From Thiomicrospira sp. XS5 (GTDB lineage: Bacteria; Pseudomonadota; Gammaproteobacteria; Thiomicrospirales; Thiomicrospiraceae): DNA of 64,000 nt. Of this stretch, positions 1 to 64,000 are shown piece by piece. The position numbers and the translations under genes are program-made. The notes beneath the pieces are model-generated. The model saw only the letters and a list, made by a program, of their open reading frames with translations. It did not search any database and was not told the DNA's origin. Location of the stretch: the NCBI RefSeq assembly GCF_001507555.1, contig NZ_LQBO01000001.1:2294001-2358000 (forward strand). The letters run 5' to 3'. How positions within the stretch are numbered: position 1 is the stretch's first letter; each line of letters begins with the position of its first letter.

Positions 1-315
1 TCACTCGATATAAGAACAGCAATAATCGGCCACGGTTTTGACCTTGATGCCGAATTTTGAATTGGCCGGTACATTGAAGGTTTCCCCTCCAACCACGGTT
101 TGCCATTCGGTTTCGCCCGGCAATAATACCTCGACTTCTCCGGCCAGCATCTCCATGATTTCCGCCGCTTCGGTACCGAATTCATAATCGCCCGGCAACA
201 AAATGCCTAACGTCTTCTTGCTACCATCCGCAAACAACAACGTGCGGCTGGTGACTTTTCCATCGTAATAAATATTCGCCGCTTTTACGGCAGTGACGTT
301 CTCAAACTGTGACAT
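1..315 (-). CDS. ppnP: Pyrimidine/purine nucleoside phosphorylase (YaiE/DUF1255 family)
   Basis: A small cytosolic cupin-fold protein of about 104 residues. The family catalyses phosphorolysis of a broad range of nucleosides to the free base and ribose 1-phosphate. The sequence shows the single compact beta-barrel typical of the family, with GDYEF and the [14 protein letters not shown] hairpin in the middle. The open frame extends to a TTG further upstream, but ATG at 315 is preferred because AAAGGA lies about 9 bases before it and the protein then begins MSQFENV as in homologues. The stop codon occupies the first three bases of the window, so the gene is complete. It appears monocistronic, with DUF2721 downstream of nothing but its own GTG start. 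Confidence 0.9.
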
Positions 316-382
316 CGGGCCATCCTTTCTCAGACACAAAAAAGAAACGTATTATAGCCGAAGCCCCGCTGAATGAAAGCGC

Positions 383-835
383 TTAACGCGGGTGCGAAGC
401 GTAATAAATCTCACGCAGGAAAATCAACAACCCCACAATCAAGGAGGCCATCGCCAAAATAAACAACACCGCGATAAACAAAGAACCGTTGAACGCAAAA
501 AACGCGCTCAAGAACATGATCATAATCACCAGCGCCACCAGCAAACCGGTCATGGTACAGGCCAGAATCGCGTGATTAAGATAACGGCGGCGGCGCTCCA
601 GAAAATCCAAACGTTGACGGATTTCGCTGGAACGACGGTCCACCGGGCTTTGCGATTTCTCCATGAGCAGGATATTGCTCAACTCCTCCGACTTGGACAC
701 GATGCGCGACAAACGCCCGACCAACACCCCGAGCAAGCTCCCGATACCGGCCAGCAAAAACACCGGCGCCACAGACAGTTGAATCAAGTGGGACACCGTA
801 TTTACCGGCACGGCATCGGAAAACAACTCGGTCAC
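383..835 (-). CDS. DUF2721 family membrane protein
   Basis: A 150-residue integral membrane protein of the DUF2721 family, whose function is unknown. One hydrophobic segment lies near residues 15-40. A charged cytoplasmic stretch follows (about 45-88), rich in Arg and Glu and ending in LERRRRYLNHAI. Two more hydrophobic segments come at about 90-115 and 118-142. The start is GTG at 835, preceded by AAAGGT at a suitable distance. It lies between ppnP and gloA on the same strand, but the spacing does not force an operon. No catalytic motif is visible. Confidence 0.75.
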   Translation of the reverse strand: MTELFSDAVPVNTVSHLIQLSVAPVFLLAGIGSLLGVLVGRLSRIVSKSEELSNILLMEKSQSPVDRRSSEIRQRLDFLERRRRYLNHAILACTMTGLLVALVIMIMFLSAFFAFNGSLFIAVLFILAMASLIVGLLIFLREIYYASHPR

Positions 836-883
836 GACGTTACCTTTTTAAAATGTTAGAAAATACTAAGAAATAAAACCGCG

Positions 884-1279
884 TTACGAACGTTCGTGGT
901 CCGCACCGATGAATTCGATCTGGTAACCGTCCGGGTCTTCGGCAAACGCAATAATGGTGGTGCCCGCATTCATCGGCCCCGCCTCACGAATGATTTTTCC
1001 ACCGGCCGCTTTCACCGCGTCCGCCGCTTGATACACATCGTCCACTTCGATGGCGATATGCCCATAGCCTTCGCCCAGGTCGTACGAGGAAACACCCCAG
1101 TTGTAGGTCAATTCCAAAACCGTGTTGTTCTCTTCATCGCCGTACCCCAAAAAGGCCAAGGTGAACTCGCCTTTCGGATAATCTTTACGACGCAACAGTT
1201 TCATTCCCAACACATCGGTGTAGAACTGAATCGATTTTTCCAAATCGCCCACTCGTAACATGGTGTGCAATAAACGCAT
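884..1279 (-). CDS. gloA: Lactoylglutathione lyase (glyoxalase I)
   Basis: A cytosolic metalloenzyme that isomerises the methylglyoxal-glutathione hemithioacetal to S-lactoylglutathione, the first step of methylglyoxal detoxification. It has 131 residues, the usual bacterial length. The four metal ligands fall exactly at the E. coli numbering: H5 in [11 protein letters not shown]56 in VLELTYN, H74 in GYGHIAIE and E122 in GYQIEFI. The start codon is preceded by AAGGAGC. A MITE-like palindrome (1299-1460) begins only 20 bases upstream. The gene therefore probably lost the read-through it once had from the metY side, or now depends on a promoter in or next to that element. Confidence 0.95.
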
Positions 1280-1298
1280 GTTTGCTCCTTATTTAATA

Positions 1299-1460
1299 AG
1301 AGAGCCTTGCACGAGATGGATGCACGGATAAAAATGGCTAAAATTTCCCTGAATGTCGTTGAAAAACTGGCGAATAGCTAGCTATTCGCTGCGCTTTCCG
1401 CCTAATTCAGAAAAATTTTATCTTATTTTTCTATCGCGCCCCACTCATGCAAAGCTCTCT
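1299..1460. mobile_element. MITE-like 162-bp imperfect palindrome
   Basis: The ends are 17-bp inverted repeats agreeing at 15 positions (1299-1315, AGAGAGCCTTGCACGAG, against 1444-1460 read in reverse). The two halves remain alignable all the way to a perfect 20-bp palindrome centred on GCTAGC at 1370-1389, whose centre is also the centre of the whole element. Flanking ATA at 1296-1298 and 1461-1463 could be a 3-bp target duplication. It has no coding capacity. This structure fits a non-autonomous miniature element, probably an internally deleted insertion sequence; the parent family is not identified. The right end supplies two bases of the stop codon of the small gene 1459-1629. Confidence 0.65.
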
Positions 1461-1629
1461 ATAATTCGTTTCCATTTATCGGTTTCAAAAACAGCAACAC
1501 GACCAGCGCCAAGGGGCCGAATAAAACGCCCAGCGCCGCCCATGCATACGGAGAGCGTCCTTTTATTTCCGCCAGTTTCATGCAAATAAGGCCGATAACC
1601 AGCAGTAACAGCAACCATAAAAAGTGCAT
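1459..1629 (-). CDS. Small two-helix membrane protein (56 aa), unrecognised
   Basis: A short open frame of 56 residues beginning MHFLWLLLLLV. Hydrophobic helices span about residues 3-17 and 30-48, separated by a basic turn (KLAEIKGRSPYAW), and the tail is KPINGNEL. A strong AGGAGG Shine-Dalgarno sits about 7 bases before the ATG. The gene starts 31 bases after the metY stop on the same strand, so it is probably co-transcribed with metY. The final TAG is created by the end of the MITE-like element, so the C-terminus may have been altered by that insertion. No family is recognised; it resembles short two-helix proteins of the phospholipase D nuclease N-terminal type only in general layout. Confidence 0.6.
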   Translation of the reverse strand: MHFLWLLLLLVIGLICMKLAEIKGRSPYAWAALGVLFGPLALVVLLFLKPINGNEL

Positions 1630-1659
1630 CTTCGCGCCCTCCTGTCCAGAACCGTCCGT

Positions 1660-2937
1660 TTAAGCCTTGACGTTTTCCAGTGCTTGTTCGATATCCGCAA
1701 TAATATCATCTATGTGCTCAATGCCAATGGACAAACGCACCAAATCTTCCGAAACGCCGGCTTTTTCCAACTCTTCCGGGCTCAATTGGCGGTGCGTCGT
1801 GGTCGCTGGGTGACACGCCAACGACTTGGCATCACCGATATTCACCAAACGCAGAATCATTTGCAACGCATCGATGAACTGGCCACCTGCTTCACGTCCG
1901 CCTTTAATGCCAAAGCTCAAAATACCGGAGCCGGAACCTTTCGTGGTCTTCACACAGACTTCATGATACTTGTCATCCGGCAAAGACGCATAATTCACCC
2001 AGGACACTTTCGGATGTTGTTTCAAATATTCAGCCACCTTCAGGGTGTTCTCGCAATGGCGCTCCATGCGCAAACCAAGCGTTTCCAAGCCCTGCAACAA
2101 CAAGAAAGCGCTGTGCGCCGACAAGGCCGCGCCGGTATTGCGCAACGGCACCACACGACAACGGGCAATAAAGGCTGCCGCACCGATATCACGCGTATAA
2201 CTCACGCCGTGATAAGACGGATCCGGCTCGTTCAACATCGGGAAACGTTCCTTGTTCGCCACCCAGTCGAATTTACCGGAATCAATGACAATCCCACCCA
2301 AGGTGGTGCCGTGACCACCCACGAACTTGGTCAAAGCATGAATGACAATGTCCGCGCCCAAATCAATCGGGCGACACAAATACGGCGTCGCGACGGTGTT
2401 GTCGACCATCAACGGCAGCCCGTGCTTATGGGCGATTTCCGCCAGGCGTGCCACGTCCACCACATTCCCGGCTGGATTCCCGATGGACTCACAGAAAATG
2501 GCGCGCGTTTTGTCGTCAATCGCCGCTTCAAACGCGTCGTAATCATCCGCCTTCACCATTCGCACTTCAATCCCCTGACGCGGAAACGTATGTGCGAACA
2601 GGTTATAGGTGCCGCCATACAACTGGCTGGTACTGACAATATTGTCACCAGCCTGCGCGATGGTCTGAATCGCATAGGTAATCGCCGCCATACCGGTGGC
2701 CAATGCCAAACCGGCCACGCCGCCTTCCATTTCCGCCATACGCTTTTCCAATACATCGCACGTCGGGTTCATGATTCGGCTGTAAATGTTCCCCGGTACT
2801 TTCAGGTCAAACAAGTCTGCCCCGTGTTGGGTGTCGTCAAAGGTATAAGACGTGGTTTGATAAATGGGAACAGCGGCCGATTTGGTGGTACTTTCCGATT
2901 CATAGCCGTGGTGAAGCGCGATGGATTCCAGTTTCAT
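1660..2937 (-). CDS. metY: O-acetylhomoserine sulfhydrylase (aminocarboxypropyltransferase)
   Basis: A PLP-dependent Cys/Met-metabolism enzyme that makes homocysteine directly from O-acetylhomoserine and sulfide, a natural route in a sulfide-rich organism. It has 425 residues, the usual MetY length. The N-terminus reads ESIALHHGY, the cofactor-binding lysine is K204 in ALTKFVGGHG, and the substrate loop GTTLGG follows. The PLP-phosphate contact region SRIMNPT lies near residues 53-59. The start ATG is at 2937. About 295 bases of AT-rich sequence separate it from the next gene upstream, so it has its own promoter region, but no riboswitch or clear operator was recognised there. It lies upstream of the 56-residue membrane protein. 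Confidence 0.93.
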   Translation of the reverse strand: MKLESIALHHGYESESTTKSAAVPIYQTTSYTFDDTQHGADLFDLKVPGNIYSRIMNPTCDVLEKRMAEMEGGVAGLALATGMAAITYAIQTIAQAGDNIVSTSQLYGGTYNLFAHTFPRQGIEVRMVKADDYDAFEAAIDDKTRAIFCESIGNPAGNVVDVARLAEIAHKHGLPLMVDNTVATPYLCRPIDLGADIVIHALTKFVGGHGTTLGGIVIDSGKFDWVANKERFPMLNEPDPSYHGVSYTRDIGAAAFIARCRVVPLRNTGAALSAHSAFLLLQGLETLGLRMERHCENTLKVAEYLKQHPKVSWVNYASLPDDKYHEVCVKTTKGSGSGILSFGIKGGREAGGQFIDALQMILRLVNIGDAKSLACHPATTTHRQLSPEELEKAGVSEDLVRLSIGIEHIDDIIADIEQALENVKA

Positions 2938-3192
2938 ATTGATCCTTTATGAGTTAGCGAAGCAATGCCACGTCTCAAATAGCAAGCCGAGCTTGTTAAG
3001 ACATTGTTATTGCAGTTATTTTATTATTTTCAGCACGCCAGCATCGAACATCATTAATAACTTTCATCTCAACAGGACAAAAATTAATACTTTATTTTCA
3101 ACAACATAGCGTTTGTTATCTAGCATTAATACTAGTGATATTTCCGTAATCTGTCAAATAGAGACGACCTGAATTCCCATACTGAAAAACCG

Positions 3193-3202
3193 CCAGGCCT
3201 GG
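3193..3202. repeat. CCAGGCCTGG iterated palindrome, copy 1 (intergenic)
   Basis: Exact decamer with right flank TCAAATTA, lying 30 bases beyond the stop of the minus-strand gene at 3233 and far upstream of metY. Read on the minus strand it is followed by CGGTTTTT, so it could form part of a weak terminator. Confidence 0.9.
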
Positions 3203-3232
3203 TCAAATTATGCACCAAAGCCGAGGGGCGTC

Positions 3233-3628
3233 TCAAGCCGATTTCATCGACAACCATTTCGGCAAAAAAGCAAACACCAACAGCGACACAACATAAGCGC
3301 TACCGGACACCCAATCCCGCGTAGCCAAATACTCCGATACCGTCAAACCACGCAAGCCCAAAACCAATGTGAGCTCCAACGTCAAGAGCATCCCCAACGC
3401 CACCCCACCCATGCCGAAAAAACTCACCGGTTTCGGTTGGGCTTGCGCGCGTTTTACCCAGTAACGGGCTGAAAAATACACCACCGCCAGCATGATCGGC
3501 ATTTCCAGTAACTCCGCATAGCGTACGCCCAGCCAAGGTTCCAAACTCAGTACCCGAATCGTACCCAGTATAAAACCGGCTGCAAACACCGTTGCAAAGT
3601 ACAGTAAGCCATAGCGCCACGTCATCAT
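3233..3628 (-). CDS. Four-helix integral membrane protein, unrecognised
   Basis: A 131-residue protein with four predicted hydrophobic segments at about residues 5-25, 40-58, 68-92 and 105-125. The loop after the second is basic (KRAQAQPKP). No family is recognised and no catalytic motif is visible. It begins 28 bases after the MFS transporter stop on the same strand, so the two are probably one transcript. The double ATG start (MM) makes the exact start uncertain by one codon. Confidence 0.6.
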   Translation of the reverse strand: MMTWRYGLLYFATVFAAGFILGTIRVLSLEPWLGVRYAELLEMPIMLAVVYFSARYWVKRAQAQPKPVSFFGMGGVALGMLLTLELTLVLGLRGLTVSEYLATRDWVSGSAYVVSLLVFAFLPKWLSMKSA

Positions 3629-3655
3629 CTTGTAACCCCGTTGGTTGTAGCCCCT

Positions 3656-4807
3656 TTAGTCATAACGAACCCATTTCTGCGCAATCCCAATCGCCAACAA
3701 TACCGCCAAGGCACACATGCCAAACGCCCAATCCGCACCGCCGGCATACCAAGCGTAACCAGCCGCCAACATCCCCAAAGCGCCACCGAGTCCATGACTG
3801 GCCGAGGCATAAATCGCCTGCCCTTTACTTTGGTTGTCGCCATAAAAATGATGGTCGATCAGATAAATCGCCGCGGCATGGAACAGGCCATAACTAGCGG
3901 CGTGTAGCAGTTGCGCGAACGCCAACCACACCCAATCGTCAATCACCAATGGAATCATCACCCAGCGCAATAACGTCAACACCAAGCTCGCCATCAACAA
4001 GGTTTTGACCCGGAAGCGCCGAAAGAGTGGCACCATCCAGAAGAACACCGCGATTTCCGCCAACACGCCCAGCGCCCACAACCAGGCAATGACGTTTTTG
4101 CTGTAACCGTGTTCGTCCAGAAAAATGCTGTAAAAGCTGTAATAAGTGCCGTGCGAGAATTGAATCAGAATGCTGGCGGCCAATAAACTCGCCACCCACG
4201 GCTGTTTGATAATGGTCCAAAACGAACTGGCGTGGTCTTCATGCTGGGCCACCGGGTGTTCTTGCACCGCAAACGTCGCCAGCCAAATCACCACGGCGAG
4301 GCCCACTAGCGCCCAAGGCAGCGTCGAAATCGACCAGGCCTCAATCTGCCAGCCCAGCCACAACACCGCCGCAATGAAACCGATGGACCCCCACAGCCTT
4401 ACCAGACCGTAACGCTCCTTCATGCCTTTCAGGGTCGTGAAGGTATAGGATTCGAACAACGGCAAGGCGGAATGGAAAAAGAACCCGAACCCGAATACCG
4501 TCAACAACAGGCCGACAAACGATTCCGTGGTCACAAAACCGATGGAAAACAACACCGTCAAAAATGCCGTCCAGCGTAACCAGAAAACGGTGCGCCCTGT
4601 TTTATCCGCCAGCCAACCCAACACATTCGGCGCGACGATTTTGGTGGCGATGAACATCGCCATCAATTGGCCGATTTGAATGGCGTTGAAAAACAGCGAC
4701 TGATAATACAAGCCGATATACGGAATCAGGCCGCCGAACAACATGAAATAGAAAAAGTAAAAACTGGAAAGCTTTGGATAGGCTTGTCGATAAAGCTGTT
4801 CCGGCAT
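3656..4807 (-). CDS. MFS transporter of the HcaT/PPP-like group
   Basis: A 383-residue carrier with twelve predicted transmembrane helices. It resembles the MFS_1-like group that contains the 3-phenylpropionate transporter HcaT. The N-terminus has the opening KLSSFYFFYFMLFGGLIPY, and the loop after helix 2 carries LADKTGR, the group's version of the MFS motif A. The substrate cannot be told from the sequence. It shares a transcript with the four-helix protein downstream, and its start lies 134 bases beyond the aroC stop. Confidence 0.8.
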   Translation of the reverse strand: MPEQLYRQAYPKLSSFYFFYFMLFGGLIPYIGLYYQSLFFNAIQIGQLMAMFIATKIVAPNVLGWLADKTGRTVFWLRWTAFLTVLFSIGFVTTESFVGLLLTVFGFGFFFHSALPLFESYTFTTLKGMKERYGLVRLWGSIGFIAAVLWLGWQIEAWSISTLPWALVGLAVVIWLATFAVQEHPVAQHEDHASSFWTIIKQPWVASLLAASILIQFSHGTYYSFYSIFLDEHGYSKNVIAWLWALGVLAEIAVFFWMVPLFRRFRVKTLLMASLVLTLLRWVMIPLVIDDWVWLAFAQLLHAASYGLFHAAAIYLIDHHFYGDNQSKGQAIYASASHGLGGALGMLAAGYAWYAGGADWAFGMCALAVLLAIGIAQKWVRYD

Positions 4808-4837
4808 GCAAGCTCCTCAGAGACTCGAAAACGTCAC

Positions 4838-4854
4838 GCCCGTTTGAAACGGGC
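4838..4854 (-). terminator. Possible aroC terminator hairpin
   Basis: Perfect inverted repeat GCCCGTTT / AAACGGGC with one base between the arms, 87 bases beyond the aroC stop. It lacks a direct T-run (GTGACGTTTT follows on the minus strand), so the terminator reading is tentative. Confidence 0.35.
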
Positions 4855-4940
4855 GCTTCTCGAACCATTATCGGAATTTATAAAAAACCATTGGCTCGAG
4901 CCGAATTTGAAATCGGTAAATAAAACTCAATCAGATGAAA

Positions 4941-6041
4941 TTAGGCTTCGGGATGCGCCAAGTCCATAATCGGCGGCACCACATCCCCGTTTTGCGCACG
5001 GTTTCGCATAAAATGATCCATCAACACCAACGCCACTTTCGCCTCGGCAATCGGCGTGGCACGAATGCCCACACATGGATCATGACGGCCTTTGGTGACC
5101 ATCTCAATCGCTTCACCGTCGCGGTTAATGCTGCGCCCCGGTGTCATAATGCTCGACGTCGGTTTCAAGGCAATGTGCGCAACGATGTCCTGTCCGGTGG
5201 AAATCCCGCCCAAAATACCGCCGGCATGATTAGAGGCAAACCCTTCCGGCGTCATCTCATCGCGGTGCTCGGTGCCGCGTTGCGCGGCCACGGCAAACCC
5301 ATCACCGATTTCCACGCCTTTCACCGCATTGATGCTCATTAACGCATGGGCCAAATCGGCATCCAAACGGTCAAACACCGGCTCGCCCAATCCGACCGGT
5401 ACATTCTTCGCCACGATGGAAATTTTCGCGCCGACGGAATCCTTCTGCTTCAGCAGATTATCCATGTATTCACGAATTTCTTCTTTTTTAACCGGGTCCG
5501 GGCAAAAATACTCGTTGTCGTTATCAAACGGCCAGGACACGTTTTCCACCGTAATCGGCCCCAACTGCGACAGATAGCCTTTGATTTCAATGCCCAAACG
5601 CTCTTTCAAATATTTCTTGGCAATCGCCCCCGCTGCCACACGCATCGCGGTTTCTCGTGCGGAAGAACGCCCACCGCCGCGGTAATCGCGCACGCCGTAT
5701 TTCTGAGTGTAAGTGTAATCGGCATGCGCAGGGCGGAAAGTTTCCGCCACTTTGGAATAATCCTTGGAGCGTTGATCGGTATTGTGAATCATCAAACCAA
5801 TCGGCGTGCCGGTGGTTTTGCCTTCAAACACGCCGGAAAGAATCTGCACTTTGTCGTCTTCACGACGCGCGGTGGCGTGCTTTGACGTGCCCGGCTTGCG
5901 GCGATCCAGTTCAACCTGAATGTCCTCTTCCGTCAACGCCAGCCCCGGAGGACAGCCGTCAATGATCGCGCCCAGCGCGATTCCGTGGCTTTCGCCGAAG
6001 GTGGTCACACAAAAATTTTTCCCTAACGTATTGCCCGACAT
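4941..6041 (-). CDS. aroC: Chorismate synthase
   Basis: Catalyses the last step of the shikimate pathway, the anti-1,4-elimination of phosphate from EPSP to give chorismate, using reduced FMN. The protein has 366 residues. Family signatures are visible in order: GESHG near residue 16, RRKPG near 47, the [10 protein letters not shown] region near 85, the flavin-binding stretch [13 protein letters not shown] near 120 and GGISTGQ near 275. The start ATG at 6041 is preceded by GAGAAAG. It stands alone between a divergent thioesterase gene and the MFS transporter, and shows nothing unusual. Confidence 0.97.
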
Positions 6042-6107
6042 AAGTTACTTTCTCAAATTCTTTTATGGAATTCTGCATTATACTAGGAGTCAATCCAAAT
6101 TACCTCA

Positions 6108-6566
6108 ATGAACCGTAATCCGGCAAATCGAATGAATGCATCACTTAAATGGCGACATCCCAAGCCGTTTATCGAAAACCACACCGTCACCGAAGACGAA
6201 ATCGATTTTCTCGATCACGTCAACAACAAGGTGTATTTAAATTGGATGGAACATATTTCCTGGCAACACAGTCTGGCGGTGGGCATTGACGAATCGGTGC
6301 AACGCCAAGTCGGTAAAATCATGGTGGTGCGACAGCATGAGCTGAATTATCGTGCCGCCTGTCATCTGGGCGATGAATTGCTGATCGGCACTTGGGTGGG
6401 CGAACAAATCGGTTGCTGCCAACGCCGCCGTTATTATCAGGTGTTCCGGCTAGCCGACGGCAAAGAGGTGTTTTTCGGCCATACGCAATGGGCCTGCATG
6501 AATCTGAAAACCCACCAGGCCTGCAAGATTCCACCGGAATTCATTACGCCGTATGAAACGGTGTAA
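6108..6566 (+). CDS. Acyl-CoA thioesterase, hotdog fold (4HBT type)
   Basis: A 152-residue single-hotdog-domain protein. After a short basic N-terminus it carries the 4HBT signature DHVNNKVYLNWME at about residues 37-49, where the Asp is the expected catalytic residue. The family hydrolyses acyl-CoA thioesters; substrate specificity cannot be inferred. An alternative start is the second Met, eight codons in (MNASLKW). The gene is divergent from aroC, with 66 bases between the start codons. Confidence 0.75.
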   Translation: MNRNPANRMNASLKWRHPKPFIENHTVTEDEIDFLDHVNNKVYLNWMEHISWQHSLAVGIDESVQRQVGKIMVVRQHELNYRAACHLGDELLIGTWVGEQIGCCQRRRYYQVFRLADGKEVFFGHTQWACMNLKTHQACKIPPEFITPYETV

Positions 6567-6582
6567 TGCCCCATAACACGAC

Positions 6583-6969
6583 TTATTGCTCGGATAAGGT
6601 TACGATTAAGCCTTTATTGGAAAACCAATAACCGCGCCCCATACCACTGTTAGCCATGGTGCCCGGAATATTGTGCTGACCCAGCACCAACGTTCCGACC
6701 GGCACGGCTTGCCCCTCATGCTCACACTGCGGCGTTTGCAAGGTGTATTCATAACGTCGATGATACTTATTCAACACCGCCGTTCCCTCGATTATGCACC
6801 CTTTCGCCTTACCGTTAATGACTTCCAGTTTCACCGGCAACGGATTTTGCGGCGTGGCATCTCCATAGAGACCATTCAAGAAAATCGCTCGCGTCTCCTC
6901 CGCCTGAACCGCGCCTGGCAGCCCCAGCATACTCACAACCATCCCAATGCCTAACTGTTTGAACCCCAT
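6583..6969 (-). CDS. Exported protein with signal peptide, unrecognised
   Basis: The longest open frame runs upstream to 7254, but the start at 6969 is chosen because AAGGAG lies just before that ATG and the protein then begins with a classical signal peptide: a basic start, a hydrophobic core through GMVVSMLGLPG, and a predicted cleavage after AVQA. The mature part is about 105 residues, mostly beta, with two Cys in KGCIIEG and PQCEHEG that could form a disulfide. No family is recognised. It converges on the thioesterase gene, with only 16 bases between the two stops. Confidence 0.65.
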   Translation of the reverse strand: MGFKQLGIGMVVSMLGLPGAVQAEETRAIFLNGLYGDATPQNPLPVKLEVINGKAKGCIIEGTAVLNKYHRRYEYTLQTPQCEHEGQAVPVGTLVLGQHNIPGTMANSGMGRGYWFSNKGLIVTLSEQ

Positions 6970-7278
6970 AACTGCTCCTTGTAATCGATTCAATCGCCTT
7001 AAGTACAGCGACATCAAATCTATCCTACCGCTGTCAGGCTTCAAAAAGATAATAGAATATAATGAGATGTTAATAAGTATTCGTAATAAGCAGTACAACC
7101 GCTTAACTTGAAATGAACGTTTTCGAACCGACTCGCTCCCTAAAATTTGTCTCAAAATATTCACTTGGCAAGCGGCAAATGATTGCTTACACTTTAACCG
7201 AAAGCCCCACGGCAAGGGCAACGGCGCCCAGTTCAGCCACCCAACGGTTTTCATTATCGAATCATAAAGAGACTGAGC

Positions 7279-7815
7279 ATGTTAAGCATTGAACCCGGCG
7301 CCCGCCAAACCTATATCGAACACCTGTGTTTTATCATTCCCCTGAAACCCTTACGAAACACCCCCAACGTCCAGTTTTTCAGCGTTGAAGGCGTCACTGA
7401 CGGCCTGGCGGGCGTGGATTTGGTGATTCACGAACCGGGCGGCAAAAGCCCATTGATTGCCGGTGACGACACCTGGTACTGGTACATGCACACCGACCAG
7501 GAAGACAAACTGGTGGTGCATCAAGGCAAGCGTTTAGTGGAGTTGTATTCGGAAAAGCACGGCCAGGTGGAACGCTTTGAAGTCACCGCCGATGCGGTCT
7601 ATCACAACGGCGAAAAAATTCACGATGGTGCCGCCATTCTCGGCTGGGAGCCTTATGTTTTCCACCGCGTGCATTCACCGGAAGGTAGCTTGTCCACCAA
7701 CTACGCCAAGCGTTTACAAGGCTTCGACATCGACACCAATTTCAATATCTATCAACTCGATACCAAATCCGGTGCCTATGACGTGGCGCGTTTAGGCGCG
7801 TTGGACCAACCTTAA
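7279..7815 (+). CDS. Cupin-like protein, unrecognised family
   Basis: A 178-residue soluble protein without signal peptide. Its beta-strand-rich pattern (DTWYWYMHTDQEDKLVV, then a hydrophobic strand with KRLVELYS, and GWEPYVFHRVHSPEGS) looks like a single cupin barrel. Several His and Glu residues could bind metal, but the standard cupin motif spacing is not clearly met. No function is proposed. It has its own promoter region of about 300 bases shared with the divergent exported protein at 6969, in which no clear operator was seen. Confidence 0.6.
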   Translation: MLSIEPGARQTYIEHLCFIIPLKPLRNTPNVQFFSVEGVTDGLAGVDLVIHEPGGKSPLIAGDDTWYWYMHTDQEDKLVVHQGKRLVELYSEKHGQVERFEVTADAVYHNGEKIHDGAAILGWEPYVFHRVHSPEGSLSTNYAKRLQGFDIDTNFNIYQLDTKSGAYDVARLGALDQP

Positions 7816-7854
7816 AACCGGTTAATCCCAACGCGAACAATTAGAATTAGACCA

Positions 7855-8898
7855 TCAAGGCGACGGAATGGTGTATTGGGCGTGAATACGCTCAATTTGA
7901 TGCAAGACTTCATCGCTTAACTCAACATGGATGCTGTCGATGTTCTCTTTGAGCTGTTCCATCGTGGTCGCGCCAATGATGTTCGCCGTCAAGAACGGGC
8001 GACTGTTGATAAACGCCAGCGCCAATTGCGTCGGCGTCAAACCGTTGCCGCGCGCCAGGGCCGCATACAGTTCCGTCGCTTTCACCGCATTGTCGTTGGA
8101 ATAACGGTCGTAATGCGGGAACAGCTTCAAACGCGCGTTCGCCGCCGCCGAATCATTTAAATACTTGCCACTCAGCACCCCGAAGCCCAGCGGTGAATAC
8201 GCCAACAAACCGACGTTTTCGCGGTGTGACACTTCCGCCAGCCCCACTTCATAACTGCGGTTCAACAAACTGTACGGGTTCTGCACCGTCACAATCTTGC
8301 TCAAATCATGCTGCTCGGCCAACTGCAAAAACTTCATCGTGCCCCACGGCGTTTCGTTCGACAAACCGACGTGACGGATTTTGCCCTGGTTGACGAACTG
8401 CGTCAGCACTTCCAGAGTTTCTTCCATCGGCGTCAGGTCGCTCGGGTCTTCCCCCGCTTCATAACCCAACTGCCCGAAAAAGTTGGTGTTGCGCTCCGGC
8501 CAATGCAATTGGTACAAATCCAGATAATCGGTTTGCAACCGTTTCAAAGACGCATCCAACGCTTGCGTAATCTGCTCGCGGTTGAAACGGCTTTTGCCGC
8601 CGCGAATGTGTTGCGAAATCTCCGACGGCCCCGCCATTTTCGACGCCAAGACGATCTCATCTCGCTTACCGGTCTTCGCCAACCAGTTACCGATGATTTC
8701 CTCAGTTCGGCCATAGGTTTCGGCACGCGGCGGCACGGCATACAGTTCCGCCGTATCCCAGAAATTCACGCCCTGCTCCAAGGCGTAATCCATCTGTTCA
8801 AACGCCTCTTCTTGCGTATTTTGTTCGCCCCAAGTCATGGTGCCCAAACAAATACGGCTCACTTGAATATCGGAATGTCCTAACGCGTTGTAAAGCAT
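7855..8898 (-). CDS. tas: NADP(H)-dependent aldo/keto reductase, Tas type
   Basis: A 347-residue TIM-barrel aldo/keto reductase. The sequence shows LGTMTWGEQNT near residue 18, the catalytic Asp and Tyr in NFWDTAELYAVPP (about 45-57), the catalytic Lys in LASKMAGP and the His in LYQLHWPERN near 130. The longer loop with FFGQLGYE and the NTNF insertion resemble the E. coli Tas subgroup. The physiological substrate is not predictable. It converges on the cupin-like gene with 39 bases between the stops. Confidence 0.85.
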   Translation of the reverse strand: MLYNALGHSDIQVSRICLGTMTWGEQNTQEEAFEQMDYALEQGVNFWDTAELYAVPPRAETYGRTEEIIGNWLAKTGKRDEIVLASKMAGPSEISQHIRGGKSRFNREQITQALDASLKRLQTDYLDLYQLHWPERNTNFFGQLGYEAGEDPSDLTPMEETLEVLTQFVNQGKIRHVGLSNETPWGTMKFLQLAEQHDLSKIVTVQNPYSLLNRSYEVGLAEVSHRENVGLLAYSPLGFGVLSGKYLNDSAAANARLKLFPHYDRYSNDNAVKATELYAALARGNGLTPTQLALAFINSRPFLTANIIGATTMEQLKENIDSIHVELSDEVLHQIERIHAQYTIPSP

Positions 8899-9008
8899 GA
8901 CGCCTCCTAATAATCTAAATCTTTAGTTTGAATTCTTATCCGGTTTGACGGAATTCTGTTTGATTAATAACGACTTTTCACCCAACCGTTTACCCATCTT
9001 CAAAACGG

Positions 9009-9018
9009 CCAGGCCTGG
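9009..9018. repeat. CCAGGCCTGG iterated palindrome, copy 2 (intergenic)
   Basis: Exact decamer 7 bases beyond the psiE stop. On the minus strand it is preceded by TTTTGA and followed by CCGTTTTG, so it may act as part of the psiE terminator. Confidence 0.9.
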
Positions 9019-9024
9019 TCAAAA

Positions 9025-9534
9025 TCAAGGCATTTTAATGCCGGTCGGTTCTTTTTCCTGGCCGGGGTGTTCGCGGTCTTCCAGCCGCCAGCGGCGAATC
9101 AGGTTATGAATGTAAATCAACAATACAAAAAACGCCGTGGACACCACGCCCAGAATCAACAAAGTCCAATTCTCCTCCGGCACCGTTTCCAGCAGAATCA
9201 GTTTTCGGATAATCACCACGAATGCGATTTCCAAAAACGTCAATGCATACACGAAACTGTCTTTGATAAACAACGCTTTCACAATCGCCAGAACGATCAG
9301 CGTGAACAACGCATCCGTCAGCAGAATTTTCATCGATGGAAAATTCAATACGCCTTGATGCGATAAAAACTCGAACAACTTGCTCGAAATACTGAACAGG
9401 CACGCGGCCAGATACACAATCATAAAAATCGTCAGAATGATTCGCAACACATTGACGGACTTTTTGAGTTGCTCCTCAAAATCTTCTTGAAAAAAGTGAT
9501 TGGCTTTTTTCAAAAACGCATACAGTGATGACAT
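9025..9534 (-). CDS. PsiE-family membrane protein
   Basis: A 169-residue integral membrane protein of the PsiE (phosphate-starvation-inducible E) family. Four hydrophobic segments are visible at about residues 27-50, 68-88, 92-112 and 120-142, followed by a basic cytoplasmic tail (RRWRLEDREH). The segment AIVKALFIKDSFVYALTFLE is typical of the family. The biochemical function is unknown. No pho box was recognised upstream, so phosphate regulation is not claimed. Confidence 0.75.
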   Translation of the reverse strand: MSSLYAFLKKANHFFQEDFEEQLKKSVNVLRIILTIFMIVYLAACLFSISSKLFEFLSHQGVLNFPSMKILLTDALFTLIVLAIVKALFIKDSFVYALTFLEIAFVVIIRKLILLETVPEENWTLLILGVVSTAFFVLLIYIHNLIRRWRLEDREHPGQEKEPTGIKMP

Positions 9535-9629
9535 CTTTTAAAACACCTTAACACCCGAGAACCGGGCCATAAAACATAGGAAGGAAGAAATTTATTGTAG
9601 CAGATTCACTTCCGTACCAATAACGAAAA

Positions 9630-9645
9630 TCACCAGGCCTGGTGA
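9630..9645. repeat. CCAGGCCTGG iterated palindrome, copy 3 (16-bp palindrome)
   Basis: The decamer at 9633-9642 is extended to the perfect palindrome TCACCAGGCCTGGTGA. It lies in the divergent region between psiE and the Ntn hydrolase, about 115 bases upstream of the latter, with no T-run, so it is not a simple terminator. Confidence 0.9.
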
Positions 9646-9759
9646 AATTAAGTTTTGTACGTATTTTGAACAATCCGTTGAAAAACAGATATGGTAAGAT
9701 GAAATCCACTACTTATTCGTAAACAAGGCAAACCATTCCGTCAAATTAAGGACCTGATA

Positions 9760-10935
9760 ATGACAAAAAAAGCTCATCCGTTAACGCGTATTTTAACCCT
9801 CAGCCTAGCCACAACCGCTTTTGTACTGACGAATACAGCGCAAGCCTGCACTTCATTACTTTATAAAGACGGCAATGGTGCGCCCTACGCCGGCCGCACC
9901 ATGGAATTACCAATGGAGCTGGCGTATCAAGTGAGTTACTTTCCAAAAGGCACCGCTTTCAACTCCAAAATCAAAAACCACCCAGACCTGAACTATCAAT
10001 CAAAATATTCGTTCATTTCCATCACCGTGCCCGACCCAGTGGACAAAACACTCAAAGTTTCCGAAGGCATGAACGACCAAGGCCTGACGTTCAGCCTGCT
10101 CGCCTTTGCCAGCACCAAAGGGCCGGCGGATACGATTAAAAAGACCAAAAGCGTCCTCGCCGCGATTGACCTGGGCGCCTGGACCTTATCGCAATTCAAG
10201 GATGTCGCAGAAGTCAAAACCGCTCTCAAAAAACAACCCGTATTGGTCTCCGCTCTCTTACCGTTAGGCCTCATGAAAACGCCATTTCATTACACCTTGC
10301 ACGATGCCCAAGGCCAATCCGTGGTCATTGAGTTTGCCAACGGTAAACAAACGCTTATCGACAACCCAATCGGCGTCATGACCAATGGCCCAGAGTTCGA
10401 CTGGCACATGACCAACCTAAACAACTACACCTTCTTAAACAACATCGACCAATCCAAAACCACCTTTCACGGCATGGAATTCAACCAACCCGACTCCGGC
10501 ATCGCCACCGCAGGCCTTCCCGCCTCCAACACCTCGGTTGGCCGCTTTGTACGCGCCACCTACTACTCACAATTTGCCGAAAAGGTCGATAACCCCGACA
10601 AAGCCATGACCGTTCTCGCCCACATTATGAACAACTTCGACCGCCCTCGCGGCATCACCATGGACAATCGCTTTAAAGAAGAAATCGCCAATATCACCGC
10701 CCCGGAAGTCGCAGGCCATCCGCTCTACACCTCGGAATACACCTCCTGGACCGCACTGGGCGATTTGCGTAACCTGAAATTTAAAGTCAAACCCTACAGC
10801 CAGCTCAACTACATCAGTTTCGACTTGGCCAAACTGGCTAAAGAGAAACAACCCAAGTCCATTCCGCTGATCCAAATGCCGTTTAATGTGAATGATGTCA
10901 CCGATTGGTTCCGCAAAGCCAGCATTAGAAAATAA
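9760..10935 (+). CDS. Exported linear amide C-N hydrolase (choloylglycine hydrolase family)
   Basis: A 391-residue N-terminal-nucleophile hydrolase of the penicillin V acylase / bile salt hydrolase family. A signal peptide with hydrophobic core SLATTAFVL ends in TAQA, so cleavage leaves Cys30 of CTSLLYKDG as the new N-terminus. In this family the N-terminal Cys is the catalytic nucleophile. Further family residues are visible: Arg in AGRTMELP, Asp in GMNDQGL and Asn in VMTNGPEFDW near residue 210. The physiological amide substrate in a marine autotroph is unknown; N-acyl homoserine lactones are one possibility for this family. A paralogue lies at 19228-20325. Confidence 0.88.
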   Translation: MTKKAHPLTRILTLSLATTAFVLTNTAQACTSLLYKDGNGAPYAGRTMELPMELAYQVSYFPKGTAFNSKIKNHPDLNYQSKYSFISITVPDPVDKTLKVSEGMNDQGLTFSLLAFASTKGPADTIKKTKSVLAAIDLGAWTLSQFKDVAEVKTALKKQPVLVSALLPLGLMKTPFHYTLHDAQGQSVVIEFANGKQTLIDNPIGVMTNGPEFDWHMTNLNNYTFLNNIDQSKTTFHGMEFNQPDSGIATAGLPASNTSVGRFVRATYYSQFAEKVDNPDKAMTVLAHIMNNFDRPRGITMDNRFKEEIANITAPEVAGHPLYTSEYTSWTALGDLRNLKFKVKPYSQLNYISFDLAKLAKEKQPKSIPLIQMPFNVNDVTDWFRKASIRK

Positions 10936-10968
10936 CCACAGCTGTTTATTAAAATTAAGGCAGAATCA

Positions 10969-11664
10969 ATGAAGTTGGATATTGATAAAATTTTAGAAGA
11001 TATTGATGCAAAACATTCTAGACACTATATTCCTTTACATTCATTCCAAAGCTTATACGAAAAAACGGAAAACGCCATTCAAGAACTGGAAAAACTATCA
11101 GTATCTACAGAGACGAAGGATACAATTTTAAAAGCACATGTGATTAATACAGTTACAGCTGTCGAAGTCTATTACAGAACATTAGTCGATTCAGTTTTTA
11201 AGACCTGCAGCCCCAAATCATTCGAAAAAACACTAATTAAACTGCACGACAAAAGCTATAAAATTGATGACTTGATTGTAATGTATAAAAACTCCATTCA
11301 CCCCCTTGAATTAGTCGCATCAAACTTAAACTTTCAGAGTGTCCAAAACATTGATAAATACTTTTCTATTCTGTTACAAAATAAATTTTTTGATGAAATT
11401 AAATCCTTGCGCTACAGAATAAAAGATAAGCCTGAAACAGAAACACAAATTACATTTAAAGAAATAGAAGATCTCAATTACATTTTCAATTTAAGACATC
11501 AGTTAATTCACAATCCAAATTTACAAATTACCATCAATGAAGAGGAATTATTAAACAAAATTGATTCCATTAATGGTGTTGTTATGGCATCGGACCTAGT
11601 TGTAAGACAGTTTGTTTTAACTAATGTAGATCCAGAAATTAAAGACAAGGCAAACACACAATAA
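10969..11664 (+). CDS. HEPN-motif protein, AT-rich (unrecognised family)
   Basis: A 231-residue mostly helical soluble protein. No named family is recognised, but R176-HQLI-H181 in FNLRHQLIHNPN matches the RX4-6H signature of HEPN domains, and it sits in a predicted helix following an acidic helix (FKEIEDLNYI). HEPN proteins are usually RNases in toxin-antitoxin, abortive-infection or CRISPR effectors. The gene is visibly AT-richer than its neighbours and uses many AAA and AAT codons, which suggests horizontal origin. It starts 33 bases after the Ntn hydrolase stop and is followed after 101 bases by a small membrane protein of similar composition. RNase activity is inference. Confidence 0.6.
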   Translation: MKLDIDKILEDIDAKHSRHYIPLHSFQSLYEKTENAIQELEKLSVSTETKDTILKAHVINTVTAVEVYYRTLVDSVFKTCSPKSFEKTLIKLHDKSYKIDDLIVMYKNSIHPLELVASNLNFQSVQNIDKYFSILLQNKFFDEIKSLRYRIKDKPETETQITFKEIEDLNYIFNLRHQLIHNPNLQITINEEELLNKIDSINGVVMASDLVVRQFVLTNVDPEIKDKANTQ

Positions 11665-11765
11665 GTATTACAAAATAGTTTTTATGCCTTTTCAAAAAGT
11701 AAACAAATTTAAATAGAACGCTCAAACCAATTTCACTTGACCTTAGCCAATACGAAAGGAAGACT

Positions 11766-12236
11766 ATGAAATGTAATGAACCTGATTTGACAGATGAACT
11801 TCGTACTCTGAGAGGCGAACATATACAATCTCGCTGGAAACAACTCCATGCCTTATCTAAAGAGACCGGCGAATCGACAATAAAATACCTTTTCACAACC
11901 AATGCTGGTGGAGCCGTAGCTGTTTTAGCCTATTTAGGTTCAGTCTCAGGAAATGGAATACCTGCTTTTTCTGCCAAAATTGCTCTATTTTTTTTCTTTT
12001 GCGGTTTACTATCCGTGGGTATTTATCAAGCGTATATGGTTCATAACCACGAAGGCCTCTTCGTACATTACAAAGGCCTTGTCAAAGACTACTATGGAGA
12101 AAAAATAAGCTGGAATGGTTTACTAGAAGCCGATGAAACAAAAGTTGGGAACTCGAAAATCCCCTATATTCTTGGATATTCTGCCTTTGTTTTCTTCATA
12201 CTAGGTTGTTTTGCTGGAGCTTTCGGAATTTTCTAA
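11766..12236 (+). CDS. Small integral membrane protein paired with the HEPN-motif gene
   Basis: A 156-residue protein with a charged N-terminal helix (TDELRTLRGEHIQSRWKQL) and three hydrophobic segments at about residues 40-60, 70-92 and 130-155. A soluble loop follows the second (HNHEGLFVHYKGLVKDYY). GGAAGA precedes the ATG. Its base composition is AT-rich like the HEPN-motif gene 101 bases upstream, and both lie between core genes, so they look like one inserted cassette. No family is recognised. A membrane partner next to a HEPN protein recalls two-gene defence modules, but this is inference from layout only. Confidence 0.6.
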   Translation: MKCNEPDLTDELRTLRGEHIQSRWKQLHALSKETGESTIKYLFTTNAGGAVAVLAYLGSVSGNGIPAFSAKIALFFFFCGLLSVGIYQAYMVHNHEGLFVHYKGLVKDYYGEKISWNGLLEADETKVGNSKIPYILGYSAFVFFILGCFAGAFGIF

Positions 12237-12254
12237 CACACTAGAACCATTTGG

Positions 12255-13448
12255 TTATCGGTTTAAAGCTTCAGTAGCCATTTTAAACCGCTTGAGCGCC
12301 TCATCCATGGTTTCCGTCGGCACGGCAATATTAATCCGCATAAATCCTTTTCCGACTTCCCCAAAACTTTCACCGTCATTCAGCCCTAGTTGTGCAGTTT
12401 CGGTGAGCCAGCGTTTTAAGTCTTCTTGGCTTTGAAACTTTGTGTCAAAGAGATCGGAAAAATCCAACCACACCAGAAAGGATGCTTCCGGGCGCATGAC
12501 GCGTACGGCGGGCAAACAGTCGGCCAGAGTTTGTTCCAGTCGGTCAATATTATGTTGCAAATGCACCAGCAAGGTATCGCGATAGGCTTTGCCTGCTTCC
12601 GAATAGGCGGCTTGCATGGCTTCTTTGCCGAACAGGTTTAAGTCGTGAATGGAATTGGCACGGCAGACTTTCAGATAAGCCGCTTTCAAAGCTCTGTTAG
12701 CAATAATCGCATAACCGCTTTGCAGGCCGCCGAGATTAAAGGTTTTGCCCGGTGAACTGAGCGTCACCGTATTTTGGGACACCGCTTCCGACAAAGACGC
12801 CATTGGTATGTGTTGCAATGGCGGGAAGGTCATGTCGGCATGGATTTCATCGGACACCACCGTCACGCCGTGTTTCAGGCAAATGTCTGCCAGGCGCTGC
12901 AGTTCTTCCCGCCGCCAAACGCGGCCGGACGGGTTTTGCGGGTTGCAGAACAAAAACAGTTTCACGTCGTTTTCGATAATGGCCGCTTCAAATGCGTCAA
13001 AATCAATTTGATAACGGTTGTCTTGCAACACCAACGGCGCTTCCACCAGACGGCGGCCGTTATTTTCCGGTGCCTGCAAAAACGGCGGGTAAATCGGCGG
13101 TTGCACCAACACCGCATCGCCCGGTTCCGAAAAGGTGGACACCGCCATAAAAAAACCGTTGGCAACATTGTGTGTGAACAGAATGTCCGACGCCTTCACG
13201 TCGTAACCGTATTGCGCCTGCCAATCAATAATCGACTGATACAAACTGTCCGGCATAACGTTATACCCCAGAATCGGGTGTTCCAAACGGCGTTTCAAGG
13301 CGTCCAGAATAAAATCCGGCGTGGGCAAATCCTGATCCGCCACCCACATCGGCAACACCGTTTCCGAGCCGAATAAGCGTTGCCGCAGTTCGTACTTTTC
13401 GGCGTCGGTGCCTAAGCGGGAAATGGCGTGTTCAAAATCTGGAAACAT
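12255..13448 (-). CDS. ovoB: Ovothiol biosynthesis PLP-dependent sulfoxide lyase OvoB (MalY/PatB-like)
   Basis: A fold-type I PLP enzyme of the MalY/PatB beta-C-S-lyase group, 397 residues from ATG 13448. The open frame reaches a TTG at 13487, but the later ATG gives MFPDFEHAI, like MalY-type N-termini. Visible motifs are LPMWVADQD near residue 33, LFCNPQNPSGRVW near 155, VVSDEIHADM near 190 and the PLP lysine in SSPGKTFNLGGLQ near 225. It starts 20 bases after the ovoA stop. In that context it should cleave the histidyl-cysteine sulfoxide made by OvoA to release 5-thiohistidine. Without the neighbour it would only be called an aminotransferase/cystathionine beta-lyase, so the specific name rests on context. 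Confidence 0.85.
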   Translation of the reverse strand: MFPDFEHAISRLGTDAEKYELRQRLFGSETVLPMWVADQDLPTPDFILDALKRRLEHPILGYNVMPDSLYQSIIDWQAQYGYDVKASDILFTHNVANGFFMAVSTFSEPGDAVLVQPPIYPPFLQAPENNGRRLVEAPLVLQDNRYQIDFDAFEAAIIENDVKLFLFCNPQNPSGRVWRREELQRLADICLKHGVTVVSDEIHADMTFPPLQHIPMASLSEAVSQNTVTLSSPGKTFNLGGLQSGYAIIANRALKAAYLKVCRANSIHDLNLFGKEAMQAAYSEAGKAYRDTLLVHLQHNIDRLEQTLADCLPAVRVMRPEASFLVWLDFSDLFDTKFQSQEDLKRWLTETAQLGLNDGESFGEVGKGFMRINIAVPTETMDEALKRFKMATEALNR

Positions 13449-13468
13449 GGCGGCTACTCGGCGACGTC

Positions 13469-15598
13469 TCAGGATTTCTTTTTCCAAAGTGTGACTTCGG
13501 ACAAGGAATGCTGGAACTTGCGTTGCGTCTCGCGAATCACAAACGGCAACTCGAACGGTTCTTGAACCCGCTCGAATTCGGCGTCCAACACAGCGTGCAG
13601 CCCTTCCAGCGTGGTGACGTTTTCACCGCTTTGCGCATCCTTATAACCACCCAGCCAGTGTTCTTTGGCGGTGAACTCTTCCAACCAGGTGTAAGGCGAC
13701 GCCAACAATAGTAAACCACCGTCGTTCATGCGTTCGTGAATCATGCTCAAGAAGCGCTTCGGTTCGTACAAACGGTCAATCAGATTGACGGCCACCACCA
13801 TGTCGTATCCGGTGAAATGCGGTTTCAGGTTGGCGGCGTCCTGTTGCATAAATTCACAGCGTTGCGCTACGTCAGACAACCCCAAGTCGGCCAACGTCTG
13901 CTCTTTGAAATCCATGATTTCACCTTCCGTCGGAATGGTGTAAAGCACATTGCCGGATTCTTTCAATTGGTTGGCGACCTGAATGAAGCGCGCCGAGAAA
14001 TCCAAACCGGTGACCTGCGCGAAATGATGCGCCAGTTCGAAACTGGCACGCCCGACCGAACAACCCACTTCCAGCACGCTCAAATCGTCACGACCGGCTA
14101 AGTCGTTATCGTCGCGCGCCGCTTTAATCGCCAATTCGGCATAAGCCTGCGCAAAATTCGCCACACCGAAATATTCGTCGCCGTAATGGAATTCACAGTA
14201 TTGCGACACCAGATCATCGGTTTCATAAGTGGAGAAATGGGTTTGAACGGTTTCATCCGATTCGATGTAACGGAAACCGGCGTGCTGGAAAAAGTGACGA
14301 CGGAAAGCGTAACGTGAATGGCCGTTGGCTTCGTTACCGGTGGAAATCCAACTGCCGCCTTTAAACAGATTGTGCTGGTTGTCGAACGTCGGCGTGGTGA
14401 AGTCATCGTATAACGGATGCACTTTGAAGCCGTCGTATGGGTAAATCGGCGTTTGCGTCCATTGCCAGACGTTACCGATCACGTCGAAAAAATCGCCGGT
14501 TTCAAAACGATTCACCGGCACCGACGAGGCGTATTGCTGCAAATTGATATTGGCCTCGCCCTGCTTTTCCAACGCGCGGGTATGGTCGCGCAGCCTTAAA
14601 TATTCATCTTCACTCGGCAGGCGAATCGGACGACCAGTCTGATGCCCTTTCCAGTTACAAAAGGCATTCGCTTCCAGGTAATTCACTTCCACCGGCCAAT
14701 CCCACGGCATGGGGATTTCATCGGTCATACAGCGTAAATACCAGGCCTGGTCTTTTTTCACCCAAAAGGTCGGATGTTTGTCCGGCGTGAACTGACGCCA
14801 GCGATTGCCCTCGTCGGTCCAATATTCCGGGTTGTCGTAACCGCCGGCTTCGACAAACTCCAGATATTCATGGTTGGACACTAAAAAAGCCGCGGCTTTA
14901 AAGTCGCTGACATCGGCTTGATGCTGGCCGTATTCATTGTCCCAGCCGTAGGTTTCCGCCGGGTCTTGATGGTCGATGGTGACGCACCCACCGGGGACGT
15001 CGAACAAAATGTTTTCCGGCGCCTGACCGCTGTCCGGGCACACCGGAAACAACGGATGCGGCTTGACCGATTCAATCGGCAATTGGCGAATCAGCACTGA
15101 CGAAGTTTCCAGATGAATGCGCTCATGTTCAATGCCCATCATCACCGGCCACATCGGGCTTTCCCAATCAATCGGCAGGTGAAAATCCACGGAGTCAATC
15201 AACTGATTGACCGCGTCGCGCACTTGCTGACGGTATTCGCGGACCGCATCGACACTCGGCCAGTCGTAATGCGATTCGTCCAAGTCGTCCCAAGACATTT
15301 CATCCACGCCGATGGCGCACATGGATTCGATTTGCGGATTAATGCGCTCCGGCAACAACTTGGCCAGCACCAGTTTATTGGTGAAAAAAGTAGCCGTGTG
15401 CCCGAAATAAAAAATCAGCGGATGGCGCAGTTCACAGGGGCGTTCATAGTAAGCCTCGTCCGACACCAGGGTTTCGAATAAGGTTTCGTAGGCATCGTAA
15501 GTGGCATTGAAATAATGTTTGATTTCGGCGCGTTTGGCTTCAATTTCGCCTTGATTTAAAAACACTGGTTTTGAAATCAAATCGTCTCGGTTTAACAT
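13469..15598 (-). CDS. ovoA: 5-histidylcysteine sulfoxide synthase / 4-mercaptohistidine N-methyltransferase OvoA
   Basis: A 709-residue three-domain enzyme of ovothiol A synthesis. An N-terminal DinB-like domain carries the non-heme iron motif HX3HXE as H158-ERI-H162-L-E164. A formylglycine-generating-enzyme-type domain follows (about residues 200-450; FKGGSWIS and YAFRRHFFQHAGFRYI are visible). The C-terminal SAM methyltransferase has motif I VLEVGCSVGRASFELA near 503 and its acidic and DMVVAVNLIDRL strands after it. The iron domain joins cysteine to the imidazole C5 of histidine as a sulfoxide, and the methyltransferase later methylates the thiohistidine ring nitrogen. The three-domain layout and length separate it from EgtB of ergothioneine synthesis. 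It is the first gene of the operon with ovoB. Confidence 0.93.
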   Translation of the reverse strand: MLNRDDLISKPVFLNQGEIEAKRAEIKHYFNATYDAYETLFETLVSDEAYYERPCELRHPLIFYFGHTATFFTNKLVLAKLLPERINPQIESMCAIGVDEMSWDDLDESHYDWPSVDAVREYRQQVRDAVNQLIDSVDFHLPIDWESPMWPVMMGIEHERIHLETSSVLIRQLPIESVKPHPLFPVCPDSGQAPENILFDVPGGCVTIDHQDPAETYGWDNEYGQHQADVSDFKAAAFLVSNHEYLEFVEAGGYDNPEYWTDEGNRWRQFTPDKHPTFWVKKDQAWYLRCMTDEIPMPWDWPVEVNYLEANAFCNWKGHQTGRPIRLPSEDEYLRLRDHTRALEKQGEANINLQQYASSVPVNRFETGDFFDVIGNVWQWTQTPIYPYDGFKVHPLYDDFTTPTFDNQHNLFKGGSWISTGNEANGHSRYAFRRHFFQHAGFRYIESDETVQTHFSTYETDDLVSQYCEFHYGDEYFGVANFAQAYAELAIKAARDDNDLAGRDDLSVLEVGCSVGRASFELAHHFAQVTGLDFSARFIQVANQLKESGNVLYTIPTEGEIMDFKEQTLADLGLSDVAQRCEFMQQDAANLKPHFTGYDMVVAVNLIDRLYEPKRFLSMIHERMNDGGLLLLASPYTWLEEFTAKEHWLGGYKDAQSGENVTTLEGLHAVLDAEFERVQEPFELPFVIRETQRKFQHSLSEVTLWKKKS
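14741..14750. repeat. CCAGGCCTGG iterated palindrome, copy 4 (inside ovoA)
   Basis: Exact decamer in frame as Gln-Ala-Trp in KKDQAWYLRC of OvoA. Confidence 0.9.
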
Positions 15599-15662
15599 GA
15601 ATACTCCGTGAACAACTGCTTTTTATGGTTTGAACTGACGTTTAAATATAACGGTGTGCGGC

Positions 15663-18600
15663 CTACATTGACAGCATCACCCCGGAATCTGGAACCGATT
15701 CAAAGCTCGGATAACAGGTGGTCAAGCGGCTGGACGAAATCCCCCCTTTCTCGACCAACCAGGTTTTGACCTGAACTTGGCGTTCGCGGGCCAATTGATA
15801 GAGTTTGTCTTCCAACTCGGTTCCCTTCATCCCTTCTTTGACCCAGTAATCGCGGTCGGCTTGATTGTAGAAACCACAGACCTTCAAAGTAATGGATTTT
15901 TTATCTTTCAACAGCTTGGTGATTTTTTTCAAATACTCCGGCATATCCGCGCGCCATTCGTCCAGGCCTGGCTTATATTGCACCGGCTGCAACGTCGTTT
16001 CACCCGCTTTCTTATAAGCGTATTCCGCGGCCAGATAGATCGCGCCGTAAGGTTGAAGTGTCATCGCCAGCATGGCTTTTGAACCGCCTTTCATCGCATT
16101 AAAGAAGGCGACTGAAATCACTTGCGCAATGTTGAAACCGGGGTCGGACAAATCGCCATTGACCGGCACACTCAAATCAATGTTGTTATCACCGTCGCGT
16201 AACAGATTCAGCGCCAGACTCATGGAACCGGCACTGGCCGCTTTTCCGAGGTCGGTTGCAGCCTTATCGACGTCAGAAGCCGCTTTGTCAACGTCATTGC
16301 CGTTGGTTTTCGACGGAACAGGAACGGAATCCTCTTCCATTTCGAACCCGACCAATTTCAAGCGGTTATCGGCGTCTAGAATATCTTTCTTGATTTGAAT
16401 GTCCGATTTCATGTTCAAAGAACCGCTTTGAATGCGATAGCCGAGCGAACGACGAATCAGTGGCGAGAACGCATACAAATCCATGTCCTGAATATTTGCC
16501 TTAATATCGGCATTCACTTTCGGCGAAAACGGTTGGAAGTCGCCTTTTACCGTCACCTTGGTGAATTGGTCAATGGCCGCCTGAATGTCTAAAGGGGTTT
16601 TTTCGTGGGCTTGCGTCGAATCCAAACGCCCCAGGTGCCCGGTTTCAATCCGCATGTCCTGGTGTAATGGCGGCGTAATGCCCGTGGACGTCAAATACAC
16701 ATGACTGTCGCCAGTGATGTCGAACTGCTGTAACTGGAAAGGCGGAGCTTTTTCTTTGGGCACGTTGGCGCTGTCTTGTTTCGCCGCCTTTTGTTCTGAT
16801 TTTTGTTCTGCTTGCGCTTTGTCGGATTTGGGTTGTGGACTCGGTTGTAAAGCGGCCTTCAAAGCCTCAACTTGCCCGAGTTTTGTCTGCTCATCAAAGG
16901 CCAGGGTCACATTCATATCTTGCAACGCCACTTTGCCAATATCCACTGCCTGATTGTTTTTCACACTGACGCGGTCAATTGTCACGCCACCGGTGGAGAA
17001 TAACGGTTCGGTGTAGGTCTGGCTTGACGCTACCTTAAGACCTTTTACATTCAAATCTTTCAAGGACACCGCTTGCGGGGCGGTAAACGCCAAACCGGTT
17101 TTCAGGTTCGCGACATCGGTCACGGTCATCTTCGTACGCGTGTTGTCCAGCTTGACCGACTGCAAAGCGAGCTGCCCGGCCGTTTCCACCTGAGGCGTCT
17201 CCGTGACGGTTAATTGTGTTTGACCTTTCCAATCCAGTGCTTTCAATCCGGCCGTCAAATCCTGATACACCGTCGTCAGTTGTTTCACGTCCAGGCGACC
17301 ATCGGTTTGAACGGTTGGATGCGGCAAAGTGCCCACTTGAATGCCACCCTGCCAGTTCAATCGGCTGACATCGGCTTTAGAGCCGTCTGCATTCACCCCA
17401 ATCGTTGTCAACGCAATGTGGTTGTCGGTTAAGACGATATCGACCGGTGTTTGGTCATTTTTTGATTCGGCGGATTTGACCGTGATTTTGGCCGGTCCTT
17501 TCCAGTCCAAATGTGCTAACTTGGCCTCGGTTTTCGGTTGCGAGAACTGAACCTCTTCCATCGCCAAAGCACTGCTCGGTAACGACACCAAAAGCCCGGA
17601 TTGATTAGACTGGGTAATGTCCAAACCACCCTGCCAATTCAACTGATTCACATCAACGTTTGCTTCGTCCGCCTTGACCGCCACACCCGAGAGTTTGATA
17701 TGGTTATCAGATAACGCCACCTTAATCGGTGTCTCCGCCTTCGCAGGATCGGTGGTTTTTTCGCCCGATTTAATCGTGACCTTCACCGGCCCCGTCCAAT
17801 TCAAACGGCTCAACTTCGCTTCGGTACTCAATTGCTTGAATAAAAATTCGTCTGCCGTCAAATAACTTTTTGGCAGCACAATTTCGATTCCGTTCTTGTC
17901 GGGCTGAGAAACCTGAACTTCGCCTTGCCAGTTCACCTGAGCATTATCCAAAGCTAAATCCTTATCAGCCACAGCAAGATGTTTGAGTTCCATTTCGCCC
18001 TGTGAAGTCACCTTCGGCACGCCATCCTTCACGTCGACTTGACTGTGGTTTTTCCAGTGTACTTCGTCCAACCTAAGGTTCGTGGTTTGGGCATGTACGC
18101 CAATATTCTTTAGACGCCATTCCCCTTGCGCTTGCACAGCGGTGTGCCCTTTGCGGACAAGGGCTCGAATATCGCCATTCCAGTTAATGTGGTTACCGAC
18201 GACGCGTAAGTCTTTTTGTTCAAACGCCAGTTTTTGAAACGACAAGTGCCCTCTTTGATTCACTTTTAGCTCACCGTTCACATTGACCGCATCCAACTTC
18301 ACATCGCCGAAAACCAGACCGGATAACTCTAAAATTTCCGGCGGCAGGTATTTTCGATAGGTCGACAGGTCAAGATTTTTGACGACAATGTCACCGCTTA
18401 AACGCTGTTTTTCTGCAAAGGGCCACATCTGGAATTTCCCTTCCAGATGATTTTGATCTTCTTGAATTACAAAGGTTAATTGCGCCGCATCGTCCGGCTG
18501 CCAGTTGATGGCTTTTTCGAGCAGTACCTTGTCGAATTCGATGTGCTTATCCAGTTCCGGCGTTTTCAGTTCCAAAACGGCTTTATTCAATTCCAACGAT

Positions 18601-19085
18601 TGAATGCCCAAGCCCCATGAAAATGGGTCTTGTTTTTCTGTCGGCGGTGTTTCACTGGGTTTCTTATCCAGCGAATAAGACAACCCAGCGACCTGAATGC
18701 GTTCGCCCGGACGGTAATCAATTTCAATTCGCGTATCGAAAATCGCCAGTTCTTGAATTTTGATGTTTTTGTGGAAAAGCGCGGTCCAGGAAAGGTCCAC
18801 TTTTAAGTGCCCCAAATGCAAGTATTGATGGTTTTTGACTTCGACATCCAGGTTGAAAATTTCCAGACGACCGGTAAAAAGGTTTACCGACACCTTCTCG
18901 ATTTGAACCGATTCCGCACCCTGTTTCAGCAACGCTTGTTCAAACCCCTTTTGCAACGCCCAAGGCAACGCCAATAAAAACGCGCCAAACAAAACCAGTG
19001 TGTACGCCAACACCTTGTAACGGGTTTTAAGGGACTTCCAACGAGAATATAAAGCAGTCATACCGGCCTCTGAACGGGATTTCAT
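15663..19085 (-). CDS. DUF748 (AsmA-like) envelope protein with eight internal repeats
   Basis: A 1140-residue protein with one N-terminal membrane anchor (about residues 24-45) and a large periplasmic part that is almost all beta, belonging to the DUF748/AsmA-like group thought to act in envelope or outer-membrane homeostasis. Residues 300-625 contain eight repeats of about 41-54 residues marked by an N/D-W-x-G-type motif at W302, W344, W386, W430, W484, W528, W578 and W619. The C-terminus has a region resembling OmpA-type ends (LARERQVQVKTWLVEKG). A Lys/Glu/Gln-rich linker lies near residues 750-785. ATG 19061 (MTALYSRW) with AGAGG before it is an alternative start. Confidence 0.8.
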   Translation of the reverse strand: MKSRSEAGMTALYSRWKSLKTRYKVLAYTLVLFGAFLLALPWALQKGFEQALLKQGAESVQIEKVSVNLFTGRLEIFNLDVEVKNHQYLHLGHLKVDLSWTALFHKNIKIQELAIFDTRIEIDYRPGERIQVAGLSYSLDKKPSETPPTEKQDPFSWGLGIQSLELNKAVLELKTPELDKHIEFDKVLLEKAINWQPDDAAQLTFVIQEDQNHLEGKFQMWPFAEKQRLSGDIVVKNLDLSTYRKYLPPEILELSGLVFGDVKLDAVNVNGELKVNQRGHLSFQKLAFEQKDLRVVGNHINWNGDIRALVRKGHTAVQAQGEWRLKNIGVHAQTTNLRLDEVHWKNHSQVDVKDGVPKVTSQGEMELKHLAVADKDLALDNAQVNWQGEVQVSQPDKNGIEIVLPKSYLTADEFLFKQLSTEAKLSRLNWTGPVKVTIKSGEKTTDPAKAETPIKVALSDNHIKLSGVAVKADEANVDVNQLNWQGGLDITQSNQSGLLVSLPSSALAMEEVQFSQPKTEAKLAHLDWKGPAKITVKSAESKNDQTPVDIVLTDNHIALTTIGVNADGSKADVSRLNWQGGIQVGTLPHPTVQTDGRLDVKQLTTVYQDLTAGLKALDWKGQTQLTVTETPQVETAGQLALQSVKLDNTRTKMTVTDVANLKTGLAFTAPQAVSLKDLNVKGLKVASSQTYTEPLFSTGGVTIDRVSVKNNQAVDIGKVALQDMNVTLAFDEQTKLGQVEALKAALQPSPQPKSDKAQAEQKSEQKAAKQDSANVPKEKAPPFQLQQFDITGDSHVYLTSTGITPPLHQDMRIETGHLGRLDSTQAHEKTPLDIQAAIDQFTKVTVKGDFQPFSPKVNADIKANIQDMDLYAFSPLIRRSLGYRIQSGSLNMKSDIQIKKDILDADNRLKLVGFEMEEDSVPVPSKTNGNDVDKAASDVDKAATDLGKAASAGSMSLALNLLRDGDNNIDLSVPVNGDLSDPGFNIAQVISVAFFNAMKGGSKAMLAMTLQPYGAIYLAAEYAYKKAGETTLQPVQYKPGLDEWRADMPEYLKKITKLLKDKKSITLKVCGFYNQADRDYWVKEGMKGTELEDKLYQLARERQVQVKTWLVEKGGISSSRLTTCYPSFESVPDSGVMLSM
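15962..15971. repeat. CCAGGCCTGG iterated palindrome, copy 5 (inside DUF748 gene)
   Basis: Exact decamer in the frame that reads Pro-Gly-Leu in YKPGLDEW, a different frame from the Gln-Ala-Trp copies. Confidence 0.9.
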
Positions 19086-19158
19086 TCATTGTAGCAGAAA
19101 GATTCTAAACCCAGTAGACGACAATGGCATTTCCTTCGACTGGATGCGTGATATTAAA

Positions 19159-19180
19159 AAACCGCCAGGCCTGGCGGTTT
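19159..19180 (-). terminator. Rho-independent terminator built on CCAGGCCTGG (copy 6)
   Basis: Perfect 22-bp palindrome with AAACCG and CGGTTT flanking the decamer at 19165-19174, followed on the minus strand by a run of T. It lies 48 bases beyond the stop of the second Ntn hydrolase and should terminate that gene. Confidence 0.8.
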
Positions 19181-19227
19181 CTAGTTCGGGTTTTCATATG
19201 ACTTTTATCGAGTGTCTGGCTTGGCCA

Positions 19228-20325
19228 TCAGTAGCTTAATTCTTCCGCGGATAACCCTTGAAACTTAAACGGTTTCGAGTCGACATACTGGCCGGAAACT
19301 TCGCCATGTAAGACGCGTGTTTGCTCTTTCCCTAAGTCCAGTTTTTTAACTTTGCCGGTTTTTTCCGAAAAATCCAATTTATTTAAATCCGTCCAAAAGC
19401 CACTCGATGTCAGAGCGGATTCAAAAAAATAAAGTTTGCGCTTGTGGTCGATGGCGGTTCGCCAGCGCGTGGAGGAAATCTCCGGGGCATCCGGCGTATG
19501 AAGCCCATAAGGTACCGACACATTCCGCATCACACTCAACACACTGGCCAAGGCCTTGTTAGGCGTTGTGTTTTGCGGAATGGCGTTAATATAGAATTGC
19601 GCTCTGGCAAACCGATCCGGCGAACGGTTCGACCCAGGCAACATGGTGGTACCACCGATGTCCTTCCAATACTCTTCCATCGCCAACTGCTTATCATAAG
19701 TCGGCGAATTGGTCATCACCTGATACTTTCGTCCGTGATGGATGACTTGTTGACCATCAATGTATTCGATAATGGCGCTATCACCCGTGGCGTCGGAAAT
19801 GGCCAAGTGCAAACTGGCCTGGCGATTCTGGCCGGGGACTTTGTCGGTGACGACGACCAACGGTTTGCTTTGCAACGCTTTGACCGCCTCGGAAACCGTT
19901 GCGAAATTATCCAGTAGATACTGCGCCCAGACAGATACGCTGATGGGGTGTTGCCCTTTTTGAACTGTCGGATAAGCACTTTCCGCCAACCATAATAAAT
20001 TGGCCGCCAACCCTTTTTCATTGAGGCCGTCGGTTGTCGAAACATCATAGCCCGTCGCAATCACACTGCCGTATTTGGATTCCCACTGCAACGAATTTGG
20101 GCCACCCACACCGTTACGTGTCATGCCTCTCGGGAAAACCCATAAATTGGTGCCGATATCGTATTTCCAATCCATGGAACGGCCCGTCATGATTTGATCG
20201 TTTTCGCCGAGATACACCACCCGTGTGCATGCCCAGGCCTGGCTGATTGTCATGAATCCGGTGAAAAGAACCACCGCAAAGGTTACAAATCGGTGTGGAG
20301 AGGTTTGTTTCAAAAGAATGTCCAT
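19228..20325 (-). CDS. Exported linear amide C-N hydrolase (choloylglycine hydrolase family), second paralogue
   Basis: A 365-residue Ntn hydrolase related to the protein at 9760. ATG 20325 is chosen over the longer frame because AGGAAAC precedes it and the product begins MDILLKQ. A signal peptide (hydrophobic core FVTFAVVLFTGFMTI) ends in QAWA, so cleavage exposes Cys33 of CTRVVYLGE as the likely catalytic N-terminal nucleophile. Other family residues are Arg in TGRSMDWKYD, Asp/Asn in DGLNEKGL and Asn in VMTNSPTYDKQ. The substrate is unknown. A copy of CCAGGCCTGG sits in the signal-peptide codons. The two paralogues are clearly diverged rather than a recent duplication. Confidence 0.88.
   Translation of the reverse strand: MDILLKQTSPHRFVTFAVVLFTGFMTISQAWACTRVVYLGENDQIMTGRSMDWKYDIGTNLWVFPRGMTRNGVGGPNSLQWESKYGSVIATGYDVSTTDGLNEKGLAANLLWLAESAYPTVQKGQHPISVSVWAQYLLDNFATVSEAVKALQSKPLVVVTDKVPGQNRQASLHLAISDATGDSAIIEYIDGQQVIHHGRKYQVMTNSPTYDKQLAMEEYWKDIGGTTMLPGSNRSPDRFARAQFYINAIPQNTTPNKALASVLSVMRNVSVPYGLHTPDAPEISSTRWRTAIDHKRKLYFFESALTSSGFWTDLNKLDFSEKTGKVKKLDLGKEQTRVLHGEVSGQYVDSKPFKFQGLSAEELSY
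20233..20242. repeat. CCAGGCCTGG iterated palindrome, copy 7 (inside Ntn hydrolase gene)
   Basis: Exact decamer in frame as Gln-Ala-Trp at the end of the signal peptide (ISQAWAC). Confidence 0.9.
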
Positions 20326-20569
20326 ACGAGTTTCCTGTGCCTCTGTAAAAAACGCGAAGCGGATTGCGTTCAAGATGAGTCCGCGAATACGACAAGGGAT
20401 TCAGAAATGCGCCCAACGGATCGGCATCCATTTCCAACTAAAGGTTATAACCTGCCGGCGTCAGAAGTTCAAATGAAAACTTAAAATCACGCAATCTAAC
20501 GGATTTGGACGGGAAGCACCGGGAGATACGAACGTCTCCCGGTTTGAACGGTTTTAAGGTGTTAAAGCC

Positions 20570-21559
20570 TTAATAAAGGTAGAAACTTTCTTGCGCCTGA
20601 CGATCCGGCCAGGACTTGAGCGGTGTACGCGAATTCAACGGTTGCACCGGGCGGGCATTGGTGCCCAGATATTCTTTCATCTGTTGCAGTTGCGCAGCGG
20701 ACGCTTCCACTGGCTGTTTAAATACCATCCAGTAAACCCCTTCATCACACGGCGGCTGGGTCATGGAACCGCTGTATTTGTAAAAACGTTTATCCGCAGG
20801 GAAGAAGGCTTTCGCGGGATGTACCAACACTTTGTCGTGCACATCCAATTTGTTCAGTTGTTTCGGCAAGCGGTCTAAAAACGCTGCCAACGCTTCGTTG
20901 GCCTCGCCTTCCTGAAACAAAATGCTCACCACAACATAATGCCCGTCACCGTTCTTATGCACCAACTGCATTTCCATCGGATAACTGAAACCGTCGATTT
21001 GGTGTTCGGACGGCGTGTGGAATTCGTATTCGGTTAATTCGTAACGTTGTCCGTTCAACATAATGTAACTGCCCAGCGGCACTTCCACTTTCAACACATG
21101 CCCGTCGTTGATCATTTTCAAAATGCTTTTACGGTAATAGACATCAAAGCCATCCAACGAAGTGGTGCCGACGGCATCGTCACGTTTGAAGTTGATTGGA
21201 GATTGGTTTTTTCCGGCTTTACAGGTGGCGTAAGCAGTCGATAGTTGCCCCCAGTTCTGCGGACCATCGTCGCCAAAATAGCTCCAGGCCACCGGTTTGG
21301 TTTCAACCGGTTCGGGTGCAAGTTTGGCCGCTTTCGGTTTGGCGGCAACTTTCGCCTCAGACGCGTCCTGAGTGGTGGCTTTCGGCTTGGATTTGACGGC
21401 GGGTTTTGGCTGACTGACCGTAATATTTTTTTGCTTTTCCGCCTGTTTTTTCGCTTCCGCGCCCAAGTCAATCAACGGCGGGACATTGCTGTCCGCCGCA
21501 TACAACGGCAGACAGACGAGACAACCGAGCAGCATCAAAAAGCTGGACCTTGTGTTCAT
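20570..21559 (-). CDS. Exported alpha-carbonic-anhydrase-like protein lacking two zinc ligands
   Basis: A 329-residue periplasmic protein. It has a signal peptide (cleavage near AADS at 21-24), a Lys/Ala/Pro-rich linker to about residue 88, and an alpha-carbonic anhydrase domain from about 92 on. Family landmarks are present: SPINF near 120, INDGH near 150, HTPSEHQIDG near 181, LVHKN near 199, TQPPC near 268 and EGVYW. However, the position of zinc ligand H94 is Glu (EYEFH in place of QFHFH) and that of H119 is Gln (EMQLVH in place of EAHLVH); only the H96 equivalent, H181, remains. A normal zinc site therefore cannot form. It may be a carbonic-anhydrase-related protein with another role, or bind metal differently. 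It is probably not the main carbonic anhydrase. Confidence 0.85.
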   Translation of the reverse strand: MNTRSSFLMLLGCLVCLPLYAADSNVPPLIDLGAEAKKQAEKQKNITVSQPKPAVKSKPKATTQDASEAKVAAKPKAAKLAPEPVETKPVAWSYFGDDGPQNWGQLSTAYATCKAGKNQSPINFKRDDAVGTTSLDGFDVYYRKSILKMINDGHVLKVEVPLGSYIMLNGQRYELTEYEFHTPSEHQIDGFSYPMEMQLVHKNGDGHYVVVSILFQEGEANEALAAFLDRLPKQLNKLDVHDKVLVHPAKAFFPADKRFYKYSGSMTQPPCDEGVYWMVFKQPVEASAAQLQQMKEYLGTNARPVQPLNSRTPLKSWPDRQAQESFYLY

Positions 21560-21684
21560 TCGTTTTCCTTCTTTATCGCTTTACCGGATAAATGATCTAA
21601 CATCGGAAATCATTAAGCAAATACCTAACCAAATCCGATTTTTCAAACACAAAAACTGTTTTTAACCGCGTGCGAAGCGTCTAA

Positions 21685-22617
21685 TCAGCCGTTTTTTCGT
21701 TGGTCGAAAATGTCCTGAAAGGTTTCCAGCTCCGATTTTTGAAGCGCAAACACGCCTTCGCCACCCTGTTCAAATTCAAACCAGTAAAACGGCACTTCTG
21801 GATAGGCTTGCTCCAGATAGTATTGCGACACGCCGACCTCTACAATCAAGGTGCCATCCTCTTTCAGATGTGCGGCGGCGTCCGCCAAAATATGGCGCAC
21901 TAAGTCCAAGCCGTCTTCACCGGCTTCCAATCCCAAACGCGGTTCCTGATGAAACTCTTCCGGCAAAGCCGACATTTCAATGGCATCCACATACGGCGGA
22001 TTGGACACAATCAAATCGTACTGTTTGCCTTCCAAAGCACTGAACAAATCCGATTCGACAACGCGGACGATACCCTGCAAATCGTAACGGTCAATATTCT
22101 GTTGCGCGACCGTCAGCGCCTCCGGAGAAATGTCCGCTAAATCCACTTGGGCATTTGGACAGGCCTGCAAACTGGCAATGCCGATGCAACCACTGCCGGT
22201 ACACAAATCCAGGATATCGGTGACCGCTTCCGGTTCCACCCAAGGACGGTATTGCTCAGCGATTAACTCCGCAATCGGTGAACGCGGGACTAATGTGGCT
22301 TCCGAAACATGAAACTGCAACCCGGCAAACCAAGCCTCACCGATCAAATACGGTGTGGGTTTCCGGCTTTCGATGCGGTGGCGGAACAACTCCGTGACCT
22401 CACGCTTTTCAGTAATGCTTAAACGGGCCGACCAATAATTATCGGGAATCTCCCAAGGCAACCGCAATACATGAAAGACCAGTACGCGCGCATCGTCAAA
22501 CGCATTGTCAGTGCCATGACCAAACGCAAGGCCGGCCTTCTGAAACAAGGTTCCGCCCCACCGCACAAAATCGGTCACGGTTTCCAAGTGTTCATACTGG
22601 TAATTAAAATTTGTCAT
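21685..22617 (-). CDS. prmB: 50S ribosomal protein L3 N5-glutamine methyltransferase
   Basis: A SAM-dependent methyltransferase of the HemK/PrmB family, 310 residues from ATG 22617; the longer frame begins with a TTG and is not preferred. It modifies a glutamine of ribosomal protein L3 during 50S assembly. The N-terminal helical substrate-recognition domain includes DARVLVFHVLRLP. The methyltransferase domain shows LVPRSPIAELI, motif I DLCTGSGCIGIA near residue 137 and the catalytic NPPY in DLIVSNPPYVD near 205. PrmB rather than PrmC is inferred from the PRSPIAELI form and overall length. mogA follows it upstream at a gap of 56 bases on the same strand. Confidence 0.9.
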   Translation of the reverse strand: MTNFNYQYEHLETVTDFVRWGGTLFQKAGLAFGHGTDNAFDDARVLVFHVLRLPWEIPDNYWSARLSITEKREVTELFRHRIESRKPTPYLIGEAWFAGLQFHVSEATLVPRSPIAELIAEQYRPWVEPEAVTDILDLCTGSGCIGIASLQACPNAQVDLADISPEALTVAQQNIDRYDLQGIVRVVESDLFSALEGKQYDLIVSNPPYVDAIEMSALPEEFHQEPRLGLEAGEDGLDLVRHILADAAAHLKEDGTLIVEVGVSQYYLEQAYPEVPFYWFEFEQGGEGVFALQKSELETFQDIFDQRKNG

Positions 22618-22673
22618 CTTGTCGTCTCTTGGTAGTGGAATTCGGTCATGCAATTCGGTGGCGTCGGTTCAAT

Positions 22674-23222
22674 TCAAGCGCTCGGTTTTTTGGCATGTTT
22701 GGGGCGGAAGGCTTTCACAAAGGACTCGTCCGTTTCCATATAAGCCCCTTCAATCAAGTCGATGCAATAAGGCACCGCCGGAAACACCGCTTCCAAACAC
22801 TCGCCGATGGCGGACGGTTTGCCCGGCAAATTAATCATCAAACACGCACCGCGCGTGCCGGCGATTTGACGCGACAAAATCGCGGTCGGTACATACTGCA
22901 ACGACACCGCGCGCATCTGTTCGGCAAAGCCATCCAGAATTTTATCGCACACCGCCTCGGTCGCTTCCGGCGTCACATCCCGTTTGGCCGGGCCCGTCCC
23001 ACCGGTGGTTAAAATCAAATCACAGTGTTCGCTATCGGCCAGTTCAATCAGGGTGGATTCGATCAAGGATTGTTCGTCTTCGATGATTCGCGACACCGCG
23101 TCCCATTCCGTGACCAGAGCCTTCCCAATCCATTCACGCATGGCTGGCCCGCCTAAATCCTCATATTCTCCTCGGCTGGCTCGGTCCGACACTGTCACAA
23201 AGCCCACTTTGATTTTTTTCAT
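22674..23222 (-). CDS. mogA: Molybdopterin adenylyltransferase
   Basis: A 182-residue cytosolic enzyme that adenylylates molybdopterin before molybdenum insertion in molybdenum cofactor synthesis. The MoaB/Mog signature is visible: KVGFVTVSDRASRGEYED at the N-terminus, DLILTTGGTGPAKRDVTPEAT near residue 68 and INLPGKPSAI near 130. The length and the extended C-terminus match Mog rather than the shorter MoaB. It is divergent from lon and is probably co-transcribed with prmB. Confidence 0.92.
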   Translation of the reverse strand: MKKIKVGFVTVSDRASRGEYEDLGGPAMREWIGKALVTEWDAVSRIIEDEQSLIESTLIELADSEHCDLILTTGGTGPAKRDVTPEATEAVCDKILDGFAEQMRAVSLQYVPTAILSRQIAGTRGACLMINLPGKPSAIGECLEAVFPAVPYCIDLIEGAYMETDESFVKAFRPKHAKKPSA

Positions 23223-23248
23223 ACGACTGCTTCCTGTTGATATCGTTG

Positions 23249-23274
23249 AATATTCACCAGGCCTGGTGAATATT
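23249..23274. repeat. CCAGGCCTGG iterated palindrome, copy 8 (26-bp perfect palindrome between mogA and lon)
   Basis: The decamer at 23257-23266 is flanked by AATATTCA on the left and its exact reverse complement on the right, giving 26 bp of perfect dyad symmetry. It lies 27 bases upstream of mogA in the divergent region and has no terminator-like position, so it looks more like a protein-binding site. Confidence 0.9.
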
Positions 23275-23386
23275 TCGTTTTATCTGAATTCAATTGGGCA
23301 TATGATACTGCATCTCACCAGATCAGAGAACCGAAACTCTACGACAAAATTCCCCCATCACGGAAATGCAAAATTTCTATTGCGGC

Positions 23387-23416
23387 CCCTTGAATTTCCA
23401 CACCCGCACCCTATTA
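23387..23416 (+). promoter_or_regulatory. Sigma-32-type heat-shock promoter of lon
   Basis: CCCTTGAAT (CTTGAA at 23389-23394) and CCCTATTA at 23409-23416 are separated by 14 bases, matching the RpoH consensus of CTTGAA and CCCCATNT elements. The predicted transcript starts about 30 bases before the lon ATG. The lon gene of E. coli is also an RpoH target. Confidence 0.6.
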
Positions 23417-23450
23417 ACACAACATCGAATTTCAAAAAGACACGAGTGAT

Positions 23451-26093
23451 ATGACAAAACACGATGATGCAAACGCCCTAAAAGACTTGCTCGACCAAGC
23501 CCTTGAAGAGGCCAACCCGGAGATGAACGACGAAGACATCACCTTCAGCGAATTCGTTGACCATACCGCCGAGTATGATTTGTCCGATCAAGCTGAGAGC
23601 AGTGACGCCCTGGACGGCGAGCATATCGCACACGACGGCGACAAGCCGAACAACTCGGCGCACATGCTGGTGAAAGCCAATATGTCACGTCCGGAAGCAC
23701 TGTTCTTATTGCCGGTCAAAGAACGTCCGTTTTTTCCGGGGCAAACGTTGCCCATTATTCTGGACAAAGACATCTGGCAAGACACCATCCAGAGCGTCAT
23801 TGACAACAAAATTCAGTACATCGGCATTATTTACGTCGATACCGACGACCACTTCAAAGCCGAACCGAGCGACTTCGCTCAAACCGGAACGCTGGTGCGT
23901 ATCCACGACCCGAAAGTCAAACCCGATTACATTCAGTTGATTGCGGAAGGGATTTGTCGTTTTCAAATTTCCGAGTGGGTACACGAAGCGCCGCCGTACC
24001 GTGCGCGTGTAACCTATCCGGCCGACATTCGTAACGGCAACCCAAGCGAGTACAAAGCCTACGGCCTGGCGATTATGAACGCCTTTAAAGAGCTATTGCC
24101 GTTGAACCCGCTGTACAGCGAAGAACTGAAATACTTCCTGAACCGCTACAGTGCGTCCGACTCGCATCACCTGGCCGATTTTGCGGCCAGTTTGACGGCG
24201 GCCAGCAATGATAAACTGCAAGACCTGCTGGATACGCTCGACTTGAGCGAACGCCTGGAAAAAGTACTGAACCTGTTCAAGCACGAAATCGAAGTGACCA
24301 AGTTGCAGTTCAATATTCGCGAACGTGTGGAAGAAAACCTGACGCAACAACAACGCGAATTCTTCTTGCACCAGCAGCTTAAGGAAATTCAAAAAGAACT
24401 GGGCATGGTCAAAGACGACCGTACCGCCGATGCCGACCTCTTCCAGGAACGCCTCGAAAAACTGGCCCTGTCGGACGAAGCCCAACAAAAATCCGAAGAG
24501 GAATTGAACAAAATCAATATGCTGGACCCGCAATCGCCGGAATACGGCGTGGCGCGCAACTGGCTGGATTGGTTGACGCAATTGCCGTGGGGACAGTACA
24601 GCAAAGACAAGCTCGACCTGAAACGCGCCAAGAAAATTCTCGACAAAGGTCATGACGGCCTGACGGACGTTAAAGACCGCATTCTGGAATTTTTGGCCGT
24701 CGGCGCTTTGAAAGGCGAAATTTCCGGTTCCATTATTTGTCTGGTCGGGCCACCGGGTGTGGGGAAAACCTCCATCGGCCGCTCGATTGCCGACACCTTG
24801 GGACGTAAATTCTATCGCTTCTCAGTCGGCGGGATGCGCGATGAAGCCGAAATCAAAGGCCATCGCCGTACCTACATCGGGGCCATGCCGGGGAAATTCG
24901 TGCAGGCCTTGAAAGATTGCGGCACCGCCAACCCGGTCATTATGCTGGATGAGGTCGATAAAATCGGTTCCTCCTATCAAGGTGACCCGGCCTCGGCCCT
25001 TTTGGAAGTACTGGACCCGGAACAGAACACCGAGTTTATGGATCACTATATGGACGTACGCTTCGATTTATCGAAAGCCTTGTTCATCTGTACCGCCAAT
25101 ACACTGGACACGATTCCCGGCCCATTGCTGGACCGTATGGAAGTGATTCGTTTGTCGGGTTACATCACCGAAGAGAAAGTACAGATTGCCAAACACCATT
25201 TATGGCCGTCCTTGCTGGAAGAAGCCGGCCTGGATAAAAAACAGGTACAAATCACCCCGGCCACCATCCGCCATGTCATTGAAGGTTATGCGCGGGAAGC
25301 CGGTGTGCGGAACCTGAAAAAACAATTGGCGAAGTTGATTCGAAAACTGGCGATTCGTTTTGTCAAAGGCGAACTGGAACAAACGTCCATTCACGTGAAC
25401 GATTTGGAATCCATGTTGGGTCAGCCGCGCTTCTCACCGGAAAAAACCAATCAACAATTGGGCACCGTCACCGGCTTGGCGTGGACATCCATGGGCGGCG
25501 CCACCCTGACCATCGAAGCCAGTCGTGTTCATACGTTGAACCGTGGTTTCAAATTGTCCGGTCAGCTCGGTGAAGTGATGCAGGAATCCGCCAGCATCGC
25601 TTACAGTTACATTGCGTCCAAGCTGGATAAATACAAAGCCGATCCGGAATTTTTCGACAAGGCATTCGTCCACTTGCACGTGCCGGACGGGGCCACGCCA
25701 AAAGACGGCCCAAGTGCCGGTATCACCATGGCGACGGCGTTGTTGTCTTTGGCGCGTAACGAGGCCATTCAAAAACCCTTGGCCATGACGGGAGAACTGA
25801 GTTTGACCGGACAGGTGTTGCCAGTGGGCGGGATTCGAGAAAAAGTGATTGCCGCGCGCCGTATCAGTATTCGAGAGCTGATCCTGCCGGAAGAAAACCG
25901 CAAGGATTACGACGAGCTGCCGGATTACCTGAAAGAAGGCATGACGATTCACTTTGCCAAACACTTTGACGACGTGGCAAAACTGACGTTCCAGATTCGC
26001 AGCAAGTCAAAGGCCTTGAAAGCCTACTTGAATAAAGCGCCGTCCGTAACAACGGAAGCCGAAACGGACAAACGCGGCGATTCGGCCTCTTAA
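23451..26093 (+). CDS. lon: ATP-dependent Lon protease with acidic N-terminal extension
   Basis: An 880-residue AAA+ serine protease that degrades misfolded and regulatory proteins in the cytosol. The substrate-binding LON domain begins near residue 82 (LFLLPVKERPFFPGQ). Walker A GPPGVGKTS lies near 434 and Walker B VIMLDEVDKIG near 500. The Ser-Lys dyad is S755 (KDGPSAG) and K798 (GGIREKV), 43 residues apart as in E. coli. Compared with the usual length of about 780-800, there is an extra highly acidic stretch of about 75 residues at the N-terminus (many Asp and Glu, LDQALEEANPEMNDED) and a short C-terminal tail. A heat-shock-type promoter precedes it. Confidence 0.95.
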   Translation: MTKHDDANALKDLLDQALEEANPEMNDEDITFSEFVDHTAEYDLSDQAESSDALDGEHIAHDGDKPNNSAHMLVKANMSRPEALFLLPVKERPFFPGQTLPIILDKDIWQDTIQSVIDNKIQYIGIIYVDTDDHFKAEPSDFAQTGTLVRIHDPKVKPDYIQLIAEGICRFQISEWVHEAPPYRARVTYPADIRNGNPSEYKAYGLAIMNAFKELLPLNPLYSEELKYFLNRYSASDSHHLADFAASLTAASNDKLQDLLDTLDLSERLEKVLNLFKHEIEVTKLQFNIRERVEENLTQQQREFFLHQQLKEIQKELGMVKDDRTADADLFQERLEKLALSDEAQQKSEEELNKINMLDPQSPEYGVARNWLDWLTQLPWGQYSKDKLDLKRAKKILDKGHDGLTDVKDRILEFLAVGALKGEISGSIICLVGPPGVGKTSIGRSIADTLGRKFYRFSVGGMRDEAEIKGHRRTYIGAMPGKFVQALKDCGTANPVIMLDEVDKIGSSYQGDPASALLEVLDPEQNTEFMDHYMDVRFDLSKALFICTANTLDTIPGPLLDRMEVIRLSGYITEEKVQIAKHHLWPSLLEEAGLDKKQVQITPATIRHVIEGYAREAGVRNLKKQLAKLIRKLAIRFVKGELEQTSIHVNDLESMLGQPRFSPEKTNQQLGTVTGLAWTSMGGATLTIEASRVHTLNRGFKLSGQLGEVMQESASIAYSYIASKLDKYKADPEFFDKAFVHLHVPDGATPKDGPSAGITMATALLSLARNEAIQKPLAMTGELSLTGQVLPVGGIREKVIAARRISIRELILPEENRKDYDELPDYLKEGMTIHFAKHFDDVAKLTFQIRSKSKALKAYLNKAPSVTTEAETDKRGDSAS

Positions 26094-26112
26094 CCGCCGC
26101 CTCTGAAAACGC

Positions 26113-26138
26113 AAAAACCACCAGGCCTGGTGGTTTTT
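26113..26138. terminator. lon terminator built on CCAGGCCTGG (copy 9)
   Basis: Palindrome with AAAAACCA and TGGTTTTT flanking the decamer at 26121-26130, followed by more T, 20 bases beyond the lon stop. A clear Rho-independent terminator on the plus strand, symmetrical enough to work both ways. Confidence 0.85.
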
Positions 26139-26188
26139 TTATGTGCCGAATTTAGGCTAGACAAACGGTTGTCCATCTAAAGCACCCA

Positions 26189-26220
26189 TAAAAAAAGCCC
26201 GCATAAGCGGGCTTTTTTTA
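26189..26220. terminator. Bidirectional terminator between lon and soxB
   Basis: Perfect inverted repeat with GCCCGC / GCGGGC stem, ATAA loop and runs of seven A and seven T on the outer sides. It lies 19 bases beyond the soxB stop and serves soxB on the minus strand, with backup for lon. Confidence 0.9.
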
Positions 26221-26238
26221 TTTGGCTAGGCTATTGGA

Positions 26239-28146
26239 TTAAGCCATTTCACCTGGGTAAGCTTCGATACCTGGGTTGCCTTTCACACCAACCAACTTAG
26301 GATGGTTCACTTTCTTCAACTTCATGTCGTTTTTGTGGTTACGTAGGTAATCCGCAGCAACGTCCCACATCAAGCGGCCGTCGCCAACAGAATCCACTTG
26401 CGCCCAACCGGAAACCGTGTAGGTTTTGCTGGCTTCAAGCGGAGTACCATCGTCCAAACGCATGTCAGAAATACGGTTACCCAAAGACGCATTCGGTTCA
26501 CAAGTATAGTCCATACCACCCAAACGAACCATGTCCCCACCAGATTGTAGGTATGGGTCTTTTTGGAATAGGTTTTCACAGATACCTTCTAGGATATCTT
26601 TCATCTGTGCACCGGTCACTTCAGACTTATAAGTTTCACCGTAAGTCATAGACGTTTCGTCCATTACACGTGCCATCGTGATGGTTTCACCCGCCAATAC
26701 GGACGTACCCCAACGTACACCGGCCGACATAGCGATTTGCGTGTCGTGCTCTTCACGTAGAGAGTTTACGATGATTTGGTCCCATGTTCCCATGAAGTTA
26801 CCACGACGGTATAGAGTATCTTCCGCCACAGCCAATTCTTCATTCAGGATCTCGTCGTAAGTCTTACCTAGACGATCTTTGTTGTAATAGAACTCTGGGT
26901 TACGTGATTCAACGATGTCTTTGTTATAGACTTTGGTGCCTAGGTGCTCGATGAACGTTTTAACGCTTTCGTCAGCCGCCAAAACATTAGAGAAGACTGG
27001 CAACAATTTGTAGTCAACGCCTTTCAGTTTACCGTTTTGGATATCCAAGTCCATGCACGCAACGAACTTACCGTTAGAACCGGCGTTCGTGACGTAACAT
27101 ACACCACCGTCTGGTGTTTTCACGTTGATGGTTTTAGGAATACCGTCGTGCGTGTGACCACCAAAGACCGCATCGATACCGCTAACGCGAGACGCCATCT
27201 TGATATCCACGTCCATACCGTTGTGGGAAATCATTACAACCGCCGCCACTTTTTCGTTTTCACGAATGTGGTTTACGGTTTCTTGCAATGCGTCTTCACG
27301 CAGACCGAAAGACCAGTCCGGGAAGTTAGATTGTGGGTTAGCGTTCGCTGTACGTGGGAAAGCTTGACCGACAACCGCGATACGCTCACCGTTGATGATT
27401 TTAACCGTGTAAGGCTTGAATGGACGCGCATCGTCTTCGTCGTACATACCCAAACCGTTGTGACGTTCAGTCATTTCACGGTAAGCGTCGCCGAACAAAG
27501 AGTCTTCTTTGATACGGATGTTTTGCGCCAAGAACTCACCTTTGAACTTGCCAAGGTTGGTTAGCACTTCGTTCTCTTTATAGGTGAATTCCCAGTGACC
27601 GGTCATAACGTCAACACCCAGCAGGTTAGAGGCTTCGACCATATCCTGACCACGCGTCCACAAAGCCGTACCGGAACCGTGCCACAAGTCACCACCGTCC
27701 ATTGTCAAAGTGTTTTCACGACCACCGGCCGCTTCACGCAACTTGTCCAACAAGGTCTTAACGTGCGCGAAACCACCAACTTTACCATACTGCTCAGAAG
27801 CGTCTTGGAAGTTCAGGTAAGTGAATGCATTCGCCAAAGGGGTGTTTTCTGGAATGTTCAACTCTTTCAACAAGTGATGCCCGACAACATGCGGCAATTT
27901 ACCGTAAGCAGGACCGGTACCCAAGTTAACGTTTGGTTCACGGAAGTAGATCGGCTTTAACTGCGCGTGTGTATCCGTAAGGTGTAACAAACGTACTTTC
28001 CCTTTCATCGGAACGTTGTACATATCGGAAGAGACAGCGGATCCCTTGCTTGGGCTTGAAGACATCGCTTTCGCTGTACCAGGAAGCATCCCGGCGGCGG
28101 CAGCCATAGACATTACATGAAGAAATTCACGACGATTTAAAGACAT
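26239..28146 (-). CDS. soxB: Thiosulfohydrolase SoxB
   Basis: A periplasmic di-manganese hydrolase of the Sox thiosulfate-oxidation pathway that releases sulfate from the thiosulfate-derived sulfone bound on SoxYZ. The 635-residue protein starts with a Tat signal (NRREFLHVMSMAAAAG, cleavage near AKA at 27). The metallophosphatase motifs are LLHLTDTHAQ near residue 55, TMDGGDLWHGSGT near 145, the SoxB signature GHWEFTY near 183 and VMISHNGMDVD and GGHTHDGIP near 305-330. The 5'-nucleotidase C-terminal domain follows. Codons look biased towards those of highly expressed genes. No other sox gene is in the window, so the pathway genes must be dispersed. Confidence 0.96.
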   Translation of the reverse strand: MSLNRREFLHVMSMAAAAGMLPGTAKAMSSSPSKGSAVSSDMYNVPMKGKVRLLHLTDTHAQLKPIYFREPNVNLGTGPAYGKLPHVVGHHLLKELNIPENTPLANAFTYLNFQDASEQYGKVGGFAHVKTLLDKLREAAGGRENTLTMDGGDLWHGSGTALWTRGQDMVEASNLLGVDVMTGHWEFTYKENEVLTNLGKFKGEFLAQNIRIKEDSLFGDAYREMTERHNGLGMYDEDDARPFKPYTVKIINGERIAVVGQAFPRTANANPQSNFPDWSFGLREDALQETVNHIRENEKVAAVVMISHNGMDVDIKMASRVSGIDAVFGGHTHDGIPKTINVKTPDGGVCYVTNAGSNGKFVACMDLDIQNGKLKGVDYKLLPVFSNVLAADESVKTFIEHLGTKVYNKDIVESRNPEFYYNKDRLGKTYDEILNEELAVAEDTLYRRGNFMGTWDQIIVNSLREEHDTQIAMSAGVRWGTSVLAGETITMARVMDETSMTYGETYKSEVTGAQMKDILEGICENLFQKDPYLQSGGDMVRLGGMDYTCEPNASLGNRISDMRLDDGTPLEASKTYTVSGWAQVDSVGDGRLMWDVAADYLRNHKNDMKLKKVNHPKLVGVKGNPGIEAYPGEMA

Positions 28147-28230
28147 ATTGTCCTACTCCGTTTGAAATTTAAAAAACGATTTCAGGCATCACAAACCACC
28201 TGAAACAGAAGCGAAAAATAAAGTTGTGTA

Positions 28231-28299
28231 ACATTACTGGAAAGCGCCCTGTAAAGTCAAATAAACTAAAATAATGCTTGATAAAATTTTATTTATCAA
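28231..28299 (-). promoter_or_regulatory. soxB promoter with upstream dyad
   Basis: On the minus strand TTGACT (28255-28260) and TAATGT (28231-28236) are 18 bases apart and form a plausible sigma-70 promoter about 80 bases before the soxB ATG. Immediately upstream, TTGATAAA and TTTATCAA (28278-28285 and 28292-28299, 6 bases between) form a dyad centred roughly 64 bases before the predicted transcript start, an activator-like position. The regulator is unknown; the spacing does not fit FNR. Confidence 0.45.
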
Positions 28300-28387
28300 C
28301 AATAGGTTTAATTTATATAAGCGCTTTCTAATTTAATTATTCGCTGAGCATTTTTACCCAGCATTTACCTTGCTGTTGTTCGAGCTC

Positions 28388-31300
28388 TTAACCGACCCAT
28401 TTGCGCGCGTTTCGGAACAGACGCATCCAAGGCGCATCTTCCTGCCAATCATCCGGATGCCAGGAGTTTTGTACCGTACGGAACACACGCTCCGGGTGCG
28501 GCATCATAATGGTGACTCGGCCATCTTGCGTGGTCAAACCGGTCATGCCGCCTTCGGAACCGTTCGGGTTAAACGGATAGGTTTCGGCTGGGTTCCCCAC
28601 CGAATCCACATAACGCAAACCGACCAGGCCTGACACATCTGCTGAAGAACCGTCGCCGAAGTCCATGCGCCCTTCACCGTGCGCCACGGCCACCGGAATA
28701 CGCGTACCGGCCATGCCTTGCAACAGAACCGACGGTGAGTCTTGAATTTCCACAAATGAGAAACGCGCTTCGAACTGCTCGGAACGGTTACGAACGAACG
28801 CTGGCCAGTGCTCGGCGCCTGGAATGATTTCTTTCAGATTCGACAACATCTGACAGCCATTACACACCCCAAGCGTGAAGGTATCTTCACGCTGGAAGAA
28901 ATGCTCAAAGGTCTGACGCGCCGTGTCGTTGAACAGGATGGAATTGGCCCAACCACGACCCGCGCCCAAGACGTCTCCATAAGAGAAGCCACCGCAAGCG
29001 ACCAAACCGCGGAAATCGTCAAACGCCACTTCGCCGGATAAAACATCCGACATATGCACGTCTATCGCATCAAAACCGGCACGGTCGAACGCGGCGGCCA
29101 TTTCCTGCTGACCGTTCACGCCTTGTTCGCGCAAAATCGCCACTTTCGGACGTTGGGCTGGGTTAAACCCAGCGGTAATGTCTTCGTTCGGGTCAAACGT
29201 CACGACCGGACGAATCTCAGTGTTGGCGTCTTGCTGAATCGCGTCGAACTCTTCCTGTGCACAGGCTTCGTTATCACGCAATGCTTGCATGCGGTAACTG
29301 GTTTCCGACCACCAGGCCTGGTAAGTTTTGCGGTTTCCACTCAACAGAGTTTGGCCCTGCGCGGAAATCTGAATGGCATCGTCGTTATTGGTCGTACCAA
29401 TCCAATGCGCCATCTCGGCCAAGCCGTACGCTTCCAACAATCCGGCAATCACCGCTTCGTCATCCGCAGACACCTGAATGACCGCCCCCACTTCTTCGGC
29501 ACACAAAGCGGACACCGGCTCATCGCCCAAAGCGGAGGTATCCAACGTCAAACCACAATGTCCGGCAAACGCCATTTCCAATAAGGTAATCAAGAAACCG
29601 CCATCGGAGCGATCGTGGTACGCCAGCATCAAATCATCGGCCATCAAGGCCTGAACGAAATCGAACAACTTCAACAGATCGTCGGCGGAATCCAAATCGG
29701 CCGATACATCACCGACTTGGTTATATACCTGAGCCAAACAACTGCCACCCAAACGGTTCTGGCCGCGACTCAAGTCAATCGCCAAGAGCTTGGTGTCACC
29801 CAAATCGGTGCGCAACTGCGGCGTGACCGTCTTGCGGACATCCTGCACTGGTGCAAAAGTAGTGATATTCAAGGACACAGGCGAGGTGACCGACTTGGAT
29901 TCCTCGCCGTCCTGCCAGACGGTTTTCATCGACATGGAGTCTTTCCCGACCGGCACGGCAATGCCCAAGGCCGGACAGAGCTCCAGCCCGACGGTTTCAA
30001 CCGCGTCGTACAAGGCGGAATCTTCCCCCGGATGACCGGCGGCGGCCATCCAGTTAGCGGAAATTTTAATGTCGCTCATTTTGTCGATTTTGGCACAGGC
30101 AATATTGGTAATCGCTTCGGCAATCGACAAACGGGCCGAGGCTTTCGGATTAATCAACGCAACCGGCGGACGTTCACCGGTGGCCATCGCTTCGCCGGTA
30201 TACCCCTGATAATCCGAACAGGTAATGCCGGCATCCGCCACCGGAACCTGCCAAGGCCCGACCATTTGGTCGCGCGTCACCATCCCGGTAATGGTACGGT
30301 CACCGATGGTGATCAGGAAACTTTTACTGGCAATGGTCGGCAGTTTCAATAAACGTTCGGTCACATCGTTGAAATCCAGTACCGCCGGTTCAAAGCCCGG
30401 TTGCGGCACTCGACGGGATTCCACCTGACGGTGCATTTTCGGCGGTTTGCCCAGCAATACATTCAACGGCATATCGACGGGATTATTGTCGAACTCAACA
30501 TCGTTGACGACCAGTTTTTGTTCGTCGGTGGCTTCACCGACAATCGCGTACAAACACCGTTCACGGCGGCAAATCGCTTCAAACTGCTCAATTTGATCCG
30601 GGTAAATCGCAATCACATAACGCTCCTGCGACTCGTTACACCAGATTTCCATTGGCGACATACCCGGTTCATCATTCGGCACATCACGTAATTGGAAGCG
30701 CCCGCCTTTACCGGCATCGTTCACCAGCTCCGGGAAGGCATTTGACAAACCACCGGCGCCCACATCGTGAATGGACGCAATCGGGGAGTTTTCACCCAGA
30801 TACGTACAACGGTCGATCACTTCCTGAGCGCGTCTTTCCATCTCCGGGTTTTCACGTTGAACGGACGCAAAATCAAGGTTCTCTGCGCCTGCCCCGCTGT
30901 CCACCGAGGAAGCCGCGCCACCGCCCAACCCAATCAGCATGGCTGGGCCACCCAATACCACCAGTTTGGCACCGGCCGGAATATCGTTCTTTTCAATGTG
31001 CATTTCACGGATATTCCCAAGGCCACCGGCCAGCATAATCGGCTTGTGGTACCCGCGAATTTCTTCGCCCTCATGGGTGATCAACGCATTTTCATACGTC
31101 CGGAAATAACCGTTGATGGCCGGACGACCGAACTCGTTATTGAATCCGGCTGCGCCCAAAGGGCCTTCCATCATAATATCGAACGCCGAAACGATTCGGT
31201 TCGGTTTACCGTAAGCGCGCTCCCAAGGCTGCTCAAAGCCCGGAATATTCAAATTGGAGACGGTGAAGCCCGTTAAACCGGCTTTGGGTTTGGAACCACG

Positions 31301-32263
31301 GCCGGTCGCGCCTTCGTCACGAATTTCACCACCGGAACCAGTTGCGGCACCCGGCCAAGGGGAAATCGCGGTTGGGTGGTTATGGGTTTCCACTTTGATC
31401 TGGAAATGCACGTTTTCATCGTTGTATTGATAACGACGGCTTTCGGCATCCGGGAAGAAACGTGTCGCCTGATAACCTTCCACAACGGCGGCATTATCAC
31501 TGTAAGCCGACAACACGCCTTGCGGGTTCTTCTGATAGGTATTACGAATCATGCCAAACAGAGAGTTCGGTTTATCTTCACCGTCAATCGTCCAGTCGGC
31601 ATTAAAGATTTTATGGCGGCAATGTTCGGAGTTCGCTTGCGCAAACATCATCAATTCGGCATCGGATGGATTACGTTGCAACCCGTTAAAAGCTTCAACC
31701 AGGTAGTCGATTTCATCTTCCGACAACGCCAAGCCCATGGCACCATTCGCGTCGGCCAAGGCATCACGCCCACCGCCCAAAACATCAACGGTGCTCAACG
31801 GCTTCGGCGTTTGGTGCGAGAACAGACCGTCCAGTGTCGCCACATCGTAACTGACCTGTTCCATCATGCGGTCGTATAATTCGACCACCATGGATTCACG
31901 CGCCGACTCATCCGCGCCATTCAAATAATAGACAATGCCGCGTTCAATGCGATGAATGCCTTCCAGGCCACAGGTATGGGTAATATCGGTTGCCTTTGAG
32001 GCCCAAGGAGAAATGGTGCCCAAACGCGGCGTAATGATGCAACCGTTTTCACCTTGCGCGTCCAAAACCGCGTCGGAACCGTTCAAAAGCATGCGCAGTT
32101 TGGCCCAATCATCGGCACTCAAGTCCGCAATGCCGTCGTTCAAATCAACGAAATAAACATATTGTGAAGCCAATCCCGTAATAGCGCCTTTGTCAGACAG
32201 CTGATTGAGCAATTGGTTCAAACGGTAATCGGAATGAGCGGATTTTCCCCAGATAACGTGCAT
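28388..32263 (-). CDS. purL: Phosphoribosylformylglycinamidine synthase
   Basis: The large single-chain PurL (1291 residues) of purine synthesis, converting FGAR, ATP and glutamine to FGAM. Domains are in order: the N-terminal PurS-like part, a linker, two AIRS-related ATP-binding halves ([32 protein letters not shown] near residue 290, given here only by its landmarks ETHNHPTAI and GGEIRDEG) and a C-terminal class I glutamine amidotransferase with the nucleophile in GVCNGCQML near 1130 and the His/Glu pair in MMPHPERVF near 1260. AGGAA precedes the ATG. Two terminator-like hairpins lie between bamC and this start. A decamer repeat lies within the gene. Confidence 0.97.
29312..29321. repeat. 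CCAGGCCTGG iterated palindrome, copy 10 (inside purL)
   Basis: Exact decamer in frame as Gln-Ala-Trp in KTYQAWWSE of PurL. A near match (CCAGGCCTGA) also lies in purL at 28624-28633. Confidence 0.9.
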
Positions 32264-32282
32264 ACTTTTTTCCTATACAAAA

Positions 32283-32320
32283 AGGCTCTTGCGCGCGTCC
32301 ATGACACGACCAAAAGCCTC
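32283..32320 (-). terminator. Hairpin with T-run just before purL
   Basis: On the minus strand AGGCTTTTG pairs with CAAGAGCCT (one mismatch) and is followed by TTTTT, ending about 18 bases before the purL ATG. It could be a second terminator for bamC or an attenuator in the purL leader. Confidence 0.5.
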
Positions 32321-32322
32321 AT

Positions 32323-32348
32323 AAAAAAACCCTCGGAAACACCAAGGG
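32323..32348 (-). terminator. bamC terminator
   Basis: On the minus strand CCCTTGG and CCGAGGG form a 7-bp stem (one G-T pair) with a TGTTT loop, followed by seven T, about 38 bases beyond the bamC stop. Typical Rho-independent terminator. Confidence 0.75.
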
Positions 32349-32385
32349 CCATCTTAAAATAATGTTGAATAAATCCGAAGTCGCC

Positions 32386-33576
32386 CTATTCAGCCAACAG
32401 GCCCAACGACTGGAAGATGTAATGGCGCTTTTCAGCCGTCAAAGGTTCACTGCCTTCCGGCGATTCCACCTTCAACAGGCTGCCTTTCGTCTTACCATCC
32501 TCGGTCATCGGCGAGACTGTAAACTTGACGATTTCCGGCAAGTATTTCCCAGCTTCTTTATCGTCTCGCCAGAAAGCCAGTTTGGACATCAAGGTATTTT
32601 CTTTTCGCGCTTCATCCGGCACTTTCACCCAAACTTCACGAGTATCGGCTTTAATGCGGTCATAGTGCCAATCCGCACGGTACAACATCGCCTTCAAATA
32701 ACTCCAGGTTTCAGAGGCATCGGCTTTCACACGCAACCCCTCGTATTCATCGTCGCCTTCTACAGAGACCAATCCTTCCGTGGACTCAATGGCTTTTAAA
32801 GATTCTTCCTGCGAGGCGCCGAAGAAAATCATTGACTGATAAATCGCTTCCGCTTCAACCATCGGATTGTACGGGCGGATGCGCCAGCCAGAAGACACCA
32901 CCATGGAACCGTTATCCGATTCCGCTGCATCCGGGTCCGCCACCATATAATGGTGGAAATAGATTTTCGTCACTTGACGTTCTTTATCAAACTCAACCTG
33001 CGCAATCAAACGATCATACAAGCCTTCAGCTTGTTCCGGGCGCCAGCTGTTTAACACTCTGGTCAAAGGCCCCTGATCGTCCAGCGGCACCAGTTCTTTC
33101 CGTGGCACAAATTCGGTACGAATGAAACCGGTATCTTTTCGCGCTTCCGCAATCGGCATGCCCAACGATTCCAAAAAGGCCTTAGTGCCATCCCAGACTT
33201 TCTCGCTGCTCATGCCCTTGATTTCCAACCAACGATCCGACAAATTGGATTTCACGCTCAGATTATCGGCGCGATAAGTCGGTACATAACGATACTCTTC
33301 TTCAGCGGCTTGGTTGGCCGTGTTTTGCAAGGTCACATCGAATCGGTCCTGACGCTTGGCCGGCGCAAACAAATTCGGCGGCACTTCCAAATTCTGGGAA
33401 AGAGATTTTTCGGTTTTCCGGTAATCGGTGTCGGCATCGTAATCCAATACCTCTTTGGCATTTTGACTACCGGACGGTGTGGAAGAACACCCCACCATTA
33501 AAGCGGGTAAAGCCACCATCACAATACCGTACCCAGCCGTGTTCAATATTTTTTGAGAAAGGGTCTTTAATTTCAT
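32386..33576 (-). CDS. bamC: Outer membrane protein assembly factor BamC (lipoprotein)
   Basis: A 396-residue lipoprotein subunit of the BAM complex that inserts beta-barrel proteins into the outer membrane. ATG 33576 is chosen because CAGGAG lies upstream and the lipobox LMVGC then places the acylated Cys at residue 30. An unstructured segment (about 31-110) with LDYDADTDYRKTEKSLSQNLEVPP contacts BamD in homologues; two helix-grip domains follow (about 120-225 and 270-390). It lies 4 bases after the dapA stop, the same dapA-bamC order as in E. coli. Orthologues are usually near 345 residues, so this one is somewhat long. Confidence 0.85.
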   Translation of the reverse strand: MKLKTLSQKILNTAGYGIVMVALPALMVGCSSTPSGSQNAKEVLDYDADTDYRKTEKSLSQNLEVPPNLFAPAKRQDRFDVTLQNTANQAAEEEYRYVPTYRADNLSVKSNLSDRWLEIKGMSSEKVWDGTKAFLESLGMPIAEARKDTGFIRTEFVPRKELVPLDDQGPLTRVLNSWRPEQAEGLYDRLIAQVEFDKERQVTKIYFHHYMVADPDAAESDNGSMVVSSGWRIRPYNPMVEAEAIYQSMIFFGASQEESLKAIESTEGLVSVEGDDEYEGLRVKADASETWSYLKAMLYRADWHYDRIKADTREVWVKVPDEARKENTLMSKLAFWRDDKEAGKYLPEIVKFTVSPMTEDGKTKGSLLKVESPEGSEPLTAEKRHYIFQSLGLLAE

Positions 33577-33580
33577 TCGA

Positions 33581-34456
33581 TTACAGGGCTCCTGCCGTTC
33601 GCAATGCTTGACGCACCACTTCATGATACTTTTCTGACAGTGGCGTCAACGGCAAGCGAATCGCGCCGCCCATTAAGCCCATCTCCATCATCGCCCATTT
33701 CACCGGAATCGGATTGGCTTCAACAAACAGAGCTTGATGCAATTCAGCCAAGGGTGCGTCCAGGCGACGTGCGGTTTCGGCATCACCGGCAACCGCCGCA
33801 TCATACACTTCAGAAACCTGTTGCGGACACACATTCGCCGTCACCGAAATGCCGCCGTGCCCGCCGGCCAGTAAAAAGTCGACCGCCGTCCCGTCATCGC
33901 CGGTATAAAGGTCGAAATCATCGCCCGCCAGCGCTTTAATTTGGGTCACACGCTCAATATCGCCGGTGGCTTCTTTCACGCCGACGATGTTTTGAATGCT
34001 CGCCAAACGACCGATGGTTTCCGGCAACAGGTCGCAAGCGGTGCGACCCGGCACATTATAGAGGATCTGAGGAATATCGACCGTTTCGGCAATCTTTTTA
34101 TAATGCAGGAACAACCCTTCCTGAGTCGGCTTATTGTAATAAGGCGTGACCAACAAGCAGGCATCGGCCCCCACTTGCTTGGCATACTCGGTCAATTCGA
34201 TGGCTTCAGTCGTGGAGTTGGCACCGGTTCCGGCAATCACCGGAATGCGCCCCGCCGTTTTATCGACCACAAAACGCACCACTTCACGGTGCTCTTCAAA
34301 ATCCAAGGTGGCCGATTCCCCGGTCGTGCCCATGGCGACGATGGCCTTGGTCTTGGATTTGACGTGAAACTCGATTAATTTTTCAAGCGCATCAAAATCC
34401 ACTGATTCGTCCGCCTGCATCGGCGTGACCAAGGCAACCATACTCCCTCTAAACAC
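33581..34456 (-). CDS. dapA: 4-hydroxy-tetrahydrodipicolinate synthase
   Basis: A class I aldolase of lysine and diaminopimelate synthesis that condenses pyruvate with aspartate semialdehyde. A GTG start at 34456 gives 291 residues and places the catalytic residues at the E. coli numbers: Y133 and R138 in ILYNVPGRT and K161 in GVKEATGD. GGAG lies 9 bases upstream. The longer frame starts with a TTG that overlaps that Shine-Dalgarno and is rejected. GTTGESATL near residue 43 is the pyruvate-binding signature. It is the first gene of the dapA-bamC operon. Confidence 0.95.
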   Translation of the reverse strand: MFRGSMVALVTPMQADESVDFDALEKLIEFHVKSKTKAIVAMGTTGESATLDFEEHREVVRFVVDKTAGRIPVIAGTGANSTTEAIELTEYAKQVGADACLLVTPYYNKPTQEGLFLHYKKIAETVDIPQILYNVPGRTACDLLPETIGRLASIQNIVGVKEATGDIERVTQIKALAGDDFDLYTGDDGTAVDFLLAGGHGGISVTANVCPQQVSEVYDAAVAGDAETARRLDAPLAELHQALFVEANPIPVKWAMMEMGLMGGAIRLPLTPLSEKYHEVVRQALRTAGAL

Positions 34457-34586
34457 GATGATTTTCTCCAAAAAATGAATGTAAAAACAAAAGAGTAATA
34501 TTACCTTCTAACCCCCTTTTCTTCAAGCGATTATTTTGCCTCTCACGCCCTTTTAAAGGTGTCGTCATCTTTTCATAATTTTTTCA

Positions 34587-34615
34587 TTGAACAATTTTTT
34601 CAAACCCTGCATACT
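34587..34615 (+). promoter_or_regulatory. Sigma-70 promoter of bcp
   Basis: TTGAAC (34587-34592) and CATACT (34610-34615) are 17 bases apart. Transcription would begin about 15 bases before the ATG, giving a short leader that contains AAAGGAG. Confidence 0.5.
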
Positions 34616-34635
34616 GATTAAAAAAAGGAGCAAAA

Positions 34636-35112
34636 ATGACTGACAAAGCACGACTTGGCGAGCAGATCCCTTCTTTTTCTTTGCCCGCCACTAACGACCG
34701 AACCATCACCGATTCCGACTTCTCCGGCCATTACACCATTCTCTATTTTTACCCCAAAGACAATACGCCAGGCTGCACCACGGAAGGTCAGGATTTCAGC
34801 GCCGCTTACAAGGAACTGAAACAGCTCAACGCACAGGTTTTCGGCGTGTCCAAAGATTCGATTCGCAAGCATGAAAATTTCAAAGCGAAATTCGACTTTC
34901 CTTTCGATTTGATTTCCGACCCGGACGAAACCTTATGCAATCTGTTCGACGTCATCAAATTGAAAAAGAATTACGGCCGTGAATACATGGGCATTGAACG
35001 CAGTACTTTCCTGATCGACCCGAAAGGCAAGCTGGTGCACGAATGGCGCAAAGTCAAAGTCAAAGAACACGTCAAGGAGGTCATGGACACACTCAAAACC
35101 CTTTCAGAATAA
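34636..35112 (+). CDS. bcp: Thioredoxin-dependent peroxiredoxin (Bcp/PrxQ)
   Basis: A 158-residue cytosolic peroxidase that reduces hydrogen peroxide and organic hydroperoxides with electrons from thioredoxin. The peroxidatic Cys lies in DNTPGCTTEGQDF near residue 46. The PrxQ-type resolving Cys, normally five residues later, is absent: Glu follows the second Thr. This makes it a 1-Cys or alternative-Cys form; a further Cys occurs near 96 (ETLCNLF). AAAGGAG precedes the start. It is followed 41 bases later by the PIN-PhoH gene on the same strand. Confidence 0.92.
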   Translation: MTDKARLGEQIPSFSLPATNDRTITDSDFSGHYTILYFYPKDNTPGCTTEGQDFSAAYKELKQLNAQVFGVSKDSIRKHENFKAKFDFPFDLISDPDETLCNLFDVIKLKKNYGREYMGIERSTFLIDPKGKLVHEWRKVKVKEHVKEVMDTLKTLSE

Positions 35113-35153
35113 CGAACCGGCAACTTGCCACGTATTACTATAGGATTCCATCG

Positions 35154-36566
35154 ATGACCAACAGTCCAAACAGATTATTCATTCTCGACACCAATGTTTT
35201 AATGCATGACCCAATGGCGCTGTTCAATTTTGAAGAGCACGATCTTTTCATCTCCATGACCGTATTGGAAGAGCTGGATGCCGGCAAAAAAGGGATGTCG
35301 GAAGTCTCTCGAAATGTCCGTGAAACCAACCGACTCATTGACCAGATCATCAGCAACGCCAGCTTTGACGACATCAAGGCCGGGCTCGATCTGGAACGCA
35401 TTCACCCCAATAAAGAATCGGAAACACTGCACCTGGGCAAACTGTTTTTCGAAACCGAGCCGCTCATCGCCACGTTACCGGAATCCTTACCGAGCCATAA
35501 AGCCGATAACCACATCCTGCAAACCGGCCTGGCTCTGAAAGAACATTACCCGAACCGTAACGTCACCTTGGTCACCAAAGACATCAACATGCGCATCAAG
35601 TCGTCGGCGGTCGGGTTACACTCCGAAGACTATTACAACGATCGGGTCCTGGAAGATGCGGATTTACTCTTCACCGGCTGGGAAGTCTTGCCGGAGCATT
35701 TTTTCGAAGAAAACTTCAGCAAGATGAAGTCCTGGCAGGAAAACAACAAAACCTTCTACGAATTGGAAGTGACCGACGACAACCTTCACTGGTTTCCAAA
35801 CCAATGTTTGATCAGCGAAAACGAGTCGGGCTTCAGTGCCATTGTTCGCCGAAAGGATCACCATTCGGCCGTTCTGGAATACATGCACAATTTCGAACAG
35901 TCCAAAAACAGCGTCTGGGGCATTACTGCGCGCAACCAAGAGCAAAACATGGCCATGAACTTCCTGATGGACCCGGAAATCGATTTTGTCTCCTTGCTCG
36001 GTACGGCCGGGACCGGTAAAACGCTACTGGCCTTGGCGGCGGCACTGGAGCAGACACTGGATGAAGGCATCTATAACGAAATCATCATGACCCGCGCCAC
36101 CATTCCAATCGGGGATGATATCGGCTTTTTACCGGGGACGGAAGAAGAAAAAATGACCCCCTGGATGGGCGCATTAATGGACAACCTGGAAGTGCTGACG
36201 CAATCCGATGGCCACACCACCGACTGGGAAAAAGAGTCCACTCAGGAATTGCTCAACAAACGCATTAAAATCAAATCCTTGAATTTCATGCGTGGCCGCA
36301 CCTTCCAGAACAAATTCATTATTCTCGACGAAGCACAAAACCTAACCCCCAAACAGATGAAAACCCTCATCACTCGCTCCGGCGAAGGCACTAAAATCGT
36401 CTGTTTGGGGAACATCGGTCAGATTGACTCCCCATATCTGACGGAAACCACCACCGGTTTGACCTACATTGTCGACCGCTTCAAAGACTGGCCACACAGT
36501 GCGCACATTACACTAAGACAAGGCGAACGTTCCCGCTTGGCGGAATACGCTTCCGAGAACCTCTAA
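35154..36566 (+). CDS. PIN-PhoH family ATPase (PhoH2/YlaK-like)
   Basis: A 470-residue protein from ATG 35154 (TAGGA upstream); the longer frame overlaps bcp and is rejected. The N-terminal PIN ribonuclease domain (about residues 1-140) shows RLFILDTNVLMHDP with its first catalytic Asp and further acidic residues in MTVLEELDAGKKG and LVTKDINMRIK. The C-terminal PhoH ATPase has Walker A GTAGTGKTLLALAA near 282 and Walker B KFIILDEAQNLTP near 385. Such fusions act as RNA helicase-nucleases in some bacteria. It may share the bcp promoter; no cognate antitoxin is beside it. Confidence 0.88.
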   Translation: MTNSPNRLFILDTNVLMHDPMALFNFEEHDLFISMTVLEELDAGKKGMSEVSRNVRETNRLIDQIISNASFDDIKAGLDLERIHPNKESETLHLGKLFFETEPLIATLPESLPSHKADNHILQTGLALKEHYPNRNVTLVTKDINMRIKSSAVGLHSEDYYNDRVLEDADLLFTGWEVLPEHFFEENFSKMKSWQENNKTFYELEVTDDNLHWFPNQCLISENESGFSAIVRRKDHHSAVLEYMHNFEQSKNSVWGITARNQEQNMAMNFLMDPEIDFVSLLGTAGTGKTLLALAAALEQTLDEGIYNEIIMTRATIPIGDDIGFLPGTEEEKMTPWMGALMDNLEVLTQSDGHTTDWEKESTQELLNKRIKIKSLNFMRGRTFQNKFIILDEAQNLTPKQMKTLITRSGEGTKIVCLGNIGQIDSPYLTETTTGLTYIVDRFKDWPHSAHITLRQGERSRLAEYASENL

Positions 36567-36618
36567 TGCTTTTTCAGCGGATAGCGTCTATCCGCTGCCT
36601 TCCTTTCCCCCAAAAACA

Positions 36619-36660
36619 AAAAAGCCAATAACAACCAGGCCTGGTCATTATTGGCTTTTT
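36619..36660. terminator. Bidirectional terminator built on CCAGGCCTGG (copy 11)
   Basis: Outer arms AAAAAGCCAATAA and TTATTGGCTTTTT surround the decamer at 36635-36644. It lies 53 bases beyond the PIN-PhoH stop and 65 bases beyond the stop of the converging LysR gene, and can serve both. Confidence 0.85.
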
Positions 36661-36724
36661 ACGTTCGGTTGGCTATCGCCGTCAATGGCGCTTTCGAAAA
36701 GCGCTTTAAAGCAACGCTTACCGC

Positions 36725-37684
36725 TTACCCGCGTGAAGTATACTTCTTCATATCTTCTTCGGTTGGCAACTGAAAACCTTGCTCAACGGCTTTTTCTTTA
36801 CAGTAATCCACTGCAAAGTCCAGCAACTCACCCACCGCACGATGACGGAATTTGTGCTTCTGGCGCACATGAGAGAAAGGACGCGTCAAAGGCGGATCCA
36901 ACGGCAACGCCTTAATGGTGCCAAGCTTCATTTCTTTGACAATCGTGGTACGAGAAACAATCGCAATCCCCACATCCGATTCCACCGCCATCTTCACGGC
37001 TTCCGGACTGCCCAGCTCCATAACCACATTCAGGTCGGAATAACTCAACCCTTGTTCGCGAATGTAGTTATCGATCACGGAACGTGACCCGGAACCTTCT
37101 TCACGGGAAATATAACGATACTTGCGCATGTCTTCGACGGAAATCTTGTCACGATTCGACAATGGATGCCCTTCCGGCACAATCAACACCATCTCATCCA
37201 GACGACACACTTCCACTTCCAGATTTTTGTTATACACCGGCGCTTCCACCACACCCAGATCGATCATATTATTTTCGACCATGGCCACAATGGCATCGGT
37301 ATTCCCAACCTGCAAACGAATATTGACGTCTTCGAATTGTTTTTTAAAGGCGCCCAACAGGTTCGGCAACATATACTCGGCAATCGTGGTACTGGCACCG
37401 ATGAGAAGACTGCCCGTCACCTCACCGGTGAGCTCCCTCACCTCGCTGTTCATTTTCTCATAATGGTCGAGTATTTTTTCGGCATAGTCGTACACAATCT
37501 TGCCCGCCTCGGTGAGCGTAATTTTGTTGTGTGTCCTATCGAATAAGCGGGTATTAAAGAATTCTTCAAGCTGTTTGACTTGGAAGGTGACCGCAGGCTG
37601 GGTCATATGAAGGGTTTCAGCTGCCTTAGTAAAGCTCAATACTTTCGCAACCGTGTAAAATACTTGAAGCCGTCTGTCAGCCAT
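36725..37684 (-). CDS. LysR-family transcriptional regulator
   Basis: A 319-residue LysR-type regulator. The N-terminal winged helix-turn-helix is clear (LQVFYTVAKVLSFTKAAETLHMTQPAVTFQVKQLEE, quoted by landmarks LSFTKAAE and TQPAVTFQVKQL), followed by a linker helix and a two-lobe effector domain from about residue 90. CysB/CbbR-like and YeiE-like families are all possible. CbbR would fit an autotroph, but no cbb operon is adjacent and the call is not made. It is isolated: a convergent PIN-PhoH gene lies downstream and a potassium channel gene upstream on the same strand, 142 bases away. Confidence 0.88.
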   Translation of the reverse strand: MADRRLQVFYTVAKVLSFTKAAETLHMTQPAVTFQVKQLEEFFNTRLFDRTHNKITLTEAGKIVYDYAEKILDHYEKMNSEVRELTGEVTGSLLIGASTTIAEYMLPNLLGAFKKQFEDVNIRLQVGNTDAIVAMVENNMIDLGVVEAPVYNKNLEVEVCRLDEMVLIVPEGHPLSNRDKISVEDMRKYRYISREEGSGSRSVIDNYIREQGLSYSDLNVVMELGSPEAVKMAVESDVGIAIVSRTTIVKEMKLGTIKALPLDPPLTRPFSHVRQKHKFRHRAVGELLDFAVDYCKEKAVEQGFQLPTEEDMKKYTSRG

Positions 37685-37826
37685 TCTTAAAATGCCTTTG
37701 TCGTCTATAAATTTTTTTAGTGTTTAGACTATAGTTCCATCACTCAAAAATGTCAAAATTTATTTTATAGCCTCGCCCCCACAGTGCCTTATATTATGAG
37801 ATGCTTTAAAATATTACCTGATGAAA

Positions 37827-38795
37827 TCATTGATTTTTCTTATCCCTTTTCAGGTCGGCGACCAAGGATTTCACTTCGGCCAAAGTACGCTCATTTTCAC
37901 GGCGAATTTGTTGCAACAAAAAGTCGTGTTCTTCACGCCGTTTTACCTCCAAACTGTCCAACCCGTGGCCAATATTTTCAGTATGGAACTGCTTCATGCG
38001 TCGTTCGACTTCCTCCACACTTTCGGAAACCTTTTGCAGAGCTTCGTCGGTATGCACCTTGTTCAATTCCGTTTGTTTATCCAAGTGGCTTTGCAGCAAT
38101 TTGACGTTTTTTAGAATCGCCTTTTCGCGCTCTTTCTGTTCGGACCCGATCAAAAAGGCCGAGATATTGGCCGTCACCAACGAGAATAACACCACCCCGA
38201 ACACAATCAACACCGTCCCGAAAGCACGCCCTTTTTCGGTCACCGGCACCACATCACCGTAACCAATCGTCGTCACCGTCACCAGTGAATACCAAACCCC
38301 GTTGGAAAAGGTCGTGTCTTCCAATGCCGCAAAAATGGCGCCCGACATGACAACGAACACCACATACACCACCAGCACCACACCGAAATTATTTCGCTTC
38401 AGCAGCAAGACAACATCAATAAAAACATCCGATATCACGCGCAGGAACAGTAATAATCGCAGCGCTCGGAAAATGGCCGCCCAATGCCCGCCATAATCGA
38501 TCCACGGGAACACCAGCACCACGATCAACACATTCAACCAGTTATGTAGCAGATAGCGTTTTTTATCACGCACCAGCCACAGATTCACCGCCAGTTCGGA
38601 AGCAAATACCCCCCACACCATGGCGGATATCCAAATACTGTCACGGTCGTGATCGGCATAATCCAACACCAACTGAACCACAACCACCAACAAGGCCGCA
38701 AAGACAGCATAAGAAAAATAACGCCCGACTCGAACCGCCCTTTCGCCTTCAAATTGGCTGACGCCTTCAACCCCGATAATGGCTTTTAAATTCAT
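37827..38795 (-). CDS. Voltage-gated-type potassium channel protein
   Basis: A 322-residue integral membrane channel. Five or six hydrophobic segments lie between residues 28 and 215. An S4-like stretch has regularly spaced Arg (FRALRLLLFLRVI near 109-121), and the selectivity filter TTIGYGD lies at 175-181 between the pore helix and the last membrane helix. The C-terminal 100 residues are charged and predicted coiled coil (VEEVERRMKQF, LLQQIRRENERTL) instead of a RCK domain. Cation selectivity for potassium follows from the filter. It lies 15 bases beyond the stop of the ubiquinone hydroxylase gene on the same strand and may end that operon. Confidence 0.88.
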   Translation of the reverse strand: MNLKAIIGVEGVSQFEGERAVRVGRYFSYAVFAALLVVVVQLVLDYADHDRDSIWISAMVWGVFASELAVNLWLVRDKKRYLLHNWLNVLIVVLVFPWIDYGGHWAAIFRALRLLLFLRVISDVFIDVVLLLKRNNFGVVLVVYVVFVVMSGAIFAALEDTTFSNGVWYSLVTVTTIGYGDVVPVTEKGRAFGTVLIVFGVVLFSLVTANISAFLIGSEQKEREKAILKNVKLLQSHLDKQTELNKVHTDEALQKVSESVEEVERRMKQFHTENIGHGLDSLEVKRREEHDFLLQQIRRENERTLAEVKSLVADLKRDKKNQ

Positions 38796-38810
38796 AACCC
38801 CATGTTTCCG

Positions 38811-40049
38811 TTATTTCGCCAACGCCGGTAAAACTTCCCGACCGTTCAACGCTTGACTCATCAACCAACGTTTCAACGGTTTGGCCTGATCCGCCAACGG
38901 CAATATCCATTGCCGCACTTGATCCTTCACCCCTTGATCCTGCTTGAACAGCCAATCAAATCCTTCCATCGAACGCTGAACGATGAAATTGTCGCCACGG
39001 CGCCAACGTTCATAACGACGTAACACCGCAAAACGATCCCAATAGTCGGGGCTGGCCTGCTTTGCATCCGTTAACACGTCCACCAACGCCGCCGCATCCA
39101 GAAGCCCCAAGTTCACACCCTGACCAGCTTGCGGATGAACGGTATGCGCGGCATCCCCCACCAACACAAAATGCGGTTTAACGTATTGCTCGGCATGACG
39201 GCGCACCAACGGGAAGGCCGACCGCTCACCGACTTCAATGACCTCTCCCAACTTATGACCGGACGCTTCGGTGATGGCCGCCGAAAAAGCGTCATCCGAC
39301 AGCGACAAAGCCCATTGCATTTGTTCAACCGGCAAATACCAGGCAATCGAGCTCATATTATTGTCCATCGCCAGATAGGCGAAAGGCCCTTCCGCTTGAT
39401 AACGTTGCCAACAGGTATCCTGGTGCGACAACTCGGTCTTCACACAACCGACCACCGCACATTGCTGATAATCGTGCTCTTGCACCGCGATCCCGGCCAT
39501 TTCGCGGGTTTTCGACAGGGCGCCGTCCGCCCCCACCACCAAACGTGCCTGCAAGCAAATGCCATTATCCAGTTCCACCCAGACCTGGTCATTTTCCAGA
39601 TTCAAATCCGTCATGGATTGGCCAACGATGCAATGCAGATTCGGGTAATTTGGCATTTGCTCCCAAAGCGCGGCTTGAATCACGTTATTTTCAACCACAT
39701 ACCCCAAGTTCGGTTCCTGAACATCCCCCGCATCGAAATGCACTTCCGCATCGGACACCGACTCCCAAACGTGCATGTCGGTAAACGCATGACAGCGGCG
39801 GCGCTCAATCCCCGCCCAGGCGTTCAAATGTTTGAGAATATTTTCCGAAGCCCGCGTCAAAGCACTGACCCGCGTTTGATAAGGCGCCTCTTCCGACCAC
39901 TCCAGCGAGGGTGCCCGACGTTCCAACAAGGTAACGTCAAAGCCGGCTTGAGCCAACCCCAGCGCGACCGTCGCGCCGACCATACCGCCGCCGACAATCA
40001 CCACATCGGTTTGTATAGGCGTATTTTTGGGGTTTGACGACTCTGTCAC
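38811..40049 (-). CDS. ubiI: FAD-dependent ubiquinone hydroxylase, UbiI/VisC-like
   Basis: A 412-residue flavin monooxygenase of the UbiH/COQ6 family acting on the ring of the ubiquinone precursor. The dinucleotide fold is DVVIVGGGMVGATVALGLA at residue 14, the second flavin motif is VVGADGALSKTRE near 170 and the third is VLVGDAAHTVHPQAGQGVNLGLLDA near 290 (GDAAHTVHPQAGQG). Assignment to UbiI (C5 hydroxylase) is by position: in E. coli ubiI follows ubiH in the same operon. It overlaps ubiH by four bases (ATGA), which implies translational coupling. Confidence 0.82.
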   Translation of the reverse strand: MTESSNPKNTPIQTDVVIVGGGMVGATVALGLAQAGFDVTLLERRAPSLEWSEEAPYQTRVSALTRASENILKHLNAWAGIERRRCHAFTDMHVWESVSDAEVHFDAGDVQEPNLGYVVENNVIQAALWEQMPNYPNLHCIVGQSMTDLNLENDQVWVELDNGICLQARLVVGADGALSKTREMAGIAVQEHDYQQCAVVGCVKTELSHQDTCWQRYQAEGPFAYLAMDNNMSSIAWYLPVEQMQWALSLSDDAFSAAITEASGHKLGEVIEVGERSAFPLVRRHAEQYVKPHFVLVGDAAHTVHPQAGQGVNLGLLDAAALVDVLTDAKQASPDYWDRFAVLRRYERWRRGDNFIVQRSMEGFDWLFKQDQGVKDQVRQWILPLADQAKPLKRWLMSQALNGREVLPALAK

Positions 40050-41236
40050 GATGAGACTCCCATGGTCATTTTAGTAAAACGTTTCCGCAATCCGGGCAAA
40101 GCGTTCATGGCCATCAAGCCTAAACCGCGCATGTGCCCGACCACCGGCGACTCCACTTGAAACAGCTGAATCAAACCGTCGGTCAGCCCCATGATTTTTT
40201 CATGATGCTGAGCACGCTCATCGGCGTAACGCGCCAAGAAAGCATCATCCCCCAAATCGGGCTTTTCCGCATCGCTGTCTTGCATCATTTCCAGAAACAC
40301 GGCCACATCCCGAATCCCCAGATTCAGGCCTTGTGCCGCCACCGGATGTTGCGTGTGAGAGGCATTGCCCATCAGCACGGCCCGCTCGGCGTAAAACCTG
40401 GGCACATACGTTTCCGTCAACGGATACGCGACCCGTTCGCTCACCTTGACAAAAGCGCCCAAGCGTTCGCCCATACGGGCCGCAAAGGCTTGCATAAAAT
40501 CGGTATCATTGAGTGCTCGAACGCGTTCGATGTCGTCTTTCGGCACCACCCAGACCGCTTTGCTTTCATGGCCGTGCATTGGCAATAAGGCCACCGGCCC
40601 TTGCTCGGTAAATCGTTCGAATGCCCAGCCATTCGGATACTGTTCGGTTTCAATTTTGGCAATCACACCAAAAGCGTCATAAGCCTTGGTTTCGATGGGT
40701 AAACCCAGACATTTACGCACTGTGGATTCGGTGCCGTCGGCCCCCACCACCAAACCGGCTTCATACTCGACCATTGCGTCCGGCGTAGTCAATTCCGCTC
40801 GACGACGATTGCCTTGAATGGATAAATCCGCCAGGCCTGACTCAGACAGCAGCGTCACATTCGGCGTATTTTGAGCGGTTTGCCACAAAACACGTCCCAG
40901 GTCGGACGCGGTGACACTGTAACCCAAAGCGGGCACACGCATCTCATCGGCATGCAACTGCGTCAATCCCAAATAACCTTTTTGCGACACATGAACATGC
41001 TCAATCGGCGTGGTCATCGGCTCCAGATCGGGCCAAACATTCAGCGTTTTCAGCACTTGAACGGAACCATAGGTCAAAGCCAGCACTCGCCCGTCAAAAG
41101 AACCGGTTTCACCCTTTTCAAAGGCATTTTTTTCCGCCACGACAACCTGCTGTCCCGCCTGCCCTAAACCGATGGCCAACAACAACCCCACCGGCCCGCC
41201 ACCGGAAATCAATACATCGGTTTGCTTCGTCGCCAT
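40046..41236 (-). CDS. ubiH: FAD-dependent ubiquinone hydroxylase, UbiH-like
   Basis: A 396-residue flavin monooxygenase of the same family as its neighbour. It has DVLISGGGPVGLLLAIGLG at the N-terminus, VVGADGTESTVRKCLG near residue 165 and the signature MGNASHTQHPVAAQGLNLGIRD near 280 (GNASHTQHPVAAQG). UbiH (C6 hydroxylation) is inferred from its place directly after pepP. Ala-Ser replaces the common Asp-Ala in the third flavin motif, a modest deviation. It begins 41 bases after the pepP stop. Confidence 0.82.
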   Translation of the reverse strand: MATKQTDVLISGGGPVGLLLAIGLGQAGQQVVVAEKNAFEKGETGSFDGRVLALTYGSVQVLKTLNVWPDLEPMTTPIEHVHVSQKGYLGLTQLHADEMRVPALGYSVTASDLGRVLWQTAQNTPNVTLLSESGLADLSIQGNRRRAELTTPDAMVEYEAGLVVGADGTESTVRKCLGLPIETKAYDAFGVIAKIETEQYPNGWAFERFTEQGPVALLPMHGHESKAVWVVPKDDIERVRALNDTDFMQAFAARMGERLGAFVKVSERVAYPLTETYVPRFYAERAVLMGNASHTQHPVAAQGLNLGIRDVAVFLEMMQDSDAEKPDLGDDAFLARYADERAQHHEKIMGLTDGLIQLFQVESPVVGHMRGLGLMAMNALPGLRKRFTKMTMGVSS

Positions 41237-41277
41237 GCCTTGTTTCCTCTCATGCAGTTGATTCTTAAGCCACCCAG

Positions 41278-42594
41278 TTAACGCTGCGCCATCCAGGTTT
41301 CAATTTCGGCCACCGTGCGTGGCAAACCTTGCGTCAACACCTCATGCCCTTGCTCGGTCACCACCACATCGTCTTCAATGCGAATGCCGATACCACGATA
41401 AGCGTCCGGCACCTGCTCGGCGGTTTCGGAAATGTACAGCCCCGGCTCCACGGTCAGCACCATGCCCGGTTGCAGGCAACGCCACTCACCGTCTTGTTTG
41501 TAATCACCGACATCGTGCACGTCCATGCCCAGCCAATGACCGGTGCCGTGCATAAAGAAGGCCTTGTAGGCTTCCTGTTCAATCAAATCGTCAACCGTGC
41601 CGGTCAAAATGCCCAGTGCCACCAATCCTTCAGTCAACACTTCGACCGATATTTCATGCAAACGGTTGTAAGGCACGCCAGGGCGAATCGCGTTGATCAC
41701 GGTTTGTTGTGCCTTGAGCACCAAATTATATAACTCGGCTTGCGGGGCTGAAAAACGGCCATTGGCCGGAAAGGTATGAGTAATGTCCCCGGCGTAACCG
41801 GCGTACTCCGCTCCGGCATCAATCAACACCAATTGACCGTCCTCGATACAGGCGTCGTTTTCAGTGTAATGCAAAATACAGGCATTCTCTCCGGACGCCA
41901 CAATGCTGTTAAAGCCGACGCGCGGCGACCCGGCTTGTTTGAAACCGTTTTCCAGTTCCGCCTGCACCTGGTATTCATAGCGCCCCGGCCCAGTCGCTTT
42001 CATGGCGGCCAAATGCCCGGCCACCGATATTTGCGCCGCTTCCCGCATCCATTCGATTTCCTGAGCGGATTTAAACAACCGCATTTCATGCAGAATGCTA
42101 TCCAGATCTTGTAATCGGCTCGGCGCTTGCACCCCTTTACGGGCTTTGGCTTTTTGCGCGCCGATCCAGCCGGACACCCAATCCGACCAATGCGCCAGTT
42201 CAGCGAAACTGAACACCAAATTCGCGGCCCCTTCCACCAGCTCGTTCATTTGTTCTTCAAAGTCATCAATTGACCAGGCCTGGTCAATTTTCAAAAACGA
42301 CGCGGCAGCGTCAACGCCTAAGCGACGCCCCTGCCAGATTTCCTGCTCTTCGTCCTTGGGCCGTAAAAACAGGTGGACTTGGCGAAGCTCACCGAACTTC
42401 AGCAACACCAACACACTGTCGGGTTCGGTAAAACCGGTCAAATAAAAGAAATCGGACGACGGACGAAACGGGTATTCCACATCGCGGTTGCGAATCTGCT
42501 CTTCGCCGGACGCCACGAAGGCGACGGAATGATCCGGTAGCTGGTCGAAGACCGCTTGGCGGCGTTCAATAAAGGGAGTGAAATCGTGTGTCAT
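41278..42594 (-). CDS. pepP: Xaa-Pro aminopeptidase P
   Basis: A 438-residue cytosolic di-manganese peptidase that removes N-terminal residues preceding proline. The AMP_N domain occupies about residues 1-140. The pita-bread catalytic domain shows the metal ligands in LIDAGAEYAGYAGDITHTFP (DAGAEYAGYAGDIT near 250), the His of MHGTGHWLGMDVHD near 348 and the Glu residues of VLTVEPGLYI and GIRIEDDVVV. Its ATG shares one base with the ygfB stop, so the two are translationally coupled. It belongs to the ygfB-pepP-ubiH-ubiI operon found also in E. coli. Confidence 0.95.
   Translation of the reverse strand: MTHDFTPFIERRQAVFDQLPDHSVAFVASGEEQIRNRDVEYPFRPSSDFFYLTGFTEPDSVLVLLKFGELRQVHLFLRPKDEEQEIWQGRRLGVDAAASFLKIDQAWSIDDFEEQMNELVEGAANLVFSFAELAHWSDWVSGWIGAQKAKARKGVQAPSRLQDLDSILHEMRLFKSAQEIEWMREAAQISVAGHLAAMKATGPGRYEYQVQAELENGFKQAGSPRVGFNSIVASGENACILHYTENDACIEDGQLVLIDAGAEYAGYAGDITHTFPANGRFSAPQAELYNLVLKAQQTVINAIRPGVPYNRLHEISVEVLTEGLVALGILTGTVDDLIEQEAYKAFFMHGTGHWLGMDVHDVGDYKQDGEWRCLQPGMVLTVEPGLYISETAEQVPDAYRGIGIRIEDDVVVTEQGHEVLTQGLPRTVAEIETWMAQR
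42268..42289. repeat. CCAGGCCTGG iterated palindrome, copy 12 (22-bp palindrome inside pepP)
   Basis: The decamer at 42274-42283 is extended to 22 bp of perfect symmetry by AATTGA and TCAATT. In frame it gives Gln-Ala-Trp in KIDQAWSID. Confidence 0.9.
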
Positions 42595-43163
42595 CAGTGC
42601 AAGGTGTCCGTGGGTGCGTCCTGCATCATAATCGGCGAACCCTCCACCGGATTCAGCTCTTCGTTAATGGTCAAAACCCCAATTTTAACGAATTCGATTA
42701 ACTCCATGAAATCGGACTCTTCCTGTTCTCCGGCTTCATCCAAACCGTCGATTTCAATGCGGGCAATATCACCGAAATCGCGGAACAACTCGGCGACGTC
42801 GCCTTTCAATTTTTGCTCCGATTGACCGGCCAATCCCATACCGTACAAGAACCCTTCACACCACTGGCCGAGCATCGCCGCGCGCCAAGGTAGGTCTTCG
42901 TTTTCTTCCGGCAAACACATGGTCAATTCAAAACCGGAACCGTTCAGGGTTTTGTCGGATTCCAAATACAGCTCGTGCAACAAGACCAAAAAACTCTCTT
43001 TCACGGATTTCACCCCGGCTTCTTCCAGAATGCGCTTAATCCAGGCGGCTTCTTTCAAATCCGAATCGCCGCACATCAACCCAACCAGCATACCCTGCAA
43101 AAAAGAAGGTGATTCCAGTTCCGGGTGGGCTTTTAAAGCCTCATTCATTTGATCAAAATCCAT
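42594..43163 (-). CDS. ygfB: YgfB/YecA family (UPF0149) protein
   Basis: A 189-residue helical protein of the YecA/YgfB family. The family shape is visible in SFLQGMLVGLMCGDSD near residue 20, AAMLGQWCEGFLYGMGLAG near 95 and the acidic C-terminal half ending DFMELIEFVKIGV. In pseudomonads a YgfB homologue affects beta-lactam resistance; the molecular role here is unknown. First gene of the operon with pepP and the ubi genes; divergent from zapA, with about 294 bases between, in which no clear operator was seen. Confidence 0.85.
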   Translation of the reverse strand: MDFDQMNEALKAHPELESPSFLQGMLVGLMCGDSDLKEAAWIKRILEEAGVKSVKESFLVLLHELYLESDKTLNGSGFELTMCLPEENEDLPWRAAMLGQWCEGFLYGMGLAGQSEQKLKGDVAELFRDFGDIARIEIDGLDEAGEQEESDFMELIEFVKIGVLTINEELNPVEGSPIMMQDAPTDTLH

Positions 43164-43457
43164 GTTCGGTTCAGTCCTGTTGATTCATCATTCATTAAAA
43201 TAGAGGAAGGCGTCCGGCGTACTTCAAGCGGCCACGCCACTCGAACCCCAAAAGGCCGCACAGTATCACGGGAATCATACCATGAGCGGCCCATTGAACC
43301 AAGATGAACGCTTTTCTCTCATCCAAACACCGCCGTTTTTAAGCGTGAAATCCGGGTGACAAACCCAACTGAAATGCGTACTATATAAATGAGCGGCCAA
43401 AATAAAGACATACTCGGCTGTCGCCACTTTGAATTCTATTTAGATGAGAGAACTGTC

Positions 43458-43730
43458 ATGCTAACGTTATCTTTAATGAACCACACGTTTGAAGTGCCAT
43501 GCGAACCGGAAGACCATGAACGTCTCATCGAAGCCGCAACCCTGCTGGAAGACAAGCTCGACCAGGTCACCACGTTAAAAGGTGAAAGCAAAGTGTTAAT
43601 GGTGGCGCTGAATTTATGCTACGACTACCTTCAGATGAAACAAGATACGACACAATACTGCCTGCGTTTGGACGACCAGTTGGAAGACGCCATGACCCAA
43701 ATCGCCAACAGCCAGGATGGCAAAGACTAA
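43458..43730 (+). CDS. zapA: Cell division protein ZapA
   Basis: A 90-residue FtsZ-ring stabiliser that cross-links FtsZ protofilaments. ATG 43458 with GAGAG upstream is preferred over a longer frame; the protein then begins MLTLSLMNHTFEVPCEPEDHERL, with the ZapA globular head (VPCEPEDHERLIEAA), followed by a C-terminal coiled coil of about 45 residues. It lies directly upstream of 6S RNA and ygfA, an order conserved in gammaproteobacteria, which supports the call. Confidence 0.9.
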   Translation: MLTLSLMNHTFEVPCEPEDHERLIEAATLLEDKLDQVTTLKGESKVLMVALNLCYDYLQMKQDTTQYCLRLDDQLEDAMTQIANSQDGKD

Positions 43731-43842
43731 CGCTTCGCAAATCATCCGCACACGATAGAAGCCGTTTATCCCTCCCCGGCTTATCATCAAAACATCCAAT
43801 CAACAAAATCCGACATCCCCTATCAATGACCTTATAAATTGT

Positions 43843-43848
43843 TATAAT
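43843..43848 (+). promoter_or_regulatory. 6S RNA promoter -10 element
   Basis: Perfect TATAAT seven bases upstream of the expected 6S RNA 5' end. The -35 region is poor (TCAATGAC near 43823-43830), so the promoter call rests on the -10 and on position. Confidence 0.55.
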
Positions 43849-43854
43849 GTATTC

Positions 43855-44010
43855 ACACGGGCTAGGTTCAAATCCCCTGCCGATAGCTATGATCTCGGGG
43901 CCAGAAACTTTAGACGGTGAGCATCTCGCTTATGTCCGAGAAGCCTAAGTCTTTAGAGGAGGCTGCCACCTGAACTTTACGGTTCAGGGATAAATGGCCT
44001 AGTCCGTTTC
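43855..44010 (+). ncRNA. ssrS: 6S RNA
   Basis: Regulatory RNA that mimics an open promoter and binds sigma-70 RNA polymerase in stationary phase. The closing stem is clear: ACGGGCTAGG (43857-43866) pairs with CCTAGTCCGT (43998-44007) with one G-U pair. Conserved internal sequence GTCCGAGAAGCCT (43935-43947) and the hairpin CCTGAAC / GTTCAGG (43969-43975 and 43981-43987) match the E. coli 6S pattern of GGTGAGCA...TCCGAGAAGCCT. It sits between zapA and ygfA, the standard location. At about 156 nt it is shorter than the 184-nt E. coli RNA. Exact ends are inferred. Confidence 0.88.
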
Positions 44011-44071
44011 CTTTTTATTGACAACGTCGTCAAGGTCGCGCTTTTATCCGATCCGAGATTACCGGCTAAAT

Positions 44072-44653
44072 ATGAATCTACGACAATCCTGCCGCCAACA
44101 GCGCAACCAACTCACCCCAAGAGAACAGTTCGAACACGCACGTCTCGCAACGGCTCGCCTGTTACGAAGTCCCTGGTTTCAGCGCCCAAAACGCATTGCC
44201 GTGTACTTATCTCAAGACGGCGAACTCAGCACCGAGCTCTTGACCCACCAGCTCTGGAAAAGCCATCATCACGTTTATTTACCGGTTTTGAAAACCCTGC
44301 GTGGCCGCCACATGGCTTTTGCCCGCTACACACCGGACACCCCCATGGCACCCAACCGATTCGGCATACTGGAACCGGACATCCCGAACCATCAGCATTT
44401 GACCGGCAATCAACTCGATGTTGTCTTAATGCCGCTCACCTGCTTTGACGAACAAGGGCATCGTATCGGCATGGGCGGCGGCTTTTATGACCGAACCTTT
44501 CAATTCAAACGCTGGCTTCCGAGCGCACATTCCCGCCCCAAACTCATTGGCTGGGCCCACGAATGTCAGAAAGTGGAACGCATTCCCAGCGCACCCTGGG
44601 ACATTCCGTTGGAAGGTCTGGTGAGTGAAAAATGCTTGTATCGGTTTCGTTGA
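44072..44653 (+). CDS. ygfA: 5-formyltetrahydrofolate cyclo-ligase
   Basis: A 193-residue cytosolic enzyme converting 5-formyl-THF to 5,10-methenyl-THF with ATP. ATG 44072 (MNLRQSCRQQRNQL) is preferred; the longer frame begins with TTG inside the 6S RNA downstream region. Family features: the basic N-terminal helix, AVYLSQDGELST near residue 40, PLTCFDEQGHRIGMGGGFYDR near 125 (GHRIGMGGGFYDR is the substrate and ATP loop). Downstream of 6S RNA, probably on the same long transcript, as in E. coli. Confidence 0.9.
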   Translation: MNLRQSCRQQRNQLTPREQFEHARLATARLLRSPWFQRPKRIAVYLSQDGELSTELLTHQLWKSHHHVYLPVLKTLRGRHMAFARYTPDTPMAPNRFGILEPDIPNHQHLTGNQLDVVLMPLTCFDEQGHRIGMGGGFYDRTFQFKRWLPSAHSRPKLIGWAHECQKVERIPSAPWDIPLEGLVSEKCLYRFR

Positions 44654-44670
44654 ACACAACCCCTGAAAAC

Positions 44671-44698
44671 AAAAAACGCCCAGGCCTGGGCGTTTTTT
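44671..44698. terminator. ygfA terminator built on CCAGGCCTGG (copy 13)
   Basis: Perfect 28-bp palindrome: AAAAAACGC, the decamer at 44680-44689, GCGTTTTTT. It lies 18 bases after the ygfA stop and 39 bases from the converging ilvA stop, and is likely bidirectional. Confidence 0.9.
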
Positions 44699-44736
44699 AT
44701 TAAATAACATATTACATATATTAGATGACAGACCGT

Positions 44737-46260
44737 TTATTCAATCGGTCGTAAAAACAGTTGATACCCCACATTATCCTGTTCCGGGAAGAAACGATAG
44801 CCGAGGCTCTGTAGATAGGATTCGAATTGCTCGATTTGCGACGGTGGCACCTGCACCCCCACCAACACTCGACCATACGCTGCACCATGGTTGCGATAAT
44901 GGAACAAACTGATATTCCATTCTTCACTCATTTTAATTAGGAACTGCAACAAAGCCCCCGGACGCTCCGGGAACTGGAAGCGATACAGCAGTTCATTCTC
45001 CACGCCTTTGGCATGACCGCCGACCATATAGCGCAAATGCAGCTTCGCCATTTCATCGTCACTCAAGTCTTCCAGCGGATAATCACAGGCTTGCAATTGT
45101 TTGACCAACTGGTCTTTCTCCGCCTGACCGCCTTCGGTGCGCACCCCGACAAACACCACCGCTTTATTGGCGTCGGAATAACGGTAATTGAATTCGGTGA
45201 TGGCGCGGCGGTCGCCCAATAATTCACAGAACTGCTTGAAGCTGCCTGGACGCTCGTCAATCGTCACCGCAAAAATCGCCTCGCGCTTTTCCCCGATTTC
45301 CGTCCGTTCGGAAATGTAACGCAGGCCATCGAAATTCATATTGGCGCCACTGACAATCACCGCCATATTCTTATCGGCCACGCCTTTTTCCTCGACGAAC
45401 TTTTTCATACCCGCCAACGCCAGAGCACCGGCCGGTTCGGCAATGGCACGGGTGTCTTCGAAAATATCCTTAACGGCGGCGCAGATTTCGTCTGTCTTGA
45501 CAGTCACCATTTCATCCACGCAGGTTTGCGCGATGCGAAACGGAATCTCACCGGCTTGCGCCACGGCCACACCATCGGCAAAGATGCCGACGGAATCCAG
45601 TTTCACCCGTTCACCGGCTTTCAAGGCTTCAGTCATACAGGCGGCGTCTTCCGGCTCCACCCCCACAATACGCGTTTCCGGCGAAACTTGTTTTATCACC
45701 GCCGCCACACCAGCAATTAGGCCACCACCGCCCACTGGGACGAAAATGACATCAAACGGTTTGCTTTGACGCAACATTTCCAGCGCAATCGTGCCCTGAC
45801 CGGCAATGACGTCCAGGTCATCGTAAGGGGGAATGTAAGTGTAACCGTTTTCTTCGCACAGCTTGGCGGCATGCGCCGCAGCCTGATCGTAAGCATCGCC
45901 GTGCAACACCACTTCCCCACCGAAATTCCGCACCGAATTGACTTTAATCATCGGCGTGGTGCGCGGCATCACAATGGTGGCTTTAATGCCCATTTTGGTC
46001 GCCGACAACGCAACGCCCTGCGCATGGTTACCGGCGGACGCCGCAATCACTCCACGGGCTTTTTCGTCGTCGGTGAGTTGATACATGCGGTTATAGGCGC
46101 CGCGCAACTTGAACGAAAACACCGGCTGCAAGTCTTCACGCTTCAACCAGATATTGTTGCGCATGCGTTGAGAAATCAGCGGCGCCTTCTCCAAAGGCGT
46201 TTGCTCGGCCACGTCGTAAACGGGCGCTTTCAAAACACGGCGTAATATGGTTTCTGGCAT
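44737..46260 (-). CDS. ilvA: Threonine ammonia-lyase, biosynthetic
   Basis: A 507-residue PLP enzyme producing 2-oxobutyrate for isoleucine synthesis. The PLP lysine is K51 in FSFKLRGAYN, the phosphate loop is VPVGGGGLIAG near 185, and ASAGNHAQGVA near 75 is the substrate Asn-loop. Two ACT-like regulatory domains occupy about residues 325-507 (DERPGSFKQFCELLG and FPERPGALLQFLIKM), consistent with feedback control by isoleucine and valine. AAGGATG precedes the ATG. It is convergent with ygfA. Confidence 0.95.
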   Translation of the reverse strand: MPETILRRVLKAPVYDVAEQTPLEKAPLISQRMRNNIWLKREDLQPVFSFKLRGAYNRMYQLTDDEKARGVIAASAGNHAQGVALSATKMGIKATIVMPRTTPMIKVNSVRNFGGEVVLHGDAYDQAAAHAAKLCEENGYTYIPPYDDLDVIAGQGTIALEMLRQSKPFDVIFVPVGGGGLIAGVAAVIKQVSPETRIVGVEPEDAACMTEALKAGERVKLDSVGIFADGVAVAQAGEIPFRIAQTCVDEMVTVKTDEICAAVKDIFEDTRAIAEPAGALALAGMKKFVEEKGVADKNMAVIVSGANMNFDGLRYISERTEIGEKREAIFAVTIDERPGSFKQFCELLGDRRAITEFNYRYSDANKAVVFVGVRTEGGQAEKDQLVKQLQACDYPLEDLSDDEMAKLHLRYMVGGHAKGVENELLYRFQFPERPGALLQFLIKMSEEWNISLFHYRNHGAAYGRVLVGVQVPPSQIEQFESYLQSLGYRFFPEQDNVGYQLFLRPIE

Positions 46261-46387
46261 GGTGCATCCTTACAGCGTTGGTTCAACTCGAATATCGACC
46301 AGGCCGATACCTAATCGAAAAACAAAGCTCGATTATATCAAAGCCAGCCTTCGCCGTTTTGAAATCCCATTAGGAATTCCAAAACGA

Positions 46388-46397
46388 CCAGGCCTGG
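46388..46397. repeat. CCAGGCCTGG iterated palindrome, copy 14 (intergenic)
   Basis: Exact decamer in the divergent region between ilvA and the copper receptor, flanked by ACGA and TGATTT. Not placed to act as a terminator for either gene. Confidence 0.9.
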
Positions 46398-46627
46398 TGA
46401 TTTCTGAGACAAGCCGGTCACATTTTTCCATAAATTTCGTAGGGTTAAGACTCTCTCAATTTTTCCACCAGCCTATCGCCAGACTTAAGCAAAGTCTCTC
46501 AAGAGTCTGGTACGAATTCTTACATACAATACGTCGAAATTATAAATCTAAAAACTATCGTCAGACATCCACCCTAGTAGACATCCTATAGAGTGTGTTC
46601 TGACTTTTAACTTAAAGGAACCCAACC
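46398..46627 (+). promoter_or_regulatory. Upstream region of the copper receptor with nested inverted repeats
   Basis: The 366-base ilvA/receptor gap has no gene. It contains two mutually exclusive hairpins: AGACTT / AAGTCT (46481-46486, 46492-46497) and CCAGACT / AGTCTGG (46479-46485, 46504-46510). Two direct AGACATCC repeats (46563-46570, 46579-46586) are spaced 16 bases apart. AAAGGAA is the ribosome site. No recognisable Fur or CueR box was found. Confidence 0.35.
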
Positions 46628-48736
46628 ATGAAGCCTACACCGCTTTATTTCGCCATCCTCAGCGCCCTGTCCTCGTCGGCGTTTATTCCAACAGCCATGG
46701 CGGCCGAAACCGCCAAACTGGAAAAAATCACCGTGGAAGCTCAGGATGACATCACCCCGCAATCCGATACCGTCAGCACCGAATCCTTGCTGAACACGGG
46801 GAACAGCGAAACCGGTGCGGTGTTGCGCGAAATCAACGGCGTCAACGCTTCCCGTAAAGGCGGTCATGGTTTGGACCCGCAAATTCGCGGTCAACAATAT
46901 TCCCAATTAAACGTTTTGCTGGATGGCGCCAAAATCGCCGGCGGCTGCCCGAACCGAATGGACCCGCCATCCTCTTACGCCGAAGTCTCGTCCTATGACG
47001 AAATCGAAGTCATCCGCGGTGTCAAAACCGTAACACAAGGTGCAGGCGGCAGTGGCGGCACCATCCTGTTCAAGCGTAGCAAGCCGCAATATGACCCGAA
47101 CAAATTGGTCTCCGGCGAAATCACCGTCGGGAAATCCAATGTCATGAACTATGAAGCCGATGCCACCGTGCGCGCGGTCGGCCAAGAAGGCTATGTGGTT
47201 GTGCAAGGCTCCCGTAAGGATGCCAACAACTACACGGACGGCAACGGCGACATCGTTAAATCCAGCTACAACACCAATCAAGGTCACGTGGACCTAGGCT
47301 GGACCCCAAATGACCACCACCATTTGAAATTTTCAGCCGAGAAAAGCCGTACCGAAGATGCCTTGTACCCGGGGGCCATGATGGATGCCCCGGAAACCGA
47401 AGGCACCATGCTGCGTTTGCAGTATGAAGGCCGCCAGTTGTCCGACGCCATTGCCGATGTGGATGTCGACCTATACCGTTCCACCGTCGATCACACCATG
47501 AACAACTATGACTTGCGGACACCGCCCTCCCCGATGATGTTGCGCGAAACACCGACCTCCACCGAAACCAACGGGGCCAAAGTCAAATTAACCAGCCATG
47601 TCGGCAAGACTCAGGTCGACTACGGCGTACAATATGAAAGCGTCAACAAAGACGCGACTTTATGGAACCGTTATGCCGAACCAAACACGTCTTTGAACTA
47701 CATGTGGCCGGACGTCACCAATACCACCAAAAGTGTGTTTGCCGAAACCAATACCGAGTTCACACCGAGCACTAACTTGATTGTCGGCGTGCGTTACGAT
47801 GACGTTTATGCTAAAGCCGATAAAACAAATGATGCGCCATCCGGTGCACCGGGGAACACGCCAAGCGATGTTTATGCTAAAGCCTATTCGGATTATGACG
47901 GCGAAAACTCGGCCAGTGAAGGCAACTTCAATGCATTGATCCGTCTTGAAAACCGTTTTGGCGCGAACTATAACTGGTATCTGGGTGCCAGCCGCACCAT
48001 GCGGACGGCCGATGCCACCGAGCGCTTCATGTCGAAATGGGGTATGGACATGAGCACAACCCCGCCACAACAAGCTTCATGGATTGGTAACCCGAATATC
48101 AAACCGGAAGAGCACAATCAAGTCGACCTCGGCGTCGGCCAACAAACCGGCACCTTGCAATGGAACGCATCCGTCTGGTATGACCGTGTCAATAACTACA
48201 TCCTGCGTGACTTAGCGACTAATCAATACGACAACGGCGTCAAAACCTCTGTCAAAGATAAAACAGAAGTTTATGTGAATGTTGATGCCGACCTGTACGG
48301 GGCCGACCTAGAAGCGGACTACGCCGCCACCAGCGCCCTGACTTTCGGCGGGCAGTTCAGCATCACCCAAGGTCGTAACACCACCGACAATCGAAATATT
48401 GCCATGATTTCAGCGCCGACCGGTCAATTGCGCGCCACCTATCAACCAAGCAACTGGCACGTCGGAGGACGCTTCAATTTCGCACTGGAGCAAACCAATA
48501 TCGATAAAGACTACACGCCAACCTCTGATTACGGCGACACTCCGGCCTGGAGCACAGTGGATGTCTTCGGCGGCTACCAAATCAATCGCAACTGGATTGT
48601 CAAAGCCGGTGTGGACAACTTGTTTGATCAGGCCTATTATGACCACTTAAACTACGACATTACCGAAGGTTCCAACGTTTATAAGTACAACGAACCAGGG
48701 CGTAATTTCTGGGCGAAAGTAACGGCCAAGTTCTAA
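46628..48736 (+). CDS. TonB-dependent copper receptor, OprC/NosA-like
   Basis: A 702-residue outer-membrane transporter: signal peptide (cleavage after AMA near 25), plug domain with TonB-box-like KLEKITVEA and RGQQYSQLNVLLDG, then a 22-strand barrel ending in an aromatic C-terminus (WAKVTAKF). The OprC copper-binding pattern is present: C107-PNR-M111 in GGCPNRMDPPSSY and H289-T-M291 in DHTMNNYD, the CxxxM and HxM pair that binds copper in Pseudomonas OprC. It starts a run of copper genes (SCO, PCu(A)C), which supports a role in copper uptake for oxidase assembly. Confidence 0.9.
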   Translation: MKPTPLYFAILSALSSSAFIPTAMAAETAKLEKITVEAQDDITPQSDTVSTESLLNTGNSETGAVLREINGVNASRKGGHGLDPQIRGQQYSQLNVLLDGAKIAGGCPNRMDPPSSYAEVSSYDEIEVIRGVKTVTQGAGGSGGTILFKRSKPQYDPNKLVSGEITVGKSNVMNYEADATVRAVGQEGYVVVQGSRKDANNYTDGNGDIVKSSYNTNQGHVDLGWTPNDHHHLKFSAEKSRTEDALYPGAMMDAPETEGTMLRLQYEGRQLSDAIADVDVDLYRSTVDHTMNNYDLRTPPSPMMLRETPTSTETNGAKVKLTSHVGKTQVDYGVQYESVNKDATLWNRYAEPNTSLNYMWPDVTNTTKSVFAETNTEFTPSTNLIVGVRYDDVYAKADKTNDAPSGAPGNTPSDVYAKAYSDYDGENSASEGNFNALIRLENRFGANYNWYLGASRTMRTADATERFMSKWGMDMSTTPPQQASWIGNPNIKPEEHNQVDLGVGQQTGTLQWNASVWYDRVNNYILRDLATNQYDNGVKTSVKDKTEVYVNVDADLYGADLEADYAATSALTFGGQFSITQGRNTTDNRNIAMISAPTGQLRATYQPSNWHVGGRFNFALEQTNIDKDYTPTSDYGDTPAWSTVDVFGGYQINRNWIVKAGVDNLFDQAYYDHLNYDITEGSNVYKYNEPGRNFWAKVTAKF

Positions 48737-48751
48737 ACCTTTCAACATTTC

Positions 48752-48789
48752 GTTACCCAAAAAGGAGCTCCGGCTCCTTTTTGGGTAAC
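48752..48789. terminator. Strong hairpin between the copper receptor and sco
   Basis: Perfect 17-bp arms (GTTACCCAAAAAGGAGC at 48752-48768 and its complement at 48773-48789) with a TCCG loop, ending 15 bases before the sco ATG. No T-run follows; five T lie inside the stem. It could be a partial terminator or a processing/stability hairpin that lowers sco expression relative to the receptor. Confidence 0.55.
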
Positions 48790-48804
48790 TAAACTGTAGG
48801 CATT

Positions 48805-49422
48805 ATGAAAAAATTTATCTTCTTTACCGTTTTATTGGGCATCGTCATCGGACTGCTTATCCTGGCCTGGCCATTTTCCCAACATAACTCGGAACAAACC
48901 ACCGCGCACCTGATTTTGAACGACAAGCCGGTCGGCGGTGACTTCACCTTACAATCCGCAGAAGGACCGGTTTCGCTGAGCGACTTCAACGACAAGCTGG
49001 TCCTCGCGTATTTTGGCTATACCTTCTGTCCGGACATCTGCCCGACGAACCTCGGAAATTTGGCCGTCGCTTACCGTCAACTGATGGACGAGGAAAAAGC
49101 CAAACTGCAAATTCTGTTCATTTCCGTCGACCCAAAACGCGACACGCCGGAGCGCCTCAAACAATACGCCGATTATTTTGACAGCGGCATTATTGGCCTG
49201 ACCGGCACCAAAACCGAACTGGATGAAATTGCCAACCGTTACGGTGTCGTCTATATGATTCATCAAGACGACCCAAAAGACGAGCACTATTCCGTTGACC
49301 ACTCGGCCTTTACCTATGTCATCCCACCCGGTGGCGAACTGGCGACACAATTGCCGCACGCCACCAGTCCGGATGACTTCGTCAAAACCATTCGAACTTA
49401 TTTAAACCAACCACAACCTTAG
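48805..49422 (+). CDS. SCO1/SenC-family copper chaperone
   Basis: A 205-residue membrane-anchored thioredoxin-fold protein that delivers copper to, or reduces, the CuA centre of cytochrome oxidase. An N-terminal anchor (about residues 4-23) is followed by the periplasmic domain. The copper site is complete: C75 and C79 in YTFCPDICPTN and H166 in YSVDHSAFT. It is followed 8 bases later by the PCu(A)C gene, so the two are one operon; the upstream receptor is separated by a strong hairpin. Confidence 0.92.
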   Translation: MKKFIFFTVLLGIVIGLLILAWPFSQHNSEQTTAHLILNDKPVGGDFTLQSAEGPVSLSDFNDKLVLAYFGYTFCPDICPTNLGNLAVAYRQLMDEEKAKLQILFISVDPKRDTPERLKQYADYFDSGIIGLTGTKTELDEIANRYGVVYMIHQDDPKDEHYSVDHSAFTYVIPPGGELATQLPHATSPDDFVKTIRTYLNQPQP

Positions 49423-49430
49423 GACTTTCC

Positions 49431-49898
49431 ATGTACAAATATACTCAGGCCCTCTTGGCCGCTGCCCTTTCGTTCATCAGCGTCAACGCCTTCGCCGATA
49501 ACGCCGCCGACATTGAAGTCGAACAACCCTATATCCGTGAAGTGCCGCCCGGTGCCATGGCGACCGGTAGTTTTATGACGCTCACCAATATGAGCGATCA
49601 AGACATTCAACTGGTCAACGCCAAGTCCGACGCCGCCAAAAAAGTCGAGTTGCACACCCATGTCCACGACAACGGTGTGATGAAAATGCGCCAAATTCCA
49701 TCCATTAAGGTGCCGGCCGACGGACAAGCTCACCTAAAACCGGGTGGCCTTCACATTATGCTGATTGGTTTGCACGATGGCATTCAAGCCGGCCAAACCA
49801 TCAACATGACGCTGGTTTTTAAAGACGGCAGCGAGAAATCGATTTCCATGCCCGTCAAGTCGGTCATGTCCCACTCCGGCCACATGATGTCGCATTAA
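49431..49898 (+). CDS. Periplasmic PCu(A)C copper chaperone
   Basis: A 155-residue exported protein (signal peptide cleaved near FA-DN at 22-23). The canonical copper motif H(M)X10MX21HXM is met exactly: H75, M86, H108, M110. It hands Cu(I) to SCO and to the CuA site of cytochrome oxidase in known systems. Extra His residues lie in HTHVHD and at the C-terminus (MSHSGHMMSH), which may hold additional copper. It lies 8 bases after sco. Confidence 0.93.
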   Translation: MYKYTQALLAAALSFISVNAFADNAADIEVEQPYIREVPPGAMATGSFMTLTNMSDQDIQLVNAKSDAAKKVELHTHVHDNGVMKMRQIPSIKVPADGQAHLKPGGLHIMLIGLHDGIQAGQTINMTLVFKDGSEKSISMPVKSVMSHSGHMMSH

Positions 49899-49922
49899 AA
49901 GCTTGCGGCATTCAGGCTTTGT

Positions 49923-49952
49923 CGGTTTTTATGATGCCTGTCGTAAAAACCG
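49923..49952. terminator. Hairpin after the PCu(A)C gene
   Basis: CGGTTTTTA (49923-49931) and TAAAAACCG (49944-49952) form a 9-bp stem about 25 bases after the PCu(A)C stop. Probably the terminator of the sco-PCu(A)C unit; the stem is AT-rich, so strength is uncertain. Confidence 0.5.
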
Positions 49953-50051
49953 GTTTCCATACTCTTTCCACCTTTCAGGCTTGAAAACCGGCCAATCATC
50001 CCTATAAAATTCTCCGAACAAAATGATTCCAATAAAACAGGTTATGAAACA

Positions 50052-50546
50052 ATGACAGGCCAAAACCTTTCCCTTTCTGCATTGATTGTTGGCGCCCTGA
50101 CTTTTTCTTCGGCGTCCCTAGCGGCTGAAGACGCAAAACAATCGATCAAAGACCAGCAAACACTGAAGTTATGTGTCGACTATAATGGTTTGACCTCCGA
50201 TGACGATAAACAAGCTTACATCACAGAGCTGGACCGTCGTGGACAACTCAGCGTCAAAGACCATGAAAACTTGAAGACAAAACACGTCGTGAACGGCTCC
50301 ACCATGTGCGGCATGTACATGATGATGGGTAAACCACTGGCGGAAGAAGGTAAACAACTGCGTCCAATGGTCTACAAGGTAGTCCACGTTTATCCGAAAA
50401 ACTATTACGTCACCCAAGTGGGCATGGTCGTCGCGTCCTATGATCGCAAGCCGGGCGAACTGCCACCGAAACTATCGGAAACCAAACCGGCCGTTCAACC
50501 ACCACCGGTGATGTTCAACGCACCAGGCGGTAATCCGCACCACTAA
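50052..50546 (+). CDS. Exported Cys/Met-rich protein beside the copper genes, unrecognised
   Basis: A 164-residue protein with a signal peptide (hydrophobic ALIVGALTFSSASLAA, cleavage near residue 25). The mature part has two Cys, in LKLCVDYNG and STMCGMYMMMGKP, the second inside a run of five Met within eight residues, plus His at YKVVHVYP and a HH end after NPHH. Such Cys/Met/His clusters often bind Cu(I). Its place after the receptor, SCO and PCu(A)C genes supports a copper role, but no family is recognised and function is inference. Confidence 0.6.
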   Translation: MTGQNLSLSALIVGALTFSSASLAAEDAKQSIKDQQTLKLCVDYNGLTSDDDKQAYITELDRRGQLSVKDHENLKTKHVVNGSTMCGMYMMMGKPLAEEGKQLRPMVYKVVHVYPKNYYVTQVGMVVASYDRKPGELPPKLSETKPAVQPPPVMFNAPGGNPHH

Positions 50547-50560
50547 ATCGCCAGCGTTTT

Positions 50561-50586
50561 CTTTCAAGCCGTCTTCGGCTTGAAAG
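50561..50586. terminator. Hairpin after the Cys/Met-rich protein gene
   Basis: CTTTCAAGCC and GGCTTGAAAG form a perfect 10-bp stem with a 6-base loop, 15 bases after the stop. No T-run follows, so a Rho-independent terminator is only possible. Confidence 0.5.
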
Positions 50587-50700
50587 CCTCTCTCCAGCTT
50601 AACCCTTTCTCCATAGGCTTCGCGCACCGCGTGCTATACATTTTTCTTCAAAGTGATTAGAATACTGTCATCTTTATTTTTATGATTCAGGATGGATACA

Positions 50701-51366
50701 ATGACACAAGACGAATTGAAACAAGAAGTGGCTAAAGCCGCCATCGATTATGTTGTTCCGGATACTTACATCGGCGTTGGAACGGGTTCCACGGCCAACT
50801 TCTTCATTGACGAACTGGCCAAAATTAAAGGCAAAATCAAAGGCGCCGTCGCCAGCTCCGAAGCCACCGCCGAGCGTTTGAAAGGACACGGCATTCCGGT
50901 TTTGGAACTGAATGCCGTGGACGAAATGTCCGTTTACATCGACGGCGCGGATGAAGCCGATCCAAACCTTAACCTAATCAAAGGCGGCGGTGGCGCTTTG
51001 ACGCGCGAAAAAATCGTCTTGGCGGTCGCCAAACAATTCGTGTGCATTGCGGACGACAGTAAGAAAGTCGACGTCCTTGGCAAATTCCCGCTGCCGATTG
51101 AAGTCATTCCGATGGCGCGTAGCTACGTGGCCCGCGAAGTCGTCAAACGCTTTGGCGGCGAACCGGTGTTGCGTGAAGGTTTTACCACCGATAACGGGAA
51201 TGTTATTCTCGACATCCACGGCTTGGAAATCGTCAACCCGGTCGCCATGGAAACCGAACTCAACAGCATCGTTGGCGTCGTCACCAACGGACTGTTCGCG
51301 GCACGCAATGCAGACATTTTCCTGTGCGGCACATCAAACGGTGTCGAAACCATTAAACGCCCTTAA
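50701..51366 (+). CDS. rpiA: Ribose-5-phosphate isomerase A
   Basis: A 221-residue enzyme interconverting ribose 5-phosphate and ribulose 5-phosphate, used in the pentose phosphate and Calvin cycles. ATG 50701 gives [14 protein letters not shown] as in E. coli and has CAGGATGG 8 bases upstream; the ATG nine bases earlier lies within that Shine-Dalgarno region. Motifs: [13 protein letters not shown] near residue 25, DGADEAD near 81 and [13 protein letters not shown] near 94 with the catalytic Glu. Confidence 0.95.
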
Positions 51367-51404
51367 TCCACCACGGTAAACGTGTTTAACATCAAGAGAC
51401 AGCC

Positions 51405-51908
51405 ATGAACAACATCGGTAGCAAACTTTTCGGTCTTCTCGTCGTGATCCTCATCGGCGTATTACTTTACCTAACCGTCTTCTCCGATGGATTGGGCAAA
51501 GCGCCGGACATCACCGTCAAAACGGCACAAGGTGAAACGCTTCAACTCAGCAAACCGCTCAAACCGGTGTTAGTCAGTTTTTGGGCCACCACCTGCCCGG
51601 GTTGTATTGCCGAAATGCCACACCTGGCACAAATGAAAGAAAAGTTCGGGGATAAGTTTGAGATCGTCGCCATTGCCATGTCGTACGACCCGGCGGAGCA
51701 AGTCGCCAAGTTTATCGAAAAGAACCCTTACCCTTTCTCCTTTGTGCGCGATACCGACGGTAAAATGTCCAAAGCCTTTGGAGAGGTCTTGCTCACCCCG
51801 ACCAATTTCTTGATTGCCCCGAACGGGAACATCGTTTACCAAAAAGTCGGTGAAGTCGATTTCAAACTGGTCACCGAACGGATTCGACAAATGACACCGG
51901 ATCTGTAA
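51405..51908 (+). CDS. Membrane-anchored thioredoxin-like protein (TlpA/ResA type)
   Basis: A 167-residue protein with one N-terminal membrane helix (about residues 7-26) and a periplasmic thioredoxin domain of the TlpA/AhpC-TSA class. The active site is C64-PG-C67 in ATTCPGCIAEM and the cis-Pro loop is LLTPTNFLI near 130. The family reduces periplasmic disulfides, for example in cytochrome c or CuA maturation. It lies between rpiA and hemL, 38 and 51 bases from each, so a shared transcript is likely. Confidence 0.85.
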   Translation: MNNIGSKLFGLLVVILIGVLLYLTVFSDGLGKAPDITVKTAQGETLQLSKPLKPVLVSFWATTCPGCIAEMPHLAQMKEKFGDKFEIVAIAMSYDPAEQVAKFIEKNPYPFSFVRDTDGKMSKAFGEVLLTPTNFLIAPNGNIVYQKVGEVDFKLVTERIRQMTPDL

Positions 51909-51959
51909 TTCACATATCCGGTTTTCACCCGTCACGATCAACTTATAGGAACGCACTCT

Positions 51960-53240
51960 ATGTCACAGTCACATGCCCTTTTTCAAGCCGCCCAAACCCA
52001 CATTCCAGGAGGCGTCAACTCGCCTGTCCGAGCGTTTAAAGGGGTCGGTGGCGAACCGGTTTTCTTCGAATCCGCAAAAGGCGCCTATTTAACGGATGTG
52101 GACGGTAAGCAATATATCGATTACGTCGCCTCTTGGGGGCCGGCAATTTTAGGGCATGCTCACCCGGACGTGATTGACGTCGTTCAAAAACAAGCCGTAA
52201 AAGGTCTGTCGTTCGGTGCGCCGACCGAGCTGGAAACCACCATTGCCGACCTGGTTTGCGACTTAATCCCGTCCTTCGACATGGTGCGCATGGTCAGCTC
52301 CGGTACCGAAGCTACTATGACCGCGATTCGCTTGGCCCGGGGTTACACCGGTCGCGATAAAATCGTTAAATTCGAAGGCTGCTACCACGGACACTCCGAT
52401 TCCTTGTTGGTCAAAGCCGGTTCCGGCGCCCTGACTTTAGGGGTTCCATCCTCTCCGGGGGTGCCAGCCTGTTTGGCGGAAGAAACCTTGACTCTAACCC
52501 ACAACGATTCCGATGAAGTCCGCCGCGTGTTCAGTGAAATCGGCGACCAGATCGCCTGTATCATCGTGGAACCGGTGGCTGGGAATATGAACTGCATCCC
52601 ACCGGAAGACGGTTTTCTGCAAACCCTGCGCGACGTTTGCGACGAATCGGGCGCGGTGTTGATTTTCGACGAGGTCATGTGCGGGTTCCGTGTCGGTTTG
52701 ACCGGTGCACAAGGCCGTTATGGCATCACGCCGGATTTGACCACTTTCGGCAAAGTCATCGGCGGCGGTATGCCGGTCGGTGCTTTCGGCGGTAAGCGCG
52801 AAGTCATGGAACACATCGCACCGTTAGGGCCGGTCTATCAAGCCGGGACGCTTTCCGGGAACCCGATTGCCATGTCAGCCGGATTGAAAACCTTGCAACT
52901 GATCAGCGAAGACGGTTTCTTCGAATCGCTGGAAGCCAAAACCAAACAGTTAATGGATGGTTTGCAACAAGCCGCAGACGACGCCGGCATCCCTTTCACC
53001 ACCAACCAGGTCGGCGCCATGTTCGGCTTGTTCTTCACCGAAGATAAGAACATCCGACGTTACGCCCAGGTCGCCAAAGGCGACATGGAGCGCTTCAAGC
53101 GTTTCTACCACGGCATGTTGGACGAAGGTGTGTATTTGGCCCCGTCTGCGTTCGAAGCCGGTTTCGTGTCCAGCGCGCATACCGAGGCCGACATTCAAGC
53201 GACCATCGAGGCCGCTCGCAAAGTCATGGCGACTCTGTAA
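51960..53240 (+). CDS. hemL: Glutamate-1-semialdehyde 2,1-aminomutase
   Basis: A 426-residue PLP enzyme that makes 5-aminolevulinate in the C5 route of tetrapyrrole synthesis. The PLP lysine is K265 in [10 protein letters not shown], the same number as in E. coli. Other signatures are [10 protein letters not shown] near residue 17, [16 protein letters not shown] near 113 and [10 protein letters not shown] near 236. Length is standard. It is followed by epmC after 73 bases on the same strand. Confidence 0.96.
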
Positions 53241-53313
53241 CCTTATAGCCTATTGCGTCGGCTTTTCAGTCGGCGCGCTTCACGCCTACAAAAGACACTT
53301 ACCCCCTTTCGAT

Positions 53314-53859
53314 ATGTCATCGAGCTTTCAAAAAGAAACCCTCATCGAACTGTTTAATGCCACTTTCATTCCCTCCCGGAATACCGAGTTGGTGTGCTGC
53401 GAACCGGAACCCATTTACCGCCCGGCCGATGCGTCACACCCTCACCATCGCATTGTTTTCGCCCACGGCTTCTTTGCATCCGCTTTGCATGAAATCGCGC
53501 ATTGGTGCATTGCCGGGCCGGAACGACGTTTATTGGAGGATTTCGGTTATTGGTATCAACCGGATGGGCGAACGGCCGAACAGCAAGCCGAGTTTGAACG
53601 GGTGGAAATCAAGCCGCAGGCCTTGGAGTGGATTTTTTCCGCTTCCGCAGGATTCCCGTTCGTGTTCAGTGCGGATAATCTCAGTGGCGATGTGGGGGCA
53701 TCGGAGGCTTTTAAGCACAACGTCTTGCATCAAGTGAACGTTTATTTATCGGAAGGTTTACCGGAAGATGCCCAGGCCTGGTCAAATGTTCTATTACAGC
53801 ATTATCGGCCAGGCCTGGCGTTGCAGGCCGCAGAATTCGATTTATCGCGGGCTGGCTGA
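53314..53859 (+). CDS. epmC: Elongation factor P hydroxylase
   Basis: A 181-residue iron-dependent hydroxylase (YfcM) acting on beta-lysylated EF-P. ATG 53314 is the first start after hemL, within a much longer shadow frame. Family residues are visible in IVFAHGFFASALHEIAHWCIAGPERR (landmark ALHEIAHW near residue 53, His and Glu as metal ligands) and DFGYWYQPDGRTAEQQAEFE near 75. EpmA and EpmB, needed for the same pathway, are not in this window. It carries two decamer palindromes 37 bases apart near its 3' end. Confidence 0.88.
   Translation: MSSSFQKETLIELFNATFIPSRNTELVCCEPEPIYRPADASHPHHRIVFAHGFFASALHEIAHWCIAGPERRLLEDFGYWYQPDGRTAEQQAEFERVEIKPQALEWIFSASAGFPFVFSADNLSGDVGASEAFKHNVLHQVNVYLSEGLPEDAQAWSNVLLQHYRPGLALQAAEFDLSRAG
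53772..53781. repeat. CCAGGCCTGG iterated palindrome, copy 15 (inside epmC)
   Basis: Exact decamer in frame as Gln-Ala-Trp in DAQAWSN of EpmC, followed by TCAAATG as at intergenic copies. Confidence 0.9.
53809..53818. repeat. CCAGGCCTGG iterated palindrome, copy 16 (inside epmC)
   Basis: Exact decamer 37 bases from copy 15, here in another frame as Pro-Gly-Leu (RPGLALQ). Confidence 0.9.
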
Positions 53860-53876
53860 AGCGGGTTACTTTTGAG

Positions 53877-53960
53877 TCATTTTTTACGGCGCGGCACCAC
53901 CGCCCAAACAATCAGCAAAACCAGTAGCAACAATAACCCGACTTCCAACAACGCCCACAT
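53877..53960 (-). CDS. Possible 27-residue single-helix membrane peptide
   Basis: A short frame MWALLEVGLLLLLVLLIVWAVV followed by a basic end PRRKK (the first part is described here by its hydrophobic run of about 19 residues). It begins 12 bases after the stop of the degenerate GGDEF gene on the same strand, and its hydrophobic helix plus positive tail is typical of small membrane peptides. The Shine-Dalgarno is weak (GAAGAG about 15 bases upstream), so expression is uncertain. Confidence 0.4.
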   Translation of the reverse strand: MWALLEVGLLLLLVLLIVWAVVPRRKK

Positions 53961-53972
53961 CGCTAAAACCGG

Positions 53973-54992
53973 TTACTCTTCAACTTTAACCACGGAACCG
54001 TGTTTGCCATCGGAGACCTGCGTCAGACCGGTGGTGATTTTACGGTCAATGGTTTCGATATCGTCGTACACGGCGACTTTAACAATCACCGCATTCAACT
54101 CAATATTTTTAATTTCCTGTTGCTTGTCCTTCACCACCAATTTTTTGCTGTTAACCACTTTACGGATTTTTTCGATGTAATCGGGAATTTGATGAATGGG
54201 GAAAGAAGGCGGCGGAAAAACGGCAAATTCGTCTTCCTGCAGTCGCATCATTTGCCAGGTTTCTTCGGTTTCCGACTGAATGATTTTCACCACCAGTCGA
54301 ATGATACTGTCGCCCAGCAGCCAGGAAAACGCCTGGTTATACGAATCCAGATTCTTGATGTCGAACACAATGAAATGCCGTTTGGAAATAACGCCCGACA
54401 TCGACTCTTTAAGAAACTCGCCCAACGTTTTTTTGAAATAACTTTTGTCCGGCAACCCCGTCAGGAAGTCACGGCTCATATTCTGTTCGATTTCGATGAC
54501 TTCGTTCTGAATGTTTTCCAACGATTTGACGTTCTTCTGCATCCATAACGTGGTTTCCAATGAACTGGACTCAATGGTCTTCAACTCCATCACCGCTTCC
54601 GAGAGGATGATTTCAATGGCTTCTCGCGTTTCGGCAATGGTGAGGCTTTCGCGCATATCCCCCAGCGTATCCTGGTGTGAACGCACACTTTCGACAAAAT
54701 CAAAAATTTTTTTCTTCAGGTCATTGGCTTTATCGATGATTTGCGTCGTGTTGCGATTCAGTCCAAGGCTTTCTCGGAAGTGTTCTTTCAACACATACAC
54801 TTCATAGAGTTTTTCATAGGAAGCACCGGAAATAGGCTGTCCCGTCGACAGAAAAGATTTCATGCGGGCAATCAGAGCTTTATTTTCGCCCAAATAATAC
54901 AAAAACCAAATACTGAACGTGACCGGCGTTGGCTCGATATCGTTTTTGGTGAGGTGTTCTATCGCTTTCCGTGCGACGATCTGGTGATTCAT
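53973..54992 (-). CDS. GGDEF-domain protein with degenerate active site
   Basis: A 339-residue cytosolic protein. The N-terminal half is helical and unrecognised, with coiled-coil-like regions (KANDLKKKIFDFVESV). The C-terminal GGDEF domain starts at SRDFLTGLPDKSYFKK near residue 170. At the active-site position the sequence is RLQEDEFAVF, so Gly-Gly is replaced by Gln-Glu and the DEF remains. Diguanylate cyclase activity is therefore doubtful; it may instead bind c-di-GMP or GTP or work through protein contacts. A possible 27-residue peptide follows. It lies between mpl and epmC. Confidence 0.82.
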   Translation of the reverse strand: MNHQIVARKAIEHLTKNDIEPTPVTFSIWFLYYLGENKALIARMKSFLSTGQPISGASYEKLYEVYVLKEHFRESLGLNRNTTQIIDKANDLKKKIFDFVESVRSHQDTLGDMRESLTIAETREAIEIILSEAVMELKTIESSSLETTLWMQKNVKSLENIQNEVIEIEQNMSRDFLTGLPDKSYFKKTLGEFLKESMSGVISKRHFIVFDIKNLDSYNQAFSWLLGDSIIRLVVKIIQSETEETWQMMRLQEDEFAVFPPPSFPIHQIPDYIEKIRKVVNSKKLVVKDKQQEIKNIELNAVIVKVAVYDDIETIDRKITTGLTQVSDGKHGSVVKVEE

Positions 54993-55049
54993 ATCATTAT
55001 CTTCCCTTCGTTAATCCATGAACCGAAGCCGATAAAAACATCCTTGTTT

Positions 55050-56426
55050 TCACGCTTCGGCCCGCTCCGATAGTGCATCCAATAAACGGTGGTGAATGCC
55101 ACCAAAACTGCCGTTGCTCATCACCACAACTCGGTCGCCCGAACGCAGTTCCGACACCAACCGTGCCAGCAATGCCTCATAGGATTCCTCAACCGCCACC
55201 GGGCATTCAAAGGCATCGGTTTCCAATCGCCATTGCCAGGCCGGGTCAATAAAGGCGAAAACCGCATCCGCTTGCGAAAAGGCTTCTGGCAAGGTCGAAC
55301 GATGAATCCCCATTCGCATGGTGTTGGAACGTGGTTCAAATACCGCAATTAAGCGGCCGTTTTGACCCTCCGCTTGCATTTGTGCTCGTGCGCCGTCCAA
55401 CGTCGTCGCGATGGCCGTCGGATGATGGGCAAAATCGTCATACACCCTAATGCCTTTGGCGTCACCCAAGTGCGTCATGCGGCGACGCACCCCTTTAAAG
55501 CGGCTCAAAGCCTGCACGCATTCGGTCACCGGCACGCCACAATGGCGGGCGGCGGCCATCGCACTCAAACCGTTCTGTACATTATGCCGCCCAGTCATGC
55601 CCCAGCGCACTTCGCCGCAGGACTCGCCCTGGAAAAATACCTCGAACACCGACCCGTCGGCTTCTTTTAATTCAAAGGACCAATCGGCTAGAGAACCGCT
55701 TTCGCCCTGCGATTCCAGTGGCGTCCAGCATCCTTGCGCCAAGACATCGTCAATCGCCACCTCGGCCTTGGGGTGGATAATCAGGCCATTTCCCGGCACG
55801 GTTCGTACCAGGTGATGAAACTGTTTCTGAATGGCCGCCAGGTTATCGAAGATATCGGCGTGATCGAATTCCAGGTTATTCAGCACACAGGTTCTTGGAT
55901 GGTAATGCACGAACTTGGAGCGCTTATCAAAAAACGCCGTGTCGTATTCATCCGCCTCGACCACAAAAAACGGTGCATCGCCCAAACGCGCGGACACCCC
56001 AAAATTTTCCGGCACGCCGCCGATTAAAAAACCCGGTGCCAAACCGGCATCTTCTAAAACCCAGGCCACCATCGAGGCGGTTGTGGTCTTGCCGTGGGTC
56101 CCGGCGACCGCCACCACCCAGCGATCTTTCAGAATATTTTCCGCCAGCCATTGCGGGCCGGACGTGTAGAACTGCTGTGCATTAAGCGTTTGTTCCACCG
56201 CAGGATGACCGCGGCTTAAAGCATTCCCGATGACCACCGCATCCGGCTCGTTTTCCAGAAAGTTCCCATCATAATTGGAAACGGCAATCCCAGCTTGCTC
56301 CAGTTGTGTGCTCATCGGCGGGTAAATGGCCTGATCCGAACCGGAAACATCGAACTCCATGCTTTTTGCCAGCTGGGCGATTCCGCCCATGAAGGTTCCG
56401 GCAATACCTAAAATATGAACTTTCAA
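55050..56426 (-). CDS. mpl: UDP-N-acetylmuramate:L-alanyl-gamma-D-glutamyl-meso-diaminopimelate ligase
   Basis: A Mur-ligase-family enzyme that reattaches the recycled murein tripeptide to UDP-MurNAc. A TTG start at 56426 gives 458 residues beginning as KVHILGIAGTFMGGIA, like E. coli Mpl, with AGGGAG five bases upstream; the longer frame is rejected. The ATP loop is VAGTHGKTTTASM near residue 108. The central and C-terminal Mur domains contain VVEADEYDTAF and YDDFAHHPTAI. Spacing from the GGDEF gene is 57 bases on the same strand. Confidence 0.93.
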   Translation of the reverse strand: MKVHILGIAGTFMGGIAQLAKSMEFDVSGSDQAIYPPMSTQLEQAGIAVSNYDGNFLENEPDAVVIGNALSRGHPAVEQTLNAQQFYTSGPQWLAENILKDRWVVAVAGTHGKTTTASMVAWVLEDAGLAPGFLIGGVPENFGVSARLGDAPFFVVEADEYDTAFFDKRSKFVHYHPRTCVLNNLEFDHADIFDNLAAIQKQFHHLVRTVPGNGLIIHPKAEVAIDDVLAQGCWTPLESQGESGSLADWSFELKEADGSVFEVFFQGESCGEVRWGMTGRHNVQNGLSAMAAARHCGVPVTECVQALSRFKGVRRRMTHLGDAKGIRVYDDFAHHPTAIATTLDGARAQMQAEGQNGRLIAVFEPRSNTMRMGIHRSTLPEAFSQADAVFAFIDPAWQWRLETDAFECPVAVEESYEALLARLVSELRSGDRVVVMSNGSFGGIHHRLLDALSERAEA

Positions 56427-56596
56427 GTACACTCCCTGTCGAATGCCTGCTTGGAAGATTGCATCCCTAAACAGCTTAACGGCCATGGGAGTAAATTTTT
56501 TAACAATCTTTGCGGCATTTGGTTATCTTATTGAAGATTTTTGAAAAAGCAATGCTTTTGCTTGCCGAACGACAAACAACCTCTTAAACTGATTTT

Positions 56597-57745
56597 ATGA
56601 CCTATACATTCATTGATACTCAGGCGGATTTATCGGCTTTCTGCGACCTTATCCAAGCCGACGACTGGTTCGCCATCGATACGGAATTCGTGCGTACCGA
56701 TACCTATTTCCCGAAACTGTGCTTGATTCAAATCCAAAGCCGTTCCGGTCACGCCGCCATCATCGACCCGATGGCGATTGATGCACTCGACCCCTTGTGG
56801 CAACTGCTGGAGAATCCAAACATCCGCAAGGTCTTCCACTCCGCCCGTCAGGACATTGAAGTATTGTATCAAGTTTCCGGTCGGATGCCGGTGGCGATTT
56901 ACGACACCCAAATCGCCGGTGTTTTTCTCGGATACGGCGATTTGGCCGGCCTGGCCAGAGTGATCAAAGCCGAACTGGGCACCGAATTGGAAAAAGATCA
57001 AACGCGAACCGACTGGAGCCGCCGTCCGCTGACTGACAAGCAACTGGAATACGCCATTAACGACGTGCGCTACCTGGCCCCGTTATACGAGCGTTATCTC
57101 GACAAACTCTCCGAGACACAACAGTCGGCCCTATCGGAAGATTTTGAGGCCTTATTGAATGAAGACCTCTACCGTCTCGCTCCGGAAAACGCCGGGGATA
57201 AAATCAAACCCATACAAAAGCTATCTCGTAAGAGCCAAGCCATTGCTTACCGTTTAGCCGAATGGCGAGAGCTTTACGCCATCAATCACAACAAGCCCAA
57301 ACGTTGGGTGCTGTCCGACGACGCTTTGGTGGCCATTGCCAAGCGCCCGCCGAAAGCGCGCGAGGCTTTATACAAAGTTCCGAATATCAAAGCGTCCTCG
57401 GTAAAAAATTTCGGTGATGAATGGGTTGAGATTATCGACGACGTTTTTGCCACCCCTGACGCTTGGCCCGAAGCGCCCAATAAACCAGCTCCGGCCACGC
57501 CACAGGAAGATATTTTCATCAATATCGGTTTTGCTTTATTGCAACAAGTGGCTCAGGACTACCACATTAACCCACCGAATATCGCCGGAAAAGCCGACTT
57601 ACTCCGCCTGATTCGTCAGCCAGAAAGCTGTCTTTCCGGGTGGCGTCGGGCCCTATTCGGCCAGCCCTTCGTGGACTTCCTAAAGGGGAACACCGGGTTG
57701 ACGTGTGACAACCAGCGCCTCATTCAAAAAACTTTCACCCCATAA
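56597..57745 (+). CDS. rnd: Ribonuclease D
   Basis: A 382-residue 3'-5' exoribonuclease that trims tRNA and other structured RNAs. The DEDD exonuclease domain has FAIDTEFVRTDTY near residue 22 (Exo I), HSARQDIEVLY near 84 (Exo II) and the Tyr/Asp of EYAINDVRYLAPLY near 150 (Exo III). A central HRDC domain follows from about residue 210 (LAEWRELYAINHNKPKRWVLSDDAL). Standard length. It is divergent from mpl. Confidence 0.94.
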   Translation: MTYTFIDTQADLSAFCDLIQADDWFAIDTEFVRTDTYFPKLCLIQIQSRSGHAAIIDPMAIDALDPLWQLLENPNIRKVFHSARQDIEVLYQVSGRMPVAIYDTQIAGVFLGYGDLAGLARVIKAELGTELEKDQTRTDWSRRPLTDKQLEYAINDVRYLAPLYERYLDKLSETQQSALSEDFEALLNEDLYRLAPENAGDKIKPIQKLSRKSQAIAYRLAEWRELYAINHNKPKRWVLSDDALVAIAKRPPKAREALYKVPNIKASSVKNFGDEWVEIIDDVFATPDAWPEAPNKPAPATPQEDIFINIGFALLQQVAQDYHINPPNIAGKADLLRLIRQPESCLSGWRRALFGQPFVDFLKGNTGLTCDNQRLIQKTFTP

Positions 57746-57802
57746 ATTACGCTATATCTCTTATAATCATTTCATATCGAAAACGTGAAAGGATTTCAGT
57801 CT

Positions 57803-59077
57803 ATGTCGCACCCAAGAAATGTCATTTACGCACAAGCCGGCGGGGTCACCGCCGTCATCAACGCCAGTGCCGCAGGTGTCATCGAAATGGTAAAACGCCA
57901 CCCGGAAAAATTCGGCAAAGTCTACGCCGCCATCAATGGCATTGTCGGCGTACTGGAAGAGCGCTTGACCGATGCTTCACGTTTCAGCGAAGACACGTTG
58001 GATCGTTTAAAAACCCAGCCCGGTGCGGCCTTTCAGGCCTGTCGTTTCGACCTTGACGGCATCGACGAAAACCCCGGCCAATACCAGCGTGTACTGGAAG
58101 TCTTCCGCACCTACGACATCGGCTACTTTTTCTACAACGGCGGCAACGGCTCCATGGTCACAGCCCAAAAAGTGGCCGATTACTGCTCGGCTCATGGCCA
58201 CCCCGTCACCTGTATCGGTGTGGCAAAAACCATCGATAACGACCTGGCGCTCTCGCATTGCAGCCCGGGTTTCGGCAGTGCCGCCAAATACATTGCCACC
58301 AGTTTGCTGGAAGCGACGATGGACCTGTTTTCCATGCACAACACCTCCACCAAATTCTTTGCGCTGGAAGCCATGGGGCGTAATGTGGGCTGGCTGACCA
58401 TCGCCGGCGGGCTCATCAAAACCGCCATGCCGGACGTGCCGTTGTTGATTCTGCCCGCCGAACGCCCTTTCGAACGCAGCAAATTCCTAGACCGTGTCCA
58501 ACACCTGATCGACACCAAAGGCTATTGTGTCTGCATCGTTTCCGAAGGCTTGATGGATATGGACGGCCATTACATTTCCATCGAGAATGTCGAACACACC
58601 CACAACAATGATTACACCCAACTGGGCGGTGTGGCCCATACCTTATCCGGCCTGGTATCGAATACCTTTAACTGCAAAACCCACAGCGCCGTGCCCGATT
58701 ATTTGCAACGTTCCGCCAGCCACCTGGTGTCGCAGACCGACTGGGAAATGGCTTACCGGGCCGGCAAAGCCGCGGTTCAAGCGGCACTGGACGGAAAACA
58801 CGGGGTCTTGCCGGTAATTGAAGTCATCGACACCCACCCCTTGGTGTGGCGTTACAAAAACGTCGACTTGTTTGAGGTGGCTGATTTGGAAAAATCGGTC
58901 CCGGACGAATTCCTCACCGAAGACGGTATGGACATCACGCCCGCCGCCATTGATTACTTATTGCCGCTCATCAAAGGCGAACGGCACATCCAATATTGCA
59001 ACGGTTTACCGGACATTTACCCAATGCAGTTCGAGCTGGTCGAACAACAACTCCCCAAATACAAAGCCGTGAAATAA
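57803..59077 (+). CDS. 6-phosphofructokinase, probably PPi-dependent
   Basis: A 424-residue phosphofructokinase from ATG 57803 (AAAGGA upstream; a GTG at 57785 overlaps that site). The E. coli PfkA residue G124, which favours ATP, is Lys here (K142 in GVAKTIDND), the substitution typical of PPi enzymes. The other specificity residue, G104, is still Gly (G116 in NGGNGSM), and the preceding catalytic-loop Asp is Asn (N115). The long chain and AGGVTAVIN opening match the PPi-dependent group of methylotrophs and sulfur oxidisers. In a Calvin-cycle organism a reversible PPi enzyme would act on FBP and SBP. The cofactor should be treated as probable only. Confidence 0.8.
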   Translation: MSHPRNVIYAQAGGVTAVINASAAGVIEMVKRHPEKFGKVYAAINGIVGVLEERLTDASRFSEDTLDRLKTQPGAAFQACRFDLDGIDENPGQYQRVLEVFRTYDIGYFFYNGGNGSMVTAQKVADYCSAHGHPVTCIGVAKTIDNDLALSHCSPGFGSAAKYIATSLLEATMDLFSMHNTSTKFFALEAMGRNVGWLTIAGGLIKTAMPDVPLLILPAERPFERSKFLDRVQHLIDTKGYCVCIVSEGLMDMDGHYISIENVEHTHNNDYTQLGGVAHTLSGLVSNTFNCKTHSAVPDYLQRSASHLVSQTDWEMAYRAGKAAVQAALDGKHGVLPVIEVIDTHPLVWRYKNVDLFEVADLEKSVPDEFLTEDGMDITPAAIDYLLPLIKGERHIQYCNGLPDIYPMQFELVEQQLPKYKAVK

Positions 59078-59087
59078 ACAAACTGAA

Positions 59088-59111
59088 AAATTGGCCAGGC
59101 CTGGCCAATTT
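59088..59111. terminator. Phosphofructokinase terminator built on CCAGGCCTGG (copy 17)
   Basis: 24-bp perfect palindrome AAATTGG + decamer (59095-59104) + CCAATTT, 10 bases after the stop. The T-run is short (TTTC), so termination may be partial. Confidence 0.7.
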
Positions 59112-59198
59112 CAACCAAAAAGCATCACAATTCTTTTAAAATAGCGCCCGTTGCACTATTACAAACAATAAGACTCATTTTTATCAGGAAGCGATTTT

Positions 59199-60032
59199 AT
59201 GGACTTCTCAAACATTGATTTAAAAAACCTATGGGAAACCTACGGCATCGAATGGGGCACGAATATCGTTCTGGCCTTGGTTATTTTCTTTGTCGGTCGT
59301 TGGGCCTCTAAACTGGTTTCCGGCATCGTCCAACGCCTGCTTAAACGCGCCAAAATGGATGACATGCTGATTAATTTCGTCATGTCGATTCTGAACGCCG
59401 TTCTGCTGCTGTTCATTATCATCGCCTCCTTGAGCCAACTGGGCGTTGACACCACATCGCTGGTCGCCTTAATCGGTGCCGCCGGCTTGGCCATCGGTTT
59501 GGCACTGAAAGACTCCTTGCAAAACTTTGCTTCCGGCGTCATGTTGATTGTGTTCAAACCGTTTAAGGTCGGCAACTATGTCGAAGCCGCTGGCACCGCC
59601 GGCGTCGTCGAAAGCGTGGGCATTTTCAGTTCCACCTTCCGTACCGGCGACAACCGTGAAGTCATCATCCCGAACGGCAATATCTATAAAGGCACCATCA
59701 CCAACTATTCGGCGCGCGAAACCCGTCGAGTCGATATGGTATTCGGTATCGGTTACGATGATGACATCAAGCAGGCCAAACAAATCCTAACGGATTTGAT
59801 CGAATCCGACGAACGCGTTTTAAAAGATCCGGCACCGACCATCGCGCTCTCCGAGTTAGCGGACTCCAGCATCAACTTTGTGGTGCGCCCTTGGGTCAAA
59901 TCCGGCGATTATTGGAGCCTGAAATGGGACATGAATGAAATGGTCAAACACGCCTTTGACGAAGCCGGCATCGGCATTCCTTATCCGCAAATGGACGTGC
60001 ACCTGCATGGTCAGGCCACCGAAACCAAATAA
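59199..60032 (+). CDS. mscS: Small-conductance mechanosensitive channel (MscS)
   Basis: A 277-residue heptameric inner-membrane channel. Three transmembrane segments lie at about residues 18-37, 62-82 and 88-105; the third is the pore-lining helix with Gly/Ala repeats (LIGAAGLAIGLALKDSLQNFASGV). The cytoplasmic beta domain follows with PFKVGNYVEAAGTAGVVE, IPNGNIYKGTITNYS and the alpha-beta C-terminal domain. Length is close to E. coli MscS (286). Confidence 0.93.
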   Translation: MDFSNIDLKNLWETYGIEWGTNIVLALVIFFVGRWASKLVSGIVQRLLKRAKMDDMLINFVMSILNAVLLLFIIIASLSQLGVDTTSLVALIGAAGLAIGLALKDSLQNFASGVMLIVFKPFKVGNYVEAAGTAGVVESVGIFSSTFRTGDNREVIIPNGNIYKGTITNYSARETRRVDMVFGIGYDDDIKQAKQILTDLIESDERVLKDPAPTIALSELADSSINFVVRPWVKSGDYWSLKWDMNEMVKHAFDEAGIGIPYPQMDVHLHGQATETK

Positions 60033-60081
60033 TCATTGATTGACGAATTCAGAATTAAAGTATTAAAAGGTAATAAACGAA

Positions 60082-60819
60082 ATGACGAAGCAAACTCTCG
60101 CACTCTTAACCCTTTCATCCCTATTTGCCGGCAGCCAAGCCATGGCGGCCGAAGCCAAAATCGACAAGGGCCTGCACGGTTCCGGTGAAGCCGGTTATTC
60201 CGAAACCACCGGTAACACCAACACGGAAGCGCTTTACGCGGCTTTGAAACTTGATTACACCCAAGACATGTACAAGGTAAAAGCCAAAATCGACGCCTCT
60301 AATAAAAAAGAAGACGGCAACCGGACCGAGGAACGTTATGTGGGCGACCTGCAAGGTAATCTGTATTTTTCCGATTACCAAAAAGCATACGGCTTCGGAC
60401 AATTCCGCGCGGAAAACAACCGCTTCGAAGACATTGAACTGAACACCTACACCCTGGTCGGTCTGGGTTACAACTTTATCAAAGAACAGGACTTGCTGCT
60501 AACGGGTGAAGCCGGTATCGGTAACCAAACCCAGGATTACACCAAAGACAGTGGTGAAGATGACTTTTCTCAATTGATTGGAAAGCTTTACGGCAACTTC
60601 GAATACGGCTTCAACGCCAACGTGCGTTTCTTACAGAACCTGAGCGTCTATACAGGTGAAATGCAAACCAAATATGAAAGCAACACCGGCTTGAAAGTCA
60701 AACTGAACGGTCACCTTAACCTAAAACTCAACTACCAATACCGTCATAACGACAATCCGGCCGCCGGCAAGAAAAAAGACGACACCGAAACGATGCTGAC
60801 CTTAATGTACGACTTCTAA
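60082..60819 (+). CDS. DUF481 outer-membrane beta-barrel protein (YdiY-like)
   Basis: A 245-residue exported protein: signal peptide cleaved after AMA near residue 23, then a beta-barrel of the DUF481 family. Alternating aromatic and polar strands end in the outer-membrane signature LTLMYDF with C-terminal Phe. Visible family features are GSGEAGYSETTGNTNTEA and LKLNYQYRHND. Function is unknown. It lies 49 bases after mscS on the same strand and may share its transcript. Confidence 0.85.
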   Translation: MTKQTLALLTLSSLFAGSQAMAAEAKIDKGLHGSGEAGYSETTGNTNTEALYAALKLDYTQDMYKVKAKIDASNKKEDGNRTEERYVGDLQGNLYFSDYQKAYGFGQFRAENNRFEDIELNTYTLVGLGYNFIKEQDLLLTGEAGIGNQTQDYTKDSGEDDFSQLIGKLYGNFEYGFNANVRFLQNLSVYTGEMQTKYESNTGLKVKLNGHLNLKLNYQYRHNDNPAAGKKKDDTETMLTLMYDF

Positions 60820-60840
60820 GTCATTCATCGCTTCCAATCA

Positions 60841-60866
60841 AAAACCGGGACCATCCCGGTTTTTTT
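60841..60866 (+). terminator. Terminator after the DUF481 gene
   Basis: AAAACCGGGA and TCCCGGTTTT pair with a CCA loop and run into seven T, 21 bases after the stop. A clear Rho-independent terminator. Confidence 0.9.
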
Positions 60867-61002
60867 GTGCCTTAAAACCCAGCGCTGATCTAAATTGAAA
60901 CCGGATCCCCTGAAATATAATTTTGTATTGCTTTACAAATTACTCTAGTATTAAGGGCAAGCGATATAAACAAATCCTATAAACGAAGACCAGAGAAGAG
61001 AA

Positions 61003-62577
61003 ATGAATCCGCCGTCCTTTAAGCGCTTGTTCTCCTTTTTCCTTTTGATGACGTTAAGCGCTTCAATTTTTGCTTCCGAAACGGTTAAAGTGCAACTACG
61101 CTGGCTGCACCAATTTCAGTTCGCCGGCTACTATATCGCATTGGAAAAAGGCTATTACGCCGAACAGGGCTTGAATGTCGAATTGATTGCCGGCGGGCCG
61201 CACGCCCTAAAACCGATTGATGATGTCTTAAGCGGCAAAGTCGATTACGCCATCACCGGTTCCGGCGTCGTCATTGACCGAATGGAAGGCAAACCAGTGG
61301 TGGCTTTGGCCGCCATTATGCAAACCTCGCCAATTGTGTGGATTACTTTAAAATCCTCCCATATCCGCAGCCCACATGATATGGCCGGGCGCAAGCTGCT
61401 CATCATGCCGCCGCCGGAAAGCGCCGAACTATTAACCATGCTCGAAAGCGAAGGCATCCGCACAGAAAAACTCAACATCCGAAACACCAGCTACCGCATC
61501 GAAGATCTCATTGACGGCAAAGCCGACGCCTACGATGGCTATATCTCCAACGAACCCTACTACCTCAAACAAAAAGGCGTCGACTACAACATCATCAACC
61601 CCAGAGACTACGGCATCAATTTTTACAGCGATGTGCTCATTACCAGCGAACAAAAAGTGGAAAACAACCCGGAACAGGTCACCCGCTTTACGAATGCCAC
61701 GCTACAAGGCTGGGAGTACGCTTTAAAACACATCGACGAAACCGTCCAGCTTATCCATCAAAAATACGCTCCGCAAAAGACTCTTAACCATTTGCAGTTT
61801 GAAGCCCAAACCCTCAAAAAGCTCATCATGCCCGAGCTGGTTCAAATCGGTCACATGAACCCGGGCCGTTGGCAGTTTATCGCCGACAGCTACCGTCAAC
61901 TGAACATGACCGCCGCCGACTCCGATTTGGACGGATTCCTATTCAAAGAACATCAAAAAACCGACTACACCTTGGCGCTTAAAATCGCGCTGTCCAGCGC
62001 CATACTTCTGTTGATTGCAGGCCTGGTCATTTTCAAGTTCCACAGACTCTCCCTTGAACTGAAAAAAACCAACCACCAACTGGAAGAACTGACCGTCATC
62101 GATCAACTCACACAAGTCAAAAACCGCCGTGGGTTACTGGAAAAATCGGCCTATGTGCTCAGCCAAGCGCGCCGAAACGGTTCACCCTGCAGTTTTTTGA
62201 TGCTCGACATCGATAACTTCAAACGCATCAACGACAATTACGGCCACCCGGCCGGTGACGCCGCTTTAATCAACCTAGCGAAGATCATTTCAACGAACCG
62301 ACGAAAACATGACATCGTCGCTCGTCTCGGGGGCGAAGAATTCGCGATATTGTTGGTGGATACCAATTTGGACGAAGCGGAAAGCATTGCACAGCAAATT
62401 CTAAAAGACATTCAGAATTCGGTCATTCAATGCCCGAATAGCCGGACCGAGTTTTCCATCACCGCCAGCATCGGCATTGCCTTAGCCGAAGGCGAACTGG
62501 AAACATTTTGGCATAAAGCCGATCAGGCTCTTTATCATGCCAAGTCGAGCGGACGTAATCAAATTTCCATCGCCTAA
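61003..62577 (+). CDS. NMT1/THI5-like periplasmic sensor - diguanylate cyclase
   Basis: A 524-residue inner-membrane signalling protein. A signal sequence is followed by an ABC-substrate-binding-type NMT1/THI5 domain (about residues 27-300; LRWLHQFQFAGYYIALEKGYY and GGPHALKPIDDVLSGKVDYAITGSG). One transmembrane helix (about 324-346), a short coiled coil (ELKKTNHQLEELT) and an intact GGDEF domain follow. The active site is GGEEF in VARLGGEEFAIL near 446, with an RxxD inhibition site (RKHD) five residues before it. A periplasmic ligand, perhaps a thiamine-precursor-like or other small molecule, would control c-di-GMP synthesis. Confidence 0.9.
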   Translation: MNPPSFKRLFSFFLLMTLSASIFASETVKVQLRWLHQFQFAGYYIALEKGYYAEQGLNVELIAGGPHALKPIDDVLSGKVDYAITGSGVVIDRMEGKPVVALAAIMQTSPIVWITLKSSHIRSPHDMAGRKLLIMPPPESAELLTMLESEGIRTEKLNIRNTSYRIEDLIDGKADAYDGYISNEPYYLKQKGVDYNIINPRDYGINFYSDVLITSEQKVENNPEQVTRFTNATLQGWEYALKHIDETVQLIHQKYAPQKTLNHLQFEAQTLKKLIMPELVQIGHMNPGRWQFIADSYRQLNMTAADSDLDGFLFKEHQKTDYTLALKIALSSAILLLIAGLVIFKFHRLSLELKKTNHQLEELTVIDQLTQVKNRRGLLEKSAYVLSQARRNGSPCSFLMLDIDNFKRINDNYGHPAGDAALINLAKIISTNRRKHDIVARLGGEEFAILLVDTNLDEAESIAQQILKDIQNSVIQCPNSRTEFSITASIGIALAEGELETFWHKADQALYHAKSSGRNQISIA

Positions 62578-63361
62578 ATTGTCTTTATGGTCAACCAGAC
62601 GGCAACCAATATTCAGGCCTACGGATGGACCGAAAACAAAGCGAGAAGAGAGAGTCAAATAAAGAAAAATGGCGGGAAAGAGGGATTCTTACACACCCTT
62701 TTTTAAGGGCCTGTAAAACAGTAGTCTAAATTTGTGCCCGCTTTTGTGCCCACTTTTTTCATTGCTTGAACCCATTTCACCACTTAATGCCCCACGCACG
62801 TTAGCCACCAATCAAATAAAAATGGGGGGTGGCTTTGCCATAAGAAAAAAACCAGCGATTTTTCAGGGGGCCCCTGGGACTTAAAATACTGTGCGGGTGC
62901 ATAGAGTCGCGGTAAAACGTTAGGTTTACACTGGGAAATATAGGCAACAAACAATACCTTGCAACACTGGCTCGGCCTAATGAAATTATCATTCTTACTT
63001 TCTGCCACCTCGTTACCAAATTAACGACCGCTATAACCAGCCTTAATTTTTAACGGATCAGTATGAATTCTGGTGGTTACTTTTCGGAATTACTGGCACG
63101 GTAAGGGCGGGTCAAAAGTTTACAGGGTTATTTTTCCAGACCGTAGCCCTAATCACGTATTTATGAATTGAATTTTTTAGGGGGGGGTATCACCTGTGGA
63201 ATACCAGATACCAAAACAGTTGAAAAGCAAAAACCAAAAATACCAAGCCTGTTATTTTTTGATGGGGGTATTGTTCCACCCCACCCGGTTCAACCTTCCT
63301 AATCAATACTAAAAAAACTGGGGTATCCACATTTTGTGATTAATGCCAACTCTCGATTAAG
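62578..63361. other. Gene-free, homopolymer-rich stretch, possible remnant of an inserted element
   Basis: About 780 bases without a credible gene. It contains a G8 run at 63180-63187, G6 at 62824-62829, the palindrome CAGGGGGCCCCTG at 62864-62876, and direct repeats TTTGTGCCC and TTTTGTGCCC at about 62729-62750. Base texture is unlike the coding neighbours. No terminal repeats, transposase or attachment site was recognised; it ends at the higBA operator. Confidence 0.4.
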
Positions 63362-63399
63362 TATAACGCATTGCGTTATATAACGATATTCGTTATAAT
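63362..63399 (+). promoter_or_regulatory. higBA promoter with two tandem operators
   Basis: Two 19-bp palindromes with the same TATAACG half-site lie side by side: 63362-63380 (TATAACGCA centre TGCGTTATA) and 63379-63397 (TATAACGA centre TCGTTATA), with centres 17 bases apart. A promoter, TTGCGT (63371-63376) and TATAAT (63394-63399) with 17-base spacing, is embedded in them, so binding of HigA should block it. The predicted transcript start falls at or next to the higB ATG. Confidence 0.7.
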
Positions 63400-63405
63400 T
63401 AACTC

Positions 63406-63687
63406 ATGATTCAGGCGTTCAAAGACAAAGATACTGAAAAGGTATTTAAAGGCCAGTTTTCCAAAAAGCTACCACAAGCGATTCAACGCAAAGCTCGTAT
63501 GAAGTTGCGTATGCTTGATGCGGCTCTGATTCTGGAGGATTTGCTTATTCCTCCAGCGAATCGTCTGGAGACATTGAGCGGTGACAGAAGCGGCCAACAC
63601 AGCATTCGCATCAACCAGCAGTGGAGAGTGTGCTTTGTTTGGAATAATGGGCAGGTTCAAAACGTTGAGATTGTGGATTACCACTAG
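63406..63687 (+). CDS. higB: Type II toxin HigB (RelE/ParE superfamily)
   Basis: A 93-residue toxin of the HigB / plasmid-killer group, which cleaves mRNA on the ribosome. Family residues: IQAFKDKDTEKVF at the N-terminus, ANRLETLSGDRSGQHSIRINQQWRVCFVW near residue 51 (landmark GQHSIRINQQWRV) and the terminal VEIVDYH. No Shine-Dalgarno precedes the ATG, and the TATAAT lies six bases upstream, which suggests a leaderless message. higA follows after 8 bases. Confidence 0.93.
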   Translation: MIQAFKDKDTEKVFKGQFSKKLPQAIQRKARMKLRMLDAALILEDLLIPPANRLETLSGDRSGQHSIRINQQWRVCFVWNNGQVQNVEIVDYH

Positions 63688-63695
63688 GAGGGAAG

Positions 63696-63986
63696 ATGAA
63701 CAGAATTGACAATATCCACCCAGGCGAGATTTTATTAGAAGAATTTTTAGAGCCTTTGGAGATTTCGCAAAATAAACTGGCAAAGGTAATGAAAGTACCG
63801 CCACGCCGCATTAATGAGATAGTTCATGGCAAGCGTTCGATTACTGCGGATACCGCAATACGATTGGGTTTGGCGCTGGGAACCACGGCACAGTTCTGGA
63901 CGAATTTGCAGGCTGCTTATGAATTGGAAGAAGCTAGTTTAGCCAAAGGTGCCGAATTTGTGGCAATTGAACGAATTGTAGCGTAG
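63696..63986 (+). CDS. higA: Type II antitoxin HigA (XRE family)
   Basis: A 96-residue antitoxin and autoregulator with a helix-turn-helix of the HigA type (ISQNKLAKVMKVPPRRINEIVHGKRSIT, landmark RRINEIVHGKR near residue 37) and a dimerisation tail (TTAQFWTNLQAAYELE). GGAGGGAAG precedes its start, unlike higB. It would neutralise HigB and repress the promoter through the tandem palindromes. The gene order toxin-antitoxin is normal for hig loci. Fourteen bases remain to the window end. Confidence 0.93.
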   Translation: MNRIDNIHPGEILLEEFLEPLEISQNKLAKVMKVPPRRINEIVHGKRSITADTAIRLGLALGTTAQFWTNLQAAYELEEASLAKGAEFVAIERIVA

Positions 63987-64000
63987 AGGCATCAATTCCG

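Follow-up and report, generated by a model that had tools for sequence, protein, structure and literature searches.

A divergent predicted HEPN protein and an orphan membrane protein in a variable chromosomal slot of Thiomicrospira sp. XS5

Results

A variable slot between two conserved genes

The DNA analysed here, hereafter called the window, is a 64,000-nucleotide (64-kb) stretch of the Thiomicrospira sp. XS5 genome. Two genes of this stretch, ORF 1 and ORF 2, lie 101 bases apart on the same strand, between a gene matching PF02275 and a gene matching PF00155 (Table 1). According to Pfam, the PF00155 aminotransferase adjoins a DinB/FGE-sulfatase/methyltransferase protein. We take the gene for this OvoA-type protein and the neighbouring aminotransferase gene to be ovoA and ovoB, respectively. 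A sequence-only reading, made before any database search, had placed the two ORFs between an Ntn hydrolase and ovoB; the Pfam matches upstream and downstream agree with this placement.

Table 1 Features of the slot and its flanks, in window coordinates.
Feature	Position	Strand	Basis
Left flank, choloylglycine-hydrolase-family (Ntn) protein, conserved	9760..10935	+	PF02275, E 2e-48; 90% identical in G002
Variable slot (hot spot)	10936..12254		blastn against G002; three unrelated genes there in the sister species
ORF 1, HEPN protein, Ribo L-PSP-HEPN (PF18735), 231 aa, predicted RNase effector	10969..11664	+	Pfam
R176-H-Q-L-I-H181 codons, predicted HEPN catalytic motif	11494..11511	+	alignment of four sequences
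ORF 2, 156-aa orphan membrane protein, about three hydrophobic segments	11766..12236	+	hydropathy
Right flank, class I/II aminotransferase, conserved	12255..13487	-	PF00155, E 5.4e-41; 94% identical in G002

In blastn comparisons of the window with the sister species G002, homology ends at 10938 and restarts at 12253. The slot of G002 encodes a GNAT acetyltransferase, an HNH protein and a 197-aa protein. The slot is a swappable hot spot within the genus. The 197-aa protein (L029:5827-6420), which has no significant Pfam match, carries the sequence RNAEMH, another R-x4-H, and could be one more HEPN-like protein of this slot.

Both genes stand apart in composition, as had been noticed from the letters: GC is 0.303 in ORF 1 and 0.393 in ORF 2 (30% and 39%), against 0.502 (50%) in the whole window. 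Third-position GC is 29% in ORF 1 and 31% in ORF 2, whereas the left-hand neighbour has 63%. When 700-base stretches of the window are ranked by GC, the lowest ten begin between 10701 and 11601, and all overlap ORF 1 or ORF 2. Two inverted-repeat arms of 19 nt, 79% complementary, are found close to the slot ends (10925-10943 and 12218-12236). These were considered as the terminal repeats of an element and taken for chance pairing among AT-rich stretches.

A strict attC scan found no site beside ORF 1 or ORF 2 (9500-12600), and an integron-cassette origin of the two genes was rejected on this basis. The same scan has some background, as it gives one match in the rest of the whole window (677-784); among ten stretches scanned, it gave matches in L005 (one site, on both strands), L071 (one) and L085 (three). 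A relaxed scan yielded 42 matches in the 64-kb window. Because of this high background, the relaxed scan is relied on solely for a second site at the DUF1643 gene of G004, described below. Promoter-like sites are no more frequent than expected by chance (4 found, 5.1 expected), and the two terminator-like sites (0.8 expected) both fall within ORF 2. The 14-base palindrome CACCAGGCCTGGTG occurs three times in the window, at 9631, 23255 and 26119. Its 20-base form is found in 1 to 3 copies in 5 of the 11 genus genomes and, in G002, overlaps the Ntn-hydrolase gene at its 3' end; the palindrome is perhaps a terminator stem.

ORF 1 matches the Ribo L-PSP-HEPN family

ORF 1 matches PF18735 (HEPN_RiboL-PSP) with 31.2 bits, above the gathering cut-off of 28.4 (E 2.5e-7). 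The match aligns residues 35-205 with positions 5-182 of the 191-position profile. The only other Pfam match at E <= 5 is the sub-threshold Sin3_corepress, and no Abi_2 domain was found at that limit. The RX4H motif reported earlier at R176 and H181 is present as RHQLIH (176-181), the sole RX4H in the protein. An alignment of four sequences, that of the window included, shows R176, H177 and H181 unchanged throughout, and the pattern R-H-x-L-x-H is retained down to 25% identity. By itself, RX4H is weak evidence, a lead rather than proof, because it is frequent in shuffled sequences: 19% of 5000 shuffles of the ORF 1 residues contained it, and 3.7% contained the narrower pattern R[NDH]xxxH. The HEPN assignment proposed by the sequence-only reading is thus upheld by a profile match over cut-off together with a conserved motif.

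Comparison of ORF 1 with its copy in the congener G004 gave a dN of 0.077 and a dS of about 1.4. The resulting dN/dS of about 0.05 is a rough value, since dS is near saturation, and indicates that ORF 1 is under purifying selection.

An AlphaFold model of ORF 1 built from two sequences is of low confidence (pLDDT 51, pTM 0.49), the best ten-residue blocks reaching 72-81. Long helices are predicted at 23-42, 47-79, 163-181 and 191-220, the motif ending the third. In VIA-align 2, the six best rows for this model are all HEPN toxins (Z 8.5-9.9, identity 7-13%); for helical bundles, Z values below about 13 may reflect nothing more than a common arrangement. Foldseek returned nothing at E <= 0.001. 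The family match and the conserved motif support the HEPN identity of ORF 1, with weaker backing from the low-confidence fold; the protein belongs to a small, divergent sub-clade of the Ribo L-PSP-HEPN family.

PF18735 is scattered across the class. Matches are found in 29 of 369 class genomes (own genome included), 20 of them over cut-off, and in none of 14 control genomes. Thirty of the 34 match rows yielded loci, 29 without that of the window. In 27 of these 29 loci, R[NHDGQK]xxxH occurs in the matched frame, and the two others are partial matches. Within the flanks covered, 1.5 kb or less on either side of PF18735, a DUF262-type gene is found in 9 of the 29 loci. Six of these, together with L085, provided the seeds of the DUF262 model, and only the three others are independent finds.

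Relatives of ORF 1 are few and widely scattered

Homologues of ORF 1 were identified in the congener G004, in Zhongshania sp. BJYM1 and on the Acinetobacter lwoffii plasmid pALWEK1.5, with identities of 87%, 50% (over the alignment) and 25%, respectively. The G004 copy exceeds the PF18735 cut-off. The Zhongshania relative falls below it (25.0 against 28.4) and weakly matches the Cas13-ApeA model of PADLOC (E 0.0031); for the Acinetobacter relative, Pfam gave nothing at E <= 0.5. G004 is the only one of the 10 other genus genomes with a homologue. Counting its own genome, ORF 1 is found in 2 of 55 relatives, 1 of 369 class genomes and 3 of 62 genomes of the order, the third being a fragment. 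This fragment, in another genus of the family (L072:5406-5552, contig G425:C138), is a truncated copy of the ORF 1-type HEPN gene covering 49 profile positions, apparently a decayed relative from the same sub-clade. One of 72,556 plasmid records carries a relative of ORF 1. Relatives of ORF 1 or ORF 2 were not found in phage records, and three scans of viral contigs, within the reach of their search patterns, gave no relative of ORF 1.

DNA similarity between the window and G004 copies spans 10975-11674, about ORF 1 alone, and the G004 gene occupies a different place, a variable site beside what is presumably the pyruvate dehydrogenase E3 gene. In Zhongshania and on the Acinetobacter plasmid, the relatives are flanked by other genes again. 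ORF 1 is patchy in distribution and horizontally mobile.

The island of G004 (L005:9580-13508) features, all in the same direction, the HEPN gene, two genes for ThsB-like TIR proteins and one for a DUF4231/SLATT protein, and it also carries DUF1643. At the same chromosomal site, G001 has a DUF262 and PF18735 pair (L085), the DUF262 protein of which matches NsnA and PD-T4-2_A in PADLOC, and G010 has a gene set with a transposase (L086) that we take to be of the IS3 type. The company in G004 raises the question of whether ORF 1 is the effector arm of a larger TIR/SLATT signalling system, the window copy being a detached remnant. We regard this as quite unlikely. No TIR or SLATT protein was found among the scanned or annotated neighbours at the window, at L004 (three downstream ORFs) or at L006 (the annotation and one ORF). 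Moreover, DUF1643 in G004 is flanked by attC-like sites (L005:11952-12032 and 12551-12616, the second from the relaxed scan only), so that the neighbours in this island may be independent cassettes. An integron integrase over the TIGR02249 cut-off is encoded in 4 of the 11 genus genomes, including G002, and in neither G004 nor the genome of the window; weaker matches occur in all 11 genomes and in all 14 controls.

ORF 2 is an orphan membrane protein

ORF 2 has strongly hydrophobic segments at two places, where the best windows are 68-86 and 135-153, and a weaker one at 42-60, with a mean hydropathy of 1.36. Of the three membrane segments previously proposed, two are therefore clear and the third is less so, although three remain plausible. 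The protein has no match at E <= 5 in Pfam or PADLOC, and the lack of any Pfam match led us to reject an identity as a SLATT protein; its best matches in NCBIfam and PHROG have E-values of 0.77 and 0.3. An AlphaFold model from the single sequence reached a pLDDT of 58, which we considered too low for a structural comparison.

In G176, the genes beside a homologue with 55% identity encode a ParE-type toxin and what is probably a ribbon-helix-helix antitoxin, the latter with Pfam matches below cut-off. A second clear homologue, in G747 (E 1.8e-35), is near a transposase gene, presumably of the IS110 type. Weak partial matches occur in G627 and G118, and a further weak match in G444. With its own genome included, ORF 2 is found in 1 of 55 relatives, 3 of 369 class genomes and 5 of 398 phylum genomes, the last count being obtained with a two-sequence profile; plasmid records gave no match. 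ORF 2 is apparently mobile on its own. A role in solo defence or membrane stress is only a guess.

ORF 1 and ORF 2 are not found together elsewhere

The sequence-only reading regarded the two genes as a cassette of a HEPN protein and a membrane partner, and the arrangement invites this: they share strand, AT-richness and a slot with different content in the sister species, and are separated by 101 bases. ORF 1 would then be an RNase toxin, and ORF 2 its membrane antitoxin, sensor or anchor. The search for co-occurrence speaks against such a module. None of the four other ORF 1 loci read (G004, Zhongshania, the Acinetobacter plasmid and the G425 fragment) has a homologue of ORF 2. Among them, the strongest ORF 2-like match has an E-value of 0.041 and is separated by about 3 kb from the HEPN gene of L005. 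Conversely, none of the four other ORF 2 loci read (G176, G747, G627 and G118) has a homologue of ORF 1. In these loci, each gene is found without the other, and the two are together in none of them. The similarity of the window to G004, restricted to about ORF 1, and the unequal GC of the two genes point the same way. These samples are small; one locus is a fragment, and the Zhongshania contig stops about 1.6 kb beyond the HEPN gene. The two genes may yet occur together in rare cases elsewhere. Given the lack of co-occurrence in the loci read, the two-gene module is rejected as highly improbable. The earlier remark that the pair was not a recognised one holds for the pair itself; the HEPN family has been described, in the survey by Anantharaman et al. 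(2013, PMC3710099).

Discussion

The data are best explained by a stand-alone, mobile PF18735 HEPN protein, likely an abortive-infection RNase, and a separately acquired orphan membrane protein; we give this reading a probability of about 0.65. By analogy with known HEPN proteins, we infer RNase activity, a dimer site, a defence role, a trigger and a mode of silencing for ORF 1. The protein would most likely be a metal-independent endoribonuclease, two subunits of which would pair so that their R176/H181 motifs build one active site. It would be kept silent in healthy cells and freed once a phage or some other element has been detected; cleavage of host or phage RNA would then stop growth. ORF 2, an unrelated membrane orphan, would have landed independently in the same chromosomal hot spot.

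Several observations do not sit easily with this explanation. ORF 1 matches no PADLOC model at E-values up to 5, a collection that includes PD-T4-2_A and perhaps no models of PD-T4-5 or PD-T7-3. Its Zhongshania and Acinetobacter relatives miss the PF18735 cut-off, the structure model is poor and Foldseek gave no match at the limit used. DUF262, frequent beside PF18735, is missing here: the six proteins scanned with Pfam between 9025 and 15598 include no DUF262, MNT, sensor or antitoxin protein, and the Rfam scan revealed no RNA regulator. Phage records and the viral contigs reached hold no relative.

ORF 1 shares with the Ribo L-PSP-HEPN family, as described in the 2013 survey (PMC3710099), the profile, the Rx4H motif, a bacterial host and a patchy distribution. 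In that survey, the family is reported to have a conserved motif and to occur in operons with ParB; ORF 1, in contrast, has neither an adjacent ParB-like/DUF262 gene nor an L-PSP fusion. In a review (PMC10952713), PF18735 is tabulated for the tested anti-phage systems PD-T4-2, PD-T4-5, PD-T7-3 and ApeA. PD-T4-2 and PD-T4-5 of E. coli were reported by Vassallo et al. (2022, PMC9519451), and their likeness to ORF 1 concerns this family listing (domain table in PMC10952713) and published descriptions. PD-T4-5 is described in PMC9519451 as a plasmid-borne, distant AbiF/D relative acting in abortive-infection defence. PD-T4-2 also features DUF262 in the domain table, a GmrSD_N/ParB-like partner, whereas the neighbours of ORF 1 are the PF02275 protein, ORF 2 and the PF00155 protein. 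HEPN-MNT toxin-antitoxin systems are the top structural hits for the low-confidence model (6m6u, 8xeh, 7ae2-7ae9), but no MNT gene is found among the neighbours scanned, 9025 to 15598.

The abortive-infection proteins AbiF and AbiD (Abi_2) are listed as distantly related to the Ribo L-PSP-HEPN family in Table 1 of PMC3710099. According to PMC12373285, an RNA neutralises AbiF of C. difficile; this RNA is RCd22. By comparison, ORF 1 could be a type III-like toxin whose antitoxin is a small RNA. ORF 1 differs from AbiF in having no Abi_2 match, and Rfam, which may or may not include the abiF motif, gave no match at gathering level between 9000 and 16000. Tandem repeats were not found between 9500 and 12500, the sequence separating the two ORFs folds less well than shuffled versions of it (194 of 200 are as good or better), and only 33 bases separate the preceding stop codon from the start codon of ORF 1. 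We consider RNA control of this kind unlikely.

It is similarly improbable that ORF 1 has no part in defence and is a non-catalytic HEPN protein that binds RNA or acts as a regulator. Some HEPN families do include predicted inactive members, according to PMC3710099, and the RNase activity of ORF 1 is a prediction. However, the motif is intact in the four aligned sequences, the distribution is patchy and the G004 copy keeps defence-like company.

The settings of the ORF 1 sub-clade, alone in the window and beside TIR-SLATT-TIR genes in G004, might also be taken to mean that it forms a stand-alone RNase effector distinct from DUF262-linked PF18735 proteins and plugs into varied sensing circuits of hosts or mobile elements, possibly as a promiscuous effector that responds to a TIR-made nucleotide signal. 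We consider this very unlikely.

A mobile abortive-infection HEPN protein beside an unrelated orphan thus remains our preferred explanation. For annotation, adjacency alone is a poor ground for naming ORF 2 the partner or antitoxin of ORF 1. For the family, ORF 1 would add a divergent, mobile member to a group of HEPN proteins already linked to phage defence.
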